DNA of 64,000 bases, taken from Stappia sp. TSB10P1A. GTDB lineage: Bacteria; Pseudomonadota; Alphaproteobacteria; Rhizobiales; Stappiaceae. How positions within the stretch are numbered: position 1 is the first letter of the stretch; the number at the start of each line of letters is the position of its first letter. Below are positions 1 to 64,000 of the stretch, piece by piece. A program made the position numbers and the translations under genes. The stretch lies in contig NZ_FYAU01000029.1 of NCBI RefSeq assembly GCF_900185725.1, positions 186,001-250,000 on the forward strand, given 5' to 3'. The notes below the pieces were generated by a model. It was not told the origin of the DNA and searched no databases. It saw only the letters and a program-made list of their open reading frames with translations.

Positions 1-1419
1 ATCCTGTTCAAGGGCGAGGACGTGCTCAAGGCCGGCGAGGCGGCCCTGCGCCGCATTCGCGGCAACGAGATCTCGATGATCTTCCAGGAGCCGATGACCT
101 CGCTCAACCCGCTGCACACGGTGGAGAAGCAGATCGCCGAGGTGCTGAAGGTCCATCGCGGCATGGGCGATGCGGCCGCACGGGCTCGGGTGGTGCAACT
201 GCTCGACCAGGTCGGCATTCGTGATCCCGAGAGCCGCCTGCAGAGCTATCCGCACCAGCTCTCCGGCGGCCAGCGCCAGCGCGTGATGATCGCCATGGCG
301 CTGGCCAACGAGCCTGACCTGCTGATCGCCGACGAGCCGACCACCGCGCTCGACGTCACCGTGCAGGCGCAGATCCTCAAGCTCTTGAAGGAACTGCAGC
401 GCGACGTCGGCATGGCGATGCTGTTCATCACCCACGATCTCGGCATCGTCCGCAAGGTCGCCGACCGGGTCTGCGTGATGACGAAAGGCAAGATCGTCGA
501 AAGCGGCCCGGTGCGCGAGGTCTTCGAGAACCCGCAGCACAGCTACACCCAGCATCTGATCGCGGCCGAGCCCAAGGGCAAGCCGCCGGTGACGGACGAA
601 AGCCGCCCAGTGGTGGTGGAAGCGCGCGACGTGAAGGTGTGGTTCCCGATCCGGCGCGGGTTGCTGCGCCGCACCGTCGATCACATCAAGGCAGTCGACG
701 GTATCGATGTCACGGTGCGCGAGGGGCAGACGCTCGGCATCGTCGGCGAGAGCGGTTCCGGCAAGACGACGCTGGGGTTGGCTCTGCTGCGGATGATTTC
801 TTCCACCGGCAAGATCCGCTTCGGTGCCCGCGAGATCGACACCCTGTCATGGAAGGATATGCGTCCGCTGCGCCGTGACATGCAGATCGTCTTTCAGGAC
901 CCGTTCGGCTCGCTCAGTCCGCGCATGTCGGTGGCCGATATCGTCGGCGAAGGCCTTGCCGTCCATTTCCCCGGCATCACCGCGGACGAGCGGGATGACC
1001 GGGTGGCGGCCGCCCTTGTCGAGGTCGGCCTCGATGCCGACACCCGCTTCCGCTATCCGCATGAGTTTTCCGGCGGCCAGCGCCAGCGCATCTCCATCGC
1101 CCGCGCCATGGTGCTGCAGCCGAAATTCGTCATGCTCGACGAGCCGACCTCGGCGCTGGACATGAGCGTGCAGGCCCAGGTGGTCGATCTCCTGCGCGAT
1201 CTGCAGACGCGCCACGGTCTCGCCTATCTCTTCATCTCGCACGATCTCAAGGTGGTGCGCGCGCTCGCCAACGAGGTCATCGTCATGCGCGCCGGCAAGG
1301 TGGTGGAGGCGGGCGCGGCGGCGGAGGTCTTCGATACTCCGAAGACCGACTACACCAAGGCGCTGATGGCCGCCGCCTTCCGGATGGAGACGGCGGACGC
1401 CGGCATCGTCAGCGAGTAG
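1..1419 (+). CDS. Peptide ABC transporter ATP-binding protein with two ATPase domains (5' end outside window)
   Basis: Cytoplasmic ATPase that powers an oligopeptide/dipeptide-type importer; both nucleotide-binding domains lie in one chain, as in YejF. The open frame runs from base 1, so the N-terminus and the first Walker A are missing. Visible in the first domain are a Q-loop ([10 protein letters not shown]), the signature LSGGQRQR and Walker [13 protein letters not shown]. The second domain is complete: Walker [39 protein letters not shown] and the switch histidine in FISHDL. An oligopeptide-transporter C-terminal element follows each ATPase. The permease and binding-protein genes presumably lie upstream. 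It converges on the next gene with a 1-base gap. The exact substrate cannot be read from the sequence. Confidence 0.93.
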
Positions 1420-1420
1420 G

Positions 1421-2635
1421 TTACTCCAGCCAGCAGGTTGCCCGCCGTCCGGCCTTTTCCTGTTCGAGCCCGAGGGTGCGGCGGGGCTTGAAGCCGATCA
1501 GCCCGTCGGCCCCGCCGACATCGTAGCCCTTGCCTTCCAACTGGAGCTGCAGGTCGCGGACGGCGCCGCGCGAGCGGGTCTTCACCTCTTTCCAGCCCTG
1601 GACGAAACCGGCACTGCTGCTGTAGCGGTCGGCAAGATGGCCGACGAACAGCGCGTAGACATCGGACTCGTTATAGGCCTTCAGCACATAGAAATTGTCC
1701 GTGACGATGAAGGCGGGGCCGTTGCGGCCGGCGGGCATCAGCAGGAAGCCCGGCTGCGGCAATTCATGGGAGGGGAAGGGACGATCCCTGACGCGGCTGA
1801 CGCCTTCCGCGACCCAGGCGGAGATCGGCTGGCCGCGATCGGGCCCCTCGCGCGAGCAGGAGACGGAAGCCGGCACAAGTGCCTCGTAGCCCCAGTCGCG
1901 CCCTTTCACCCAGCCGTGCCAGGCGAGATAATTGGCGATCGAGGCGAGGGTGTCCGGCACCGAACGCCAGATGTCGCGCTTGCCGTCGCCGTCGAAATCC
2001 ACCGCAAACCGCAGGAAGCTGGAGGGCAGGAATTGCGGCTGGCCGAGCGCGCCGCCCCACGAGCTCCGCAGGTCGGCCCGCGTGATGTGTCCCTCGGCAA
2101 GGATCTGCAGGGCGGCGACGGTCTCGCCGGCGAAGAACTCCCGCCGGGTCCCCATGAAGGCGCGGGTGGCCAGCGTCCTCAGCGCGTCGTTGGGAATACG
2201 GGCCGCGCCATAGCCGGATTCGCGGCCCCAGATCGCCAGGATGATCCGCGACGGGACGCCGTATCTGGCCTCGATGCGCGCAAGCGTGGCCGCGTGGGTC
2301 TGCGCCAGCCGCTGTCCCTGGGCGGCCAGCGCGTTGAACTGGTTGTCGCGGAAATAGCCGGCCGGGGCGCGGAACTCGGACTGGTAGTTGACCGAAGGCG
2401 GTCGTTCGGGGCCGTCGGGATCGCCAAGGCCGGGTAGCGAGGTGTCGGGCGACAGGCCGGCGAGTTCGCGGTCGATCACCCGTTGCGGCACGCCGGCCGC
2501 GCGGGCGGCCGGTGCGATGCGGGTTTCCAGAAACCGGTCGAATTTCGCCTGCAAACCCTGTTGCTGCGCATGGGCGGACGAGGTCCACAACGTTGCGAGC
2601 AGAACTGCGAGCAATGCGGAAAGGGCGCGGTGCAT
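1421..2635 (-). CDS. Lytic murein transglycosylase, MltB/SLT_2 family, with C-terminal peptidoglycan-binding domain
   Basis: Exported 404-residue enzyme that cleaves the glycan strand of peptidoglycan. Residues 1-23 form a signal peptide ending SSAHA. The SLT_2 domain follows, with the probable catalytic Glu near residue 139 in WGRESGYGA, the GALGQPQFLPSS motif and the calcium-type loop DFDGDGKRDIW. Near residues 350-395 the sequence LEGKGYDVGGADGLIG is a PG_binding_1 domain. The start at 2635 was chosen because the signal peptide begins there; the same frame stays open upstream, but that extension is arginine-rich and runs antisense-like through recR. It lies just downstream of recR on the same strand. 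The lack of a lipobox suggests a soluble periplasmic rather than lipoprotein form. Confidence 0.92.
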   Translation of the reverse strand: MHRALSALLAVLLATLWTSSAHAQQQGLQAKFDRFLETRIAPAARAAGVPQRVIDRELAGLSPDTSLPGLGDPDGPERPPSVNYQSEFRAPAGYFRDNQFNALAAQGQRLAQTHAATLARIEARYGVPSRIILAIWGRESGYGAARIPNDALRTLATRAFMGTRREFFAGETVAALQILAEGHITRADLRSSWGGALGQPQFLPSSFLRFAVDFDGDGKRDIWRSVPDTLASIANYLAWHGWVKGRDWGYEALVPASVSCSREGPDRGQPISAWVAEGVSRVRDRPFPSHELPQPGFLLMPAGRNGPAFIVTDNFYVLKAYNESDVYALFVGHLADRYSSSAGFVQGWKEVKTRSRGAVRDLQLQLEGKGYDVGGADGLIGFKPRRTLGLEQEKAGRRATCWLE

Positions 2636-2706
2636 GACGATCCGTTGCGGTGGCTGACAGGAGCCAAGCCTAACATGGCCCTTGCGGGGACGACACGGGA
2701 AGCGAA

Positions 2707-3315
2707 CTAGAAGGACGTTCGGGCCTTCAGCGCCTGGACCAGCGTTCCCTCGTCGAGATAGTCGAGCTCGCCGCCGACAGGAACGCCGTGGGCAAGGCGC
2801 GTCACCTTGACGTCCATGCCGCGCAGTCGGTCGGTGATGTAATGGGCGGTGGTCTGGCCCTCGACCGTCGCGTTGACCGCAAGGACGATTTCCGTCACGC
2901 CGCCGGCCGCGACGCGCTCGATAAGCTTGTCGATGGTCAGGTCGTCCGGGCCGATGCCGTCGAGCGGCGACAGGGTGCCGCCGAGAACGTGATAGCGGCA
3001 GTTCAGCGCCCCGGCGCGCTCCAGCGCCCAAAGGTCGGAGACGTCTTCCACGACGACGATGGTCGCCGTGTCGCGGCGCGGATCGGCGCAGATGGTGCAG
3101 GGGTCGCAGGTATCGACGGTGCCGCAGGTCGAGCACACCGTCACCCGGTCCACGGCGACGCCCATCGCCTGCGCCAGCGGGACCAGCAACTGGTCCTTCT
3201 TCTTGATGAGGTGCAGCGCCGCGCGCCGGGCCGACCGGGGACCCAGCCCCGGCAGCTTGGCAAGCAACTGGATCAGCCGTTCGACCTCGGGTCCGGCGAC
3301 CGCCCGGTTGGCCAT
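2707..3315 (-). CDS. recR: Recombination mediator protein RecR
   Basis: RecR works with RecF and RecO to load RecA onto gapped, SSB-coated DNA. The 202-residue length is typical. An N-terminal helix-hairpin-helix ([11 protein letters not shown], about 21-31) is followed by a cysteine-rich zinc module (C61, C64, C70, C73, C76) and a Toprim domain starting [10 protein letters not shown]. The start at 3315 gives the family N-terminus MANRAV and lies 4 bases after the ybaB stop, so the two are probably translated from one dnaX-ybaB-recR message. recF is in the same window near 52 kb. Confidence is very high. Confidence 0.97.
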
Positions 3316-3319
3316 GGGG

Positions 3320-3640
3320 TCAGAACGGCAGCTTGAAGCCGGCGGGCAGGCCAAGGCCACCCATCAGTTCCTGGGTCTTCTGCTGCAGCAGTGCCTCGGC
3401 CTTGGCCTTGGCATCCTGATGCGCCGCGAGGATCAGGTCCTCAAGGATCTCGACCTCGTCGGGCTTGGCCATGGACGGGTCGATGCGGATGGCCTTAAGC
3501 TCGCCCTTGCCGGTCATGGTCAGGGTGACCATGCCGCCGCCGGCCGATCCTTCGACCGAAAGCGAGGCGATCTCTTCCTGCAGCGAGCCCATCTGCTCCT
3601 GCATCTGCTTCGCCTGTTTCATCATCTTCAGGAAGTCCAT
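3320..3640 (-). CDS. YbaB/EbfC family nucleoid-associated protein
   Basis: Small (106 aa) DNA-binding, nucleoid-associated protein of the YbaB/EbfC family, which dimerises and binds DNA without an enzymatic role. The N-terminal helix is rich in Met, Gln and Lys ([11 protein letters not shown]), the core [14 protein letters not shown] is the family signature, and the C-terminus is a second helix. An AAGGAGA ribosome-binding site sits about 6 bases before the ATG. It lies between dnaX and recR, the usual order in bacteria, which fits a role close to replication or recombination that is still poorly defined. Confidence 0.95.
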
Positions 3641-3724
3641 GGGTCTCTCCTTGAGAGCGGTGCGGCAGGGCGCCGGTTCAGACCTGCCAATCGGCGGACG
3701 GCCGTGCCGGGTTCCGCCGGTGTA

Positions 3725-5695
3725 TCATGCGTCGGGGTCGATTTCGTCCTCGGCCGGCGCCATGTCAAGGGGCGCGTCCTCGGCCGCCATCATTCGCACG
3801 TCGACGACCTTGGCTCCCGGAAAGGCCGAGAGCAGGGCGGCGACGGTGGGTTCGGCCCGTGCGTCGGAGAAAAGCTGGCGCTGGTTGGCCTCGCGCTCCT
3901 CGTGCAGCGTCGGCCGGCCTTGCGTCCTGGAGACGGTGACGATCCAGCGGGTGCCGGTCCATTCCGACAGGCGGCGACCGAGCCGGCCGGCGAGATCGGG
4001 GTCGGCGCCCTCGACCGGCTGGAATTCGATTCGCCCCGGCTCGAAGCGGACCAGCCGCATCTGCCGTTCGATCTCGACCTTCAGACGAATATCGCGTTTT
4101 TCGCCCGCCAGGGCCGCACAGTCAGCAAGCGAGGCAAGTCCGTGGCTAGGTGCTGGCTGAGAGGCGCCAGCGGGCTCGGCGCGGGCCGTCTCCGGGGACA
4201 GTCCCCCGGCCAGCGCCTGCAGGCGCGGCGGCGAGGTGGGAGCGATCTGCGACTGTGGGGCCTGACCAGGTAGCGCCTGACCGGGCAGCGCCTGTGCGGA
4301 GGTGCGCATCTGCGCTGAGACAGCGACCGGCTCCGCCGTCGGGGGGGAGTAGGGGGCGCCGGAAGCGACTGGCGACGAGGCGGCTTGCGCCGGCTCGCCT
4401 GGCGCCTGTCGGCCGGAAGCGTCTCCGTCGGACGTCTGCGGCCGGGCTGGCGGCGCGGGCAGGCTGGAGCCGAGTGCCGCGGCCTTGCCCTCGCGCAGCA
4501 TTCGCAGGGCATCTTCCGGGTCGGGAAGGTCGGCGGCATAGGCAAGGCGCACCAGCACCATGTCGGCGGCCAGTTGCGGCTTCGGCGCGGCCTGGACCTC
4601 CTCGATGCCCTTCAGCAGGATCTGCCAGGCGCGCGACAGCAGGCGCAGCGACAGGCGGCCGGCAAGCTCGCGGCCGCGCGCGCGCTCCGTCTCCGTCACG
4701 GAGACATCATCGCCGGCATCGGGAACGATTTTCAGGCGGGTGACGAGATGGGTGAACTCGGCAAGATCGGACAGCACGACCACCGGGTCGGCGCCGACTT
4801 CGTATTGCTGGCGGAATTCGGCCATGGCCGCGCCCGCATCGCCGCGCATCAGGTGCTCGAAGAGATCGATGACGCGGGCGCGGTCGGCAAGGCCGAGCAT
4901 CGCCCTCACGGTCTCGGCGCCGATCGTGTCGCCGCCTCCCAGGGAGATGCTGCCATGGGCGATGGCCTGGTCGAGCAGCGACAGCGAGTCGCGCGCCGAG
5001 CCTTCGCCCGCCCGGGCAATCAGCGCCAGCGCCTCGTCGGCAACAGCGATGCCCTCGGCCTGCGAGATGCGGCGCAGCAGGCCGACGATCTTCTCGGCAT
5101 CGATGCGGCGCAGGTCGAAGCGCTGGCAGCGCGACAGGACCGTCACCGGCACCTTGCGGATCTCGGTGGTGGCGAAGATGAACTTCACATGCTCGGGCGG
5201 CTCCTCGAGCGTCTTCAGCAGGCCGTTGAAGGCCGACTTCGACAGCATGTGCACTTCGTCGATAATGTAGACCTTGTAGCGGGCGGAGGCGGGCCGGTAG
5301 CGCGCCGCGTCGGTGATCTCGCGAATGTCGTCGATGCCGGTATGCGAGGCGGCATCCATCTCGATCACGTCGACATGGCGGCCGTCCATGATCGCCTCGC
5401 AATGCACGCCGAGCTTGTCGAGGTTGACCGTCGGCCGGTCGACTTCGCCGGGAACCTCATAGTTGAGCCCGCGGGCGAGAATGCGTGCCGTCGTGGTCTT
5501 GCCGACGCCGCGCACGCCGGTCAGCATCCAGGCCTGGGCGATGCGTCCGGTGTCGAAGGCGTTGCGCAGGGTCTGGACCATCGGTTCCTGGCCGACCAGA
5601 TCGTCGAAGCTGCGCGGGCGATACTTGCGCGCAAGCACGCGATACGCGGAAGCGCCGGAATTCTCGTCGGAAGAGGTGGGGATGAGACCGTCCAT
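3725..5695 (-). CDS. dnaX: DNA polymerase III subunit gamma/tau
   Basis: Clamp-loader ATPase subunit of the replicative polymerase, 656 residues. After a short leader the sequence YRVLARKYRPRSFDDLVGQ opens the AAA+ domain, with Walker A GVRGVGKTTTA near residues 60-70, Walker B in YIIDEVHML, sensor 1 FIFATTEI and the arginine-finger motif SRCQRFD. A proline/alanine-rich linker (about 390-510) leads to a tau-like C-terminal domain. The zinc-binding cysteine cluster found in the E. coli protein is missing; only one cysteine remains before EAIMDGRHVDVIEMDAASHTG. No A-rich slippery site of the E. coli kind is evident, so a shorter gamma form by frameshift is not supported. First gene of the dnaX-ybaB-recR operon. 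Confidence 0.97.
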   Translation of the reverse strand: MDGLIPTSSDENSGASAYRVLARKYRPRSFDDLVGQEPMVQTLRNAFDTGRIAQAWMLTGVRGVGKTTTARILARGLNYEVPGEVDRPTVNLDKLGVHCEAIMDGRHVDVIEMDAASHTGIDDIREITDAARYRPASARYKVYIIDEVHMLSKSAFNGLLKTLEEPPEHVKFIFATTEIRKVPVTVLSRCQRFDLRRIDAEKIVGLLRRISQAEGIAVADEALALIARAGEGSARDSLSLLDQAIAHGSISLGGGDTIGAETVRAMLGLADRARVIDLFEHLMRGDAGAAMAEFRQQYEVGADPVVVLSDLAEFTHLVTRLKIVPDAGDDVSVTETERARGRELAGRLSLRLLSRAWQILLKGIEEVQAAPKPQLAADMVLVRLAYAADLPDPEDALRMLREGKAAALGSSLPAPPARPQTSDGDASGRQAPGEPAQAASSPVASGAPYSPPTAEPVAVSAQMRTSAQALPGQALPGQAPQSQIAPTSPPRLQALAGGLSPETARAEPAGASQPAPSHGLASLADCAALAGEKRDIRLKVEIERQMRLVRFEPGRIEFQPVEGADPDLAGRLGRRLSEWTGTRWIVTVSRTQGRPTLHEEREANQRQLFSDARAEPTVAALLSAFPGAKVVDVRMMAAEDAPLDMAPAEDEIDPDA

Positions 5696-5864
5696 GGGCC
5701 CGAGCTTAACGGCGCGACCGCCGGATGTTGAGGCCTATTCGGCGCGTCAGGCAGGATTTCCCCGCCGCCGCTTGCGATAACGCGCCATCACGCATCCCCG
5801 CGCTGATCGTGATGACCTCGCGAACAGGAAGGAAAACCGGGTCGGCGCCTGAAACGGAAAGGGT

Positions 5865-5961
5865 GGGAGGCTGGCACGGTGACCCGTGCCGCGACTCGTT
5901 GGGGCTGCTTCCTTCCGGACCTGACCCGGTTGGCGAGTGGCTCGTCCACCACCAACCTCCC
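5865..5961 (-). ncRNA. ffs: Small signal recognition particle RNA (4.5S RNA)
   Basis: RNA core of the bacterial SRP, which binds Ffh and targets nascent membrane proteins. The minus strand reads GGTCAGGTCCGGAAGGAAGC at the tip of the hairpin, the near-invariant domain IV sequence with its GGAA tetraloop and asymmetric loop. The ends GGGAGG (5961-5956) and CCTCCC (5870-5865) close the long hairpin, giving about 97 nt. Its location upstream of dnaX on the same strand matches other alphaproteobacteria. A promoter at 5968-5996 predicts a 5' end very close to 5961. Confidence 0.95.
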
Positions 5962-5967
5962 GCGCCC

Positions 5968-5996
5968 TATATCGTGAGTTTCGCCCGCCGATGCAA
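5968..5996 (-). promoter_or_regulatory. Probable sigma-70 promoter of the SRP RNA
   Basis: On the minus strand TTGCAT (5996-5991) and GATATA (5973-5968) are separated by exactly 17 bases. The expected start, 6-7 bases past the -10, falls at the first base of the paired SRP RNA helix. Read by eye; not experimentally supported. Confidence 0.6.
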
Positions 5997-6014
5997 GGGG
6001 AAATCCCGCAAGGA

Positions 6015-7664
6015 TCACCGGCGAACCCCGCTCTCCCCGGTCTCGGCAACCGCTTGGGCGCGCAGATCCTTGCGGATGATCTTGCCGGTCGTGGTCATCG
6101 GCAGGGCATCCACGAAGGCGATCTCGCGCGGATATTCGTGTGCTGCGAGCCGCGCCTTGACGAAGTCCTGCAACTCGCGGGCAAGCGCTTGCGAAGGGGC
6201 ATGCCCATCCGCCAGCACCACATAGGCCTTGACGATCTCCGTGCGGGCCGCGTCCGGCTTGCCGACGACGCCGGCCATGGCGACGGCCGCATGACCGATC
6301 AGACAATCCTCGATTTCACCGGGGCCGATCCGGTAGCCGGCCGAGGTGATGACGTCGTCGTCCCGTCCGACGAAGCGCAGCCAGCCGTCGGCATCGCGCA
6401 CGCCCATGTCGCCGGTCAGCAGGTATTCGCCGGCGAATTTCGCCTGCGTCGCCTCGGGATTGTTCCAGTAGCCGAGAAACATCACCGGGTCTGGGCGCCG
6501 GACGCCGATCGTGCCCTGCTGGCCGTCTGGCAGTGGCGTGCCCGTGGCATCGACGATGGCAAGGTCGTGGCCGGGGACCGCGCGGCCCATGATACCCGGC
6601 CGCGCCGGCATCAGCCGCGCGCAGGAGGAGACGATCATGTTGCACTCGGTCTGGCCGTAGAACTCGTTGATGGTGACGCCGAACACCCGCCGGCCCCACT
6701 CCACCAGCTCCGCACCCAGCGTCTCGCCGCCGCTGGCGATCGTTCGCATGTTGAGACGCAGGCCCGCCGCCGGCTCGCCATGGGCCCGCATCATCTTGAG
6801 TGCGGTGGGCGGCAGGAAGGCGTTGCGGATTCCCTCCTCGGCGATCAGCTTGAACGCGGCCTCTGCGGTGAACTTGCGGAAGCGGCAGGCGACGACGGTG
6901 ATGCCGTGATGCAGCGCCGGCATCAGCACGTCGAGCAGCCCGCCGATCCAGGCCCAGTCGGCAGGCGTCCAGATGCGGTCCCCGGGCTGGGGAAAGAGAT
7001 CGTGGCTCATCTCGACGCCGGGCAGGTGGCCGAGCAGCACCCGCTGGGCATGCAGCGCGCCCTTTGGCTGGCCGGTGGTGCCGGAGGTGTAGATGATGAT
7101 CGCAGGATCGTCGGCCAGCGTGTCTACCGGCGTGAAGGCGGTGGACTGGCTTGCGAGTTGCGCATGCAGATCGATGGTGCCGGGAGCCGCGCCATCGATT
7201 GTATAGACGATCTGTAGATCGGGAAGCTGATCGCGGATCCGGGCGAGCTTGGCTGCGCCCTCGGCATTGGTGACGACCGCGCGGGCACCGGAATTGCCGA
7301 GCCGGTAGGCCAACGCCTCGTCGCCGAACAGCATGAACAGCGGGATGGTGATCGCACCCATCTTGAGGGCGGCGATGTGGGTCGCGGCTGTCTCCACCGC
7401 TTGCGGCAACAGGACGGCGACCCGGTCGCCCTGGCGGACACCATCGCGGCAAAGCAGATTGGCGACGCGATTGGACAGCGCCTTCAGGGCCGCAAAGCTG
7501 ATGACCTCCCGGCGGCCGTCTTCCGAGATGGCGATGATCGCCGTGCGCTCCGGGTCGACGTCGGCCCACTTGTCGCAAATGTCGAGGCCGATATTGTACC
7601 GCTCCGGCACCTGCCAGGCGAAACGCGCGGCAAGGTCCTCGTAGCTCGTTGCCTCAGGCAGCAT
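6015..7664 (-). CDS. AMP-binding acyl-CoA synthetase (acetyl/medium-chain type)
   Basis: Activates a carboxylic acid to its acyl-CoA through an acyl-AMP intermediate. The 549-residue protein has the P-loop motif YTSGTTGQPKG at about 192-202, the A5 motif YGQTE, the hinge-region motif GDMGVRDADGWLRFVGRDDD and the C-terminal catalytic lysine in TTGKIIRKDL. The start at 7664 is preceded by GAGGGAGG. The overall pattern is like the acetyl/propionyl/medium-chain acyl-CoA synthetases of alphaproteobacteria, but chain length cannot be set from sequence alone. It stands alone, between the SRP RNA and a divergently transcribed HIT gene. Confidence 0.9.
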   Translation of the reverse strand: MLPEATSYEDLAARFAWQVPERYNIGLDICDKWADVDPERTAIIAISEDGRREVISFAALKALSNRVANLLCRDGVRQGDRVAVLLPQAVETAATHIAALKMGAITIPLFMLFGDEALAYRLGNSGARAVVTNAEGAAKLARIRDQLPDLQIVYTIDGAAPGTIDLHAQLASQSTAFTPVDTLADDPAIIIYTSGTTGQPKGALHAQRVLLGHLPGVEMSHDLFPQPGDRIWTPADWAWIGGLLDVLMPALHHGITVVACRFRKFTAEAAFKLIAEEGIRNAFLPPTALKMMRAHGEPAAGLRLNMRTIASGGETLGAELVEWGRRVFGVTINEFYGQTECNMIVSSCARLMPARPGIMGRAVPGHDLAIVDATGTPLPDGQQGTIGVRRPDPVMFLGYWNNPEATQAKFAGEYLLTGDMGVRDADGWLRFVGRDDDVITSAGYRIGPGEIEDCLIGHAAVAMAGVVGKPDAARTEIVKAYVVLADGHAPSQALARELQDFVKARLAAHEYPREIAFVDALPMTTTGKIIRKDLRAQAVAETGESGVRR

Positions 7665-7836
7665 CGGCGTCCTCCCTCTCGCCGGCGGTTCCGGCCTTGT
7701 CGTTTCTGTTGTCTGGCATGCCTTTTCGCGAGGAGCCCCGTCAACGGGAAACGCTGCTTCGCGAAGGGCTGGCGCTGGCATCTGCGGCGGCTATAGTGCG
7801 CTTTCCTGTCCCAGCCCGCCTCCCGACGGAGCATTC

Positions 7837-8280
7837 ATGGCGTCCTTCAGTCTCGACTCGCGGCTTGCGGCCGACAGCCTGGCCGTCGCCGATCTGTCGC
7901 TGTCTTCCCTGCGCCTCATGCGAGACAGCCGATTTCCCTGGTTGTTGCTGGTTCCGCGCCGGCCGGACCTCGTCGAGATCATCGATCTGGCTGAGGCGGA
8001 GCAAGCCGTTCTGATGCGTGAGATCGCCCTTGCCAGCGAGGCCCTGAAGGCGGAGACGGGATGCGACAAGCTGAATGTCGGAGCGCTGGGCAACATCGTG
8101 TCGCAGCTTCATGTTCATGTCATCGCCCGCCGTGAGGGAGATGTCGCCTGGCCGGGCCCCGTGTGGGGATCGGGCCCTGCGGTGCCCTACGCTGCCGGGC
8201 AGGCCGAAGCGCTGGCTGCCGCGATTGCCGGTCGCTTGCCGAAGGACGCCTGGGTCCCGTTCACCAGCCACGCGACCTGA
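7837..8280 (+). CDS. HIT domain nucleotide-binding protein
   Basis: Histidine-triad superfamily protein of 147 residues, probably a small nucleotide hydrolase or transferase. The signature near residues 90-97 reads QLHVHVIAR: the first histidine of the usual H-x-H-x-H triad is Gln, while the second and third (the latter catalytic by family knowledge) are kept. I recall the same Q form in other proteobacterial HIT proteins, so it is probably a subfamily trait. The gene is followed after 18 bases by nudC, and both products plausibly handle nucleotide derivatives. Confidence 0.88.
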   Translation: MASFSLDSRLAADSLAVADLSLSSLRLMRDSRFPWLLLVPRRPDLVEIIDLAEAEQAVLMREIALASEALKAETGCDKLNVGALGNIVSQLHVHVIARREGDVAWPGPVWGSGPAVPYAAGQAEALAAAIAGRLPKDAWVPFTSHAT

Positions 8281-8298
8281 GCCGAGGACCGTTTCAGC

Positions 8299-9240
8299 AT
8301 GACCAACACACCCGATACCGCCTTCGGGTTTGCCTATCATGGCAATCCGTTGGAGCGTCTGTCCGAATATCGCGGAGATGCGGAGTGGATGGCAGGGCAC
8401 CGGAGCAATCCGCAGGCCCGCTTCGTCTTCTTCTGCGAGGGCAAGCCGCTGGTGGGGACGGACAGCGGGCCGCTGTCCGTGCTCTGGCAGGAGCAGGCCG
8501 GGGCGGTCTTTGCCCCGATCGAGAAGGAAGAGACGATCCTGCTCGGCTTCCAGCCCGATACGCGGGCACCGGTCTTTGCCGCCGCGCTGGCGGCGGACCC
8601 GGTGCGCATCGAGGCGGGTGGACGCAAGTTGATCGACATCCGCTCCCTGGCGCTACAGGGAGTGCTGCCGCCCCCGCAACTCGGCATGCTGGCTCAGGCC
8701 AGTGCCTTGCTGCACTGGCACACAAGCCATCGCTTCTGCTCACGCTGCGGGGCCCCCAGCGTCATGGCGCTGGGCGGATACCGGCGCGACTGCCCCGCCT
8801 GCGGTGGTCAGCATTTTCCGCGGACCGATCCGGTGGCGATCATGCTGGTGACGGATGGCGACGCCTGCCTGATGGGGCGTCCGCCGCGCCTGCCGGAGGG
8901 GGTGTTTTCCACCCTTGCCGGCTTCATCGAGCCGGGAGAGACGATCGAGGAAGCGGTGCGCCGGGAAGTGTTCGAGGAATCCGGTATCCGGGTCGGTGCC
9001 GTCAGCTATATGGCGAGCCAGCCCTGGCCGTTCCCGGCGTCCCTGATGATCGGCTGCCACGGTACCGCGCTCAGCCGCGACATCACCATGGACGCGGCCG
9101 AACTTGAGGCCTGTCGCTGGTTCTCTCGCGACGAGGTGACGGCGATGCTGGCGGATGCCCATCCCCAGGGCCTGAAGGTGCCGCCGCCGCTTTCCATCGC
9201 CCACTGGCTGATTCGCAGATGGGTCGAGGGGCAGGGCTGA
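8299..9240 (+). CDS. nudC: NAD(H) diphosphatase NudC
   Basis: Hydrolyses NADH/NAD to NMN(H) and AMP; members also remove NAD caps from RNA. The 313-residue protein has the zinc ribbon C147, C150, C165, C168 (HRFCSRCG, RDCPACGG), the Nudix box G208 to about I230 with REVFEESG, and the NudC-specific SQPWPFP motif just after it. Its stop is 2 bases before the next start, so it is co-transcribed and perhaps translationally coupled to the phosphatase-like gene downstream, with the HIT gene upstream. Confidence 0.95.
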   Translation: MTNTPDTAFGFAYHGNPLERLSEYRGDAEWMAGHRSNPQARFVFFCEGKPLVGTDSGPLSVLWQEQAGAVFAPIEKEETILLGFQPDTRAPVFAAALAADPVRIEAGGRKLIDIRSLALQGVLPPPQLGMLAQASALLHWHTSHRFCSRCGAPSVMALGGYRRDCPACGGQHFPRTDPVAIMLVTDGDACLMGRPPRLPEGVFSTLAGFIEPGETIEEAVRREVFEESGIRVGAVSYMASQPWPFPASLMIGCHGTALSRDITMDAAELEACRWFSRDEVTAMLADAHPQGLKVPPPLSIAHWLIRRWVEGQG

Positions 9241-9242
9241 AG

Positions 9243-9848
9243 ATGGTGCCGGGGCCCGCCGACTGTCTTTATCTTACCCATCCGCAGGTGCGCATCGATC
9301 CCGACGTTCCCGTCCCCGACTGGAGCCTGTCCGAGGAGGGGCTCGGGCGCGCCCGCCTTGGCCTGCTGCGGCCGGAATTCGCCTCCCTCGGGCACATCGT
9401 CTCGAGTGGCGAGAGGAAGGCGATCGAGACGGCTGCGGTCTTCGCCGATCGCTTCGGTCTCGAACTGGTGGTCGATGACTTGATGCACGAGAACGACAGG
9501 TCGTCGACGGGTTTCCTGCCGCCGGAAGAATTCGAGCGCGTGGCCGATGCGTTCTTCGGGAGCCCGCACACCAGCGTTCGCGGCTGGGAGCGGGCCTGCG
9601 ATGCCCAGGCCCGAATCGTCGACCGGGTGGCGGTGCATCTGGAGCGCATCCCGGAGGACGAGTGGGTGCTTTTCGTCGGCCATGGCGGTGTCGGCACCTT
9701 GCTCAAGTGCCATCTTGGCGGCTGGGCGATCGACCGCAGGCATGACCAGCCAGCGGGCGGGGGCTTCTTCTATTCCTTCGCGCGGCAGGCGCTGCAGGAG
9801 CGAAATGCCCCGGCGCCGGATCTTGCCTGGCGGCTCGTCGACCGGTGA
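9243..9848 (+). CDS. Histidine phosphatase family protein (branch 1)
   Basis: Phosphoglycerate-mutase-like fold, 201 residues, probable phosphatase of unknown substrate. The usual N-terminal RHG is replaced by LTHPQV, keeping the probable nucleophilic histidine, and the second catalytic histidine is in FVGHGGVG near residue 145. SSGERKAIETA matches the substrate-pocket helix of the family. The ATG at 9243 follows the nudC stop by 2 bases, and the GAGG of the nudC end serves as ribosome-binding site. I have seen THP variants described as ordinary members of this family, so the change need not abolish activity. Confidence 0.82.
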   Translation: MVPGPADCLYLTHPQVRIDPDVPVPDWSLSEEGLGRARLGLLRPEFASLGHIVSSGERKAIETAAVFADRFGLELVVDDLMHENDRSSTGFLPPEEFERVADAFFGSPHTSVRGWERACDAQARIVDRVAVHLERIPEDEWVLFVGHGGVGTLLKCHLGGWAIDRRHDQPAGGGFFYSFARQALQERNAPAPDLAWRLVDR

Positions 9849-9927
9849 GCCGGACCGGCTTGTGGTGGACGCGCCGGCTTCCTAAGTGAGGGGCGAAACA
9901 GCCCGCGACAAGGACCGCGTTACCAAT

Positions 9928-10587
9928 ATGATTCCCTCCGCCCTGCGCGCGCTCACCCAGATCTTCGAGCCCCCCTTGCGGGCAATCTTCTGGAAGACGC
10001 TCGGCTACACCCTGGCGCTGCTGTTCGTGGTCTGGCTCGCCCTGAACGGTGCCGTCGCGGCCCTGGTCAGCCTGCCCTATCCTTGGCTTGAGACGGTCCT
10101 GTCGCTGCTGACGGGCATCGGGGTGATCTTCCTGCTCGGCTTTCTTGTCGCACCCGTGACCGCGATCATCGCCGGCCTGTTGCAGGATGATATCGCCGAT
10201 GTGGTGGAGCGTGACGACTATCCGGCGCACCCGCCGGGCAAGGCCCTGCCGCTGTCGGTGGCCCTGCCGCAGGCGATCAAGTTTGCCGGCATCGTCATCG
10301 CCGGCAACCTTCTGGCCTTGCTGCTGCTGCTCGTGCCCGGCGTCAATCTGGTCGCCTTCTTCGTGATCAACGGATATCTGCTCGGCCGCGAGTTCTTCGA
10401 GTTCGCGGCGACGCGGTTTCGTCCGCCGGAAGAAGCGCGTGCATTGCGACGCGCCCATTCGGGCACCGTTTTCCTGGCTGGGCTGGCAATCGCCGCCTTC
10501 CTCGCCGTGCCGCTGCTCAACCTGCTAACGCCGATCTTCGCCACCGTGATGATGGTACATCTGCACAAGCGTCTGACGTATAGGTAA
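9928..10587 (+). CDS. EI24/CysZ-like integral membrane protein
   Basis: Inner-membrane protein of 219 residues in the EI24 domain family, which includes the sulfate permease CysZ. Hydrophobic segments lie at about 25-50, 60-90, 120-145, 145-160 and 185-205, separated by short charged loops, and PYPWLETVLSLLTGIG is typical of the family. I chose the ATG at 9928 with AAGGA upstream; an upstream GTG at 9886 would add 14 residues of unlikely sequence. Sulfate transport is possible but nothing nearby (no cys genes) supports it, so function is left open. Confidence 0.78.
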   Translation: MIPSALRALTQIFEPPLRAIFWKTLGYTLALLFVVWLALNGAVAALVSLPYPWLETVLSLLTGIGVIFLLGFLVAPVTAIIAGLLQDDIADVVERDDYPAHPPGKALPLSVALPQAIKFAGIVIAGNLLALLLLLVPGVNLVAFFVINGYLLGREFFEFAATRFRPPEEARALRRAHSGTVFLAGLAIAAFLAVPLLNLLTPIFATVMMVHLHKRLTYR

Positions 10588-10740
10588 GGCGTTTTGAGGA
10601 GTGGAGCGCCGACCGGCCGCCGCACGCGTCGAAGCCTGCTTTGGATCGGCATCGAAATCCGTGCTCCGTCTTATCCGACAGGATATTTTGACGTACCCGT
10701 CCGATGGAGTTAGAAGGCGGGTATACAAGGCCCTGATTTA

Positions 10741-10764
10741 GCTAACGTTTACGTAAGCGTAAGC
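10741..10764. promoter_or_regulatory. Palindromic candidate operator upstream of sdhC
   Basis: The 200-base gap before sdhC ends with overlapping dyads: TAACGTTTA around 10743-10751 and the perfect palindrome TTACGTAA at 10749-10756, followed by a further GTAAG repeat. TTACGTAA recurs 17 bases before mdh (20195-20202). The site lies 27-50 bases before the sdhC start. A weak TTGACG-N17-TAGAAG promoter could lie at 10688-10716. This is a candidate only; the regulator is unknown. Confidence 0.4.
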
Positions 10765-10790
10765 CGATGAGGGAGACGGGAGAACAATCC

Positions 10791-11189
10791 ATGTCGGACG
10801 TCGGGACGAGAAACAGCCGGCCGCTTTCGCCGCATCTCCAGATCTACAAACCCATCCTCACAATGGTCATGTCGATCCTGCACCGCATCACGGGCGGGGC
10901 GCTGTATTTCGGCACGATCCTTGTTGCCTGGTGGCTGGTGGCGGCAGCAGCGGGGCCGGAATATTTCGACTTCGTCAACACTCTGTATGGGTCGATTCTC
11001 GGGCGGCTGGTGCTGTTCGGCTTCACCTGGGCGCTGGTCCACCACATGCTGGGCGGAATGCGGCACTTCATCTGGGACATGGGACACGGATTCGGTCCCG
11101 AGGCCCGTGAGTGGCTCGCCCGCGCGACGATCATCGGTTCCGTGTCCTTGACGATCCTGCTGTGGGTCGTCGGCTATGCGGTTCGTTGA
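10791..11189 (+). CDS. sdhC: Succinate dehydrogenase cytochrome b556 subunit
   Basis: Membrane anchor of complex II, 132 residues, binding heme b and ubiquinone with SdhD. The family motif [12 protein letters not shown] at the start is followed by SILHRITGG (ubiquinone-site Ser/Arg) and three transmembrane helices; the heme-ligand histidine is in [11 protein letters not shown]. The ATG at 10791 was preferred because GGGAGA lies 8-13 bases upstream; an ATG at 10767 lacks a ribosome-binding site. sdhD starts 15 bases after the stop. Confidence 0.96.
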
Positions 11190-11203
11190 AGGAGGCTCGA
11201 CCC

Positions 11204-11587
11204 ATGACTGACATGCGCACACCGCTCGCGCGCGTTCGCGGCCTCGGCTCCGCCAGGGACGGCACCATGCATTTCTGGCGCCAGCGCGTCACCGCCGTCG
11301 CCAATGTCTTCCTGATCACCTTCTTCGTGATCCTGATCATCGCCCTGCAGGGCGATGATCACGCATCGGTCGCGGCCGCCCTCGCCAATCCGCTGGTGGC
11401 GATCGTCATGCTGATGGTGGTGGTCTCCGGCACCTATCACATGAAGCTCGGCATGCAGGTCATCATCGAGGACTATGTGCACGGCGAGTTGACCAAGTTC
11501 CTGGCGCTGATGGCCAACACCTTCTTTTCGGCGTTCATCGGCCTTGCGTCGATCTTTGCCGTCCTCAAGATCAGCTTCGGAGGCTGA
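11204..11587 (+). CDS. sdhD: Succinate dehydrogenase hydrophobic membrane anchor subunit
   Basis: Second membrane anchor of complex II, 127 residues with three transmembrane segments. The probable heme-ligand histidine lies in [17 protein letters not shown], the best-conserved SdhD motif. GAAGGAGG precedes the ATG at 11204, overlapping the sdhC stop. The frame is open further upstream inside sdhC, but those residues are not part of the family. sdhA begins 5 bases after the stop. Confidence 0.95.
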
Positions 11588-11592
11588 ACACC

Positions 11593-13422
11593 ATGGCAGG
11601 ACAAGCCTATTCCTTCGTCGATCACCGCTATGACGTGGTGGTCGTGGGAGCCGGTGGCGCCGGCCTGCGGGCGACGCTCGGCATGGCCGAGCAGGGTCTC
11701 AGGACCGCCTGTATCTCCAAGGTCTTCCCGACCCGCTCCCACACGGTCGCGGCGCAGGGCGGCATCGCCGCCTCGCTGCAGAACATGACGCCCGACTGCT
11801 GGCAGTGGCACATGTATGACACGGTGAAGGGCTCCGACTGGCTCGGCGACACCGACGCCATGGAGTATCTGGCCCGCGAGGCGCCGAAGGCGGTCTACGA
11901 ACTGGAGCATTACGGCGTGCCGTTCTCGCGCACCGAGGACGGCCGGATCTATCAGCGTCCCTTTGGCGGCCACATGCAGAACTATGGCGACGGCCCCCCG
12001 GTGCAGCGCACCTGCGCCGCCGCCGACCGCACGGGCCATGCCATCCTGCACACGCTCTACGGCCAGTCGCTGCGCAACAATGCCGAGTTCTTCATCGAGT
12101 ATTTCGCGCTCGATCTGATCATGTCCGAGGACGGGATCTGCCAGGGCGTCATCGCCTGGAATCTCGACGACGGCACCATTCACCGTTTCGCCGCCAAGAT
12201 GGTGGTGCTGGCCACCGGCGGCTATGGCCGGGCCTATTTCTCGGCGACGTCCGCCCACACCTGCACCGGTGACGGCGGCGGCATGGTGGCGCGTGCCGGC
12301 CTGCCGCTGCAGGACATGGAATTCGTGCAGTTCCATCCGACCGGAATCTACGGCGCCGGCTGCCTGATCACCGAAGGCGCGCGCGGCGAAGGTGGCTATC
12401 TCGTCAACTCCGAGGGCGAGCGCTTCATGGAGCGCTATGCTCCCTCGGCCAAGGATCTCGCTTCCCGCGACGTCGTCTCGCGCTGCATGACGATGGAAAT
12501 CCGCGAGGGGCGTGGTGTGGGCAAGAACAAGGACCACATCTTCCTGCATCTCGACCATCTCGATCCGGCCATCCTGGGCGAGCGCCTGCCGGGCATTTCC
12601 GAGTCGGCGAAGATCTTCGCCGGCGTCGACGTGACCAAGGAGCCGATCCCGGTCCTGCCGACCGTTCACTACAACATGGGCGGCATTCCCACGAACTACT
12701 GGGGCGAGGTGCTGAACCCGACGGCGGACGATCCGCATGCCATCCAACCGGGTCTGATGGCCGTCGGCGAGGCGGGCTGCGCCTCGGTGCACGGTGCCAA
12801 CCGCCTCGGCTCCAACTCGCTGATCGACCTTGTCGTCTTCGGGCGGGCTGCGGCGATCAAGGCCGGCGAGGTGATCGATCGCAAGTCGGCCGTGCCGACG
12901 CCCGACGAAGCCTGCTGCGACCGGATCATGGGACATTTCGACCGGCTCCGTCATGCCAATGGCGGCACGCCGACCGCGCAGTTGCGCGAGAAGATGCAGC
13001 GCGCCATGCAGGAGGACGCCGCCGTCTTCCGCACCCAGGAAAGCCTGGAGCAGGGCTGCCGGCGCCTGTCGCAGATCTGGGGGGAGATGGCCGACCTCAA
13101 GGTCACCGACCGCTCGATGATCTGGAATTCCGATCTGGTGGAAACGCTGGAGCTTGAGAATCTGATGGCCAACGCCATCACTACGGTCTTCGGCGCCGAA
13201 GCGCGCAAGGAGAGCCGTGGCGCCCATGCCCGCGAAGACTACAAGGACGGTCCGATGGGCGGCCGCGACGACGAAAACTGGCGCAAGCATACGCTTGCCT
13301 GGGTCGACGAGGCCGGCAAGGTGACGCTCAAGTATCGCCCGGTGATCACCGAGCCGCTGACCACCTACGAGGAAGGCGGCATCGACCCGAAGAAGATTGC
13401 GCCGAAGGCGCGCGTCTACTGA
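11593..13422 (+). CDS. sdhA: Succinate dehydrogenase flavoprotein subunit
   Basis: Oxidises succinate to fumarate with covalently bound FAD, in the TCA cycle and respiratory chain. The 609-residue sequence opens with the FAD fold [12 protein letters not shown], the flavinylation region [10 protein letters not shown] (His is the FAD attachment site by family knowledge), the catalytic HPTGIYGAG region, and the C-terminal [11 protein letters not shown] segment. Length and motifs are normal. In most operons sdhB follows directly; here 970 bases including an FkbM-type gene intervene. Confidence 0.98.
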
Positions 13423-13483
13423 TGGAGACTGCGCACCGACCGGGCCTTGAAGGCTTTGCCGGTGCGCCTGGAGCCCTGCGGAC

Positions 13484-14326
13484 ATGACGGCGGCAGCCAC
13501 ACTCGTCGATACGACCTCTCCCTTCGGGACCTACCGGACCCGGGGACTGGCGCGTTTCGCGTGGCGGCTCGCCGATTGGCACGATCTCGCGCCGACCTTA
13601 CGCAAGAAGCTGCGGGCGGTCGTTGCCCGCCTGTTCGCGGGCCCCTTCGATGCAGAGGTGGAAGGCATCCGCTTCCGGCTCTATCCCGGCTCCAACTATG
13701 ACGACCGCAAGATCCTGGCGCGGCAGCGCCTGCCCGAGCGGGCCGAGCGGCGGTTTCTCGCCGCCCATCTGCGGCCGGGCACGGTCTTCGTCGATGTCGG
13801 GGCCAATGTCGGCAGCTACAGCCTTGCCGCCGCGCGCTGCGGCGCCACCGTTCTGGCGGTGGAGGCCAATCCGGAAACGGCGGGGCGCCTTGCCTTCAAC
13901 ATCGCCGCCAACGGACTGGCGGGAATAGATCTGGCGACGGTTGCCGTCGGCGAACGCCGCGGAACGATGGAGTTGTGGAGCGAGCCCAGCAATTGCGGCT
14001 TTGCGACCCTGTTGCCGGACCTGACGGAGGAATGGCAGGGCGACTGGCGGCCGCGCCAGGTTCGCGTGGAGCCGCTGGCGGAGATCCTGGTGAGCCACGG
14101 CGTGACGCGCGTCGACGTTCTGAAGGTCGATGTCGAGGGATACGAAGACCGGGTTCTGCTGCCCTATATCAGGTCGACGGATCCGAGCGGCCACCCCGGT
14201 GCGATCCTACTGGAAACCAACTGCCGCGAGCATTGGCAGGAAGACTGCCTCGCCGTGCTCGCTGCCTCCGGCTATCGGGTCGAAGGCGAAACGAAAGACA
14301 ATGTGCTGCTGAGGCGTGCTGCCTGA
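13484..14326 (+). CDS. FkbM family SAM-dependent methyltransferase, inserted in the sdh operon
   Basis: Predicted class I methyltransferase of 280 residues. The SAM-binding motif I is FVDVGANVGSYSL, followed by the acidic end of strand 2 in VLAVEANP, and the family's DVLKVDVEGYE motif near residue 212. FkbM proteins usually methylate hydroxyl groups of small molecules or sugars; the substrate here cannot be told. It starts 61 bases after sdhA and ends 69 bases before sdhB, on the same strand with no visible terminator on either side, so it is probably co-transcribed with complex II. Confidence 0.85.
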   Translation: MTAAATLVDTTSPFGTYRTRGLARFAWRLADWHDLAPTLRKKLRAVVARLFAGPFDAEVEGIRFRLYPGSNYDDRKILARQRLPERAERRFLAAHLRPGTVFVDVGANVGSYSLAAARCGATVLAVEANPETAGRLAFNIAANGLAGIDLATVAVGERRGTMELWSEPSNCGFATLLPDLTEEWQGDWRPRQVRVEPLAEILVSHGVTRVDVLKVDVEGYEDRVLLPYIRSTDPSGHPGAILLETNCREHWQEDCLAVLAASGYRVEGETKDNVLLRRAA

Positions 14327-14395
14327 GCGGCTGGAACGTGAACGGAATGGACGGCTGGCCCGAATTCGGCCGACCGAAACGCGGAGCGACGAGAC

Positions 14396-15178
14396 ATGGT
14401 ACAGTTGACGCTTCCCAAGAACTCCCAGGTCACCCAGGGCAAGGTCTGGGACAAGCCGGCCGGCGCCACCAACCTGCGGGAATACCGCATCTATCGCTGG
14501 AACCCGGATGATGGCCGCAACCCGCGCGTCGACACCTATTTCGTTGACCTCGACGATTGCGGCCCGATGGTTCTGGATGGCCTGATCTACATCAAGAACA
14601 ACATCGATCCGACGCTGACTTTCCGTCGTTCGTGTCGCGAGGGCATCTGCGGCTCCTGCGCGATGAACATCGACGGGACCAATACGCTGGCCTGTACCCG
14701 CGGCATGGAGGAGATCGGCGACGGCCCGGTGAAGATCTATCCGCTGCCGCACATGCCGGTCGTGAAGGATCTCGTGCCGGACCTGACGCGCTTCTACGCC
14801 CAGCACCGCTCCATCGAACCCTGGCTGCAGACGACGACGCCGGCGCCGGAGAAGGAGTGGCGCCAGAGCCATGAGGACCGCGCCAAGCTCGACGGCCTCT
14901 ACGAGTGCATCCTGTGCGCCTGCTGCTCGACATCCTGCCCGAGCTACTGGTGGAACGGCGACCGCTATCTCGGCCCGGCGATCCTGCTGCAGGCTTATCG
15001 CTGGTTGATCGACAGCCGCGACGAGGCGACCGGCGAGCGCCTCGACAACCTCGAGGATCCGTTCCGCCTTTACCGTTGCCACACGATCATGAACTGTTCA
15101 CAGGCCTGCCCGAAGGGCCTGAACCCGGCCAAGGCGATCGCCGAAATCAAGAAGATGATGGTCGAGCGCCGCGTCTGA
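14396..15178 (+). CDS. sdhB: Succinate dehydrogenase iron-sulfur subunit
   Basis: Carries electrons from SdhA flavin to the quinone site through three clusters, 260 residues. The [2Fe-2S] ligands are in [16 protein letters not shown] and ACT, the [4Fe-4S] set is [16 protein letters not shown], and the [3Fe-4S] set is [17 protein letters not shown]. The ATG at 14396 fits the family N-terminus MVQLTLP. Last gene of the sdh unit; a strong terminator follows at 15207. Confidence 0.98.
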
Positions 15179-15206
15179 CGCACCGCCGCCGGCTTTGCAT
15201 CTGCCG

Positions 15207-15238
15207 AAGGGCCGCCCGAACAGATCGGGCGGCCCTTT
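15207..15238 (+). terminator. Intrinsic terminator after sdhB
   Basis: A perfect stem of 13 base pairs (AAGGGCCGCCCGA paired with TCGGGCGGCCCTT) with a loop of a few bases and a short T run. It ends 29-60 bases after the sdhB stop and lies just before the convergent MAPEG gene; being symmetric with A and T flanks it may serve both strands. Confidence 0.85.
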
Positions 15239-15247
15239 CGCGTTGCC

Positions 15248-15625
15248 TCAGCTCCAGGCCGGACTGGTGAAGATCGCCACGCTGGACAGGAAGCCGACGG
15301 CCCAGGCCAGGGAACGGGGCGTTGCCCGGTCGGTCCAATAGCAGAAGATGAAGATCAGCCGCGCACCGATGAACAGGCCGGCCAGCCGGTCGATCCAGTC
15401 CGGATTGCCGCCTTGCCACAGCCCGACGATGACGGCCGCGGCGAACAGCGGCAGGGCCTCGAAGCCGTTCGCCTGGGCGGCGGCGGCGCGGGCGCGAAAC
15501 CCCTCTTTCCAGTAGTCCGGATCGCGCGGGCGCGCATTGTCGAACTCCTTGGAGAGCTTGCCCGGAAACGCGGAGACAATGGGCAGGATGGCGGCGGCAA
15601 GAATGCACCAGATAGCGAAGGGCAT
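15248..15625 (-). CDS. MAPEG family membrane protein
   Basis: Integral membrane protein of 125 residues in the MAPEG (membrane-associated proteins in eicosanoid and glutathione metabolism) family. Four hydrophobic helices are visible, with the family-like segments AQANGFEALPLFAAAV and GARLIFIFCYW. Bacterial members are probably glutathione-dependent transferases or peroxidases, but most are uncharacterised. Transcribed convergently to sdhB. Its neighbour on the other side is a divergent AhpD-like gene, so a thiol or peroxide role is possible but is inference. Confidence 0.85.
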   Translation of the reverse strand: MPFAIWCILAAAILPIVSAFPGKLSKEFDNARPRDPDYWKEGFRARAAAAQANGFEALPLFAAAVIVGLWQGGNPDWIDRLAGLFIGARLIFIFCYWTDRATPRSLAWAVGFLSSVAIFTSPAWS

Positions 15626-15777
15626 GGGCGATTTTCCGGTTGGTTGCGCTCGGCGAAGAGGTGACCGGATTGCGTCGACCGGTCAAGCGGAAGCCTTTAT
15701 GCTTGATCCAGCGCAAGGTCCGTCTCTCGCCGCGCGGTTAGCGTCGCCGCACTCAAATCAACGCGGGATGACGCATC

Positions 15778-16119
15778 ATGGCTGTCAACGACTGGAGTGC
15801 TTTTCTTGATCAGACGGATCTTAGGATGGCGGAGCTGCGCAGCGGGATACCCGGCGTTGCCAAGGGCTTCCACGAGACCGCGAAAGCTGCGATCGGACCG
15901 GGAGCGCTCGATTCCAAGACCAAGGAACTGATCGCCCTGGCGATCGGTATTGCGGCGCGCTGCGATGGCTGCCTTGCCTACCATGCAAAGGCGGCCGCGA
16001 AGTATGGGGCAACGCGCGAAGAGGTGCTCGAGGCGATCGGTGTCGCGGTCTATATGGGCGGTGGCCCCTCGATGATCTATGGGGCGGAGGCGCTGGCCGC
16101 CTACGACAGTTTCGCATGA
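15778..16119 (+). CDS. Carboxymuconolactone decarboxylase/AhpD-like protein (copy 1)
   Basis: Compact all-helical protein of 113 residues in the CMD/AhpD superfamily. The redox motif CDGCLAYH near residues 62-69 is the C-x-x-C-x-x-x-H pattern used by AhpD-type peroxidase-reductases. Residues before it (KTKELIALAIGIAARC) match the family helix. No peroxiredoxin gene is adjacent, so the partner is unknown. A weak GGGATG precedes the ATG. A second AhpD-like gene with a different sequence is at 18362. Confidence 0.85.
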   Translation: MAVNDWSAFLDQTDLRMAELRSGIPGVAKGFHETAKAAIGPGALDSKTKELIALAIGIAARCDGCLAYHAKAAAKYGATREEVLEAIGVAVYMGGGPSMIYGAEALAAYDSFA

Positions 16120-16342
16120 TGCGGCAGGGTGCATCGGACGCCGGCTGCGCCTTCTGATTGCCGTCTTTTCGCCCTGAACTCTCTCCCTGCTCGTCATATT
16201 GGCGTTTCCGATCCTCCGTATCACCTGCGCGGGGGCGGAAATCCGATTCGTTGTGCTGTCGTCGTGGGGCCGGCGGTGGAAACCGGCGTACGCAATGCCC
16301 ATCTGCCATGCGAATGGGCCATGCGTGCAGCAAGGAGTACCG

Positions 16343-16792
16343 ATGACTGTGAATGTCCTGTTCCTGTGCGATGACAACGCCAGGCTCAGCCCGATGGCCG
16401 AAGCCTATCTGAACGCAGATGACGGTCGCAGCATTCGCGCGTTCTCCGCCGGCCTCTCGCCGGCGCCCCGCCTTGCCGAAGGTGTCGAGCGTGTGCTCGC
16501 CGCCCATGGATTGTCAGCGGCAGATCTCCAGCCCAAGAGCTGGCAGTTGTTCGCGCTGCCACATGCTCCGGTGCCGGATGTGGTGGTCGGCCTGAGCGCC
16601 GCCGCGCTGGCTGCAACGCGCCGGGTCTGGCCGACCCATGCGCGGTTGCTTGACTGGTGCGTGGGCCCGCATACGTCGCGGCTGGTCGGGCGCGACGCGT
16701 TGCGCGATGCGTTTCATGAGCTGCGCCGGCGCATCAATCTGGCTCTTGAGGACGGGCTGTTCCGCCCGGTGGCCATGCGCCGGATCGCCTGA
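16343..16792 (+). CDS. Low-molecular-weight phosphatase/ArsC-like protein with altered P-loop
   Basis: 149-residue protein of the LMW protein tyrosine phosphatase/thioredoxin-type arsenate reductase fold. The N-terminal strand VNVLFLCDD leads to a P-loop reading CDDNARLSPMAEA. The canonical loop is C-x5-R-S; here Arg is one position early (C-x4-R) and Leu holds its place, while Asn, Ser and the following MAEA are kept. A strong AAGGAG lies 5 bases before the ATG. It may act on an unusual substrate or lack phosphatase activity. No arsenic-resistance genes are nearby. The 220 bases upstream hold no gene I can see. Confidence 0.75.
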   Translation: MTVNVLFLCDDNARLSPMAEAYLNADDGRSIRAFSAGLSPAPRLAEGVERVLAAHGLSAADLQPKSWQLFALPHAPVPDVVVGLSAAALAATRRVWPTHARLLDWCVGPHTSRLVGRDALRDAFHELRRRINLALEDGLFRPVAMRRIA

Positions 16793-16818
16793 CATGCGGC
16801 CACCAGCCGCGCGGGCCT

Positions 16819-17391
16819 TCACCCGCCGATCGGTCTGCGGGAGCGGTCCGTCAGCGCGCCGATCAGCCCGAACAGGTCGGCGAGCCCTTCGCGGACCAGG
16901 CTGAACGCGGAAAAGCTGCGCGGCTCGATCCGGCCGACGATGTCGCCCATCTCGAATGTCAGGTCCGCGGTGAACTTGCGCGCCAGTTGCTGCATCGCGC
17001 GGTTGGTGGCGAGGCAGTTCATGTAGATATGCCGGCAGCCGCGGTTGCGGGCGGCGATCAGCGTCAGCTCCATCAGCCGGGTGCCGATGCCTGTCTGCTG
17101 GCAGCAAGGCTCGACCGAGAACGCGGCCTCGGCGATGGCGCGATCCTCGAACGGGCGCAATTCGGCGACCGCGCGCAGGCAGCCATCGACGAAATAGCCG
17201 TGAATCACCGTTCCGAGCGTGAAGCTGGTGTCTGCGTAGCACCGCAGAAAAGCATCGCTTGCAGGCATGGCGAAGCGGGCCCGGCGGGCGGTCGCGTCAA
17301 GCCGCAAGAGATGGTCGCGGAACTGCGCCAGATCGTTGTAGGTCAATTTCCTGTAGTAGCCGGCCTGCGGCTTGTCGGTTCGATACGACAT
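16819..17391 (-). CDS. GNAT family N-acetyltransferase
   Basis: Predicted acetyl-CoA-dependent acyltransferase of 190 residues. The acetyl-CoA loop is in CCQQTGIGTRLM (Q-x-x-G-x-G/A pattern), preceded by the strand AEAAFSVEP and followed by the helix ELTLIAARNRGCRHIYMNCL. The C-terminal 40 residues are longer than the minimal fold. Substrate is unknown. Converges with the ArsC-like gene and diverges from the Omp19-like gene across a 350-base gap that contains two palindromes. Confidence 0.85.
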   Translation of the reverse strand: MSYRTDKPQAGYYRKLTYNDLAQFRDHLLRLDATARRARFAMPASDAFLRCYADTSFTLGTVIHGYFVDGCLRAVAELRPFEDRAIAEAAFSVEPCCQQTGIGTRLMELTLIAARNRGCRHIYMNCLATNRAMQQLARKFTADLTFEMGDIVGRIEPRSFSAFSLVREGLADLFGLIGALTDRSRRPIGG

Positions 17392-17518
17392 GCGATGCTC
17401 CTGACAAAGACAGCACCGCTCCTCGGGTCTCCCCAGACCGCCCGGCAGTCATGACATCGCTCTGCGGCGGATTCGTGGCCGAGGCCGGAGATCCGACATC
17501 AGCTTGGTCTGGGCCATG

Positions 17519-17571
17519 ATTTGGACCAATTGCCTCCGCATTGAAGGCGCGTCAACCATTTGGTCACCAAA
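17519..17571. promoter_or_regulatory. Two TTGG-x-CCAA palindromes in the GNAT/omp19-like divergent gap
   Basis: The 351-base intergenic region 17392-17742 has no gene I can support. It holds ATTTGGACCAAT at 17519-17530 and the perfect palindrome TTTGGTCACCAAA at 17559-17571, 40 bases apart centre to centre (about four helical turns). The half-sites TTGGT/ACCAA resemble operators of FCD-type GntR regulators such as PdhR. They could control either divergent gene. No regulator gene is adjacent. Confidence 0.4.
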
Positions 17572-17742
17572 ACCGACAAGAATCGGCCGGGCCTGCGATG
17601 TGGGGTTGCGTCGGGAAATCCGCCTCTGCGGAGGCTGAAGCCGGAAGATGTCCGGTGGGGACGGACTGTCCCTGCGACGTTGCCGTCTGCAGATCCGCGA
17701 GCCGACCGTCCAGAGCATAGAACGAGCAAGGACAGATACATC

Positions 17743-18309
17743 ATGACCCGTTCCTCCCGGTATGGCTCCCCCCTGGCAGCCGCGCTCTGCCTGACCGTGG
17801 CGCTCGCCGGCTGTCAGCGCCTGGGATACGGAGACCGAAGCGCCCCGCTTCCGGCAACGCCGACGGCCCCCGTCGCGAGCCAGTCGCTGGAGCCGTTGCG
17901 GCCGATGGAGCCGGCTCCCGGTACGGCGGGGCAGCCGCTTTACAGTGAACCGATGGGCCAGACGGATGTCGCTGCGGTCGATCCCGGCGCCGGTGCGGCC
18001 CCGAGCGGCCCCCCGGCCGGGGCACGGGAGATCGGCCGCAGCGATATGCTCGGCGGCTGGTCGATCACCTCCGGCGCGGACAATTGCAAGCTCTTCATGA
18101 CGCTGACCACCTGGAGCGGCGGGTATCGCGCGAACTCCCGCGGCTGCGCGTCGCCGCAGATGCAGACGATCTCGGCCTGGGACCTGCAGGGCAAGCAGGT
18201 GCTGCTGAAGGATGCCAGCGGCACGACCATCGCGGAACTCTATGCGACCGGCGCCGAGACGTTCTCCGGCCGCACCACCTCCGGTGCGCCGATCCAGGTC
18301 TATCGGTAA
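17743..18309 (+). CDS. Omp19-like lipoprotein, AprI/Inh metalloprotease-inhibitor family
   Basis: Outer-membrane lipoprotein of 188 residues resembling Brucella Omp19. A signal peptide with lipobox LAGC at about 20-23 gives a lipidated cysteine followed by QRLG. A proline/alanine-rich linker (about 30-95) leads to the beta-barrel Inh domain, GGWSITSGADNCKL to the end, with two cysteines (CKL, SRGCASP) that probably form a disulfide. In Brucella the protein inhibits host and bacterial proteases. The ATG at 17743 has AAGGAC upstream; the frame is open further upstream but lacks a signal peptide. A marker of the order Hyphomicrobiales. Confidence 0.87.
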   Translation: MTRSSRYGSPLAAALCLTVALAGCQRLGYGDRSAPLPATPTAPVASQSLEPLRPMEPAPGTAGQPLYSEPMGQTDVAAVDPGAGAAPSGPPAGAREIGRSDMLGGWSITSGADNCKLFMTLTTWSGGYRANSRGCASPQMQTISAWDLQGKQVLLKDASGTTIAELYATGAETFSGRTTSGAPIQVYR

Positions 18310-18361
18310 GAGCCTGTCGCCCGAAGCCGCGGGCACGGGTTGAGACGTAAGGGACGAGGCG

Positions 18362-18769
18362 ATGTCGATCTGGCCGATCCTGCAAGATGATCAACTCTCG
18401 CCTCGCGCGGCGGCGGTGATCGCGGATATCCGCGCCACCCGCAAGACGGATTTCATCAACAATTTCTGGCGCGTCCTTGCCAATGATCCGGCGCTTCTCG
18501 AGCGGACATGGGCGAGCCTGAAGGAGGTGATGGCCCCCGGCGCGCTCGACCCGCTCGTGAAGGAGATGCTCTACGTCGCTGTGTCGATCGCCAATGGTTG
18601 CGAGTATTGCATTCGCTCCCATACGACCGCAGCGCGCGCCAAGGGCATGAGCGAGGAGCAACTTGGCGAGTTGCTCGCCGTGGTCGGCATGGCCAGCGAG
18701 ACCAACCGCCTGGCGACCGGCCTCCAGGTACCCGTCGATCATGCCTTTCTCCCCGGCGAGACGGTCTGA
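18362..18769 (+). CDS. Carboxymuconolactone decarboxylase/AhpD-like protein (copy 2)
   Basis: 135-residue helical protein with the redox motif CEYCIRSHT (C-x-x-C-x-x-x-H) near residues 80-88, flanked by KEMLYVAVSIANG. It is only distantly similar to the copy at 15778, so it is unlikely to be a recent duplicate. Family members include AhpD-like peroxidase components and uncharacterised alkylhydroperoxidase-like proteins. It lies 52 bases after the Omp19-like gene on the same strand and may share its transcript. Confidence 0.85.
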   Translation: MSIWPILQDDQLSPRAAAVIADIRATRKTDFINNFWRVLANDPALLERTWASLKEVMAPGALDPLVKEMLYVAVSIANGCEYCIRSHTTAARAKGMSEEQLGELLAVVGMASETNRLATGLQVPVDHAFLPGETV

Positions 18770-18911
18770 GGCAGCGGGAGCCAGGCACTTGCCCTTGGCC
18801 GTACGCTCGGGCTATCCAGCGCAGGAGAGGCCCCTTGCGGGCAAGGGTTGCGTTTTCCAAAACCCGGCTCCACGGTCGGGTCTTTCACGGGCTGGTTTCA
18901 GGGACGGGTTG

Positions 18912-20075
18912 ATGGCTGCTACGCACCCGGACGGGCGAACAATTCCGCTCGCGCATACGGTCACGGGACGCTACGACGCGCTCGTGGCTGCCGGAGAAAT
19001 CGAGCGGGATCCGGCCCAGACCGAAGTTGCCGACGCCCTCGACCGGCTGAACGCGCTGCTGGCCGAGACCGGGCCCGCCTCCAAGAAGAGCGCTCTCGGC
19101 TGGCTGTTCGGCAAGCGCGGTGCCGCCAGGGCACCCGTCAGGGGGCTCTATGTCTGGGGCAAGGTCGGCCGCGGCAAGACCATGCTCATGGACCTGTTCT
19201 TCGATATCGCGATGATGAAGAAGAAGCGGCGGGTGCATTTCCATGAATTCATGGCGGACGTGCATGAGCGCGTCCATGCGGTCCGCGCCGCGATCCGGGA
19301 CGGCAGGCTCGCGGGCGATGATCCGATCCCTCCGGTGGCGGCGGATCTGGCCGCCGACACCCGTCTCCTGTGCTTCGACGAGTTCACGGTGACCGATATC
19401 GCCGATGCGATGATTCTCGGCCGTCTCTTCACGCGGCTGTTCGAATTGGGCGTGGTGGTGGTCGCGACGTCGAACGTGGCCCCTGACGACCTCTATCGCG
19501 ACGGGCTCAATCGGGGCCATTTCCTCGGCTTCGTCGACCTGCTCAAGACGCGCGTCGACGTGGTCTGCCTTGATGCGCGCACCGACTACCGCCTGGAGAA
19601 GCTTGCCGGCGCGCCGCTCTATCTGTCGCCGCTGGGCGCCGGCACCGAGCGGATGCTGGACGAACTCTGGCGCAAGCTCACCCATGGGCTTCCGGCGCAC
19701 GAGGAGGTGCTGGAGGTGAAGGGACGCAAGATCTCGGTGTCCCGCACAGCCGCCGGCGTTGCCCGCTTCACCTTTGCCGAACTGTGCGAGAAGCCGCTCG
19801 GCGCGGCGGACTATCAGCGCCTGGCACTCTCCTATCACACGTTCGTGCTGGAGGGCGTTCCGGTGATGGACCTGCCCCAGCGCAATGCCGCCAAGCGCTT
19901 CATCAACCTGGTGGATACGCTCTACAACAACCGCAACAAGCTGATCGTCTCCGCCGAGGCCGAACCCGAAGGGCTCTATCTCGCCTCCACCGGAACGGAG
20001 GCCTTCGAGTTCCAGCGCACGATCTCGCGTCTCGTCGAGATGCGGTCGCAGGCCTGGCTGAGCGAGCCGGCCTGA
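18912..20075 (+). CDS. zapE: Cell division protein ZapE (AFG1-like ATPase)
   Basis: P-loop ATPase of 387 residues of the AFG1/ZapE family; the E. coli member binds FtsZ and the mitochondrial member helps degrade or assemble respiratory subunits. Walker A is GLYVWGKVGRGKTML at about 78-92, Walker B is LLCFDEFTVTD, sensor 1 is VVVATSNVAP, and HFHEFM is the family motif. The ATG at 18912 fits the family N-terminus; longer in-frame starts overlap the AhpD-like gene. Placement before mdh-sucCDAB recurs in rhizobia, which hints at a link with respiratory metabolism. Confidence 0.95.
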   Translation: MAATHPDGRTIPLAHTVTGRYDALVAAGEIERDPAQTEVADALDRLNALLAETGPASKKSALGWLFGKRGAARAPVRGLYVWGKVGRGKTMLMDLFFDIAMMKKKRRVHFHEFMADVHERVHAVRAAIRDGRLAGDDPIPPVAADLAADTRLLCFDEFTVTDIADAMILGRLFTRLFELGVVVVATSNVAPDDLYRDGLNRGHFLGFVDLLKTRVDVVCLDARTDYRLEKLAGAPLYLSPLGAGTERMLDELWRKLTHGLPAHEEVLEVKGRKISVSRTAAGVARFTFAELCEKPLGAADYQRLALSYHTFVLEGVPVMDLPQRNAAKRFINLVDTLYNNRNKLIVSAEAEPEGLYLASTGTEAFEFQRTISRLVEMRSQAWLSEPA

Positions 20076-20092
20076 GGAAAACCGGCGCCTGA

Positions 20093-21181
<1,089 letters not shown>

Positions 21182-21191
21182 GGACGTTTTC

Positions 21192-21214
21192 ACGGGAGGC
21201 CGCTGGCCTCCCGT
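21192..21214 (+). terminator. Perfect hairpin between mdh and sucC
   Basis: ACGGGAGGCC and GGCCTCCCGT form a perfect 10-base-pair stem with a 3-base loop, starting 11 bases after the mdh stop. There is no T run behind it, so it may be a partial terminator, attenuator or mRNA-stability hairpin that tunes mdh against sucCD rather than a full stop. Confidence 0.5.
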
Positions 21215-21258
21215 CTCGCATCGGGCGAGCTCTGTCAAAACCATCCGGGGATAGACAC

Positions 21259-22458
21259 ATGAACATCCACGAATACCAGGCCAAAGAGGTTCTCAAGGCC
21301 TACGGCGCGCCGGTGGCCAAGGGCGTGGCCATCTTCTCGGCCGACGAGGCCGAGGCCGCTGCCAAGCAGCTTCCCGGCCCGCTCTGGGTCGTCAAGTCCC
21401 AGATCCATGCCGGCGGTCGCGGCAAGGGCAAGTTCAAGGAACTCGGTCCCGACGCCAAGGGCGGCGTTCGTCTCGCCTTCTCGCTGGACGAGGTGAAGTC
21501 GCACGCGGCCGAAATGCTCGGCAACACGCTGGTGACCAAGCAGACCGGCGCGGCCGGCAAGGTCGTCAACCGCCTCTATATCGAGGACGGCGCCGACATC
21601 GAGCGCGAGCTTTATCTCTCGATTCTCGTCGACCGCACCGTCGGCCGTCCGGCTTTCGTCGTTTCGACTGAAGGCGGCATGGACATCGAGGCCGTGGCCG
21701 AGGAGACGCCGGAGAAGATCCATACGCTTCCGATCGATCCGGACACGGGCGTGACCGAGGCCGATGCGGCCAAGCTCTGCGATGCGCTGGAGCTGACCGG
21801 TGTGGCGCGCGAGGACGGCATGACGCTGTTCCCGATCCTGCACAAGGCCTTCGTCGAGAAGGACATGAGCCTGCTTGAGGTCAACCCGCTGATCGTCATG
21901 AAGGACGGCCGCCTGCGCGTTCTCGACGCCAAGGTCTCCTTCGACGGCAACGCTCTCTTCCGCCATCCGGAGATCGTCGAACTGCGCGACATCACCGAGG
22001 AGGACGAGAAGGAAATCGAGGCCTCCAAGTACGACCTCGCCTATGTGGCGCTCGAGGGCGACATCGGCTGCATGGTCAATGGCGCTGGCCTTGCCATGGC
22101 GACCATGGACATCATCAAGCTCTACGGCGCCGAGCCGGCGAACTTCCTCGATGTCGGCGGTGGCGCCTCCAAGGAGAAGGTCACGGCCGCGTTCAAGATC
22201 ATCACCTCCGATCCGAACGTGAAGGGCATCCTGGTCAACATCTTCGGCGGCATCATGCGCTGCGACGTGATCGCGGAAGGCGTGCTGGCGGCGGTGAAGG
22301 AAGTCGGCCTCCAGGTGCCGCTCGTCGTTCGCCTGGAAGGTACCAATGTCGAACTCGGCAAGAAGATCATTTCCGAAAGCGGTCTCAACGTGATCGCCGC
22401 GGATGACCTCGACGACGCTGCTCAGAAGATCGTCAAGGCCGTGAAGGAGGCCGCCTGA
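21259..22458 (+). CDS. sucC: Succinyl-CoA synthetase beta subunit (ADP-forming)
   Basis: With SucD converts succinyl-CoA to succinate while making ATP. The 399 residues show the ATP-grasp fold with [12 protein letters not shown] at the start, [16 protein letters not shown] (nucleotide-binding), and the C-terminal CoA-ligase part with [15 protein letters not shown] and the sequence [12 protein letters not shown]. The stop overlaps the sucD start (TGATG), so the subunits are translationally coupled and made in equal amounts. Confidence 0.98.
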
Positions 22459-23366
22459 TGTCCATTCTCGTCAACAAAGACACCAAGGTCATCGTCCAGG
22501 GCCTGACCGGCAAGACCGGTACGTTCCACACGGAGCAGGCTCTGGCCTATTACGGCACCAAGATGGTCGCCGGCGTTCATCCCAAGAAGGGCGGCGAAAG
22601 CTGGACTTCGGGGGTTGATGCGGCCGCTTCGCTGCCGATCTTCGCCAGCGTCGGCGAGGCCAAGGAAGCGACCGGTGCCGATGCATCGGTGATCTACGTG
22701 CCGCCGGCAGGTGCGGGCGCTGCGATCATCGAGGCGATCGAGGCGGAAGTGCCGCTCATCGTCTGCATCACGGAAGGAATTCCGGTCGCCGACATGGTCA
22801 AGGTCAAGGCCCGGCTGGAGAAGTCCAAGTCGCGCCTGCTTGGCCCGAACTGCCCGGGCGTCCTGACGCCGGAAGAGTGCAAGATCGGCATCATGCCGGG
22901 CTCCATCTTCAAGAAGGGCTCGGTCGGCGTCGTCTCGCGCTCCGGCACGCTGACCTATGAGGCGGTGTTCCAGACCTCGAACGCGGGCCTCGGCCAGACC
23001 ACGGCCGTCGGCATCGGCGGCGATCCGGTCAAGGGCACCGAGTTCATCGACATCCTGGAGATGTTCCTTGCCGACGACGCGACCAAGTCGATCATCATGA
23101 TCGGCGAGATCGGCGGTTCGGCCGAGGAAGAGGCCGCTCAGTTCCTCAAGGACGAGGCGAAGAAGGGCCGCAGCAAGCCGATGGCCGGCTTCATTGCGGG
23201 CCGTACGGCGCCTCCGGGCCGCACCATGGGCCATGCCGGTGCGGTCATCTCCGGCGGCAAGGGTGGTGCCGAGGACAAGATCGCGGCGATGGAAGAGGCG
23301 GGCATCCGCGTCTCCCCGTCACCGGCCAAGCTCGGCGAGACCCTGCTTGAGGTTCTCAAGGGCTGA
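22458..23366 (+). CDS. sucD: Succinyl-CoA synthetase alpha subunit
   Basis: 302-residue partner of SucC that carries the CoA-binding domain and the phosphorylated histidine. The N-terminal CoA-binding motif [15 protein letters not shown] and the active-site histidine in [12 protein letters not shown] (about residue 247) are present, as is the [10 protein letters not shown] segment. The ATG overlaps the sucC stop by one base. A 203-base gap with a large hairpin separates it from sucA. Confidence 0.98.
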
Positions 23367-23414
23367 TTTTTCGCGATAACCGGTTTTTTACCGAGTTCGC
23401 AGCCACATATGGAG

Positions 23415-23446
23415 CACGGGAGCTTCCCTCAAGGAAGTTTCCCGTG
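23415..23446 (+). promoter_or_regulatory. Long hairpin between sucD and sucA
   Basis: CACGGGA-g-CTTCC pairs with GGAAG-tt-TCCCGTG around a 5-base loop: twelve pairs interrupted by a small asymmetric internal loop. It starts 49 bases after sucD and lacks a T run. An AACCGGTT palindrome at 23378-23385 lies just before it. The region probably holds the sucA promoter or a processing/attenuation point separating sucCD from sucAB. Confidence 0.45.
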
Positions 23447-23569
23447 TACCGCTTTGAACAGGAGCGGCGCGGGACACGCATCGCGCTGCTTCATCCCACA
23501 TCCGTTTATCGGGGCGCTGCGTGAAAGGGCTCCCCTCAACAGGCGGGCGGGGGTAACCTCGCTATGGTG

Positions 23570-26554
23570 ATGGCTCGGCAGGACGCGAACAATGCCTTCG
23601 CGATGACGTCGTTTCTTTACGGCGGCAACGCAGCGTATATTGAAGATCTCTACGCGCGCTTCAAGGAAGATCCCGGCTCTCTCGACGAGACGTGGCGCGA
23701 CTTCTTCTCCAATCTGGCGGATGAAACGGCCGACGTTCTCAAGGAGGCGCGCGGCGCATCCTGGAAGCGTGCCGACTGGCCGCCGGTGGCCAGGGGCGAC
23801 CTCGTCAACGCCTTCGACGGCAACTGGGCGCCGGTGGAGAAGGCGATCGGCGACAAGCTGAAGGCAAAGGCGGAAGAGAGGGGAAAAGCCCTGACCGATG
23901 CCGACGTCCAGCAGCAGACGCGCGATTCCGTGCGCGCGCTGATGATGATCCGCGCCTATCGCATGCGCGGTCACCTGCACGCCGACCTCGATCCGCTGAA
24001 CCTCAAGGAGCAGATGGATCACGAGGAACTGCATCCCTCGTCCTACGGCTTTACCGAGGCCGACTGGGATCGCAAGATCTTCATCGACTACATGCTCGGC
24101 CTCGAATTCGCGACGCTTCGCGAGATGCTCGAGATCCTCAAGCGCACCTATTGCTCGACCCTCGGCGTCGAGTTCATGCACATCTCCAATCCGGCGGAGA
24201 AGGCGTGGATCCAGGAGCGCATCGAGGGGCCGGACAAGGAGATCGAGTTCACGCCGCGAGGCAAGAAGGCGATCCTCAACAAGCTGATCGAGGCCGAGGG
24301 CTTCGAGAAGTTCCTCGACGTCAAATACACCGGCACCAAGCGCTTCGGTCTTGACGGCGGTGAGGCGCTGCTTCCCGCGCTCGAACAGATCATCAAGCGC
24401 GGCGGTGCGCTTGGCGTCCAGGAGATCGTGCTCGGCATGGCCCATCGCGGCCGTCTCAACGTGCTCTCCCAGGTCATGGGCAAGCCGCTGCGGGCGATCT
24501 TCCACGAGTTCAAGGGCGGCTCCTTCGCCCCTGACGAGGTGGAGGGCTCGGGCGACGTCAAGTATCACCTCGGCGCCTCGTCGGACCGCGAGTTCGACGG
24601 CAACAAGGTGCACCTGTCGCTGACCGCCAATCCCTCGCATCTGGAGATCGTCGACCCGGTGGTGCTGGGCAAGGCGCGCGCCAAGCAGGACCAGCTTTCG
24701 GCGGTCAACGGCCACTGGGTCGAGACCACCGAAGTCGACCGCTCCAAGGTCCTGCCGCTGCTGCTGCATGGCGATGCGGCCTTCGCTGGCCAGGGCGTGG
24801 TCGCCGAGTGCTTCGGCCTCTCGGCGCTGCGCGGCCACCGGACCGGCGGGTCGATCCACTTCATCATCAACAACCAGATCGGGTTCACGACCAACCCGCG
24901 CTTCTCGCGGTCCTCGCCCTATCCCTCGGATGTGGCGAAGATGATCGAGGCGCCGATCTTCCACGTGAACGGCGACGATCCGGAAGCCGTGGTCTATGCG
25001 GCGAAGGTCGCGACGGAGTTCCGTCAACTCTTCGGCAAGCCGGTGGTGATCGACATGATCTGCTACCGCCGCTTCGGCCATAACGAGTCGGACGAGCCGG
25101 CGTTCACCCAGCCGATCATGTATCGCAAGATCCGCAGCCATCCGACGACGCTGCAGATCTATGCCGAGAAGCTGATCGGGGAAGGGGTGATCACCGCCGA
25201 GGAACTGGAGGCGATGCGCGCCGGTATGCGTGCCCGTCTCGACGAGGAGTTTGACGCCGGTCAGGCCTACAAGCCGAACAAGGCCGACTGGCTCGACGGC
25301 AAGTGGTCGGGCCTGAAGCAGGCTGAGGATCTCGACGATCCGCGGCGCGGCCAGACGGCGGTACCGACGGAAGACCTCAAGCTTGTCGGCAGCGCGCTGG
25401 CGCGGGTGCCCGAGGGCTTCAACATCCACCGCACGATCCGCCGCTTCCTCGACAATCGCGAGAAGATGTTCGACACCGGCGAGGGGATCGACTGGGCGAC
25501 CGCCGAGGCGCTGGCCTTCGGCACCCTGCTGCTGGAAGGCCATCCGGTGCGCCTGTCGGGCCAGGATTGCGAGCGCGGCACGTTCTCGCAGCGCCATTCG
25601 GTCCTCTACGACCAGGAGGACGAGCAGCGCTACATTCCGCTGAACCATCTGCGCGAGGGGCAGGCCCGCTACGAGGTCATCAATTCGATGCTCTCCGAGG
25701 AGGCCGTGCTCGGGTTCGAATACGGCTACACGCTGACGGAGCCGAACGCCCTGACCCTTTGGGAAGCCCAGTTCGGCGACTTCGCCAACGGCGCGCAGGT
25801 TGTCTTCGACCAGTTCCTGTCGTCGGGCGAACGCAAGTGGCTGCGCATGTCGGGTCTCGTCTGCCTGCTCCCGCACGGCTACGAGGGCCAGGGTCCCGAG
25901 CACTCCTCGGCGCGCCTGGAGCGCTTCCTGCAGATGTGCGCGGAAGACAACATGCAGGTCGCCAACTGCACCACGCCGGCGAACTACTTCCACATCCTGC
26001 GCCGGCAGTTGAAGCGCGACTTCCGCAAGCCCTTGATCCTGATGACGCCGAAGTCCCTGCTGCGGCACAAACGCGTGGTCAGCCGCCTCGACGAGTTCTC
26101 CGACGGGTCGGCGTTCCACCGCCTGCTGTGGGACGATGCGCAGCTCGAGGGCTACAGCGACATCAAGCTGAAGCCGGACAACAAGATCCGGCGCGTGGTC
26201 ATGTGTTCGGGCAAGGTCTACTATGACCTGTTCGAGGAGCGCGAGAAGCGCGGCATCGACGATGTCTATCTCCTGCGCGTCGAGCAGCTTTATCCGTTCC
26301 CGACCAAGGCGCTGGTCTCCGAGCTGTCGCGGTTCAAGGATGCGGACTTCGTCTGGTGCCAGGAAGAGCCGAAGAACATGGGCTCCTGGTTCTTCGTGCA
26401 GTCCTATCTGGACTGGGTGCTGAGCCAGATCAACGCAAAGCATCCGCGTCCGCGCTATGTCGGCCGCGCCGCCTCCGCGGCGACGGCGACGGGTCTGATG
26501 TCCAAGCACATGGCGCAGTTGCAGGCGTTCCTCGACGAGGCGTTTGCCGACTAG
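23570..26554 (+). CDS. sucA: 2-oxoglutarate dehydrogenase E1 component
   Basis: Thiamine-diphosphate enzyme that decarboxylates 2-oxoglutarate and passes the succinyl group to SucB lipoyl domains; 994 residues. Visible are the N-terminal SFLYGGNAAYIEDLYARF, the YRMRGHLHADLDPL segment, the GMAHRGRLNVL motif, the ThDP-binding GDAAFAGQG to NNQIGFTT stretch, and the C-terminal pyrimidine-domain SRFKDADFVWCQEEPKNMGSW region. I chose the ATG at 23570 (MARQDANNAF), the usual N-terminus of this family in rhizobia; an ATG two codons earlier (23564) is equally close to the GGGGG stretch and cannot be excluded. Confidence 0.97.
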   Translation: MARQDANNAFAMTSFLYGGNAAYIEDLYARFKEDPGSLDETWRDFFSNLADETADVLKEARGASWKRADWPPVARGDLVNAFDGNWAPVEKAIGDKLKAKAEERGKALTDADVQQQTRDSVRALMMIRAYRMRGHLHADLDPLNLKEQMDHEELHPSSYGFTEADWDRKIFIDYMLGLEFATLREMLEILKRTYCSTLGVEFMHISNPAEKAWIQERIEGPDKEIEFTPRGKKAILNKLIEAEGFEKFLDVKYTGTKRFGLDGGEALLPALEQIIKRGGALGVQEIVLGMAHRGRLNVLSQVMGKPLRAIFHEFKGGSFAPDEVEGSGDVKYHLGASSDREFDGNKVHLSLTANPSHLEIVDPVVLGKARAKQDQLSAVNGHWVETTEVDRSKVLPLLLHGDAAFAGQGVVAECFGLSALRGHRTGGSIHFIINNQIGFTTNPRFSRSSPYPSDVAKMIEAPIFHVNGDDPEAVVYAAKVATEFRQLFGKPVVIDMICYRRFGHNESDEPAFTQPIMYRKIRSHPTTLQIYAEKLIGEGVITAEELEAMRAGMRARLDEEFDAGQAYKPNKADWLDGKWSGLKQAEDLDDPRRGQTAVPTEDLKLVGSALARVPEGFNIHRTIRRFLDNREKMFDTGEGIDWATAEALAFGTLLLEGHPVRLSGQDCERGTFSQRHSVLYDQEDEQRYIPLNHLREGQARYEVINSMLSEEAVLGFEYGYTLTEPNALTLWEAQFGDFANGAQVVFDQFLSSGERKWLRMSGLVCLLPHGYEGQGPEHSSARLERFLQMCAEDNMQVANCTTPANYFHILRRQLKRDFRKPLILMTPKSLLRHKRVVSRLDEFSDGSAFHRLLWDDAQLEGYSDIKLKPDNKIRRVVMCSGKVYYDLFEEREKRGIDDVYLLRVEQLYPFPTKALVSELSRFKDADFVWCQEEPKNMGSWFFVQSYLDWVLSQINAKHPRPRYVGRAASAATATGLMSKHMAQLQAFLDEAFAD

Positions 26555-26686
26555 CCCTTCCGGCTCCCGGGCGCAGGTCCGGGAGCCGATACCGTCCCGG
26601 TCCAAAGCAGCCGGGGATGCCCGACTCCATCGCTCGCGCGGACGCGAGAACCTGCTCCGCGCCGCCACCGGAAAGAGATTTTGATC

Positions 26687-28213
<1,527 letters not shown>

Positions 28214-28298
28214 GTCCGAGCCGGGGCGGCGCGAACCGCGCCGTCCCGCGACACGTCGCGACGGTGCGGGCGCGCACCTGACCTCCGGGAGGGCGGCC

Positions 28299-28865
28299 AT
28301 GCGTGAGACAATCGCAAGATTGCAGGCGAACTGGGTCTATGGCGGCGCCCTCGCCGGGGTCGTGCTGCTCGTTCTGGCGCCGCTTCTGACCGCCGGCTGG
28401 CCTTGGGCCGAGGTACTCATCTTCCTGGGCCTGCCCGTCTACATGCTGCACCAGCTCGAGGAACATGACGGCGACCGGTTCCGCCGCTTCGTCAACGAGG
28501 TGATCGGCAAGGGGCGTGAGGTGCTGTCGGTCGCCGCCGTCTTCGTGATCAATGTCGGCGGGGTCTGGGGCACGATGGCGGTGACCCTGTGGTTGATGCG
28601 CGCCGTATCGCCGGGCTGGGGCCTGATCGGCGTCTATCTGCTGCTCGTCAACGCTGTCCTGCATATCGTACAGGCGGTTGCGCTGAGACGCTCCAACCCC
28701 GGCCTGGTGACGGCGACGGTGTTGTTCCTGCCGCTAGGGGCGCTTGCCTTCGGCGAGCTTGCCGGTGCGGCCAGCCCGGTTCAGCACGCGGTGTCCCTGG
28801 CGCTGGTGCTGGTGCTGCACGGTGCGATCGTTGTCAGCGTGCGCCGCCGGCTCGCGGGCGGCTAA
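28299..28865 (+). CDS. HXXEE-motif integral membrane protein
   Basis: 188-residue membrane protein with about five hydrophobic segments (20-40, 42-55, 85-110, 112-132, 140-160, 160-182). The motif HQLEEH after the second segment matches the HXXEE family, whose name comes from this metal-binding-like pattern; biochemical function is unknown. The ATG at 28299 has GGGAGGG 6 bases upstream; longer in-frame starts run back into sucB and are arginine-rich. It is followed by a LysE exporter after 18 bases and is probably co-transcribed with it, and may also be carried on sucAB read-through. Confidence 0.75.
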   Translation: MRETIARLQANWVYGGALAGVVLLVLAPLLTAGWPWAEVLIFLGLPVYMLHQLEEHDGDRFRRFVNEVIGKGREVLSVAAVFVINVGGVWGTMAVTLWLMRAVSPGWGLIGVYLLLVNAVLHIVQAVALRRSNPGLVTATVLFLPLGALAFGELAGAASPVQHAVSLALVLVLHGAIVVSVRRRLAGG

Positions 28866-28883
28866 AGTAACGGGAGGCGGATC

Positions 28884-29498
28884 ATGGGTTGGGAATTCCT
28901 GCTGACGGCACTGGTGGTGGTGCTCTCCCCAGGCACGGGTGTCGTCTACACGGTCGCGACCGGCCTTGCGCGTGGCCGCCTGCCGGGGATCGCCGCGGCC
29001 TTCGGTTGCACGCTCGGCATTCTGCCGGCGCTGATCGCCGCCACCTTCGGGCTCGCCGCGCTGTTGCACGCGAGCGCACTCGCCTTTCAGGTGCTGAAAT
29101 ATGCGGGCGCCGCCTATTTGTTCTATCTCGCCTGGCAGGCGCTCAGGAATGCTGGACCGCTGGCCTTCGACCGTGACACCTCCGGGCCTGCGGACCTGGT
29201 TGCGGTGGCGCGGACGGGCTTTCTGATCAATATGCTCAACCCGAAGCTCTCGCTGTTCTTCCTCGCCTTCCTGCCGCAGTTTTTGGCCCCGGGGCAGGGG
29301 GCAGTGGAACTGCAGATCCTGTCCATGGGCTCCGTCTTCATGGGGCTGACGCTGGTGGCGTTCATCGGTTACGGCGTCTTTGCGGCGGCCGTTGGTGCCC
29401 GTGCGCTGCGCAGCAGGCAGGTGATGGCCTGGATGAGCCGGACGGTTGCGGTCGCCTTTGCCGGTTTCGGCGCTAGGCTCGCTCTGGCGGAGCGCTGA
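28884..29498 (+). CDS. LysE family amino-acid/metabolite exporter (copy 1)
   Basis: Inner-membrane exporter of 204 residues in the LysE/RhtB family. Typical signs are the N-terminal helix ending LSPGTGVVYTVATGLARGRLPG (the PGP-like motif is SPGTG here), LKYAGAAYLFYLAWQA in the middle, and FLINMLNPKLSLFFLAFLPQF, the family signature. The substrate is unknown; members export basic amino acids, threonine, homoserine or unrelated metabolites. A strong GGGAGG precedes the ATG. A second, different LysE gene is at 53041 between recF and gyrB. Confidence 0.88.
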   Translation: MGWEFLLTALVVVLSPGTGVVYTVATGLARGRLPGIAAAFGCTLGILPALIAATFGLAALLHASALAFQVLKYAGAAYLFYLAWQALRNAGPLAFDRDTSGPADLVAVARTGFLINMLNPKLSLFFLAFLPQFLAPGQGAVELQILSMGSVFMGLTLVAFIGYGVFAAAVGARALRSRQVMAWMSRTVAVAFAGFGARLALAER

Positions 29499-29532
29499 TC
29501 TGGTGACGCAGGTATCTTGAACGGAGAGGCCG

Positions 29533-30291
29533 ATGACCGAAACCGTCATGATCGTGACAGGCAGCAGCCGCGGCATTGGCGCTGCGACGGCCATTCGCCT
29601 CGCCGCTACCGGCTCAACGATCCTCTTGACCTATGTCGCCAATCCTGAGCGCGCCGATGACGTCGTCTCGGCGATCGAGGCGGGTGGCGGCCGGGCAAAA
29701 GCGATCAGGGCGGATGTCGCGAACGAGGACGATTGCCTGAGAACCTTTGCCGAGGCGGACAGGATCGGCCGGCTGACCGGGCTGGTGAACAATGCCGGTG
29801 TGGTCGACGTTGCCGCGCGGCTGACGGACATGTCCTTTGCCCGGCTGCGGCGCATCTTCGATATCAACGTGCTGGGCACGATCCTGTGTTCCCGCGAGGC
29901 GGTGCGCCGCATGTCGACCGCTCATGGCGGTAAGGGCGGGGCCATCGTCAACGTGTCGTCGGCCTCTGCCAAGATCGGCTCGCCGGCGCAATATATCGAC
30001 TATGCCGCCGCCAAAGGGGCGATCGACACGTTCACGGTGGGCCTTGCCAAGGAAGTGGCCGCCGAGGGCGTGCGGGTCAATGCGGTGCGTCCGGGCATCA
30101 TCGAGACGGAAATCCACGCTTCGGGAGGCGATCCCGACCGGGCGACGCGCGTGGCGGCCGAGCTGCCGATGCGCCGGGCCGGACGGGCCGAGGAATGCGC
30201 CGAGGCGATTGCCTGGCTGTTGTCGGACGCCGCGAGCTACACGACGGGCGCGATCCTGGACGTGTCCGGCGGTCGCTCGATCCTCCCTTGA
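29533..30291 (+). CDS. SDR family oxidoreductase
   Basis: Classical short-chain dehydrogenase/reductase of 252 residues. The cofactor motif is [12 protein letters not shown], the NNAG motif is present, and the catalytic set is Ser in VNVSSASAK with YAAAK (Tyr and Lys). After the TGSSRG, the ANPERAD segment suggests NADP preference, but this is a weak inference. Substrate unknown. It sits 34 bases after the LysE gene and 56 bases before lpdA on the same strand. Confidence 0.88.
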
Positions 30292-30347
30292 GTCAGGAAA
30301 CATGGCAGCGGACGCTGCCGGAACGAACGCAACAAGAGGCGAATGCT

Positions 30348-31757
30348 ATGTCACAGTTTGATCTCGTCGTCATCGGCACCGGACCTGGCGGCTATGTCTG
30401 CGCCATCAAGGCAGCGCAGCTCGGGCTCAAGGTGGCGGTGGTCGAGAAGCGCGCCACCCATGGCGGCACCTGCCTGAACATTGGCTGCATCCCCTCCAAG
30501 GCGATGCTGCACACCTCGGAACTGTTCGAGGAGGCGTCCGAGCATTTCGAGGACTTCGGCATCAAGGTCGGCAAGCCGAAGCTCGATCTCAAGGCGATGA
30601 TGGGCCACAAGCAGAAGACTATCGACGGCAATGTCAGCGGCATCGAATTCCTGTTCAAGAAGAACAAGGTGACGCCGTTCCACGGCACGGGCCGCATCCT
30701 TGCGGCCGGCCGTGTCGAGGTGACCGCCGAGGACGGCTCGAAGCAGGAGATCGCGGCGAAGTCCATCGTCATCGCCACCGGCTCCGACGTGGCGCCGCTT
30801 CCCGGCGTGGAGATCGACGAGAAGCAGATCGTCTCTTCCACCGGCGCGCTGGAACTCGACAAGGTGCCAGGCAAGCTGGTGGTCGTCGGCGCCGGCGTCA
30901 TCGGCCTCGAGCTCGGCTCCGTGTGGCGGCGGCTCGGCTCCGAGGTGACGGTCGTCGAGTTCATGGACAAGATCCTCGGCCCGATGGACGCCGACATTTC
31001 CCGCAACTTCCAGCGCATCCTCAAGAAGCAGGGCGTGGAGTTCCACCTGTCGTCCAAGGTGACGGCCGTGGAGAAGACCGGCAAGCAGCTCGCCGTCACG
31101 GTGGAGCCGGCCGCCGGCGGCGAGGCAGCCGCGAAGACGCTGGAAGCCGACGTGGTGCTCGTTGCCATCGGCCGCCGTCCCTATACGGCAGGGCTCGGCC
31201 TCGAAGAGGTCGGCGTGGCGCTCGACGAGCGCGGGCGGGTCAAGACCGACGGCCACTACCAGACCACCGTTCCTGGCATCTACGCGATCGGCGATGTGAT
31301 CGCCGGGCCGATGCTGGCCCACAAGGCCGAGGACGAGGGCGTCGCCCTTGCCGAAATGCTGGCGGGACAGGCCGGCCATGTGAACTACGGGGTCATTCCC
31401 GGCGTCGTCTATACCAGCCCCGAGGTTGCCGAGGTCGGCAAGAGCGAAGAGGCGCTGAAGGCGGAGGGCGTGTCCTACAAGGTCGGCAAGTTCGCCTTCA
31501 TCGCCAATGGCCGCGCCAAGGCGACGAACCATACGGAAGGCTTTGTCAAGGTTCTGGCCGACGCGGAGACCGACAAGGTGCTCGGCGTTCACATCATCGG
31601 CCATGGCGCCGGCGAGATGATCCACGAGGCGGCTGTGCTGATGGAGTTTGGCGGCTCCGCCGAGGATCTGGCGCGCACCTGCCATGCGCATCCGACGATG
31701 AGCGAGGCCGTGAAGGAAGCCGCAATGGCCGCTTTCGCCAAGCCGATCCACGCCTGA
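30348..31757 (+). CDS. lpdA: Dihydrolipoyl dehydrogenase (E3)
   Basis: Flavoprotein that reoxidises dihydrolipoyl groups of SucB with NAD, 469 residues. FAD-binding [13 protein letters not shown] is followed by the redox disulfide [16 protein letters not shown] (C-x4-C), the NAD-binding fold [15 protein letters not shown] and the C-terminal active-site motif HAHPTMSEA. Other ATGs upstream are in frame but inside the SDR gene. It closes the TCA series and is followed by a strong terminator. Whether it also serves pyruvate dehydrogenase depends on other lpd genes outside the window. Confidence 0.98.
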
Positions 31758-31821
31758 GGGTAGGGAGACCCTGCGGCTGCAAGCCTTGTGCGCCCGCTTG
31801 GCCGAGCGTCTGTGTCGACTG

Positions 31822-31857
31822 AAAAGGCCCGCATCGGTTTTCCGGTGCGGGCCTTTT
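31822..31857 (+). terminator. Intrinsic terminator after lpdA
   Basis: Stem AAAAGGCCCGCA paired with TGCGGGCCTTTT, loop of 12 bases, beginning 65 bases after the lpdA stop. Symmetric A and T flanks mean it can also stop transcription from the minus-strand gene at 31907-32125. Confidence 0.85.
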
Positions 31858-31906
31858 GCTTGATCGCGGGGAAGCGGCGACCGGCGCCGTTGCGGGCGCG
31901 GCCGGC

Positions 31907-32125
31907 TTACTCTGCGGTCTGGGTTCCGGTCTGCGCGGTCGTGTTGCCGGCCACGACGAGGGCCTCGCTGAGGTCATTGGTGGCGATGGAACTCTGCGGA
32001 GCCTCGGCGGTCGTCGTCGGGGTGGTCTTCTGCGACATCTTGGACCAGTTGCACTCGGCCATGGCCGGCGCGGCGGAGAAGGCGATGAGGGCGGCGACGC
32101 CCGTCAGTCCTGCGAGAATGCGCAT
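31907..32125 (-). CDS. Small exported protein of unknown function
   Basis: 72-residue precursor with a clear signal peptide (RILAGLTGVAALIAFSAAPAMA, cut before EC). The mature part of about 50 residues has one cysteine, one tryptophan and long Ser/Thr/Ala/Gln runs such as TTPTTTAEAP, and is probably disordered. AAGGGAGAG lies 5 bases before the ATG, which together with the signal peptide argues it is real. I do not recognise the family. The cell envelope or periplasm is the likely location. It converges on lpdA. Confidence 0.7.
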   Translation of the reverse strand: MRILAGLTGVAALIAFSAAPAMAECNWSKMSQKTTPTTTAEAPQSSIATNDLSEALVVAGNTTAQTGTQTAE

Positions 32126-32289
32126 GCTACTCTCCCTTGCTCGCGACATGTCGGGACGACATGCCTCCGTCCGCCCGGTCGTGCGGCAGGATTCGAGGGC
32201 GAGTCCTGCGCAGACGAGGAAGACGCTACGGGAAGTGTAGTGCAGAAAGGCTGTGACGACCAGTTTTGCCCGGTTGAAAGCCCGCGGGA

Positions 32290-32706
32290 TTATTCCCGAT
32301 CAAGGATCGCCGCGTGAAAGGCATCCGGTGTGCCGGGCGTATGCGACTGAATCTTTACCAGGGCCTCGATCCGGTCTTCCATCCGGATGACCTCGACTTC
32401 CCTGGCTCCGAACAGGCCGGGGAACCGGGCCAGCAACCGACCGTTGGTGAGGCGGGTAGCCTCGGTCCATCCCCATTTGCAGTCCCTGGGGGAACAGCGC
32501 GTGAAGACCCGCATCCGCGACACGACCTGCCCGCCGGAGCAGTGGCTTTCAATCTCGATGCGGCGGACCTGCTGGCTGGCCGCGCGAGGGTTATACCAGC
32601 GTCCGGCTTCGGGGATGCGGCATCGGTTCTCCGCGTAGGCGATGCTCGGTGGAGCGGCGAAGAACAGGACAAGGGCGGCAGCCAAGGGAATCAGAAGGTT
32701 CCACAT
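32290..32706 (-). CDS. Exported cysteine-containing protein of unknown function
   Basis: 138-residue precursor with an N-terminal hydrophobic signal (LLIPLAAALVLFFAAPPSIAYA). The mature domain of about 95 residues starts ENRCRIPEAGRWYNP and has four cysteines (NRCRI, SHCSGG, TRCSP, RDCKW) that could make two disulfides, with the compact CSPRDCKWGW motif. I recall similar unnamed proteins in alphaproteobacteria but cannot name a family. The ATG at 32706 was chosen for the signal peptide. The 160 bases between it and the next minus-strand gene hold no further gene. Confidence 0.68.
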   Translation of the reverse strand: MWNLLIPLAAALVLFFAAPPSIAYAENRCRIPEAGRWYNPRAASQQVRRIEIESHCSGGQVVSRMRVFTRCSPRDCKWGWTEATRLTNGRLLARFPGLFGAREVEVIRMEDRIEALVKIQSHTPGTPDAFHAAILDRE

Positions 32707-32788
32707 GCCGGATTCTTGTCCAGCCCCGGCAGCATCGCAAGGGAATTCGATGTTGCGATGCAATCCCGGCGTTCATTGCGGCAACATG

Positions 32789-33748
32789 TCACTTCTGCTG
32801 ATGGGCGCGTGGATGGGCTCGGTCATAAGCCTCCAGCAGGCGGGCCGCATCCACCTCGGTGTAGATCTGGGTGGTCGACAGGCTGGCATGGCCGAGCAGT
32901 TCCTGGATCGTCCGCAGATCGCCGCCGCCGGCCAGCAGATGGGTCGCGAAGGAATGGCGCAGGGCGTGGGGGGTGGCGCTTTCGGGCAGGCCGAGCGCTC
33001 GTCGCAACCCCGCCATGGCCAGTTGGACGATGCGCGGGCTGAGCGGCCCGCCGCGAACGCCGAGGAACAGCGGGCCGTCCGGCTGCGGCACGTAGGGGCA
33101 GAGGGCGAGATAGCTTTCCACCGCGTCGCAGACCACGGGCAGCACGGGAACCACGCGCTCGCGCCCGCCCTTGCCGACGATCCGCAGGCTTCTCGTGCCA
33201 CGGCGCGGCGCCATCCTGCCAGTCAGCGACAGCGCCTCGGAGATGCGCAACCCGCAGCCATAGAGCAGGGTCAGGACGGCGGCATTGCGCGCCGCCACCC
33301 AGGGCTCGGCATCCATGGCTGCATCCGCATCGACGAGCGTCATCGCATCGCCGGCCGACACCGGCTTGGGCAGCGAGCGCTTCTGTCTGGGTGGGCGGAT
33401 CGCCGCGCTGGCAGCGGCATTCACCTCGCCGCGCGTCTCGAGATACCGCAGGAAGGAGCGGATGCCAGCCAGGCCGCGCGCCAGCGTCCGGCTTTCCGCC
33501 CCCGACTGCCGGCGCGAGGCGAGAAAGCCGCGAAAGTCCGACGGGCGCAGCTCCTCTAGGGCGTCGAGCCCCGGCGGCTCGGCAAGGTGGTTGGTCAGAA
33601 AGCGCAGGAACTGGCGCACGTCGCGCTCATAGGCGACCAACGTCCGGTCGGCGAGCCGCCGCTCCGATCCGAGATGGTCGAGCCAGTCTCCGACGGCGGC
33701 GTTCACATCGGCTTTCGCCGACACAAGCAGGGAATCAGCGGCGCTCAT
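32789..33748 (-). CDS. xerC: Tyrosine recombinase XerC
   Basis: Site-specific recombinase of 319 residues that resolves chromosome dimers at dif with XerD. The N-terminal SAM-like core-binding domain includes the [22 protein letters not shown] helix. The catalytic set is Arg in [10 protein letters not shown], Lys in [10 protein letters not shown], His-x-x-Arg in [10 protein letters not shown], His in GHASLST and the nucleophile Tyr in TTQIYT. XerC and XerD are hard to separate by eye; XerC is preferred for the shorter N-terminus and nearby priA. No dif site was recognised in the window. Confidence 0.9.
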
Positions 33749-33825
33749 GAAACAAGGCTAGCATGCCTTGAGACAGACACGAATCGGGGCGGCCAGCGGC
33801 ATGGCGGCCGCCCCTTCGCTTGCGT

Positions 33826-34479
33826 TCAAAGGATGCTCTGTCCGGTCTTGGCCCAGTCGGCCAGGAACTGCTCCAGCCCCTTGTCGGTCAGCGGGTGCTT
33901 GACCAGTCCCTTCAGCACGGCCGGCGGCACGGTCGCGACATCGGCGCCGACAAGCGCGCATTCGCGCACATGGTTGGCGGTGCGGATCGAGGCGGCGAGG
34001 ATCTCCGTCTCGAAGCCGTAATTGTCGTAGATGATCCGCATCTCGCGAATGAGGTCCATGCCGTCGATGTTGACGTCGTCCAGCCGGCCGATGAACGGCG
34101 AGACGAAGGTCGCGCCGGCCTTGGCGGCGAGCAGCGCCTGATTGGCGGAAAAACACAGGGTGACGTTTACCATGTGCCCTTCATCCGTCAGGGTGCGGCA
34201 GGCCTTCAGGCCGTCAAGGGTCAGCGGCAGCTTCACGGCGATATTCTCGGCGATCTCGGCGAGCGTGCGGCCTTCGGCGATCATTGCGTCCGCCTCGGTG
34301 GCGGTGACCTCGGCCGAGACGGGACCCTCGACGATGTCGCAGATCTCTGCGATGACGTCCTTCATCGGGCGTCCGGACTTGAGGATCAGCGACGGATTGG
34401 TGGTGACGCCATCGAGCAGGCCGGTCGCGGCGAGATCCCGGATCTCCCCGGTGTCTGCGGTGTCGACGAAGAACTTCAT
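33826..34479 (-). CDS. Transaldolase/fructose-6-phosphate aldolase family protein
   Basis: Small (217 aa) transaldolase of the TalC/Fsa type, a TIM barrel that forms a Schiff base with a ketose. The start is [20 protein letters not shown], the catalytic lysine lies in AVKLPLT, and [11 protein letters not shown] plus [10 protein letters not shown] are conserved family segments. In Hyphomicrobiales this form often serves as the transaldolase of the pentose phosphate pathway; fructose-6-phosphate aldolase activity is the alternative. It starts at 34479; the longer frame upstream has no family sequence. Confidence 0.88.
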
Positions 34480-34669
34480 GGCGGGCTCTGGCTCCTTCGG
34501 GAAACGGGTTCTTGCGGAGTTTCGGGTCGGCGGGGCATCTGCCTCGCCCGGGCCTGACTGCATACCTTAGGATGGCCTGCGGCGACAGCCCCGATTCGCC
34601 CGCGGCCGATCCTCTGGCGGAACGGTTTGCCCAGGCCGCAAACAGCAACGAGCAGGAACGAGGACGCGG

Positions 34670-36895
34670 GTGCCCGATCTTTTTGGCAATGCCGGCAAGG
34701 TGCGGCCGGCCACGGTCGCGAGGGTTTTGTTGCCGGTCGCCATCGGCACGGCCTACAGCTACCGCGTGCCGGCGGGGCTGCGCGTGCAGCCCGGCTCCAT
34801 TGTCCGCGTGCCGCTCGGCCCGCGCGAGGTGGTGGGCGCCGTGTGGTCGCTGGAGCCGGAGGGCGGTTCCGCGGCCGGCAGCGTCGCCCCCTCACGGCTC
34901 AAGGACATCCTGCATGTCTACGAGGATGCCCCGCCGCTCGACGACGAGCTGCGCGCCTTGGTCGACTGGGTGGCGAACTGGACGCTCGCCGCGCCCGGCA
35001 TGGTGCTGCGCATGGTGCTGCGCTCGGAAGAGGCACTGGAGAGCGAGCCGCCGCTCGCCGGCGTCCGCCTGTCGCCCACCGGCGAACGTCCCGAGCGCCT
35101 GACGCCGGCGCGCCAGCGGGTTCTGGCGCTGTTGCAGGACGGCACCGGCTTCACCCGCAGCGGTCTTGCCCATGCGGCCGGCGTCAGTTCTTCCGTGGTC
35201 GACGGGTTGCTGGCGCACGGCGCGCTGGAAAGCGTCGAGCTGCCGGCGATCCCTCCCTCGCCACGGCCGGATCCCGATTGGGCGCCCCCCGTCCTGACAC
35301 CGGCGCAGGCGCGGGCCGCGGCGGAGCTGGTCGCCGCGGTGGGGCAGGGGTTCCGCACCTTCCTGATCGACGGCGTCACCGGATCGGGCAAGACGGAAGT
35401 CTATTTCGAGGCGGTGGCGGAAGCCCTGCGCCAGGGGCGCCAGGCGCTGGTCCTGATCCCGGAGATCGCCCTTACCAGCGCCTTCCTGCAGCGCTTCGAG
35501 CGCCGTTTCGCCGTGCTGCCGGCCGAATGGCATTCGGAGGTCGCCACCCGCCAGCGGGCGCGGGTCTGGCGCGGGGTGGCGACGGGCGACGTGCGGGTGG
35601 TGGTGGGTGCCCGCTCGGCGTTGTTCCTGCCGTTCCGCGAGCTCGGCCTCGTCGTCGTCGACGAAGAGCACGACGGCGCCTACAAGCAGGACGACCGTGT
35701 GCCCTACAATGCCCGCGACATGGCGGTGGTGCGCGGGCACATCTCGCGCTTTCCCGTGGTTCTCGCCTCGGCCACCCCGTCGGTGGAAAGCCGCGTCAAT
35801 GCCGACCAAGGTCGCTATGCCCGCCTCGAGCTGCCCGAGCGCGCCACCGGTGCGCCTATGCCGGAAATCTCGGTCATCGACATGCGCCAGGATGGACCGG
35901 AGCGCGGGCAGTGGCTGGCGCCCACCCTGCGCCATGCGATCGGCGAGACGCTGACCGGCGGCGGTCAGGCGCTGCTCTTCCTCAACCGTCGTGGCTATGC
36001 GCCGCTGACCCTGTGCCGCTCCTGCGGCCATCGCTTCCAGTGTCCCAACTGCTCGACCTGGCTGGTCGAGCATCGGTTCCGCGGCCGCCTGTCCTGCCAT
36101 CATTGCGGCCATGAGGAGCCGAGCCCCGACCACTGCCCGGCCTGCGGCGACACCCAGTCGCTGGTCGCCTGCGGCCCCGGCGTCGAGCGCATCGCGGAAG
36201 AGGCGGCGGATCTCTTTCCGCAGGCGCGGGTGCTGGTGCTGTCCTCCGATCTGCAGGGCGGCCCCGACCGGCTGCGCCGCGAGATGCGGATCATCGAGGA
36301 GGGCGGGGCCGATATCGTGGTCGGCACCCAGCTTGTCGCCAAGGGCCACAATTTTCCGCTCATGCGCCTCGTCGGAGTGGTCGACGCCGATCTCGGCCTT
36401 GCCAATGGCGATCCGCGCGCGGCGGAGCGGACTTTCCAGCTTCTGGCGCAGGTGACGGGCCGCGCCGGGCGCATCGGCGGCGGCGGGCGCGGTCTGCTGC
36501 AGACCTACGCGCCGGACCATCCGGTGATCCGCGCGCTGGCGTCCGGAGACAGTACCGCCTTCTACGAGGCGGAGATTGCTGCGCGCAAGGCGGCCGGCCT
36601 GCCGCCCTTCGGACGTCTTGCCGCGCTGATCGTTTCGGCGCCCGACCGGGGGCGGGCACAGGACTATGCCCGCCAGGTGGCGCGGCTGTCGCCGACGAGC
36701 CCCGGTCTCACGGTCCTTGGTCCGGCGGAGGCGGCGCTGGCGCTGGTGCGCGGGCGCTACCGCTTCCGTCTGCTGGCGATGGCGCCGCGCACTGTCGACC
36801 TGCAGGCGCTCATGCGCTCCTGGATCGCCCGTCTGCCGAAGCCGGCGGGCGGCGTCCGCCTGCAGGTCGACATCGATCCGCAGAGCTTCTTCTGA
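34670..36895 (+). CDS. priA: Primosomal protein N' (replication restart helicase PriA)
   Basis: DEAH-type 3'-5' helicase of 741 residues that restarts collapsed replication forks. The N-terminal DNA-binding domain (ARVLLPVAIGTAYSYRVP) is followed by Walker A GVTGSGKTEVYFEA, the DEEH box in VVVDEEHDGAYKQ, and a zinc-binding insert with eight cysteines (LCRSCGHRFQCPNC, LSCHHCG, HCPACG). Helicase motif V/VI is GTQLVAKGHNFP and VTGRAGR. The GTG at 34670 with AGGAACGAGGA upstream was chosen; it gives the usual N-terminus. Diverges from the transaldolase gene across 190 bases. Confidence 0.97.
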   Translation: MPDLFGNAGKVRPATVARVLLPVAIGTAYSYRVPAGLRVQPGSIVRVPLGPREVVGAVWSLEPEGGSAAGSVAPSRLKDILHVYEDAPPLDDELRALVDWVANWTLAAPGMVLRMVLRSEEALESEPPLAGVRLSPTGERPERLTPARQRVLALLQDGTGFTRSGLAHAAGVSSSVVDGLLAHGALESVELPAIPPSPRPDPDWAPPVLTPAQARAAAELVAAVGQGFRTFLIDGVTGSGKTEVYFEAVAEALRQGRQALVLIPEIALTSAFLQRFERRFAVLPAEWHSEVATRQRARVWRGVATGDVRVVVGARSALFLPFRELGLVVVDEEHDGAYKQDDRVPYNARDMAVVRGHISRFPVVLASATPSVESRVNADQGRYARLELPERATGAPMPEISVIDMRQDGPERGQWLAPTLRHAIGETLTGGGQALLFLNRRGYAPLTLCRSCGHRFQCPNCSTWLVEHRFRGRLSCHHCGHEEPSPDHCPACGDTQSLVACGPGVERIAEEAADLFPQARVLVLSSDLQGGPDRLRREMRIIEEGGADIVVGTQLVAKGHNFPLMRLVGVVDADLGLANGDPRAAERTFQLLAQVTGRAGRIGGGGRGLLQTYAPDHPVIRALASGDSTAFYEAEIAARKAAGLPPFGRLAALIVSAPDRGRAQDYARQVARLSPTSPGLTVLGPAEAALALVRGRYRFRLLAMAPRTVDLQALMRSWIARLPKPAGGVRLQVDIDPQSFF

Positions 36896-37151
36896 GCAGG
36901 GTAAAAAGCCGCAGCAGGGGCGTTTGCCGGCCACTTTTGCTCTGTTCGACCTTTTTCGGGCGCAATTGCGGCATTTGGACACCGTGGCGATGTTGCTCCG
37001 CCTTGAAGCCTGTGCTAATCGAAGCGCGGCTTTCCGGGGCAGTTGTGACCAAGCACACTCGCCTGACCGCGAAAGATCAGATTTTCCAAAGCCTTGCGGT
37101 CAGCCCTGCTGGGCGCATCGGCTCAAACCTGCCGAAGAGAGCACGGACCCT

Positions 37152-37712
37152 GTGACCGACAACGTATCTCTCATTTCAGGTGTGGCGCACCGTTACGCAA
37201 CGGCACTGCTCGACTTGTCAGAGGAGCAGGGCTCCGTGGCGGACGTCGAGAAGGCGCTGGAAGCGTTCGACAAGCTGCTCCAGGACAGCGCAGACCTGCG
37301 CCGCCTCGTGGAAAGCCCGGTGTTTTCCGCCGATGAACAGCTCAAGGCCCTGACGGCGGTTCTGGACAAGGCCGGCGTTACGGGGCTGGCCGCCAACTTC
37401 CTCAAGCTCGCCGCGAAGAATCGGCGTCTCTTCGCCGTGCCGGGCATGATCGCCGCGTTCCGCGCTGGTCTCGCCCGTCGCCGCGGCGAAGTGCCGGCCG
37501 ACGTCGTCTCCGCGGCACCGCTGTCGGAGGCCCAGCTCTCCGCCCTCGCCGACGCGCTCAATGCGTCGACCGGCAAGAAGGTGGTGATTTCGCCGAAGGT
37601 CGATCCCTCGCTGATCGGCGGCCTTGTCGTCAAGGTCGGCAGCCGGATGATCGACACTTCGCTCAAGACAAAACTCAACTCCCTCAAGTTCGCGATGAAA
37701 GAGGTCGGCTGA
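37152..37712 (+). CDS. atpH: ATP synthase F1 delta subunit
   Basis: Stator subunit linking F1 to the peripheral stalk, 186 residues. The start [20 protein letters not shown] is typical of delta, and the C-terminal [25 protein letters not shown] is the strongest family signature. GTG start, with no ATG near; the frame stays open upstream. First gene of the F1 operon atpHAGDC; the F0 genes (atpB, E, F) are elsewhere, as is usual in alphaproteobacteria. The 255 bases upstream hold only the priA end and probably the operon promoter. Confidence 0.97.
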
Positions 37713-39241
37713 TGGATATTCGGGCAGCGGAAATCTCCGCCATCCTCAAGGACCAGATCAAGAATTTCGGCCAGGAAGCCGAAGTTACCGAAGTCGGTCA
37801 GGTTCTTTCGGTAGGTGACGGTATCGCGCGCGTCTATGGCCTCGACAAGGTCCAGGCGGGCGAGATGGTCGAGTTCCCCGGCGGTATCCGGGGCATGGCG
37901 CTGAACCTCGAGACCGACAATGTCGGCGTCGTGCTCTTCGGCTCCGACCGTGACATCAAGGAAGGCGACACGGTCAAGCGGACCGGTGCGATCGTCGAGA
38001 TCCAGGTCGGCAAGGGGCTGCTCGGCCGCGTCGTCGACCCGCTCGGCAACCCGCTCGACGGCAAGGGCCCGATCGAGGGCTCCGAGATGCGCCGCGTCGA
38101 CGTCAAGGCGCCGGGCATCCTGCCGCGCAAGGGCGTTCACGAGCCGATGTCGACGGGCCTGAAGGCCATCGACGCGCTGATCCCGGTCGGTCGCGGCCAG
38201 CGCGAGCTGGTGATCGGCGACCGTCAGACCGGCAAGACGGCGATCATTCTGGACACGTTCCTGAACCAGAAGCCGATGCACGCGACGGACAATGAGGGCG
38301 AGAAGCTCTATTGCATCTACGTCGCCGTCGGCCAGAAGCGTTCGACCGTTGCCCAGTTCGTCAAGCAGCTCGAGGAATCGGGCGCTCTCGAGTACTCGGT
38401 GATCGTCGCCGCGACGGCTTCCGACCCGGCGCCGCTGCAGTTCCTGGCGCCGTTCTCCGGCACCGCCATCGGCGAGTTCTTCCGCGACAACGGAATGCAC
38501 GCCGTGATCGGTTACGACGATCTGACCAAGCAGGCCGTGGCCTATCGCCAGATGTCCCTGCTGCTCCGTCGTCCGCCGGGACGTGAAGCCTTCCCGGGCG
38601 ACGTGTTCTATCTGCACTCTCGCCTGCTCGAGCGTTCGGCCAAGCTCAACGAGGCCAACGGCTCCGGCTCGCTGACCGCCCTTCCGGTCATCGAGACCCA
38701 GGGCAACGACGTGTCGGCCTTCATTCCGACCAACGTGATCTCGATCACCGACGGCCAGATCTTTCTCGAGACGGATCTGTTCTTCCAGGGCATCCGCCCG
38801 GCGGTGAACGTCGGCCTGTCGGTGTCGCGCGTGGGCTCGTCGGCCCAGATCAAGGCGATGAAGCAGGTTGCCGGCAAGATCAAGGGCGAGCTTGCCCAGT
38901 ATCGCGAGATGGCGGCTTTCGCCCAGTTCGGTTCGGATCTCGACGCCACGACCCAGCGCTTGCTGAACCGTGGTGCGCGCCTGACCGAGCTTCTGAAGCA
39001 GGGCCAGTTCCAGCCGCTGAAGACCCAGGAGCAGGTCGCCGTCATTTATGCCGGCGTCAATGGCTACCTGGACAAGCTGCCGGTCAACAAGGTCAGGGAC
39101 TTTGAAGAGGGCCTGCTTCTGAACCTGCGCGGCGAACATGCGGATCTCCTGGATGGCATCTGGGAGAAGAAGGCGCTCGACGCCGACCTTGAGGCTCGTC
39201 TCAAGGCGGCCATCGAGGCCTTCGCAAAGAACTTCGCCTGA
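37712..39241 (+). CDS. atpA: ATP synthase F1 alpha subunit
   Basis: Non-catalytic nucleotide-binding subunit of F1, 509 residues. P-loop [10 protein letters not shown] near residues 169-178, the sequence [16 protein letters not shown] and the ATP-synthase alpha/beta signature [17 protein letters not shown] are all present. The ATG overlaps the atpH stop by one base (TGATG), indicating translational coupling. Confidence 0.98.
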
Positions 39242-39274
39242 CGCGACTGACGGCATCCAGGACAAGGGGCGGCC

Positions 39275-40153
39275 ATGCCGAGCCTGAAGGACTTACGAAA
39301 CCGGATCGCCTCCGTTAAGGCGACGCAGAAGATCACCAAGGCCATGCAGATGGTGGCCGCGGCGAAGCTGCGTCGCGCCCAGGAGGCGGCCGAGGCTGCA
39401 CGGCCCTATGCGGAACGCATGGAGGCCGTCCTCGCCAACCTCGCCAGCGCTTTCGAGGGCCGGGACGATGCTCCGCGCCTTCTCGCCGGCACCGGCAAGG
39501 ATGACGTGCATCTCCTGCTGGTCGCGACCGCGGAGCGCGGCCTGTGCGGCGGCTTCAACTCCTCGATCGCCAAGCTGGCGCGCGAGCGGGCGAAGTCGCT
39601 GATCGCGCAGGGTAAGACGGTGAAGATCGTCTGCGTCGGCAAGAAGGGCTTCGATGCCCTGAAGCGTGATCTCGGTGCGTATATCGTCAAGACGATCGAA
39701 CTGCGGCACGTCAAGCGGGTCGCCTTCGAGAACGCGAACGAGATTGGCGACCTGGTCCGCGCGATGTTCGATGCCGGCGAGTTCGACGTCTGCACCCTGT
39801 TCTATGCGCGCTTTCAGTCGGTGATCAGCCAGGTTCCGACGGCCCAGCAGCTCATTCCGGCGACCTTCGGCGAGGCGGCGAAGACCGTCCAGACCGACGC
39901 GGTCTACGAGTACGAGCCGGACGAGGGCGAGATCCTGGCCGAGCTCCTGCCGCGCAACATTTCTGTGCAGATCTTCCGTGGACTTCTGGAAAACGCAGCG
40001 TCCGAGCAGGGCGCGCGCATGTCCGCGATGGACAACGCCACGCGCAACGCCGGTGACATGATCAACAAGCTGACGCTCAGTTACAACCGTCAGCGGCAGG
40101 CTCAGATCACCAAGGAGCTGATCGAAATCATTTCGGGCGCCGAGGCGCTCTGA
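39275..40153 (+). CDS. atpG: ATP synthase F1 gamma subunit
   Basis: Central rotor shaft of F1, 292 residues, forming the long coiled coil inside the alpha/beta ring. The N-terminal helix [20 protein letters not shown] and the C-terminal helix with [20 protein letters not shown] are the conserved coiled-coil pair; the ERGLCGGFN segment lies at the start of the central domain. It starts 33 bases after atpA. Confidence 0.98.
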
Positions 40154-41617
<1,464 letters not shown>

Positions 41618-41641
41618 GCACGGGAAGGATCGAGGCACGAC

Positions 41642-42049
41642 ATGGCGGGAGCATTCCAGTTCGAGCTCGTCTCTCCGGAGCGACTTCTTCTGTCCGAGGA
41701 AGTCACGATGGTGGTGGTGCCGGGCTCCGAGGGCGAGTTCGGCGTCATGGCCGGACATGCCCCGATGATGTCGACCCTGCGCCCGGGCCTTCTGCGCGTC
41801 TCGCGTGAGGGCGGTGCGGATCAGGCCTATTTCGTGCGCGGCGGTTTCGCCGAGGCGGGGCCGAAGGGGCTGACGGTGCTGGCCGAGCAGGCGACGTCGC
41901 TGAGCGATCTGAAGGCGGAGGACATCGCCAGCCAGATCCGTGATGCGGAAGAAGACCTGGCGGACGCCGGCGACGACGACGCGCGCGCCCGGTCGGCGGC
42001 CGCGCTTGCCCAGCTTCGCGAGGTCCAGGCGGCGCTCAAGCTCGCCTGA
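41642..42049 (+). CDS. atpC: ATP synthase F1 epsilon subunit
   Basis: Rotor subunit that couples gamma to the c-ring and can inhibit ATP hydrolysis, 135 residues. The beta-sandwich shows [15 protein letters not shown] and [22 protein letters not shown], the family signature, then a helical tail rich in Ala and Asp. Last gene of the operon; a textbook terminator follows 44 bases later. Confidence 0.97.
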
Positions 42050-42092
42050 CGGCCGGCAAGGCCGGCATGATCTTATGTCCAAACTTGCAGGA

Positions 42093-42115
42093 GGGCGCCC
42101 CGTGGCGCCCTTTTT
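42093..42115 (+). terminator. Intrinsic terminator of the atp operon
   Basis: GGGCGCC and GGCGCCC make a 7-base-pair stem with a 4-base loop, followed directly by five T. It lies 44 bases after the atpC stop and overlaps no gene. Confidence 0.9.
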
Positions 42116-42197
42116 GCGTTTCGGCTCTGACCCGTCTGCTCCTGGTCAATCTGAGAGCGGGTGGACAGGGCAGGCCGGCACCGGCAAGACTGCTCGC

Positions 42198-42854
42198 ATG
42201 CAGGAAAGGCAGTCACGAGAGAGCGGGCGAAAAGCTCCGGCGGCGGCGACGCTACCGGAAGGATTCCGGTTGTTGCCGGGTTTCCTCGACCGGCAGGCGC
42301 AGAAAGACCTGCTTGAGGAGATCCGCGCGGTCGTCGCGGTAGCACCCCTCTTCACGCCGGCGATGCCGCGCACGGGGACGCCATTCTCCGTCCGCATGAC
42401 CAATTGCGGCGCGCTCGGTTGGGTGTCGGACAGGGCCGGCTACCGCTATCAGCCCGAGCATCCGCTCACGGGAGAGCCCTGGCCGGCGATGCCGCCGCGG
42501 TTGCTGGACTTGTGGCGGCAACTGACGCCAGAGGCGCCACCGCCGGAAGCCTGCCTCGTCAATTTCTATGGACCAAAGGCCCGCATGGGCCTGCATCAGG
42601 ACAGGGACGAGGCGACTTTCGAGGCGCCGGTGATCTCCGTGTCGCTCGGCGCGACGGCGCTGTTCCGCATCGGCGGCAGGAGCCGCAAGGACCCGACCCG
42701 GTCGCTGCGGCTTGCCTCCGGCGACGTGGTGGTTCTGGGAGGCGCGGCGCGGCTCGCCTATCACGGGATCGACCGGCTGCTGCCGGGGACCTCAACACTC
42801 GTGCGCGGCGATGGGCGGATCAACCTGACCCTGAGGCGGGTGACGCCGGCCTGA
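42198..42854 (+). CDS. alkB: Alpha-ketoglutarate-dependent dioxygenase AlkB
   Basis: Repairs 1-methyladenine and 3-methylcytosine in DNA by oxidative demethylation, 218 residues. The sequence SVRMTNCGALGWVSD and YRYQPEHPLTGEPWP are AlkB specific, the Fe(II) ligands are His and Asp in GLHQDRDE with the distal His in AYHGIDR, and the 2-oxoglutarate-binding arginines are in GRINLTLRR. No strong ribosome-binding site precedes the ATG at 42198; family sequence starts about 18 residues later, so a later or non-ATG start is possible. No ada gene is adjacent. Confidence 0.93.
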   Translation: MQERQSRESGRKAPAAATLPEGFRLLPGFLDRQAQKDLLEEIRAVVAVAPLFTPAMPRTGTPFSVRMTNCGALGWVSDRAGYRYQPEHPLTGEPWPAMPPRLLDLWRQLTPEAPPPEACLVNFYGPKARMGLHQDRDEATFEAPVISVSLGATALFRIGGRSRKDPTRSLRLASGDVVVLGGAARLAYHGIDRLLPGTSTLVRGDGRINLTLRRVTPA

Positions 42855-42875
42855 CGGGCCTCTCGGCAGCGGGTG

Positions 42876-44444
42876 TCAGGTGAAGACGGCGATCGCGATC
42901 AGCGCGGCGATGACCCACAGCGCAATGCGTCCCGAGCGCGTGTGACGGGCTTCCGCGCGGCCGATTGCCTCGGCTGTGGCCGGGTCGAAGCGCAGGCCCC
43001 TCTCCGCCATGGTCTCGAGTTCGCTCGACAGCCGGCCGGCCCGCTCGGCGAGGATCGGCAGGTCGGCCGCAAGCCGGCCGAGGGCGACAAGCCCGCCGGC
43101 GGCATCCTGCAGGCGCCCCGCGGGGCCGAGGTTCCGCTCGATCCAGCCGCGCACCACCGGCTCGGCGGTCCGCCACATGTCGAGATGCGGGTCGAGCGTG
43201 CGCGCGACGCCTTCGACCACGACCATGGTCTTCTGCAGCATGATCAACTGCGTCTGGGTGCGCATGTTGAACAGTTCGGTCACTTCCAGAAGCTGGGTGA
43301 GCAGCCGGGCCATGGAGATCTCCGAGGCATCGTGCCCGTGGATCGGCTCCCCGATCGCCCGGATCGCCTGGGCGAACACGTCGACGTCCTGGTCGGAGGG
43401 AACGTAGCCGGCCTCGAAATGCACCTCCGCCACCCGGCGATAGTCGCGGGTGATGAAGCCGAACAGGATCTCGGCGAGGAACCGCCGTTCCGCCGTGCCG
43501 AGCCGGCCGGTGATGCCGAAGTCGACGGCGACAAGCTGGCCGTCCTCGTCCAGGAACAGGTTGCCCTGGTGCATGTCGGCATGGAAGAAGCCGTCGCGCA
43601 CCGCATGACGCAGGAACGACTGGATCACCATGGCGCCGATAGCCGGCAGGTCGTGCCCGTCGGCGGCGATCCCCTCGATGTCGGAGAGCTTGCGGCCCGA
43701 GATCCATTCCATCGTCAGCACGGCCTTGGCCGTGCGCGTCCAGTTGACCTCCGGCACCCGGAAACCCGGATCGTCGCGGGTGTTCTCCGCCATTTCCGAC
43801 AGGGCGGCGGCTTCCAGGCGGAAGTCCATTTCCAGCTCGACGGAGCGGGCCAGCGTGTCGACCACCGCGACTGGGCGCAGGCGCCGCGAGGGCGGGTGGA
43901 TCCGCTCTACCAGCCGCGCCATCAGGTAATAGCTCTTCAGGTCGCGGCGGAACCGCTCGGCAACGCCGGGGCGCAGCACCTTGACCGCCACCTTGCGGCG
44001 CGTTCCGTCCCGCTCCTCGATCTCCGCAGAATGAACCTGGGCGATCGAGGCGGCGGCGACCGGCTCGTCGAAGCGGACGAACAACTCCTCGACCGGGCGT
44101 CCGAGCTGGCTTTCCACCACCCGCCGGGCTTCCTCCATGCCGAAGGACGGGATCTGGTCCTGCAGCGCGGTCAGGTCGCTGGCGATCTCGCGCCCGACCA
44201 CATCGGGCCGGGTCGCCAGGAACTGGCCGAGCTTCACATAGGAGGGGCCAAGCCGGGTCAATGCGTCCGACAGGCGCTTGTCGGCCGCCTTGTCGCGTAC
44301 GGAGCGCCGCTCCAGTAGGCGGACCGCGCGCAGGGCCATCCGCTGGGCGGGCGGCAGGTCGGGGAGATCGACGATGCCGAAAACGCCTTCCCGCGCCATG
44401 ACGAAGCCGGCGCGGGCGAGCCGGAAGAGGGATGCGAGCGGCAT
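42876..44444 (-). CDS. ubiB: Ubiquinone biosynthesis protein UbiB (ABC1/ADCK kinase-like)
   Basis: Atypical kinase-like ATPase of 522 residues needed for ubiquinone synthesis. The family's KLGQFLATRPDVVG (KxGQ motif), the alanine-rich nucleotide loop AAASIAQVHSAE, the Lys in KVAVKVLRPG, HADMHQGNLF and VAVDFGITGR (DFG) are clear. Two hydrophobic C-terminal segments place it at the inner membrane. ubiE lies 7 bases upstream on the same strand, and the pair is conserved beside mutM in alphaproteobacteria. Confidence 0.96.
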   Translation of the reverse strand: MPLASLFRLARAGFVMAREGVFGIVDLPDLPPAQRMALRAVRLLERRSVRDKAADKRLSDALTRLGPSYVKLGQFLATRPDVVGREIASDLTALQDQIPSFGMEEARRVVESQLGRPVEELFVRFDEPVAAASIAQVHSAEIEERDGTRRKVAVKVLRPGVAERFRRDLKSYYLMARLVERIHPPSRRLRPVAVVDTLARSVELEMDFRLEAAALSEMAENTRDDPGFRVPEVNWTRTAKAVLTMEWISGRKLSDIEGIAADGHDLPAIGAMVIQSFLRHAVRDGFFHADMHQGNLFLDEDGQLVAVDFGITGRLGTAERRFLAEILFGFITRDYRRVAEVHFEAGYVPSDQDVDVFAQAIRAIGEPIHGHDASEISMARLLTQLLEVTELFNMRTQTQLIMLQKTMVVVEGVARTLDPHLDMWRTAEPVVRGWIERNLGPAGRLQDAAGGLVALGRLAADLPILAERAGRLSSELETMAERGLRFDPATAEAIGRAEARHTRSGRIALWVIAALIAIAVFT

Positions 44445-44451
44445 GGAGGCC

Positions 44452-45249
44452 TCAGATCGCCCAGGCGGAATGCAGGCAGGCGATCCCGCCCGAATAGTTG
44501 CGATGGCTGACGCGCGCGAACCCGGCCTCGCGGATCATGTCGGCGAAACGCTCCTGGTTCGGGAATTTGCGGATCGATTCCACCAGATAGCGATAGGGCT
44601 CGCCGTCGCCGGTCACCATCCGGCCCATGACCGGGATCGCATTGAAGGAGAACAGGTCATAGACCTTGTCGAGGCCGGCGACATCCACCTGGCTGAACTC
44701 CAGGCACAGGAAGCGCCCGCCGCGCTTCAGCACGCGCCGCGCCTCGCTGAGTGCCTTGTCGATGCGCGGCACGTTGCGGATGCCGAAGGCGATCGTATAG
44801 GCGTCGAACGAGCGGTCGGGGAAGGGCAGGTCCTCGGCGTTGCCCTCCACAAAGCTCAGGCGATCGCCGAGCCCCGCCTTGGCGGCGCGGGCCCTGCCCA
44901 CGTCCAGCATCGAGCCGTTGATGTCGCAGACGACGGCGGAGGTCGCCTTGCCGCCGCGCTCGATGATGCGCGTTGCAATGTCGCCGGTGCCGCCGGCAAC
45001 GTCGAGGACGCGGAAGGCGCGGCGGTCGGCTCTGGGCGGGGCCAGCGACGACACCATCGCATCCTTCCACAGCCGGTGCAGGCCGCCCGACATCAGGTCG
45101 TTCATGAGGTCGTAGCGGTTCGCCACCTGGTGGAACACCTCGTTGACGAGGGGCTGCTTCTCGCCGCTGGCGACCTTGCGGAAGCCGAAGCTCGTCGCCA
45201 TTTCCGGGCCGCTCGTCCGCCCCCGGTCGCTGTCCATGCTGGCCGCCAT
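44452..45249 (-). CDS. ubiE: Demethylubiquinone/demethylmenaquinone methyltransferase UbiE
   Basis: C-methyltransferase in ubiquinone synthesis, 265 residues with the chosen start. SAM motif I is [14 protein letters not shown]; other family signatures are [27 protein letters not shown] and [11 protein letters not shown]. The ATG at 45249 has GGAGAG five bases upstream; ATGs four codons earlier (45261) and four later (45237) are possible. First gene of the ubiE-ubiB unit, diverging from mutM across about 200 bases. Confidence 0.96.
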
Positions 45250-45457
45250 AGGGCTCTCCATGCGCCTGTGTTTCCGCTGATCGAGGCATGGCTTACAGCA
45301 TTTTCGCGATGAGGTCACGGGTTGCGGGCGCGCCTTTCCGGCGCAGGACATTGCCGGGACGCTTGGCCCGGAGCGAAGGATTGACGCCCCGCCCATCTCC
45401 TTTATGCAAGAGGGCGAGACCGCGCGCCCGACGCAGCGCCCCCTTGCGGAGACCTCC

Positions 45458-46363
45458 ATGCCGGAATTGCCCGAAGTCGAAACCGTACGCCGGGGCCTTT
45501 CCCCGGTCTTCGACGGTGCCATGATCCGCAAGGTGACCCTCAACCGGGCCGACCTGCGCTTCCCCCTGCCGGCCGATTTCCGCAACCGGCTCGGCGGGCA
45601 GCGGATGGTCGCGCTCGGGCGGCGGGCCAAGTATCTGCTGGGCGATCTGGAGGACGGCACCGTTCTCGTCATGCATCTGGGCATGTCCGGCTCCTTCCGC
45701 ATCGAAGAGGTCGGCGAGGAGCGCTCGCAGCCCGTTGCGGCAGAGGCGTTCCACTATCCGCGCTCGGTCGACCGGGCGCATGACCACGTCATCTTCCATC
45801 TCGAGCATGGCGGTGCGGAGCGCCTGCGCGTCGTCTACAACGATCCGCGCAGGTTCGGCTTCATGAGCCTCATCGCGCGTGCCGAGGTCGAGCAGCATCC
45901 CTGGTTCGCCGCGCTCGGCCCGGAGCCGACCGGCAATGCGCTGGATGCCGAACACCTGGCGAGGGTTGCGGCGGGGCGGGCGACACCGCTCAAGGCGCTG
46001 CTGCTCGACCAGCGCGCCATTGCCGGGCTCGGCAACATCTATGTCTGCGAGGCGCTGCACCGGGCAAAGCTCAGCCCGCTGCGCAGCGCCGGAACGCTCG
46101 CCACCGCCGCCGGCGCGCCGACGGCAGGGGCAAAGCGGCTTGTCACCGCCATTCGCGAGGTCATCGCCGAGGCCATCGTCGCCGGCGGCTCGACCTTGCG
46201 CGACCACCGCCAGGCCGACGGCGAACTCGGCTATTTCCAGCATTCCTTCGCGGTCTATGGGCGCGAGGGCGAGCTGTGTCCGCGCGCCGACTGCGGCGGC
46301 ACGGTCGCGCGTATCGTGCAGTCGGGACGTTCGACTTTCCATTGTCCCCACTGCCAGGGGTAG
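45458..46363 (+). CDS. mutM: Formamidopyrimidine-DNA glycosylase (Fpg/MutM)
   Basis: Removes 8-oxoguanine and formamidopyrimidines and nicks the abasic site, 301 residues. The catalytic Pro2 and Glu3 follow the initiator in [14 protein letters not shown], the beta-hairpin lysine lies in [12 protein letters not shown], the H2TH region is in [19 protein letters not shown], and a C-terminal zinc finger has four cysteines ([15 protein letters not shown]). The start is fixed by the required Pro2. Followed by ech and rpsT on the same strand. Confidence 0.97.
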
Positions 46364-46501
46364 AAAGGGGCGGCGGCCGGGCCTGGTCGGAGCTCGTCTC
46401 GCCGGAAACTGCAAGGTTGCGGCGGCGGGGGCCTTCGGATACCCCTTGATCCGCGAAGGCGGCGCTGGCTGACGACGCGCCGTCCCATTTTGGGAGGTCC
46501 C

Positions 46502-47275
46502 ATGGGATACGAGAATATTCGGGTCGAGAAGCGCGGGCGGGTCGCCCTCGTCACTTTGAACCGTCCGAAGGCGCTGAACGCCCTGAATTCCGAACTGATT
46601 GCCGAGCTCAACGCCGCATTGGCGCTGTTCGAGAGCGACGACAAGATCGGCTGCGTCGTGCTCACCGGATCGGAAAAGGCCTTCGCCGCCGGCGCCGATA
46701 TCAAGGAGATGTCCTCGCTCTCCTTCGTCGAGGCCTACAAGACCGACTTCATCACCTCCTGGGACCACGTGTCGCGGTTCCGCAAGCCGATCATCGCGGC
46801 GGTGGCGGGCTACGCGCTCGGCGGCGGCTGCGAACTGGCGATGATGTGCGACTTCATCCTGGCTGCGGACAACGCCAAGTTCGGCCAGCCGGAGATCACG
46901 CTCGGCGTGATGCCCGGCGCCGGCGGCACCCAGCGCCTGACCCGCTTCGTCGGCAAGTCGAAGGCGATGGAAATGTGCCTGACCGGCCGGATGATGGATG
47001 CCGCCGAGGCGGAGCGCTCCGGCCTTGTCAGCCGGGTGGTGCCGCTCGACGAGCTGCTCGAGGAAGCCATGCGCGTGGCCGAGAAGATTGCCGGTTTCTC
47101 GCTGCCCACTGCGATGATGACCAAGGAAAGCGTCAACCGCGCCTATGAGACGACCCTTGCCGAGGGCGTGCGCTTCGAGCGTCGCGTCTTCCACTCGATG
47201 TTCGCGACGGAAGACCAGACGGAAGGCATGAATGCCTTCGTGGAGAAGCGCGCTCCCCAGTTCAAGAACATGTAG
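46502..47275 (+). CDS. Enoyl-CoA hydratase (crotonase)
   Basis: Hydrates 2-enoyl-CoA in fatty acid oxidation, 257 residues. AAGADIKEM is the oxyanion-hole motif, and the two catalytic glutamates are in [11 protein letters not shown] and [19 protein letters not shown]. Length and motifs match short-chain mitochondrial-type crotonases. TTGGGAGG sits before the ATG at 46502; the ATG four codons earlier lacks one. Known companion of mutM-rpsT-dnaA in other alphaproteobacteria; substrate chain length is unknown. Confidence 0.93.
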
Positions 47276-47330
47276 GCGGCGTCCGTCGGCCGGCGGCGCG
47301 GGAGTTCACGCGTTTTTCGTGACTTTCGCG

Positions 47331-47359
47331 TTGACGGCGGGCGGGCGGCCGCCTATAAC
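47331..47359 (+). promoter_or_regulatory. Probable sigma-70 promoter of rpsT
   Basis: TTGACG (47331-47336), a 17-base spacer and TATAAC (47354-47359). It lies 111-139 bases before the rpsT start, in the intergenic region after ech, and is among the best hexamer pairs in the window. Confidence 0.65.
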
Positions 47360-47469
47360 GCGGTCGACCGGTGGTGGCCCGTTCCGCCGCCGCTTTCGTT
47401 TGATCCAGATGGCTTCGACGCCCTGGCCCGAACGAGTCGGATTGTTCACGTAACGCATCAGGACAGAAT

Positions 47470-47736
47470 ATGGCCAACACCCCTTCGGCCAAGAAGGCGG
47501 CGCGCAAGATCGAGCGTCGCACGGCCACCAACAAGGCCCGCCGCAGCCGGGTGCGCACTTACCTGCGCAAGGTTGAGGAGGCGATTGCCTCTGGCGACAA
47601 GGCCGCAGCGAGCGATGCCCTCAAGGCAGCCCAGCCCGAGATCATGCGGGCGGTGTCCAAGGGCGTCTACCACCGCAACACGGTGTCGCGGAAGATTTCC
47701 CGCCTGAGCTCCCGCATCAAGGTCCTCGGCGCCTGA
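47470..47736 (+). CDS. rpsT: 30S ribosomal protein S20
   Basis: Primary 16S rRNA-binding protein of 88 residues, basic and helical. [17 protein letters not shown] and [18 protein letters not shown] are standard S20 sequence. A strong promoter lies upstream and a clear terminator follows, so it is a single-gene unit. The position before dnaA is conserved in alphaproteobacteria. Confidence 0.98.
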
Positions 47737-47763
47737 GCGTTGCGATCATCGCGGAAGAGTTGG

Positions 47764-47792
47764 AACCCGGCCTTTTGGTCGGGTTTTTCTTT
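47764..47792 (+). terminator. Intrinsic terminator after rpsT
   Basis: AACCCGGCC pairs with GGTCGGGTT (nine pairs, one G-T wobble) around a TTTT loop, followed by a T-rich run (TTTCTTTT). It lies 28 bases after the rpsT stop and isolates dnaA transcription from rpsT. Confidence 0.88.
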
Positions 47793-48892
47793 TGCCGGCA
47801 TCGACTTTCGTCTCCCTTCCCGCCTAAGCAAGCCGGGCGATTCGAATGCGTTTCGCGGCTTTTGACCTGTCACAAAAACCTTTTCTTAATCAGTGTCTTA
47901 AGATCATGTTGGGTGTGGCCTTCGTCGGTGTCCGCGGTTTCCCGTCTGTCAAGATTGAGGGCGTGAATTTTTTTTTCCTGCACAGCAAAATGGTGTGAAA
48001 GGCTCGGCCGGATCGAAAACGCTTTGAGTCAAAACGCCTTCCAAATGGCGCCTCGCCGTCATCCGCAGGTGCGGGCGTGACCCTGACCCTCGGGGGCGCC
48101 GAATTGCCGGGCGAGACTGTTGCGGGGCCTGTGGGGGCTGTGTATGGTCTTGGTTATCGGGCGCTCGCCCGGGCAAAATCGCAAAACAAAAAAGACAGGG
48201 GCCTCTAGGAGAGCAATGTTATATTTGTGCAAAAAATATACATTGGGCGAAAGCCGCGCGTTCTCTTGGAAGAGTTCCAAAAGTTCTCCGGTCAAGCGGC
48301 GTCTTCTACTGAAGTCGTAGATCGGAAAGACAGTCTCCCCCGCATGATCCAGTCGTTTTTGACTTGCTGGCCCGTCCGGCAAGACAGGATTTCTGTGTCT
48401 TGCGGCACGCCGTTTGCGGAGACGGCGGGAGGCGTTGGTGCGGGTGTCGCGACAGGTGTGGTTTGTCTGCGACGGTTGCGCCCAGGGAAGCTCGAGACTG
48501 GAAAGAGGGCTTGACGATGACTGCGCAATCCATTTTCTGTGCCGCTCCAGCGTGGCGCCCTTCGAGGGGTGCCACGACCTGATCCATTCATGGGGCGTCG
48601 ATTGCGAAAGCGTCGGACGGTCCTCTCGCATCCAGCGACCCTCTCCTTGCCGGGGCGATCCATCGCCCGCATGACCCGCAGGAGGTTGAGGCAACGGGAA
48701 GCCCCAAGGGGCAGACGAGATTTTCAGCCGGGCGGGCAGCGCTCACCCGGTGAGGCTATCTGTCGCTTTCGCGACACCTGGCGGGCCGGGGACGGCTCGC
48801 GACAAGACCGCGCCGAAACGGCGAAAAACACAACAAGTGCAACGGGTTCTGCGGCGGCGGAGCACCTCGTTGACCATTTGGAGGCGATCACG
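47793..48892 (+). other. Long dnaA upstream region without DnaA boxes
   Basis: About 1.1 kb between the rpsT terminator and dnaA with no well-supported gene. The part 47840-48260 is visibly A+T richer than the rest, with tracts at 47967-47976 (T-run) and 48217-48240. I searched by eye for TTATNCACA-type DnaA boxes on both strands and found none; a GANTC (CcrM) site, GAGTC, is at 48026-48030. Features include the dyad TTGGAA-gag-TTCCAA at 48266-48280 and a small open frame at 48216. This region presumably holds the dnaA promoters; I cannot call it oriC. Confidence 0.6.
48216..48320 (+). CDS. Possible short leader peptide upstream of dnaA
   Basis: A 34-codon frame starting ATG with TAGGAGA three bases before it, ending 570 bases before dnaA. 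The product begins MLYLCKKYTLGESRAF, is basic, rich in Ser and Lys, and unlike any protein I know. The ribosome-binding site is better than that of many real genes here, and the start lies in an A+T-rich island. It may be a chance frame; without homologues it should be regarded as unproven. Confidence 0.25.
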   Translation: MLYLCKKYTLGESRAFSWKSSKSSPVKRRLLLKS

Positions 48893-50371
48893 ATGAACTT
48901 GCAGGAACTGCCGGCATCAGAGACCGCGGGCATTGATCACTGGACGCGCGTCAAGAAGCGGCTGCGGGCCGAGCTCGGAGAGGATGTCTTCACCAGTTGG
49001 TTCGCTCGGGTCGATCTGGAGGATCATTCCGACGGCACCGTTCGCCTCTCCGTGCCGACCCGGTTCCTCAAGCAGTGGATCCAGTCCCACTATCGCGAGC
49101 GGTTGATGGGTCTTTGGAAGCACGAATGCGATGACGTGCATCGCATCGAGCTGACGGTTCGCGGTGCGGTGCGGGCGCGTCCCGCCGTGGCCGGTCTGGC
49201 GCGGACGGCGCCGGTCGCCCCGCGCGCCGCCCAGCAGATCAAGCTGGTCGAGGGGGCCGGCGCGTCCAGGCCGGACACGGCGCCGGGCGGCGTGGCGCGG
49301 CCTGTCGCCGCGACCTCGCGCGAGGGCGGCGAGGGCCTGGAAGGCGCCTCGCTCGACCCGAAATACACGTTCGAGTCCTTCGTCGAGGGCGAGTCCAACG
49401 CACTGGCGCTGGCCGCCGCGCGTCAGGTTGCCACAGCGGCCTCGGTGACCTTCAACCCGCTCTACATCCATGCCTCGGTCGGCCTCGGCAAGACGCACCT
49501 GATGCAGGCGGTCGCCTCGGCGGCGCAGGCGTCCGGGCGCCGGGTGCTGTACCTCACGGCCGAGCATTTCATGTATCGCTTCGTGTCGGCGTTGAAGGCT
49601 CAGTCCGCGCTCGCCTTCAAGGACACGCTGCGCACCATCGACCTGCTGCTGATCGACGACATGCAGTTCCTGCATGGCAAGCAGGTCCAGCAGGAATTCT
49701 GCCACACGCTGAACGCGCTGATCGACGGCGCCCGCCAGGTCGTAGTCGCTGCCGACCGGCCGCCGGCGGATCTCGAGACCCTCGACGACCGTATGCGTTC
49801 GCGCCTGGCCGGCGGTCTCGTCGTTGCCATTTCCGAACCCGATTTCGGTCTGCGCCGCGCCATTTTGAGCAACCGCATCGACGCGGTGCGCCGCTCGCAT
49901 GCAAGCTTCACCGTGCCGGAAGCGGTGCTCGACTACGTTGCCCGCCACGTCGGCAATTCAGGCCGCGACCTGGAAGGCGCGCTCAACCGCCTGATCGCTC
50001 ACAACCAGCTCACCAACCAGCCGGTGACGCAGGAGATGGCCGAGGCGACCTTGCGCGATCTCGTTCGCAATGCCGAGCCGCGCCGGGTCAAGATCGAGGA
50101 TATCCAGCGCATCGTCTCCAAGCACTACAACGTGTCGAAGGCCGATCTGCTGTCGGCGCGCCGCACCCGCACCATCGTCCGGCCGCGCCAGATCGCCATG
50201 TACCTCTCCAAGGTCCTGACCCCGCGCTCTCTCCCGGAGATCGGCCGCCGCTTCGGCAATCGTGACCACACAACCGTGCTGCACGCGGTGCGCAAGATCG
50301 AGGACCTTGCACGCTCCGACAATTCGCTGGCGCAGGAGCTCGACCTCCTGAAGCGCATGCTGGACGCCTGA
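48893..50371 (+). CDS. dnaA: Chromosomal replication initiator protein DnaA
   Basis: AAA+ initiator of chromosome replication, 492 residues. Domain I spans about 15-85 ([13 protein letters not shown]), a linker rich in Arg and Ala reaches 150, and the AAA+ domain has Walker [10 protein letters not shown] (K200) and Walker [11 protein letters not shown]. Domain IV carries the DnaA-box-binding helix [18 protein letters not shown]. The usual first Gly of Walker A is Ala here, a form I recall in rhizobia. The ATG at 48893 has GGAGG 8 bases upstream; the frame is open 118 codons upstream but without family sequence. Confidence 0.97.
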
Positions 50372-50601
50372 CGCGTTTCACACGGCATCGTGGGCGGCAT
50401 CTCGGCGGGGCGGCCGCCCGACATTTTGTCCTCGGCCTGTGTTTCGGGCCTAAAATGAGGCTAAGGCCGAGGGACGGATGGCGCCGGCGTCGGGCGCGCC
50501 AGGGAAGTCTCGCCGACACTTGCTTTTCGCAGCGCGAAGGGGCAGTGTCGACGCCCGTTTGACCGTCGCGGTTCCCACGATTTTTGATAATGGACGATAC
50601 A

Positions 50602-51720
50602 ATGAAAGTGACCCTCGAGCGGACCGATCTCCTGAAGTCCCTGACCCATGTTCATCGTGTCGTCGAGCGCCGCAACACCATCCCGATCCTGTCCAACGTG
50701 CTGCTGCGCGCCGATGGCGGACAGTTGCTGCTGAAGGCGACCGATCTGGATCTGGAGATCTCGGAGAAGGTTGCCGCGCTGGTCGAGCAGCCCGGCGCGA
50801 CCACCGTTCCGGCGCACATGATCTACGACATCGTCCGCAAGCTGCCCGAGGGCGCGCAGGTGGCGCTGGAGACCTCGTCGGACAATGCGACGCTGGAGAT
50901 CCGGGCCGGGCGCTCGCGGTTCGCGCTGCAGATGCTGCCGGAAACCGATTTCCCCGACATCACCGCCGGGGAGTTCTCCCATCGCTTCACGCTCGCCTCG
51001 CGCGATCTGCGCACGTTGATCGATGCGACGCAGTTCGCGATCTCCACCGAGGAGACGCGCTACTATCTGAACGGCATCTATCTGCATGCGGTGACGGCCG
51101 AGGCGGGCGAGCGCCTGCGCGCGGTCGCGACCGACGGCCACCGTCTGGCGCGCGCGGAAATCCCCGCGCCGGCCGGAAGCAGCGGCATGCCCGGCATCAT
51201 CGTGCCGCGCAAGACCGTCGGCGAGATCCAGAAGCTGCTGGAAGCCCCCGACGCTGAGGCTGCCATCGAGATCTCCGAGACCAAGATCCGCATCACCACC
51301 GGCGACGTGATCCTGACTTCGAAGCTGATCGACGGCACCTTCCCGGACTACGGCCGGGTGATCCCGCAGAACAACGACAAGGAACTGCTGGTCGAACGCG
51401 ACGAGTTCAAGGCCGCCGTCGACCGCGTCTCCACCATTTCCTCCGAGCGCGGCCGCGCCGTGAAGCTGGCGATCTCGGAAGGGCGGATGATCCTGACGGT
51501 GGTCAATCCGGACAGCGGCTCGGCGACCGAGGAACTGGCCATCGACTATGACAGCGATCCGCTGGAGATCGGCTTCAACTCGCGCTACCTGCTGGAGATC
51601 ACCGGCCAGTTGCGCGGCGACACCGCCTGCTTCCGCCTCGCCGATGCCGGTGCGCCGACCCTGATCCAGGACAAGGGCGCGGAAGACGCGCTCTATGTCC
51701 TGATGCCGATGCGCGTCTAG
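50602..51720 (+). CDS. dnaN: DNA polymerase III beta sliding clamp
   Basis: Processivity clamp of 372 residues in three repeated domains. The start MKVTLERTDLLKSL, the VVERRNTIPILSNVLL segment, FPDYGRVIP in domain 3 and the C-terminal VLMPMRV (which contacts partner proteins) are standard. The ATG at 50602 fits the family; an ATG four codons earlier is possible. 230 bases after dnaA, so it may share or have its own promoter. Confidence 0.98.
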   Translation: MKVTLERTDLLKSLTHVHRVVERRNTIPILSNVLLRADGGQLLLKATDLDLEISEKVAALVEQPGATTVPAHMIYDIVRKLPEGAQVALETSSDNATLEIRAGRSRFALQMLPETDFPDITAGEFSHRFTLASRDLRTLIDATQFAISTEETRYYLNGIYLHAVTAEAGERLRAVATDGHRLARAEIPAPAGSSGMPGIIVPRKTVGEIQKLLEAPDAEAAIEISETKIRITTGDVILTSKLIDGTFPDYGRVIPQNNDKELLVERDEFKAAVDRVSTISSERGRAVKLAISEGRMILTVVNPDSGSATEELAIDYDSDPLEIGFNSRYLLEITGQLRGDTACFRLADAGAPTLIQDKGAEDALYVLMPMRV

Positions 51721-51824
51721 GCGGGTACAGCCGGGGCGGCCGCGGGCCGTCTGCGCCCTTGCCGGGACCTGCAGGCGCTGCGCAGGCAAGGGACCCGAAG
51801 CCACGCGACCCGTATGGAGGCCGG

Positions 51825-52964
51825 ATGGGCGAGCCGGTCCAGGTTGCCCTCAGCAGCCTGACACTCACCGATTTCAGGAATTACGAGCAGGCGAGCGTCG
51901 CATTCGGCGCCCGCCTGGTGGCGCTGGTCGGTGACAACGGCTCGGGCAAGACCAACCTGCTGGAGGCGGTGTCGCTGCTCACGGCCGGACGCGGGCTGCG
52001 CCGGGCCCAGCTCGACGAGCTCCACCGCCAGGGCGCGCAGGGAAGCTGGAGCGTTGCCGCCCGTCTCACCGGCCCCGACGGCGAGACCCGCATCGGCGTC
52101 GGCCACGCGCCGGGCGAGACCGGCCGACGCATCCGCATCGACGGCACCGACGCCCGCTCCTCCGACCAGTTGCTCGATCATCTGCGCGTGCTCTGGCTGC
52201 TGCCGGCGATGGACGGGCTGTTCACCGGCCCGGCCGGCGACCGCCGCCGCTTTCTCGACCGGCTGGTGCTGGCGATCGACCCCGGCCACGGCCGCCGTGT
52301 CGCCGATCTGGAAAAGACCCTGCGCGCCCGCAACCGGCTGCTGGAGGAGGGCGGCTCGGCCGCCTTTCTCGACGCGGTGGAGGCGCAGCTCGCCCCGCTT
52401 GCCGTGGCTGTCGGCTTTGCCCGGCGCGAGACGGTTGCCCTGCTGCAGGCCCGCATCCACCAGCAGGCGGATCTCGGCCTGCCGTTTCCGCTGGCCGGCG
52501 TCGAGCTGGCCGGCGACTTCGAGCGCGACTGCGAGGGGCTTGCCGCATATGACATCGAGGACCGTTACCGCGACCAGCTCGGCGAGGCGCGCCTGCGCGA
52601 CCGCGCCGCCGGACGGACCCTTTACGGCCCGCATCGCAGCGATCTCGCCGTCCGCCTCCTTGCCAAGGACATGCCGGCGGCGCTCGCCTCGACCGGCGAG
52701 CAGAAGGCGCTGCTGATCGGCCTCATCCTCGCCCATGCGGAAGTGACCTCGCAGACCGCCGGCATGACCCCGGTGCTGCTGCTCGACGAAGTCGCCGCGC
52801 ATCTCGATCCCGGCCGGCGCAAGGCGCTGTTCTCGCGGCTGGCGGACCTCGGACTGCAGGTGCTGATGACGGGAACCGACAGCCAGCTCTTCGTCGACCT
52901 GCCGGAGGGCAGCCAGATTCTGAAGGTCGCACATTCGACCATTTCGCCTTATATGGAAGGGTGA
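51825..52964 (+). CDS. recF: DNA replication and repair protein RecF
   Basis: SMC-like ATPase that recognises gapped DNA and loads RecA with RecO and RecR, 379 residues. Walker A GDNGSGKTNLLEAV is near residue 38, the signature-like STGEQKALLIGLILAHA and Walker B PVLLLDEVAAHLD are towards the C-terminus, and LYGPHRSDL is family specific. GGAGG lies 6 bases before the ATG at 51825. Its partner recR is at 2.7 kb in this same window. Confidence 0.95.
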   Translation: MGEPVQVALSSLTLTDFRNYEQASVAFGARLVALVGDNGSGKTNLLEAVSLLTAGRGLRRAQLDELHRQGAQGSWSVAARLTGPDGETRIGVGHAPGETGRRIRIDGTDARSSDQLLDHLRVLWLLPAMDGLFTGPAGDRRRFLDRLVLAIDPGHGRRVADLEKTLRARNRLLEEGGSAAFLDAVEAQLAPLAVAVGFARRETVALLQARIHQQADLGLPFPLAGVELAGDFERDCEGLAAYDIEDRYRDQLGEARLRDRAAGRTLYGPHRSDLAVRLLAKDMPAALASTGEQKALLIGLILAHAEVTSQTAGMTPVLLLDEVAAHLDPGRRKALFSRLADLGLQVLMTGTDSQLFVDLPEGSQILKVAHSTISPYMEG

Positions 52965-53040
52965 ACGGCTCTCCCGGCCCCTCCTGGCCCCCCTGCAAGG
53001 CGGCTTTCGCAAGGCCGGCCTCCCAAGGATCGAGTTTTAC

Positions 53041-53658
53041 ATGGATGTTTCCGCGCTGCTCGTCTTCGCCGCGGCCCTGTTCGTCGCGGCCGTCATTCCC
53101 GGTCCCGGTATTGCCGCCATCGTCGCGCGCGTGTTGTCGCGCGGCCGCGAGGGCGCGTTCGCCTTCTGCTTCGGCATCGCCCTCGGCGACGTGATCTGGC
53201 TGGGCTTCGCCGTCGCCGGTCTGGCGGTGCTGGCCAAGAGCTTCGGCACGGTGTTCCTGCTGGTCAAATATGCCGGCGCGCTCTATCTGGCCTATCTGGC
53301 ATGGAAGATGTGGACCGCACCCGCCGATGGCGGCCTTGCGGCGGTCGGTCCGGTGCGCAAGGAACGCCCGTTCGCGCTGGCGATGGGTGGGCTGGCGGTG
53401 ACCATGGGCAATCCCAAGGTGATGGTCTTCTATCTGGCGCTGCTGCCCAACATCATCGCGCTGGAGACGGTGACCATGCTCGGCTATGCGGAGCTGTCGC
53501 TGGTCACTTTCGCGGTGCTGGCGGTGGTGCTTGGCGGCTACTGTCTGCTGGCCGAGCGGGCAAGGCGGATGCTGGCCAGCCCGCGCGCGCTGAAACTTCT
53601 CAACAGGGTCGCCGGCTCGGTAATGGCGGGGGCAGCGGTGGCGGTGGCCACACGCTGA
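53041..53658 (+). CDS. LysE family exporter (copy 2), between recF and gyrB
   Basis: 205-residue inner-membrane exporter of the LysE/RhtB family with six hydrophobic segments. The motif VIPGPGIAAIVARVLSRGRE (PGP), LVKYAGALYLAYLAWKMW and GNPKVMVFYLALLPN are typical. Unlike the copy at 28884 it has the standard PGPG. Its place between recF and gyrB interrupts an otherwise universal replication gene cluster; substrate unknown. Confidence 0.87.
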   Translation: MDVSALLVFAAALFVAAVIPGPGIAAIVARVLSRGREGAFAFCFGIALGDVIWLGFAVAGLAVLAKSFGTVFLLVKYAGALYLAYLAWKMWTAPADGGLAAVGPVRKERPFALAMGGLAVTMGNPKVMVFYLALLPNIIALETVTMLGYAELSLVTFAVLAVVLGGYCLLAERARRMLASPRALKLLNRVAGSVMAGAAVAVATR

Positions 53659-53746
53659 GCACGGCACGCCGACGGGCACCGATAACGCATTGACTTGGAA
53701 CGGGAAAACCGATGCCTGCCGAGGCCCCTCCGCCAGCGGACGGTGA

Positions 53747-56326
<2,580 letters not shown>

Positions 56327-56435
56327 CCACCGCCGGCCCGCCCGCCGGAGTGGTTGCTGCGCGAAAGCCGGATGCCGGAATCGCGCAGCAAGCAATCGGA
56401 CGCGGCGGAAAACGCCGGAAAGCGGGATTCTCCCT

Positions 56436-56464
56436 TTGACAAAGCGGGCCGCCCCCCCTATACG
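56436..56464 (+). promoter_or_regulatory. Near-consensus promoter of rpsL
   Basis: TTGACA (56436-56441), exactly 17 bases, TATACG (56459-56464). Both hexamers are close to consensus and the spacing is optimal. It lies 43-71 bases before rpsL, and with the terminator at 56917 makes rpsL a single-gene transcript. Confidence 0.75.
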
Positions 56465-56506
56465 AGGCGGCCAAGACATTCCTCAAAAACAAGCTGCAAG
56501 CACCCT

Positions 56507-56878
56507 ATGCCGACAATCAACCAGTTGGTTCGCCTGAACCGTAAGCCGACCGTCAAGAAGTCCAAGACCCCCGCGCTGGGCGGTAACCCGCAGAAGCGCG
56601 CGGTTTGCACCCGCGTCTACACCACGACGCCGCGCAAGCCGAACTCGGCTCTTCGTAAGGTCGCGCGTGTTCGCATGACCAATGGCAATGAAGTCACCGC
56701 CTACATTCCGGGCGAGGGCCACAACCTGCAGGAGCACTCCGTGGTGCTCGTGCGCGGCGGCGGCCCGAACGACCTTCCGGGCGTGCGCTACCGCGTGATC
56801 CGCGGCGTGCTCGACACCCAGGGCGTCAAGGACCGCAAGAAGCGCCGGTCGCTCTACGGCTCCAAGCGCCCGAAGTAA
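56507..56878 (+). CDS. rpsL: 30S ribosomal protein S12, with substituted streptomycin-site residues
   Basis: S12 of 123 residues, part of the decoding centre. The sequence is full length and normal elsewhere ([41 protein letters not shown]), but residue 43 is Arg ([10 protein letters not shown]) and residues 86-88 are Gly-Pro-Asn instead of the near-universal Arg-Val-Lys. Lys43 and Lys88 (numbering with Met) are the two classic streptomycin-resistance sites; the methylthiolated Asp89 is kept. It lies next to gyrB with its own promoter and terminator, not followed by rpsG, fusA or tuf as usual. Either the str operon is broken here or this is a second rpsL. Confidence 0.93.
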
Positions 56879-56916
56879 GTTTCCGGCCGGGTTGTCCCCG
56901 GCAGGGTTTGTCTTCG

Positions 56917-56958
56917 CAAGGCCTTCCGGGCATCCGTCCGGGAGGCCTTGTTGCTTTT
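56917..56958 (+). terminator. Intrinsic terminator after rpsL
   Basis: CAAGGCCT pairs with AGGCCTTG, extended inward by CCGG/CCGG pairs, 39 bases after the rpsL stop, with TTGCTTTT behind. It confirms that rpsL is monocistronic. Confidence 0.8.
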
Positions 56959-57097
56959 GCGCCCAGCCGGTCGCGGCCATGGCGGCGGACGGGGACAGGT
57001 GGCGGACGGGGAACCGGCTCCCGGCGGGGGTATCCGGGGCACCGCAGATGCGGTTTCAAGGCCCTGAGGCGGGGACAAGTGGCGCCAAGGCCAACGG

Positions 57098-57129
57098 AAA
57101 AAGCGCCCTCCGATTTCTCGATGGGCGCT
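57098..57129 (-). terminator. Probable minus-strand terminator downstream of the GcrA-like gene
   Basis: On the minus strand AGCGCCC (57129-57123) pairs with GGGCGCT (57108-57102) around a 14-base loop, followed by five T (57102-57098, first base shared with the stem). It would end a transcript from the 57265-57477 gene about 165 bases after its stop, or a small RNA. Confidence 0.5.
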
Positions 57130-57139
57130 ATCTTGTTGA

Positions 57140-57205
57140 AATATAGAGATATTTTTTGAGACGATTTTGCAAAATTTTGCGAGATTTTGCGTTTGGCGTC
57201 TCAAA
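57140..57205. repeat. A+T-rich block of phased direct repeats inside an inverted repeat
   Basis: Between the convergent rpsL and GcrA-like genes lies a conspicuous A+T-rich island in otherwise GC-rich DNA. ATTTTGC occurs three times at exactly 10-base spacing (57164, 57174, 57184), and the overlap gives the 12-base palindrome GCAAAATTTTGC (57169-57180). These are bracketed by a perfect 9-base inverted repeat, TTTGAGACG (57155-57163) and CGTCTCAAA (57197-57205). A smaller dyad AATAT-agag-ATATT lies at 57140-57153. I know no element of this shape; the rest of 56959-57264 shows no gene. Confidence 0.7.
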
Positions 57206-57264
57206 TCGCGCTGTTTTCGATCATCTCCGCCGCGACCGGCCCGGCCGGCGAGGCGCGTGCCGGA

Positions 57265-57477
57265 TCAGGCGGCGATGCGGCGCTGTGCCCGGAAGGCGAT
57301 CGGCGCGCTCTCGCGATTGCGGCGACGCTCCTCGGCCGAGATATAGACCAAGGCGTGATGCTCGCTGCAATAGGAGACGCCGGCCTCGACGCGGTTGCGG
57401 CAGGGGAAGGTGTAGTTGCCGCCGGTGCCCTCGGCCCACTTGCACTGGCCGGCACGCGGCAAACGGAGTTCGTTCAT
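57265..57477 (-). CDS. GcrA C-terminal-domain-like small protein
   Basis: 70-residue protein resembling the C-terminal, sigma-70-contacting half of the cell-cycle regulator GcrA: LPRAGQCKWAEG, then a second cysteine (FPCRN), then GVSYCSEHHALVY. The Cys12, Cys26, Cys37, His40/41 pattern suggests a zinc ribbon. The N-terminal DNA-binding helix-turn-helix half of GcrA is absent: the ATG at 57477, with AAGGAT upstream, begins just before the domain. It could modulate sigma-70 or GcrA, or be a degraded copy. The assignment rests on remembered motif similarity and needs a profile search. Confidence 0.55.
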   Translation of the reverse strand: MNELRLPRAGQCKWAEGTGGNYTFPCRNRVEAGVSYCSEHHALVYISAEERRRNRESAPIAFRAQRRIAA

Positions 57478-57580
57478 CGGTCTGATCCTTCAAGCTGCGA
57501 CGCCTGGCGCTGCGAAGCGCGATCCGCGGGTCTTGCCGGGGTATCGGTGTCAGGAGCGCCGACCTTGCGGCCGCGGCGTC

Positions 57581-57607
57581 AAAAAAGCCGGGCGCTCGAG
57601 GCCCGGC
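57581..57607 (-). terminator. Minus-strand intrinsic terminator downstream of the OmpA-like lipoprotein gene
   Basis: GCCGGGC (57607-57601) pairs with GCCCGGC (57593-57587) around a 7-base loop, followed on the minus strand by six T. It lies 280 bases past the stop at 57887 and upstream of the GcrA-like gene, separating the two units. The dyad ATGAC/GTCAT in 57617-57637 is next to it. Confidence 0.75.
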
Positions 57608-57723
57608 GTCGATCTGATGACTGTAATATAGGTGTCATATTGCCAAAGGCCAAACGCGTCCCCGGCATGGGAGCCATGCCTTTATTGCAGTGCAGCGATG
57701 TGGTTAACGCCGAGCCGCCAGTT

Positions 57724-57758
57724 GGGTGCCGGAATGGGTGCCGGAATAGGCGCCGGGA
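57724..57758. repeat. 12-base tandem repeat, about 2.9 copies
   Basis: GGGTGCCGGAAT is repeated at 57724 and 57736, with a third degenerate copy (AGGCGCCGGGA) to 57758. It is in the 409-base non-coding gap 57478-57886, in which I find no gene. Confidence 0.6.
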
Positions 57759-57808
57759 CGGCGACGCGATCACCGGCCGGCGGGCAGGGGGGGCGGCGCC
57801 AGGTGCGG

Positions 57809-57874
57809 GCCTCTCGTCCCGGCCCCTCCTGGCCTCTCCTCCCCGGCCTCTCGTTCCGGCTTCTCGTCCCGGCC
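57809..57874. repeat. Imperfect pyrimidine-rich tandem repeat
   Basis: Four to five imperfect copies of a 13-14-base unit of the form GCCTCTCGTCCCG, ending 12 bases before the stop codon of the OmpA-like gene. Low-complexity, probably formed by slippage; with the 12-base repeat it marks this gap as unstable. Confidence 0.55.
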
Positions 57875-57886
57875 TGGCGCGCGCGC

Positions 57887-58432
57887 CTAGCGCTCGCGCT
57901 CCTCGCGCAGGTTGGTGACCACCCGGCGGTTCTGCGCCTTGCATTCCTCCGCCGGACAGTCGCGCACCTTGCGGTCGGTGCCGTAGCCCTTGGCCCACAG
58001 CCGGTTCGGCGAAACGCCCTTGCCAACCAGATAGGCCATCACCGCATTGGCCCGGCGCGTCGACAGGGTGCCGTTGTCGCCGGGGCTGCCCGGATCGTCG
58101 GAAAAGCCCTGGATCTTGGCGTACCAGTGCCGGTTGGCGGTCAGCCAGTCGGCCTGCTTGTCGAGCGTCATGCGCGCGGTCTCGTCGATCTCCGCAGAGC
58201 CGGGCGCGAAATAGGTGCGCCGGCCGACATTGAGCATGAAGGCCTCTTCGCTGCCCGGCTCCATGTTGGCGAAGCCGAGCACCGGCGCATTGGTGATGTC
58301 CGGCGAGGCGACGTTCTCCACCGTGTTGCAGGCAGCCAGCAGGCCGCAGGCGGCCAGCACGGCAAGGAGACGGACGGTCGGCGCCGGCCCCGGCAGGGAG
58401 CGGGCGGCGAGGGGTGTCGCGGATGAGGTCAC
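57887..58432 (-). CDS. OmpA family lipoprotein
   Basis: 181-residue outer-membrane lipoprotein with a peptidoglycan-binding OmpA domain. A GTG start with AGGAG upstream gives a signal peptide ending in the lipobox LLAAC. The OmpA domain has RTYFAPGSAEID, the diaminopimelate-contacting Asp in GFSDDPGS and Arg in LSTRRANAVMAYL, then GKGVSPNRLWAKGYGTDR. Its GTG overlaps the stop of the L,D-transpeptidase (GTGA), so the two are translated together. Pal-like in shape but not beside tol genes. Confidence 0.87.
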   Translation of the reverse strand: MTSSATPLAARSLPGPAPTVRLLAVLAACGLLAACNTVENVASPDITNAPVLGFANMEPGSEEAFMLNVGRRTYFAPGSAEIDETARMTLDKQADWLTANRHWYAKIQGFSDDPGSPGDNGTLSTRRANAVMAYLVGKGVSPNRLWAKGYGTDRKVRDCPAEECKAQNRRVVTNLREERER

Positions 58433-59136
58433 GTGCGCTCCTGGTCCTGCGGGGTGCCGGCGCCCAGATGTTCGAGAACCGACACGCGGGTTCCGACCGG
58501 GCAGCGCTGGTAGAGGTCGATGATGTCCTCCGGGAACATGCGGATGCAGCCCGACGACACGTTGCTGCCGATGCTCCAAGGCTCCAGCGTGCCGTGCAGC
58601 CGGTAGCCGGTGTCGGCGCCGCTGTCGTGATGCAGGTAGAGCGCGCGCGGCCCCAGGGGGTTGCTCGGCGCGCCGCCCTCCACCATCTGCGGCAGGTCGG
58701 GCTGGCGCTGGCGCATCTCCGGCGGCGGCACCCAGCGCGGCCACAGCGCCTTGCGCCGGACCTGGGCGCGGCCGAACCACTGGAAGCCCTCGCGGCCGAC
58801 GCCGACGCCGTAGCGCAGCGCCGTGTTGTTCTCCCAGATCCAGTAGAGATAATGATTGCGCGTGTCGACGACGACAGTGCCGGGCGATTCGGGCGAGAAA
58901 TACTTGACCATCTGCCGGCGCCATTGCGGCTTGATCACCGAGAAATTGGTGCGCCGGAAGCTGAAGCCGTTGTCCGCTTCGGCCCCGTCGAACCATTTCG
59001 AGGACGCGATCGCCGGCATCGGCAGCGAGATGTTCGCCGCCAGCGCGCCCGCACCGACGAGCAGCGCCCTCCGGGTCATGGATATCCGGCTCACGGATAT
59101 CGGGCTCATGGACAGCGTGGTCCTGGATACCGTCAT
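58429..59136 (-). CDS. L,D-transpeptidase (YkuD family)
   Basis: Exported 235-residue enzyme that makes 3-3 peptidoglycan cross-links or attaches proteins to peptidoglycan. The YkuD signature is HGTLEPWSIGSNVSSGCIRM, with the catalytic cysteine in SSGCIRM. The ATG at 59136 has GGAGGAGAC upstream. The long N-region ends with MTRRALLVGAGALAANI, a twin-arginine-like export signal. Coupled to the OmpA lipoprotein gene by a 4-base overlap, which suggests joint work on anchoring the outer membrane to peptidoglycan; that is inference. Confidence 0.9.
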   Translation of the reverse strand: MTVSRTTLSMSPISVSRISMTRRALLVGAGALAANISLPMPAIASSKWFDGAEADNGFSFRRTNFSVIKPQWRRQMVKYFSPESPGTVVVDTRNHYLYWIWENNTALRYGVGVGREGFQWFGRAQVRRKALWPRWVPPPEMRQRQPDLPQMVEGGAPSNPLGPRALYLHHDSGADTGYRLHGTLEPWSIGSNVSSGCIRMFPEDIIDLYQRCPVGTRVSVLEHLGAGTPQDQERT

Positions 59137-59251
59137 GCCGTCTCCTCCTCTGACGGGCAGCCGTTCCCCTCCCGCCCTCGCCAGCAGTCGCGAGCGCGGA
59201 ACGGCCCTATTACTGTCCATCAGGGAGAAAACGTCAATCCTTTGAAGTTTT

Positions 59252-60904
59252 TCAGTTCGGTGACGCCGATGGCGACGGGGCTTCGCCAACCTCCGCTCCG
59301 GCCGCCGCCAGCGCCTCGCGGGTGTCGAGGTCGAGCCGCGCGGCCTCGCCGATCTCCACCTCGCGCAGCGCCGCGGCGTGCTGGCCGATCAGATGGCGGG
59401 CGCCGGTGTCGCCCTCCAGCCGCGCCAGCGCGTCGAAATGGCCGCGGTCCCACAGCACCGGATTGCCGCGCTTGCCGCCGGAAGTGGCGAGCACCAGGGT
59501 GACGCCCTCGTCCGGACGATAGGCCGTGATCAGTCGGTCGAGCACGGCCGCCGTGACGCCCGGCATGTCGGCGAGCAGGATCATCGCCGCGTCCGCGTCC
59601 GGCCTGAGCGCCTTGATGCCGGTGCGGATCGACGCGGCCATGCCCTCCGCATGGTCCGGATTGTGCGCCAGCGCGACGTCGAGCCCCTCAAGCGCCGCCT
59701 CGACCTCGGGCGCCATGTGGCCGGTCACCACGGTGAGGCGGGACAGCCCGCTTGCCAGCGCGGCCCTGGCGGCGATGCGCACCAGCGGCTCGCCGCCGAT
59801 CCGCGCCAGCAGCTTGTTGACGCCGCCGGCCCGGCGCGACTGGCCGGCGGCGAGCAGGATGCCCTCGACCCGGCGTCGGCGCGGGTCCGCCGCCTGTGCC
59901 ACCTCGCGCGGCATTTCGCGCGGTTGCGGCCGGGTGCCGATCTCCATCAACAGCCCGCCGACGCCCAGGCCGGTGATCTCCTGGCGCGTGACGGGCAGGT
60001 CCGCCATCAGCCGGTCGAGCACCCAGTCGAAGCCGTTTTCCTTGGGGCTGCGGGCGCAGCCCGGCGCGCCGAGCACCGGCACGCCGCCGACCTCGCCGAC
60101 CAGCAGCAGGTTGCCCGGATCGACCGGCATGCCGAAATGGGTGATCGTGCCGCCGGCGCGTTCGATCGCGGACGGGATGACGTCGTCCCGGTCGACAATG
60201 GCCGAGGCGCCGAACACCAGCACCAGTTCCGCCCCGTCCGCGATCTGCGCCGCGATCGCCTCCGCCACCGCCTCCGTGTCGTGGGCGACGCGCGTCTCGC
60301 CCGCGAGCTGCGCCCCGTAGACGGCAAGGCGGCTCTCGGTGATCCGCCGGGTCTTGTCGAGGGTGGCGGGCTTGAGATGGGCGAGCTGCGTCGCCACCAG
60401 CGCGACGGGCCGCGCGCGGAACGGGGCGAGACGCACCGCCCCGCGCACGGTGTCGCAGGCGGCCTCCACATCGGCGCGCGGCGCGGCGAAGGGGATGATC
60501 TTGGCAGTCGCCACCATTCGTCCCCGGGTGACGCGGGCGAAGGCCGGCAGGGTCGCCAGGGTGATCGCCGGATCGATGCGGTTGGTCCGGTCGATCGCGT
60601 CCTTGTCGACCACCAGGACCCCGTCGGCATCCGCATGGAAATTGACCCGGCCGGTGAACGGCGGCTCCAGCGTCAGGCCGCCGCCGGACGCGGCCTTCGC
60701 GATGCGGTGCGCCGCCTCGTCCTCGTGGCAGTCGTCCGGGCCGAGCCGGGCGGCGATGACCTCCGTGATCCCGGCCTTGAGGATCCGCGCGATGTCGTCG
60801 GCGGTGAGCCGGTGCCCCTTCTTCAGCGCACCGTCGGCAAGCCGCAGCGTGTGGGCGAGCAGGGCACCCTCCGCGTCCCTCGTGGCAAGCGGGCCGAACT
60901 TCAC
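59252..60904 (-). CDS. Molybdopterin-binding/MobA-like nucleotidyltransferase fusion (MocA-type)
   Basis: 550-residue two-domain protein. The N-terminal part (about 1-340) is a MoeA/MogA-like molybdopterin-binding domain (GASAIVDRDDVIPSAIERAGG, GMPVDPGNLLLVGEV), and the C-terminal part (from about 352) is a MobA-like nucleotidyltransferase with GILLAAGQSRRAGGVNKLL and LADMPGV. Probable role: attaching CMP to molybdopterin for xanthine-dehydrogenase-type enzymes. The GTG start at 60904 has AAGGAGG upstream and overlaps the XdhC-like stop by 4 bases. No Mo-enzyme structural gene is in the window. Confidence 0.88.
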   Translation of the reverse strand: MKFGPLATRDAEGALLAHTLRLADGALKKGHRLTADDIARILKAGITEVIAARLGPDDCHEDEAAHRIAKAASGGGLTLEPPFTGRVNFHADADGVLVVDKDAIDRTNRIDPAITLATLPAFARVTRGRMVATAKIIPFAAPRADVEAACDTVRGAVRLAPFRARPVALVATQLAHLKPATLDKTRRITESRLAVYGAQLAGETRVAHDTEAVAEAIAAQIADGAELVLVFGASAIVDRDDVIPSAIERAGGTITHFGMPVDPGNLLLVGEVGGVPVLGAPGCARSPKENGFDWVLDRLMADLPVTRQEITGLGVGGLLMEIGTRPQPREMPREVAQAADPRRRRVEGILLAAGQSRRAGGVNKLLARIGGEPLVRIAARAALASGLSRLTVVTGHMAPEVEAALEGLDVALAHNPDHAEGMAASIRTGIKALRPDADAAMILLADMPGVTAAVLDRLITAYRPDEGVTLVLATSGGKRGNPVLWDRGHFDALARLEGDTGARHLIGQHAAALREVEIGEAARLDLDTREALAAAGAEVGEAPSPSASPN

Positions 60905-61614
60905 GGCCGGCCTCCTTCTCCCTTGAGCTCGGGACCCTTGCGCAGCGCGGCGATGATATTGGCGAGCACGGCGACGGCGATCTCGGCCGGCGAGGCGGCA
61001 CCGATATCGGCGCCGATCGGTGCGTCGATGGCCTCGAAAGCGGCCGGCGTCACCCCGGCCTCCTGCAGCCGCTCGCGGCGCTTGCCATGGGTCTTGCGGC
61101 TGCCGAGCGCGCCGACATAGAAGCAGCCGGCCGACAGCGCCGCAGTGAGCGGCACGTCGTCGATCTTCGGGTCGTGGGTCAGGGCGGCGAGCGCGGTATA
61201 GGGATCGAGCGAGAGCTGCTCCAGCACGTCGGACGGCCATTCGGCGAGCAGCGTGCCGTCCGGAAACCGCTCGGACGTTGCAAAGGCGGTGCGCGGGTCG
61301 ATGACGGTCACGTCGAAGCCGGCGATCCGCGCCATCGGCACGAGAGCCTGGCTGATATGGACGGCGCCGATCAGCACGATGCGCGGCGGCGGCACGCTGA
61401 CGGTCAGAAACGCCTGGCCGCCGCCTTCAAGCGCGATCAGGCCGGACTTGCCGGAGCGGAGCCTTGCGCGCAGTTCCGCCGCCAGCGGATCGGCGTCCGC
61501 GATATCGCTTGGGGCGACGAGGCGCTGGGCGCCGCTGCCGATCTCGGTGACGAGGATCGCCGGCTTGCGGCCGCTGCGGGCGGCGTTGAACCGGGCGAGG
61601 AGCTGAAGGTCCAT
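60901..61614 (-). CDS. XdhC family protein, Rossmann (C-terminal-type) half
   Basis: 237-residue protein matching the C-terminal, NAD-fold part of XdhC/CoxI, the molybdenum cofactor chaperone for xanthine dehydrogenase and CO dehydrogenase. RIVLIGAVHISQALVPMA is the Rossmann loop, DPRTAFATSERFP and GALGSRKTHGKRRERL are family motifs, and PIGADIGAASPAEIAVAV is the strongest signature. The N-terminal XdhC domain is missing and is encoded by the gene at 61764-62108, so the usual protein is split in two. Confidence 0.88.
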   Translation of the reverse strand: MDLQLLARFNAARSGRKPAILVTEIGSGAQRLVAPSDIADADPLAAELRARLRSGKSGLIALEGGGQAFLTVSVPPPRIVLIGAVHISQALVPMARIAGFDVTVIDPRTAFATSERFPDGTLLAEWPSDVLEQLSLDPYTALAALTHDPKIDDVPLTAALSAGCFYVGALGSRKTHGKRRERLQEAGVTPAAFEAIDAPIGADIGAASPAEIAVAVLANIIAALRKGPELKGEGGRP

Positions 61615-61651
61615 GGGCGGGGTCCTGGCGGGGTTGGTGTCTGGCTCTGCC

Positions 61652-61707
61652 GAAGTCTGGCCTGTCTGAAGTCTGGCTGTCTGAAGTCTGGCTGTCTGGA
61701 ATCTGGC
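61652..61707. repeat. 15-base tandem repeat between the two XdhC genes
   Basis: The unit GAAGTCTGGCTGTCT occurs about 3.7 times (61652-61707), with one extra base in the first copy and a variant last copy. It fills much of the 149-base gap between the XdhC halves and lies just upstream of the second gene. Probably a slippage-prone minisatellite. Confidence 0.8.
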
Positions 61708-61763
61708 GACCGGATCGCCGGAGACTGCGCCGGACGGGCACGGCGGAGGCGGGTGCCGACGGT

Positions 61764-62108
61764 TCAGGCCGGCTGCGCCACCGGCTCGACATAGACGCGG
61801 ATGCGGCCGCCGCAGGACAGGCCGACGCGCCAGGCGGTCTCGTCGGCGACGCCGAATTCCAGCATGGCGGGCCTGCCGGTCTCGATCACCTCGGCGGCCT
61901 CGGCGACGACCGCCCCCTCGACGCAGCCGCCGGACACGGAGCCTTCGAAATTCCCCTCCGCATCGATGACCAGATGCGCCCCGACCGGGCGCGGCGCCGA
62001 GCCCCAGGTCTCGATCACGGTGGCAAGGGCGACCCTGCGGCCCTCGCGCGTCCAGCTTTCGGCCAGCGCCAGCGGATCGGCGTCCGCCCGGATTGCATCC
62101 TGCTGCAT
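61764..62108 (-). CDS. XdhC/CoxI N-terminal domain protein
   Basis: 114-residue stand-alone XdhC_CoxI domain. VIETWGSAPRPVGAHLVID and GSVSGGCVEGAVVAEA are the diagnostic motifs, the latter with the conserved cysteine, and SCGGRIRVYVEP closes the domain. AAGGAGA lies before the ATG at 62108. With the Rossmann half and MocA-like gene downstream on the same strand it forms a cofactor-maturation set; the enzyme served must be elsewhere. Confidence 0.88.
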   Translation of the reverse strand: MQQDAIRADADPLALAESWTREGRRVALATVIETWGSAPRPVGAHLVIDAEGNFEGSVSGGCVEGAVVAEAAEVIETGRPAMLEFGVADETAWRVGLSCGGRIRVYVEPVAQPA

Positions 62109-62288
62109 GTCCGTCTCCTTGGTTGCCCCGAATATAGGCTCACCCCGGCGCGCTGCACAGGCGTCCTGTTGCTGGCCTTTGGTCGGAAGGGGATCGCCTC
62201 TTCTTCGTCGTCGCGCACAGCGTGCCAGCGCGGATGCGGGACCCATTGGCACCTTTGGCGGGTGTTTTTGCTGCACCCCCCTCTCCGG

Positions 62289-62423
62289 CGTCTTCCCGGA
62301 CGAGGCCGAAGGCCGAAGATCCGGGACCGGAGAGCCACAGCGGGTGCGGGTTTGGCCCGGAGCGCTCCGGCAACGCCCTCGGCTCGCCGGTCCCGGGTCG
62401 CGCTGCGCTTGCCCGGGAAGACG
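62289..62423. repeat. Palindromic intergenic element 1
   Basis: 135 bases bounded by a perfect 11-base inverted repeat (CGTCTTCCCGG at 62289-62299, CCGGGAAGACG at 62413-62423). Each end also folds on itself, for example TCCCGG (62294-62299) with CCGGGA (62321-62326). No coding potential is convincing. One of five related units in the 1,054-base gap 62109-63162. Confidence 0.75.
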
Positions 62424-62479
62424 AAGGAGAGGCGGAGCAACGTCGGCGGGTGAGGGAAGGCAGTGCCACTTTCTCACGG

Positions 62480-62635
62480 TGTCGTCCCGGTTTCGGCAAA
62501 GCCGAAGACCGGGAACCAGTAACCACGGGGGTCGCGGCCCTTGCCGTTGCGCGCCACCGGAAGGCCGGGGGCTGCTGCCGGCGCACACCCACCCGCCCCA
62601 GCGGATACTGGACGCCTGCCTGCGCAGGCGTGACA
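62480..62635. repeat. Palindromic intergenic element 2
   Basis: The left end folds as TCCCGG (62485-62490) with CCGGGA (62509-62514), enclosing TTCGGC-aaa-GCCGAA. The right end folds as CGCCTG (62613-62618) with CAGGCG (62625-62630) followed by TGAC. Structure matches element 1 but the sequence has diverged. Confidence 0.65.
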
Positions 62636-62689
62636 GCCGTGGAGGTGGCGATGCGCTCCCGTCCCACCCCTGCTGAAGATGCCAATGGC

Positions 62690-62797
62690 TCCCGGCTCTG
62701 CGCTGCGCGCGGCCGGGATGACCCTCGAGAGGGGGGCACGGCCTTGCATCCCCTCTGCCGTCACCCCGGCCGCAGGCGAAGCCGGAGAGCCGGGGCC
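62690..62797. repeat. Two single palindromic units (elements 3 and 4)
   Basis: Unit 62690-62722 has TCCCGG (62690-62695) and CCGGGA (62713-62718); unit 62760-62797 has CCCCGGC (62764-62770) and GCCGGGG (62789-62795). Both have the TCxCCCGG start or CCGGGAtgAC end of the larger elements and look like single ends of them. Confidence 0.6.
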
Positions 62798-62869
62798 TAT
62801 TGGTTGCCAGAGCGTTGGCGGCGACGCGGCGAACCGTCGTCTGGCCAGTCCTCGCGCAGCCTCTCCTTG

Positions 62870-63001
62870 CGTCTTCCCGGGCGAGCATCGCGAGACCCGG
62901 GACCGGCGAGCCGGGGGCGTATGAGGTGCGCTCCGGAACCATCCCACCGCCGCTGTGCCTCCCCGGTTCCGGGTCGCGGCTGCGCCTTGCCCGGAATGAC
63001 G
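62870..63001. repeat. Palindromic intergenic element 5
   Basis: 132 bases from CGTCTTCCCGG (62870-62880, identical to the left end of element 1) to CCGGAATGACG (62991-63001). The inverted ends match at 9 of 11 positions. The interior carries further CCCGGG hairpins. Closest relative of element 1 in the window. Confidence 0.7.
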
Positions 63002-63067
63002 AACGGGAAGGGCGGTGCAAGGAGGGGAGAGGGCTGCCCTAGCTCCCCGCACGGGCAGCCCGCAACG

Positions 63068-63098
63068 AAAAAGGGCGCCGCGAGGCTGCGGCGCCCTT
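63068..63098 (-). terminator. Intrinsic terminator of pckA
   Basis: On the minus strand AAGGGCGCCGC (63098-63088) pairs with GCGGCGCCCTT (63081-63071) around a 6-base loop, followed by a T run. It starts 64 bases after the pckA stop. Symmetry allows use on either strand. Confidence 0.88.
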
Positions 63099-63162
63099 CA
63101 GTCAGTCAGCGGTGCGGCGCGGGGTGTCCGGTCGCAGCGCGGAAGGCCGGTCCGCTGCGGCG

Positions 63163-64000
<838 letters not shown>

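Follow-up and report, generated by a model that had tools for sequence, protein, structure and literature searches.

A short patch between two convergent genes of Stappia sp. TSB10P1A, lying in a 64,000-nucleotide stretch of contig NZ_FYAU01000029.1 (hereafter the window), is, judged by its sequence, one copy of a dispersed element of about 82 bp that is carried by five of 14 Stappia genomes. On the same grounds the copies constitute a family of dispersed palindromic repeats, set apart by A-tracts in helical phase and by even spacing. This chromosome-wide, evenly spaced family is not visible from the window alone.

The preliminary description of the window had reported three ATTTTGC units, a 12-bp palindrome and a flanking 9-nt inverted repeat between converging genes. 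Direct reading and a repeat search recovered all of them: the units start at 57164, 57174 and 57184, 10 bp apart, the palindrome reads GCAAAATTTTGC, the arms TTTGAGACG and CGTCTCAAA are perfect, and the whole extends from arm to arm over 51 bases, 57155-57205 (Table 1). The convergent setting holds as well, with rpsL on the plus strand and a gene of 70 aa on the minus strand. The likeness of the 70-aa protein to GcrA, a cell-cycle regulator, is confined to the C-terminal part of the latter; other Stappia have the protein, and its orthologue in the complete chromosome G002 matches NF050816 with an E-value of 3e-4, under the curated cut-off. The minus-strand terminator named before was seen by eye as a hairpin with a T-run, and its stem was found by the repeat search; it is absent from the output of the terminator scan, which listed the rpsL terminator and a terminator-like site at 57194-57213 (+), within the element. 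The window element is placed between the stop codon of the GcrA-like gene and that gene's hairpin, and a matching hairpin is found at the same place in the orthologues and in two outgroups.

Table 1. Features at and around the window copy of the element (positions in the window)
Feature	Positions	Strand	Basis or remark
Whole phased A-tract element, window copy	57139..57217		A-tract centres and profile match
Left arm TTTGAGACG, contains the family's GAGA word	57155..57163	+	Direct reading, repeat search
Three ATTTTGC units, 10-bp spacing	57164..57190	+	Direct reading, pattern search
12-bp palindrome GCAAAATTTTGC	57169..57180		Overlaps family core ATTTTGCAAAAT (57164-57175)
Right arm CGTCTCAAA	57197..57205	+	Direct reading, repeat search
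Flanking motif GCGGGGACAAG	57069..57079	+	Motif enriched near family members; a similar GGGGACAG begins at 56991
Intrinsic-terminator-like hairpin of GcrA-like gene	57098..57129	-	Stem in repeat search
Intrinsic-terminator-like hairpin of rpsL	56916..56951	+	Terminator scan
rpsL, ribosomal protein S12	56507..56878	+	Pfam PF00164, E 5e-37
70-aa gene resembling C-terminal part of GcrA	57265..57477	-	PF07750, E 4e-4, under cut-off

The two-unit pattern ATTTTGCNNNATTTTGC, with at most two mismatches, has three matches (overlaps included) in the 64 kb, all of them in the window element, against 0.11 expected by chance, and three were reached in none of 100 shuffles. Over 57142-57225 the A/T periodicity at 9.75-11 bp was equalled by one of 200 dinucleotide shuffles. 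A-tract centres lie at 57140.5, 57154, 57166, 57174.5, 57186, 57204.5 and 57215.5; six A-tracts were counted for the copy, with a vector sum of 4.9. A family profile matches 57153-57211 with 36.7 bits and an E-value of 1.6e-10, the window copy being itself one of the 36 training rows of that profile. The copy is a diverged member, of a variant class with the right arm farther out.

Searched in the window's own genome, ATTTTGCNNNATTTTGC gave 47 matches, some overlapping, and its reversed control three. Reading of these places yielded a common core, GAGACGGATTTTGCAAAAT, which at two mismatches or fewer matched 26 times in G000, 29 in G001, 31 in G002, 28 in G006 and 31 in G008. The other nine Stappia have 0-1 matches, the reversed controls gave 0 in all 14 genomes, and each of the 82 non-carriers among the 87 genomes of the whole bacterial family has at most two. 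A sequence-only profile gave 77-83 matches per carrier with both strands counted, about twice the number of places, since the palindromic element matches on both strands (as it does at 39 of the 43 G002 places). The same profile gave 0-6 weak matches per genome in the other nine Stappia at E-values up to 0.1; at E-values up to 0.01 its matches outside the five carriers number two in G004, three in G007, four in G012 and one each in G024 and G036. On the complete chromosome G002, 82 profile matches at E-values up to 0.1 fall into 43 places, a count taken from the best 150 of 690 candidates scored, in which very diverged copies may be missed. The copy set used below, 133 after L075 (a duplicate of L056) had been dropped from 134, comprises the window copy and the copies from 132 of the 145 places that the pattern gave in the five carriers; it represents 35 places, after manual division of two merged flank clusters, 0 and 1, into four and two sites.

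An exact scan of named genomes returned 42 stretches. Stappia indica SBBC 49 and Stappia sp. WLB 29 account for 30; the remaining 12, from Marivita and relatives, Clostridia, Ferrimonas and others, resemble the element in nothing but the shared 19-mer. In Marivita and its relatives GAGACGGATTTTGCAAAATCCGTC stands just 5' of an ORF-like start ATGATCAGCGA, with one copy per stretch (L077, L089, L092, L094, L097, L108, L111), and these copies are perhaps an unrelated operator. A related family in sister Stappia was considered and rejected, as the similar phased sequence proved to occupy one place each in G004, G007, G011 and G012. These places (G004:C1:28974, G007:C24:24375, G011:C1:948867, G012:C3:434025) hold an A-tract-rich, phased-looking but different sequence, which may be a distant relative of the element. 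The portions covered of the literature on Stappia repeats (interspersed, intergenic, palindromic) and on evenly or regularly spaced repeats contain no description of the family.

The conserved stretch has the consensus aAAttTcGAGACGGATTTTGCAAAATTCCGTCTCgAaaTcgcnnaattTcGagannnncctCnCaAantcgcC (about 82 bp, one representative per place). A/T-rich stretches alternate with G/C-rich ones at a period of 10.25 bp in the 35 site representatives, and short words occupy preferred slots. Of the 133 copies, 121 have GAGA at 0 and 51 have it at 43, while 97 have TCTC at 23 and 53 have it at 53. TpA steps are nearly absent, 17 in 36 elements, giving an observed/expected ratio of 0.08, or 0.10 once the search 19-mer is left out; the ratio in 104 intergenic windows of comparable A+T is 0.59. 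Elements average 5.1 A-tracts against 1.7 in those windows, and the resultant of A-tract phase is about 3.70-3.77, with its maximum at 10.25-10.5 bp, against a background of about 1.0-1.05. The helical phasing suggested for the window patch thus extends to the family, with A/T runs every ~10.4 bp. A-tracts repeated in helical phase produce bent DNA. Because the element is a helically phased A-tract array almost devoid of TpA steps, the two features expected of curved DNA, it should be intrinsically bent. Paralogues are only 49% identical (ungapped) outside the search motif and have nonetheless kept the A-tract phase and the avoidance of TpA; with so low an identity, recent spread alone does not explain the likeness within the family.

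Genes around the copies were called with a home-made GC-position scorer and not taken from annotation, and at some sites the neighbours differ between species. By species majority the 35 places are convergent in 15 cases, tandem in 15, divergent in one and unclassified in four. Convergent spacers make up 15 of the 31 classified sites, compared with 20 of 199 background spacers in G002 (60-700 nt, within 400 kb), of which 39 are divergent; Fisher's test gives p 2e-6 for the surplus of convergent spacers and 0.02 for the shortage of divergent ones, the element and background sets being filtered by slightly different distance rules. Only G002 served as background because the scorer called too few genes in G011. 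Counted per copy, 67 of 121 are convergent, 49 tandem and five divergent, the tally including those of the 134 copies that have both neighbours nearer than 700 nt. Tandem sites show no strand preference (8 ++, 7 --), which is what an element acting as DNA, and not as RNA, would give. The neighbours that were named (eight of 42 listed) include citrate synthase, ribosomal protein L20, a cold-shock-like protein and rpsL, genes that are often strongly expressed. This 3'-end bias does not by itself show function, since dispersed repeats generally favour convergent and tandem spacers (PMC3733652).

Conservation in relatives, proposed earlier as a check on the window patch, was found: four congeners have a copy at the corresponding position 3' of the GcrA-like gene, with the core lying some 73 nt from the stop codon. 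In G001, G002, G006 and G008 rpsL and the GcrA-like gene are separated by a gene of 1542 nt, photolyase-like by eye only, that the window's genome lacks (56879-57264 compared with L073-L076). The distance from hairpin to stop codon is 126-135 nt in the five carriers, and 61 and 49 nt in the outgroup Stappia G011 and G013, where the spacer is 65-86 nt shorter and lacks the element; by this measure, the extra piece of the carriers is the element. The element keeps its places across the five species, and most places are common to them. At element positions 20-29, which lie outside the search motif, the identity between orthologues reaches 0.94, and at 40-59 it is 0.86-0.87, compared with 0.81 at third codon positions of the left-hand genes and 0.69-0.79 in adjacent spacer, while positions 30-39 (0.79) and 60-69 (0.81) are not above third codon positions. 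The comparison covers 22 sites, selected for a core kept in four or more of the five species, and leaves out as evidence positions 0-18, which had served to find the copies. Within this scope the element is conserved in part above third codon positions.

The places are also evenly distributed. Gaps between the 43 places of G002 (best 150 of 690 candidates) range from 44 to 284 kb with a CV of 0.49; random sets of 43 average a CV of 0.97 and 12 gaps shorter than 40 kb, and among 20,000 such sets none was as even and none had so large a smallest gap. Even the five weakest matches each lie at least 66 kb from any strong one, in an area amounting to a quarter of the chromosome. With the 31 G002 places of the pattern search alone, the evenness is less marked (p 0.037 by CV and 1.5e-4 by smallest gap). 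Among the places listed, the smallest within-contig gaps are 51.3 kb in G000, 44.3 kb in G001, 45.3 kb in G006 and 43.8 kb in G008, and for the 32 places listed on the main G006 contig none of 20,000 random sets had so large a smallest gap (CV p 0.006). Because the five species share most places, their spacing is close to one observation and does not amount to independent tests. The positions show no global period.

The explanation that we favour for the entire set of observations, with some hesitation, is a lineage-specific family of bent elements, about 43 per chromosome (best 150 of 690 candidates), that sit at gene 3' ends, often between convergent genes, are spread evenly and are predicted to act as protein-bound topological anchors. 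We infer that the bend comes from the phased A-tracts and that a protein which binds, wraps or bridges DNA sits on it along one face of the helix. The ligand would most likely be DNA gyrase, or else a nucleoid protein such as GapR or HU, and each copy would serve as an anchor, absorbing the positive supercoils that collect where transcription units converge and delimiting some 120 kb of chromosome. Among the readings of the preliminary description, which is partly supported overall, helical phasing with a nucleoid-protein site fares best. Several published observations are in keeping with such anchors: in Escherichia coli the gyrase motif shows G/C variation phased at 10 bp, with an enrichment of gyrase sites in BIME-2 repeats and in the DNA downstream of highly transcribed operons (PMC6379681), GapR acts as a marker of positive supercoiling where genes converge (PMC8360656), and a role in marking supercoiled loop tips has been proposed for curved DNA (PMC3940949). 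The gyrase signal at BIME-2 rose rather than fell under a transcription block, however, which argues against a simple supercoil-sink reading in E. coli (PMC6379681), and for GapR the parts covered of PMC7373187 give no target motif. GapR is encoded in all 14 Stappia genomes, including the nine without the family, and gyrase is expected in all, so neither explains the restriction to one clade.

A bolder version, which we regard as unlikely, would make the family a ruler encoded in the chromosome's sequence: at least 43 bent anchors, about one per 120 kb and hardly ever less than 44 kb apart, whose spacing would itself be selected and would set the size of topological domains, each anchor holding a complex of gyrase or a nucleoid protein at a transcription sink. 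We know of no conserved DNA repeat for which the property under selection is how it is spaced around an entire bacterial chromosome.

The main rival is an ordinary dispersed repeat, which we consider possible if somewhat unlikely. A neutral REP- or MITE-like palindrome would have spread in the ancestor of the clade, been tolerated mainly at gene 3' ends and then been inherited vertically; its even spacing could come from transposition target immunity of a since lost transposase, or be chance. The restriction to one clade, the two outgroups without the extra 65-86 nt at the window locus, the lack of a fixed strand relation to genes and the 3'-end and convergent placement, typical of REPs (PMC3733652), all agree with it. 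Against it, the Y1 (RAYT) transposase domain PF01797 was found in none of the 14 Stappia genomes, the control search finding it in five of 14 named genomes, and a REP/RAYT system was rejected on this ground. The persistence of A-tract phase and TpA avoidance in paralogues half identical, and the part of the element conserved above third codon positions, likewise count against neutrality.

Insertion marks were sought at a companion motif, gCGGGGAYAAgc, which lies within ~250 bp of 115 of the 133 copies, at 31 of the 35 places and in both orientations, against six motifs in 264 control windows 750-1050 bp away, mostly genic. In 400 kb of G002, 13 such motifs occur in spacers, by eye eight of them beside one of four elements. 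No target-site duplication was seen at nine left/right pairs of the GGGG motif, pairs that were set by the motif, which may count against the neutral repeat. A mobile element bounded by the motif was rejected, there being no duplication, variable distances and a GGGGACA at an outgroup locus without the core. A different, MITE-like repeat of 250-300 bp, unlike the phased element and with ends like TAGGTCGTGGACTCATAATT and its reverse complement, has three copies between convergent genes (L255, L259, L262; offsets 42148, 128206 and 180919 in the 400 kb of G002).

That the element acts as RNA at the 3' end of transcripts, its inverted repeats folding into a bidirectional terminator or a 3' stabiliser of the adjoining genes, appears quite improbable. 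Fold energies are below those of shuffles on both strands (mean z -2.2 and -2.4, with 17 and 19 of 36 below -2), which speaks for it, although an inverted repeat would give as much. So do the terminator-like site within the window element and sites 13 and 27, where the element occupies the entire 81-87 nt separating two stop codons and the terminator scan detected no U-tailed terminator; a miss by the scan carries little weight, since it recovered a site in only six of 17 spacers of the background. Modest covariation is seen in a second dyad, TCTCGAAAT/ATTTCGAGA, where 8 of 8 pairs show two-sided changes and 2 of 500 shuffles equal the score; an RNA or cruciform reading would predict this. The main palindrome, however, does not covary: its score is 0.063 against 0.080 when shuffled, with no sign of compensatory changes in the main stem, RNAalifold gave six pairs of which none has two-sided changes, and several outer pairs are often broken. 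Against the RNA reading stand also the consensus, with no U-run after the main palindrome, the separate terminator-like hairpins kept at the window locus and several others, and the tandem sites with their lack of orientation bias. The small-RNA gene raised in the preliminary description likewise finds no backing, as no Rfam model matches 56300-58500 at gathering score; relaxed thresholds gave two chance-level matches there (E 0.38 and 0.7), and a small RNA or riboswitch was rejected. Taken together, covariation, folding and orientation favour a DNA element, a cruciform or RNA role being less likely.

Very doubtful is a site for a sequence-specific protein of the clade that would read GAGA half-sites and serve as a segregation or nucleoid-occlusion mark around the chromosome. 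The GAGA/TCTC words at fixed slots would suit it, as would the smallest G002 gap of 44 kb (best 150 of 690 candidates) and the contents of the two largest gaps: within the same best 150 of 690, one of 282 kb holds a parS-like cluster (G002:C1:2804254-2810782, at 2.80-2.81 Mb, five palindromes within 6.5 kb) and one of 284 kb holds a GC-skew sign change. On the other side, no candidate protein was identified, and a fixed protein site would not need TpA avoidance. The terminus of G002 was placed by coarse GC skew only, the skew changing sign at 0.02-0.26 Mb and at about 3.0-3.2 Mb, and because the latter change is away from the parS-like cluster, the link of the gaps to cluster and skew is a lead only. 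Nor was a dif site found with three mismatches allowed, and element density does not fall with distance from parS.

A phage attachment site, also suggested earlier, is not supported: the one complete chromosome has copies scattered over 43 places (best 150 of 690 candidates), and the search gave no integrase domain among the seven neighbouring ORFs scanned and nothing similar to a consensus-like copy at E 0.01 in phage and plasmid records; a phage or plasmid origin was rejected, the 19-mer being shared by four IMG/VR contigs (one sequence) with unrelated surroundings.

The kinds of element that come closest are REP/BIME repeats and gyrase sites; the likeness is one of sequence features and no class membership is claimed. 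With the REP/BIME repeats of E. coli and relatives and the CGTC-tagged REPs of alphaproteobacteria (PMC3733652) the family shares a dispersed, partly palindromic, intergenic nature and a bias to convergent and tandem 3' ends, its places being intergenic and mostly of these two kinds. It differs in length (about 82 bp against 20-40 bp) and in number, at least 43 places against over 100: REP copy number is high, usually over 100 (PMC2817692), and G002 has 43 places at E-values up to 0.1 (best 150 of 690 candidates). It differs further in lacking a RAYT and a covarying main stem, and in having phased A-tracts, TpA avoidance and even spacing. CGTC-tagged REPs carry the tag (or TGTC, CCTC) at one end, followed by a stem of 8-9 bp whose first two pairs are A-T, a loop of 4-5 and a CCA tail (PMC3733652). 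In our consensus CCGTCTC lies inside a dyad and is not clearly terminal, and the best stem after CGTC by eye, TCGAAAT/ATTTCGA, has C-G as second pair, a loop of 6 and no CCA tail; its 8-pair version is paired in 66.8% of cells. We file the family as a variant among dispersed palindromic repeats, and not as REP/RAYT or CGTC-REP, because it lacks some of the features tested for each.

With the strong gyrase sites and motif of E. coli, which include BIME-2 (PMC6379681), the element shares a preference for positions downstream of genes and a phased G/C variation of about 10 bp over many helical turns (10.25 bp here, the A-tract resultant peaking at 10.25-10.5 bp); gyrase is general, whereas the element is confined to one clade. 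The curvature-related periodicity of bacterial chromosomes (PMC3940949) likewise involves A-tracts in helical phase, with a proposed nucleoid-protein role at supercoiled loop tips, but is statistical and genome-wide, where the element is a discrete, conserved, dispersed sequence family. GapR-bound regions also lie between convergent genes and are reported to correlate only modestly with A+T content, and Stappia encodes GapR; by way of difference, GapR reads overtwisting, and the parts covered of PMC8360656 describe no conserved repeat target.

It is still an open matter what determines how large the supercoiled domains of bacterial chromosomes are and where they end, and whether these limits are encoded in the DNA sequence. 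Elements that are few, countable, conserved, probably bent and evenly spaced, in a culturable marine genus, make it testable. Should the family be an ordinary repeat, the minimum distance of 44 kb (best 150 of 690 candidates) would still need a cause, for example target immunity of some transposase. On the reading that we favour, of bent, protein-bound anchors, the elements may help to organise or untwist the chromosome of the Stappia that carry them.
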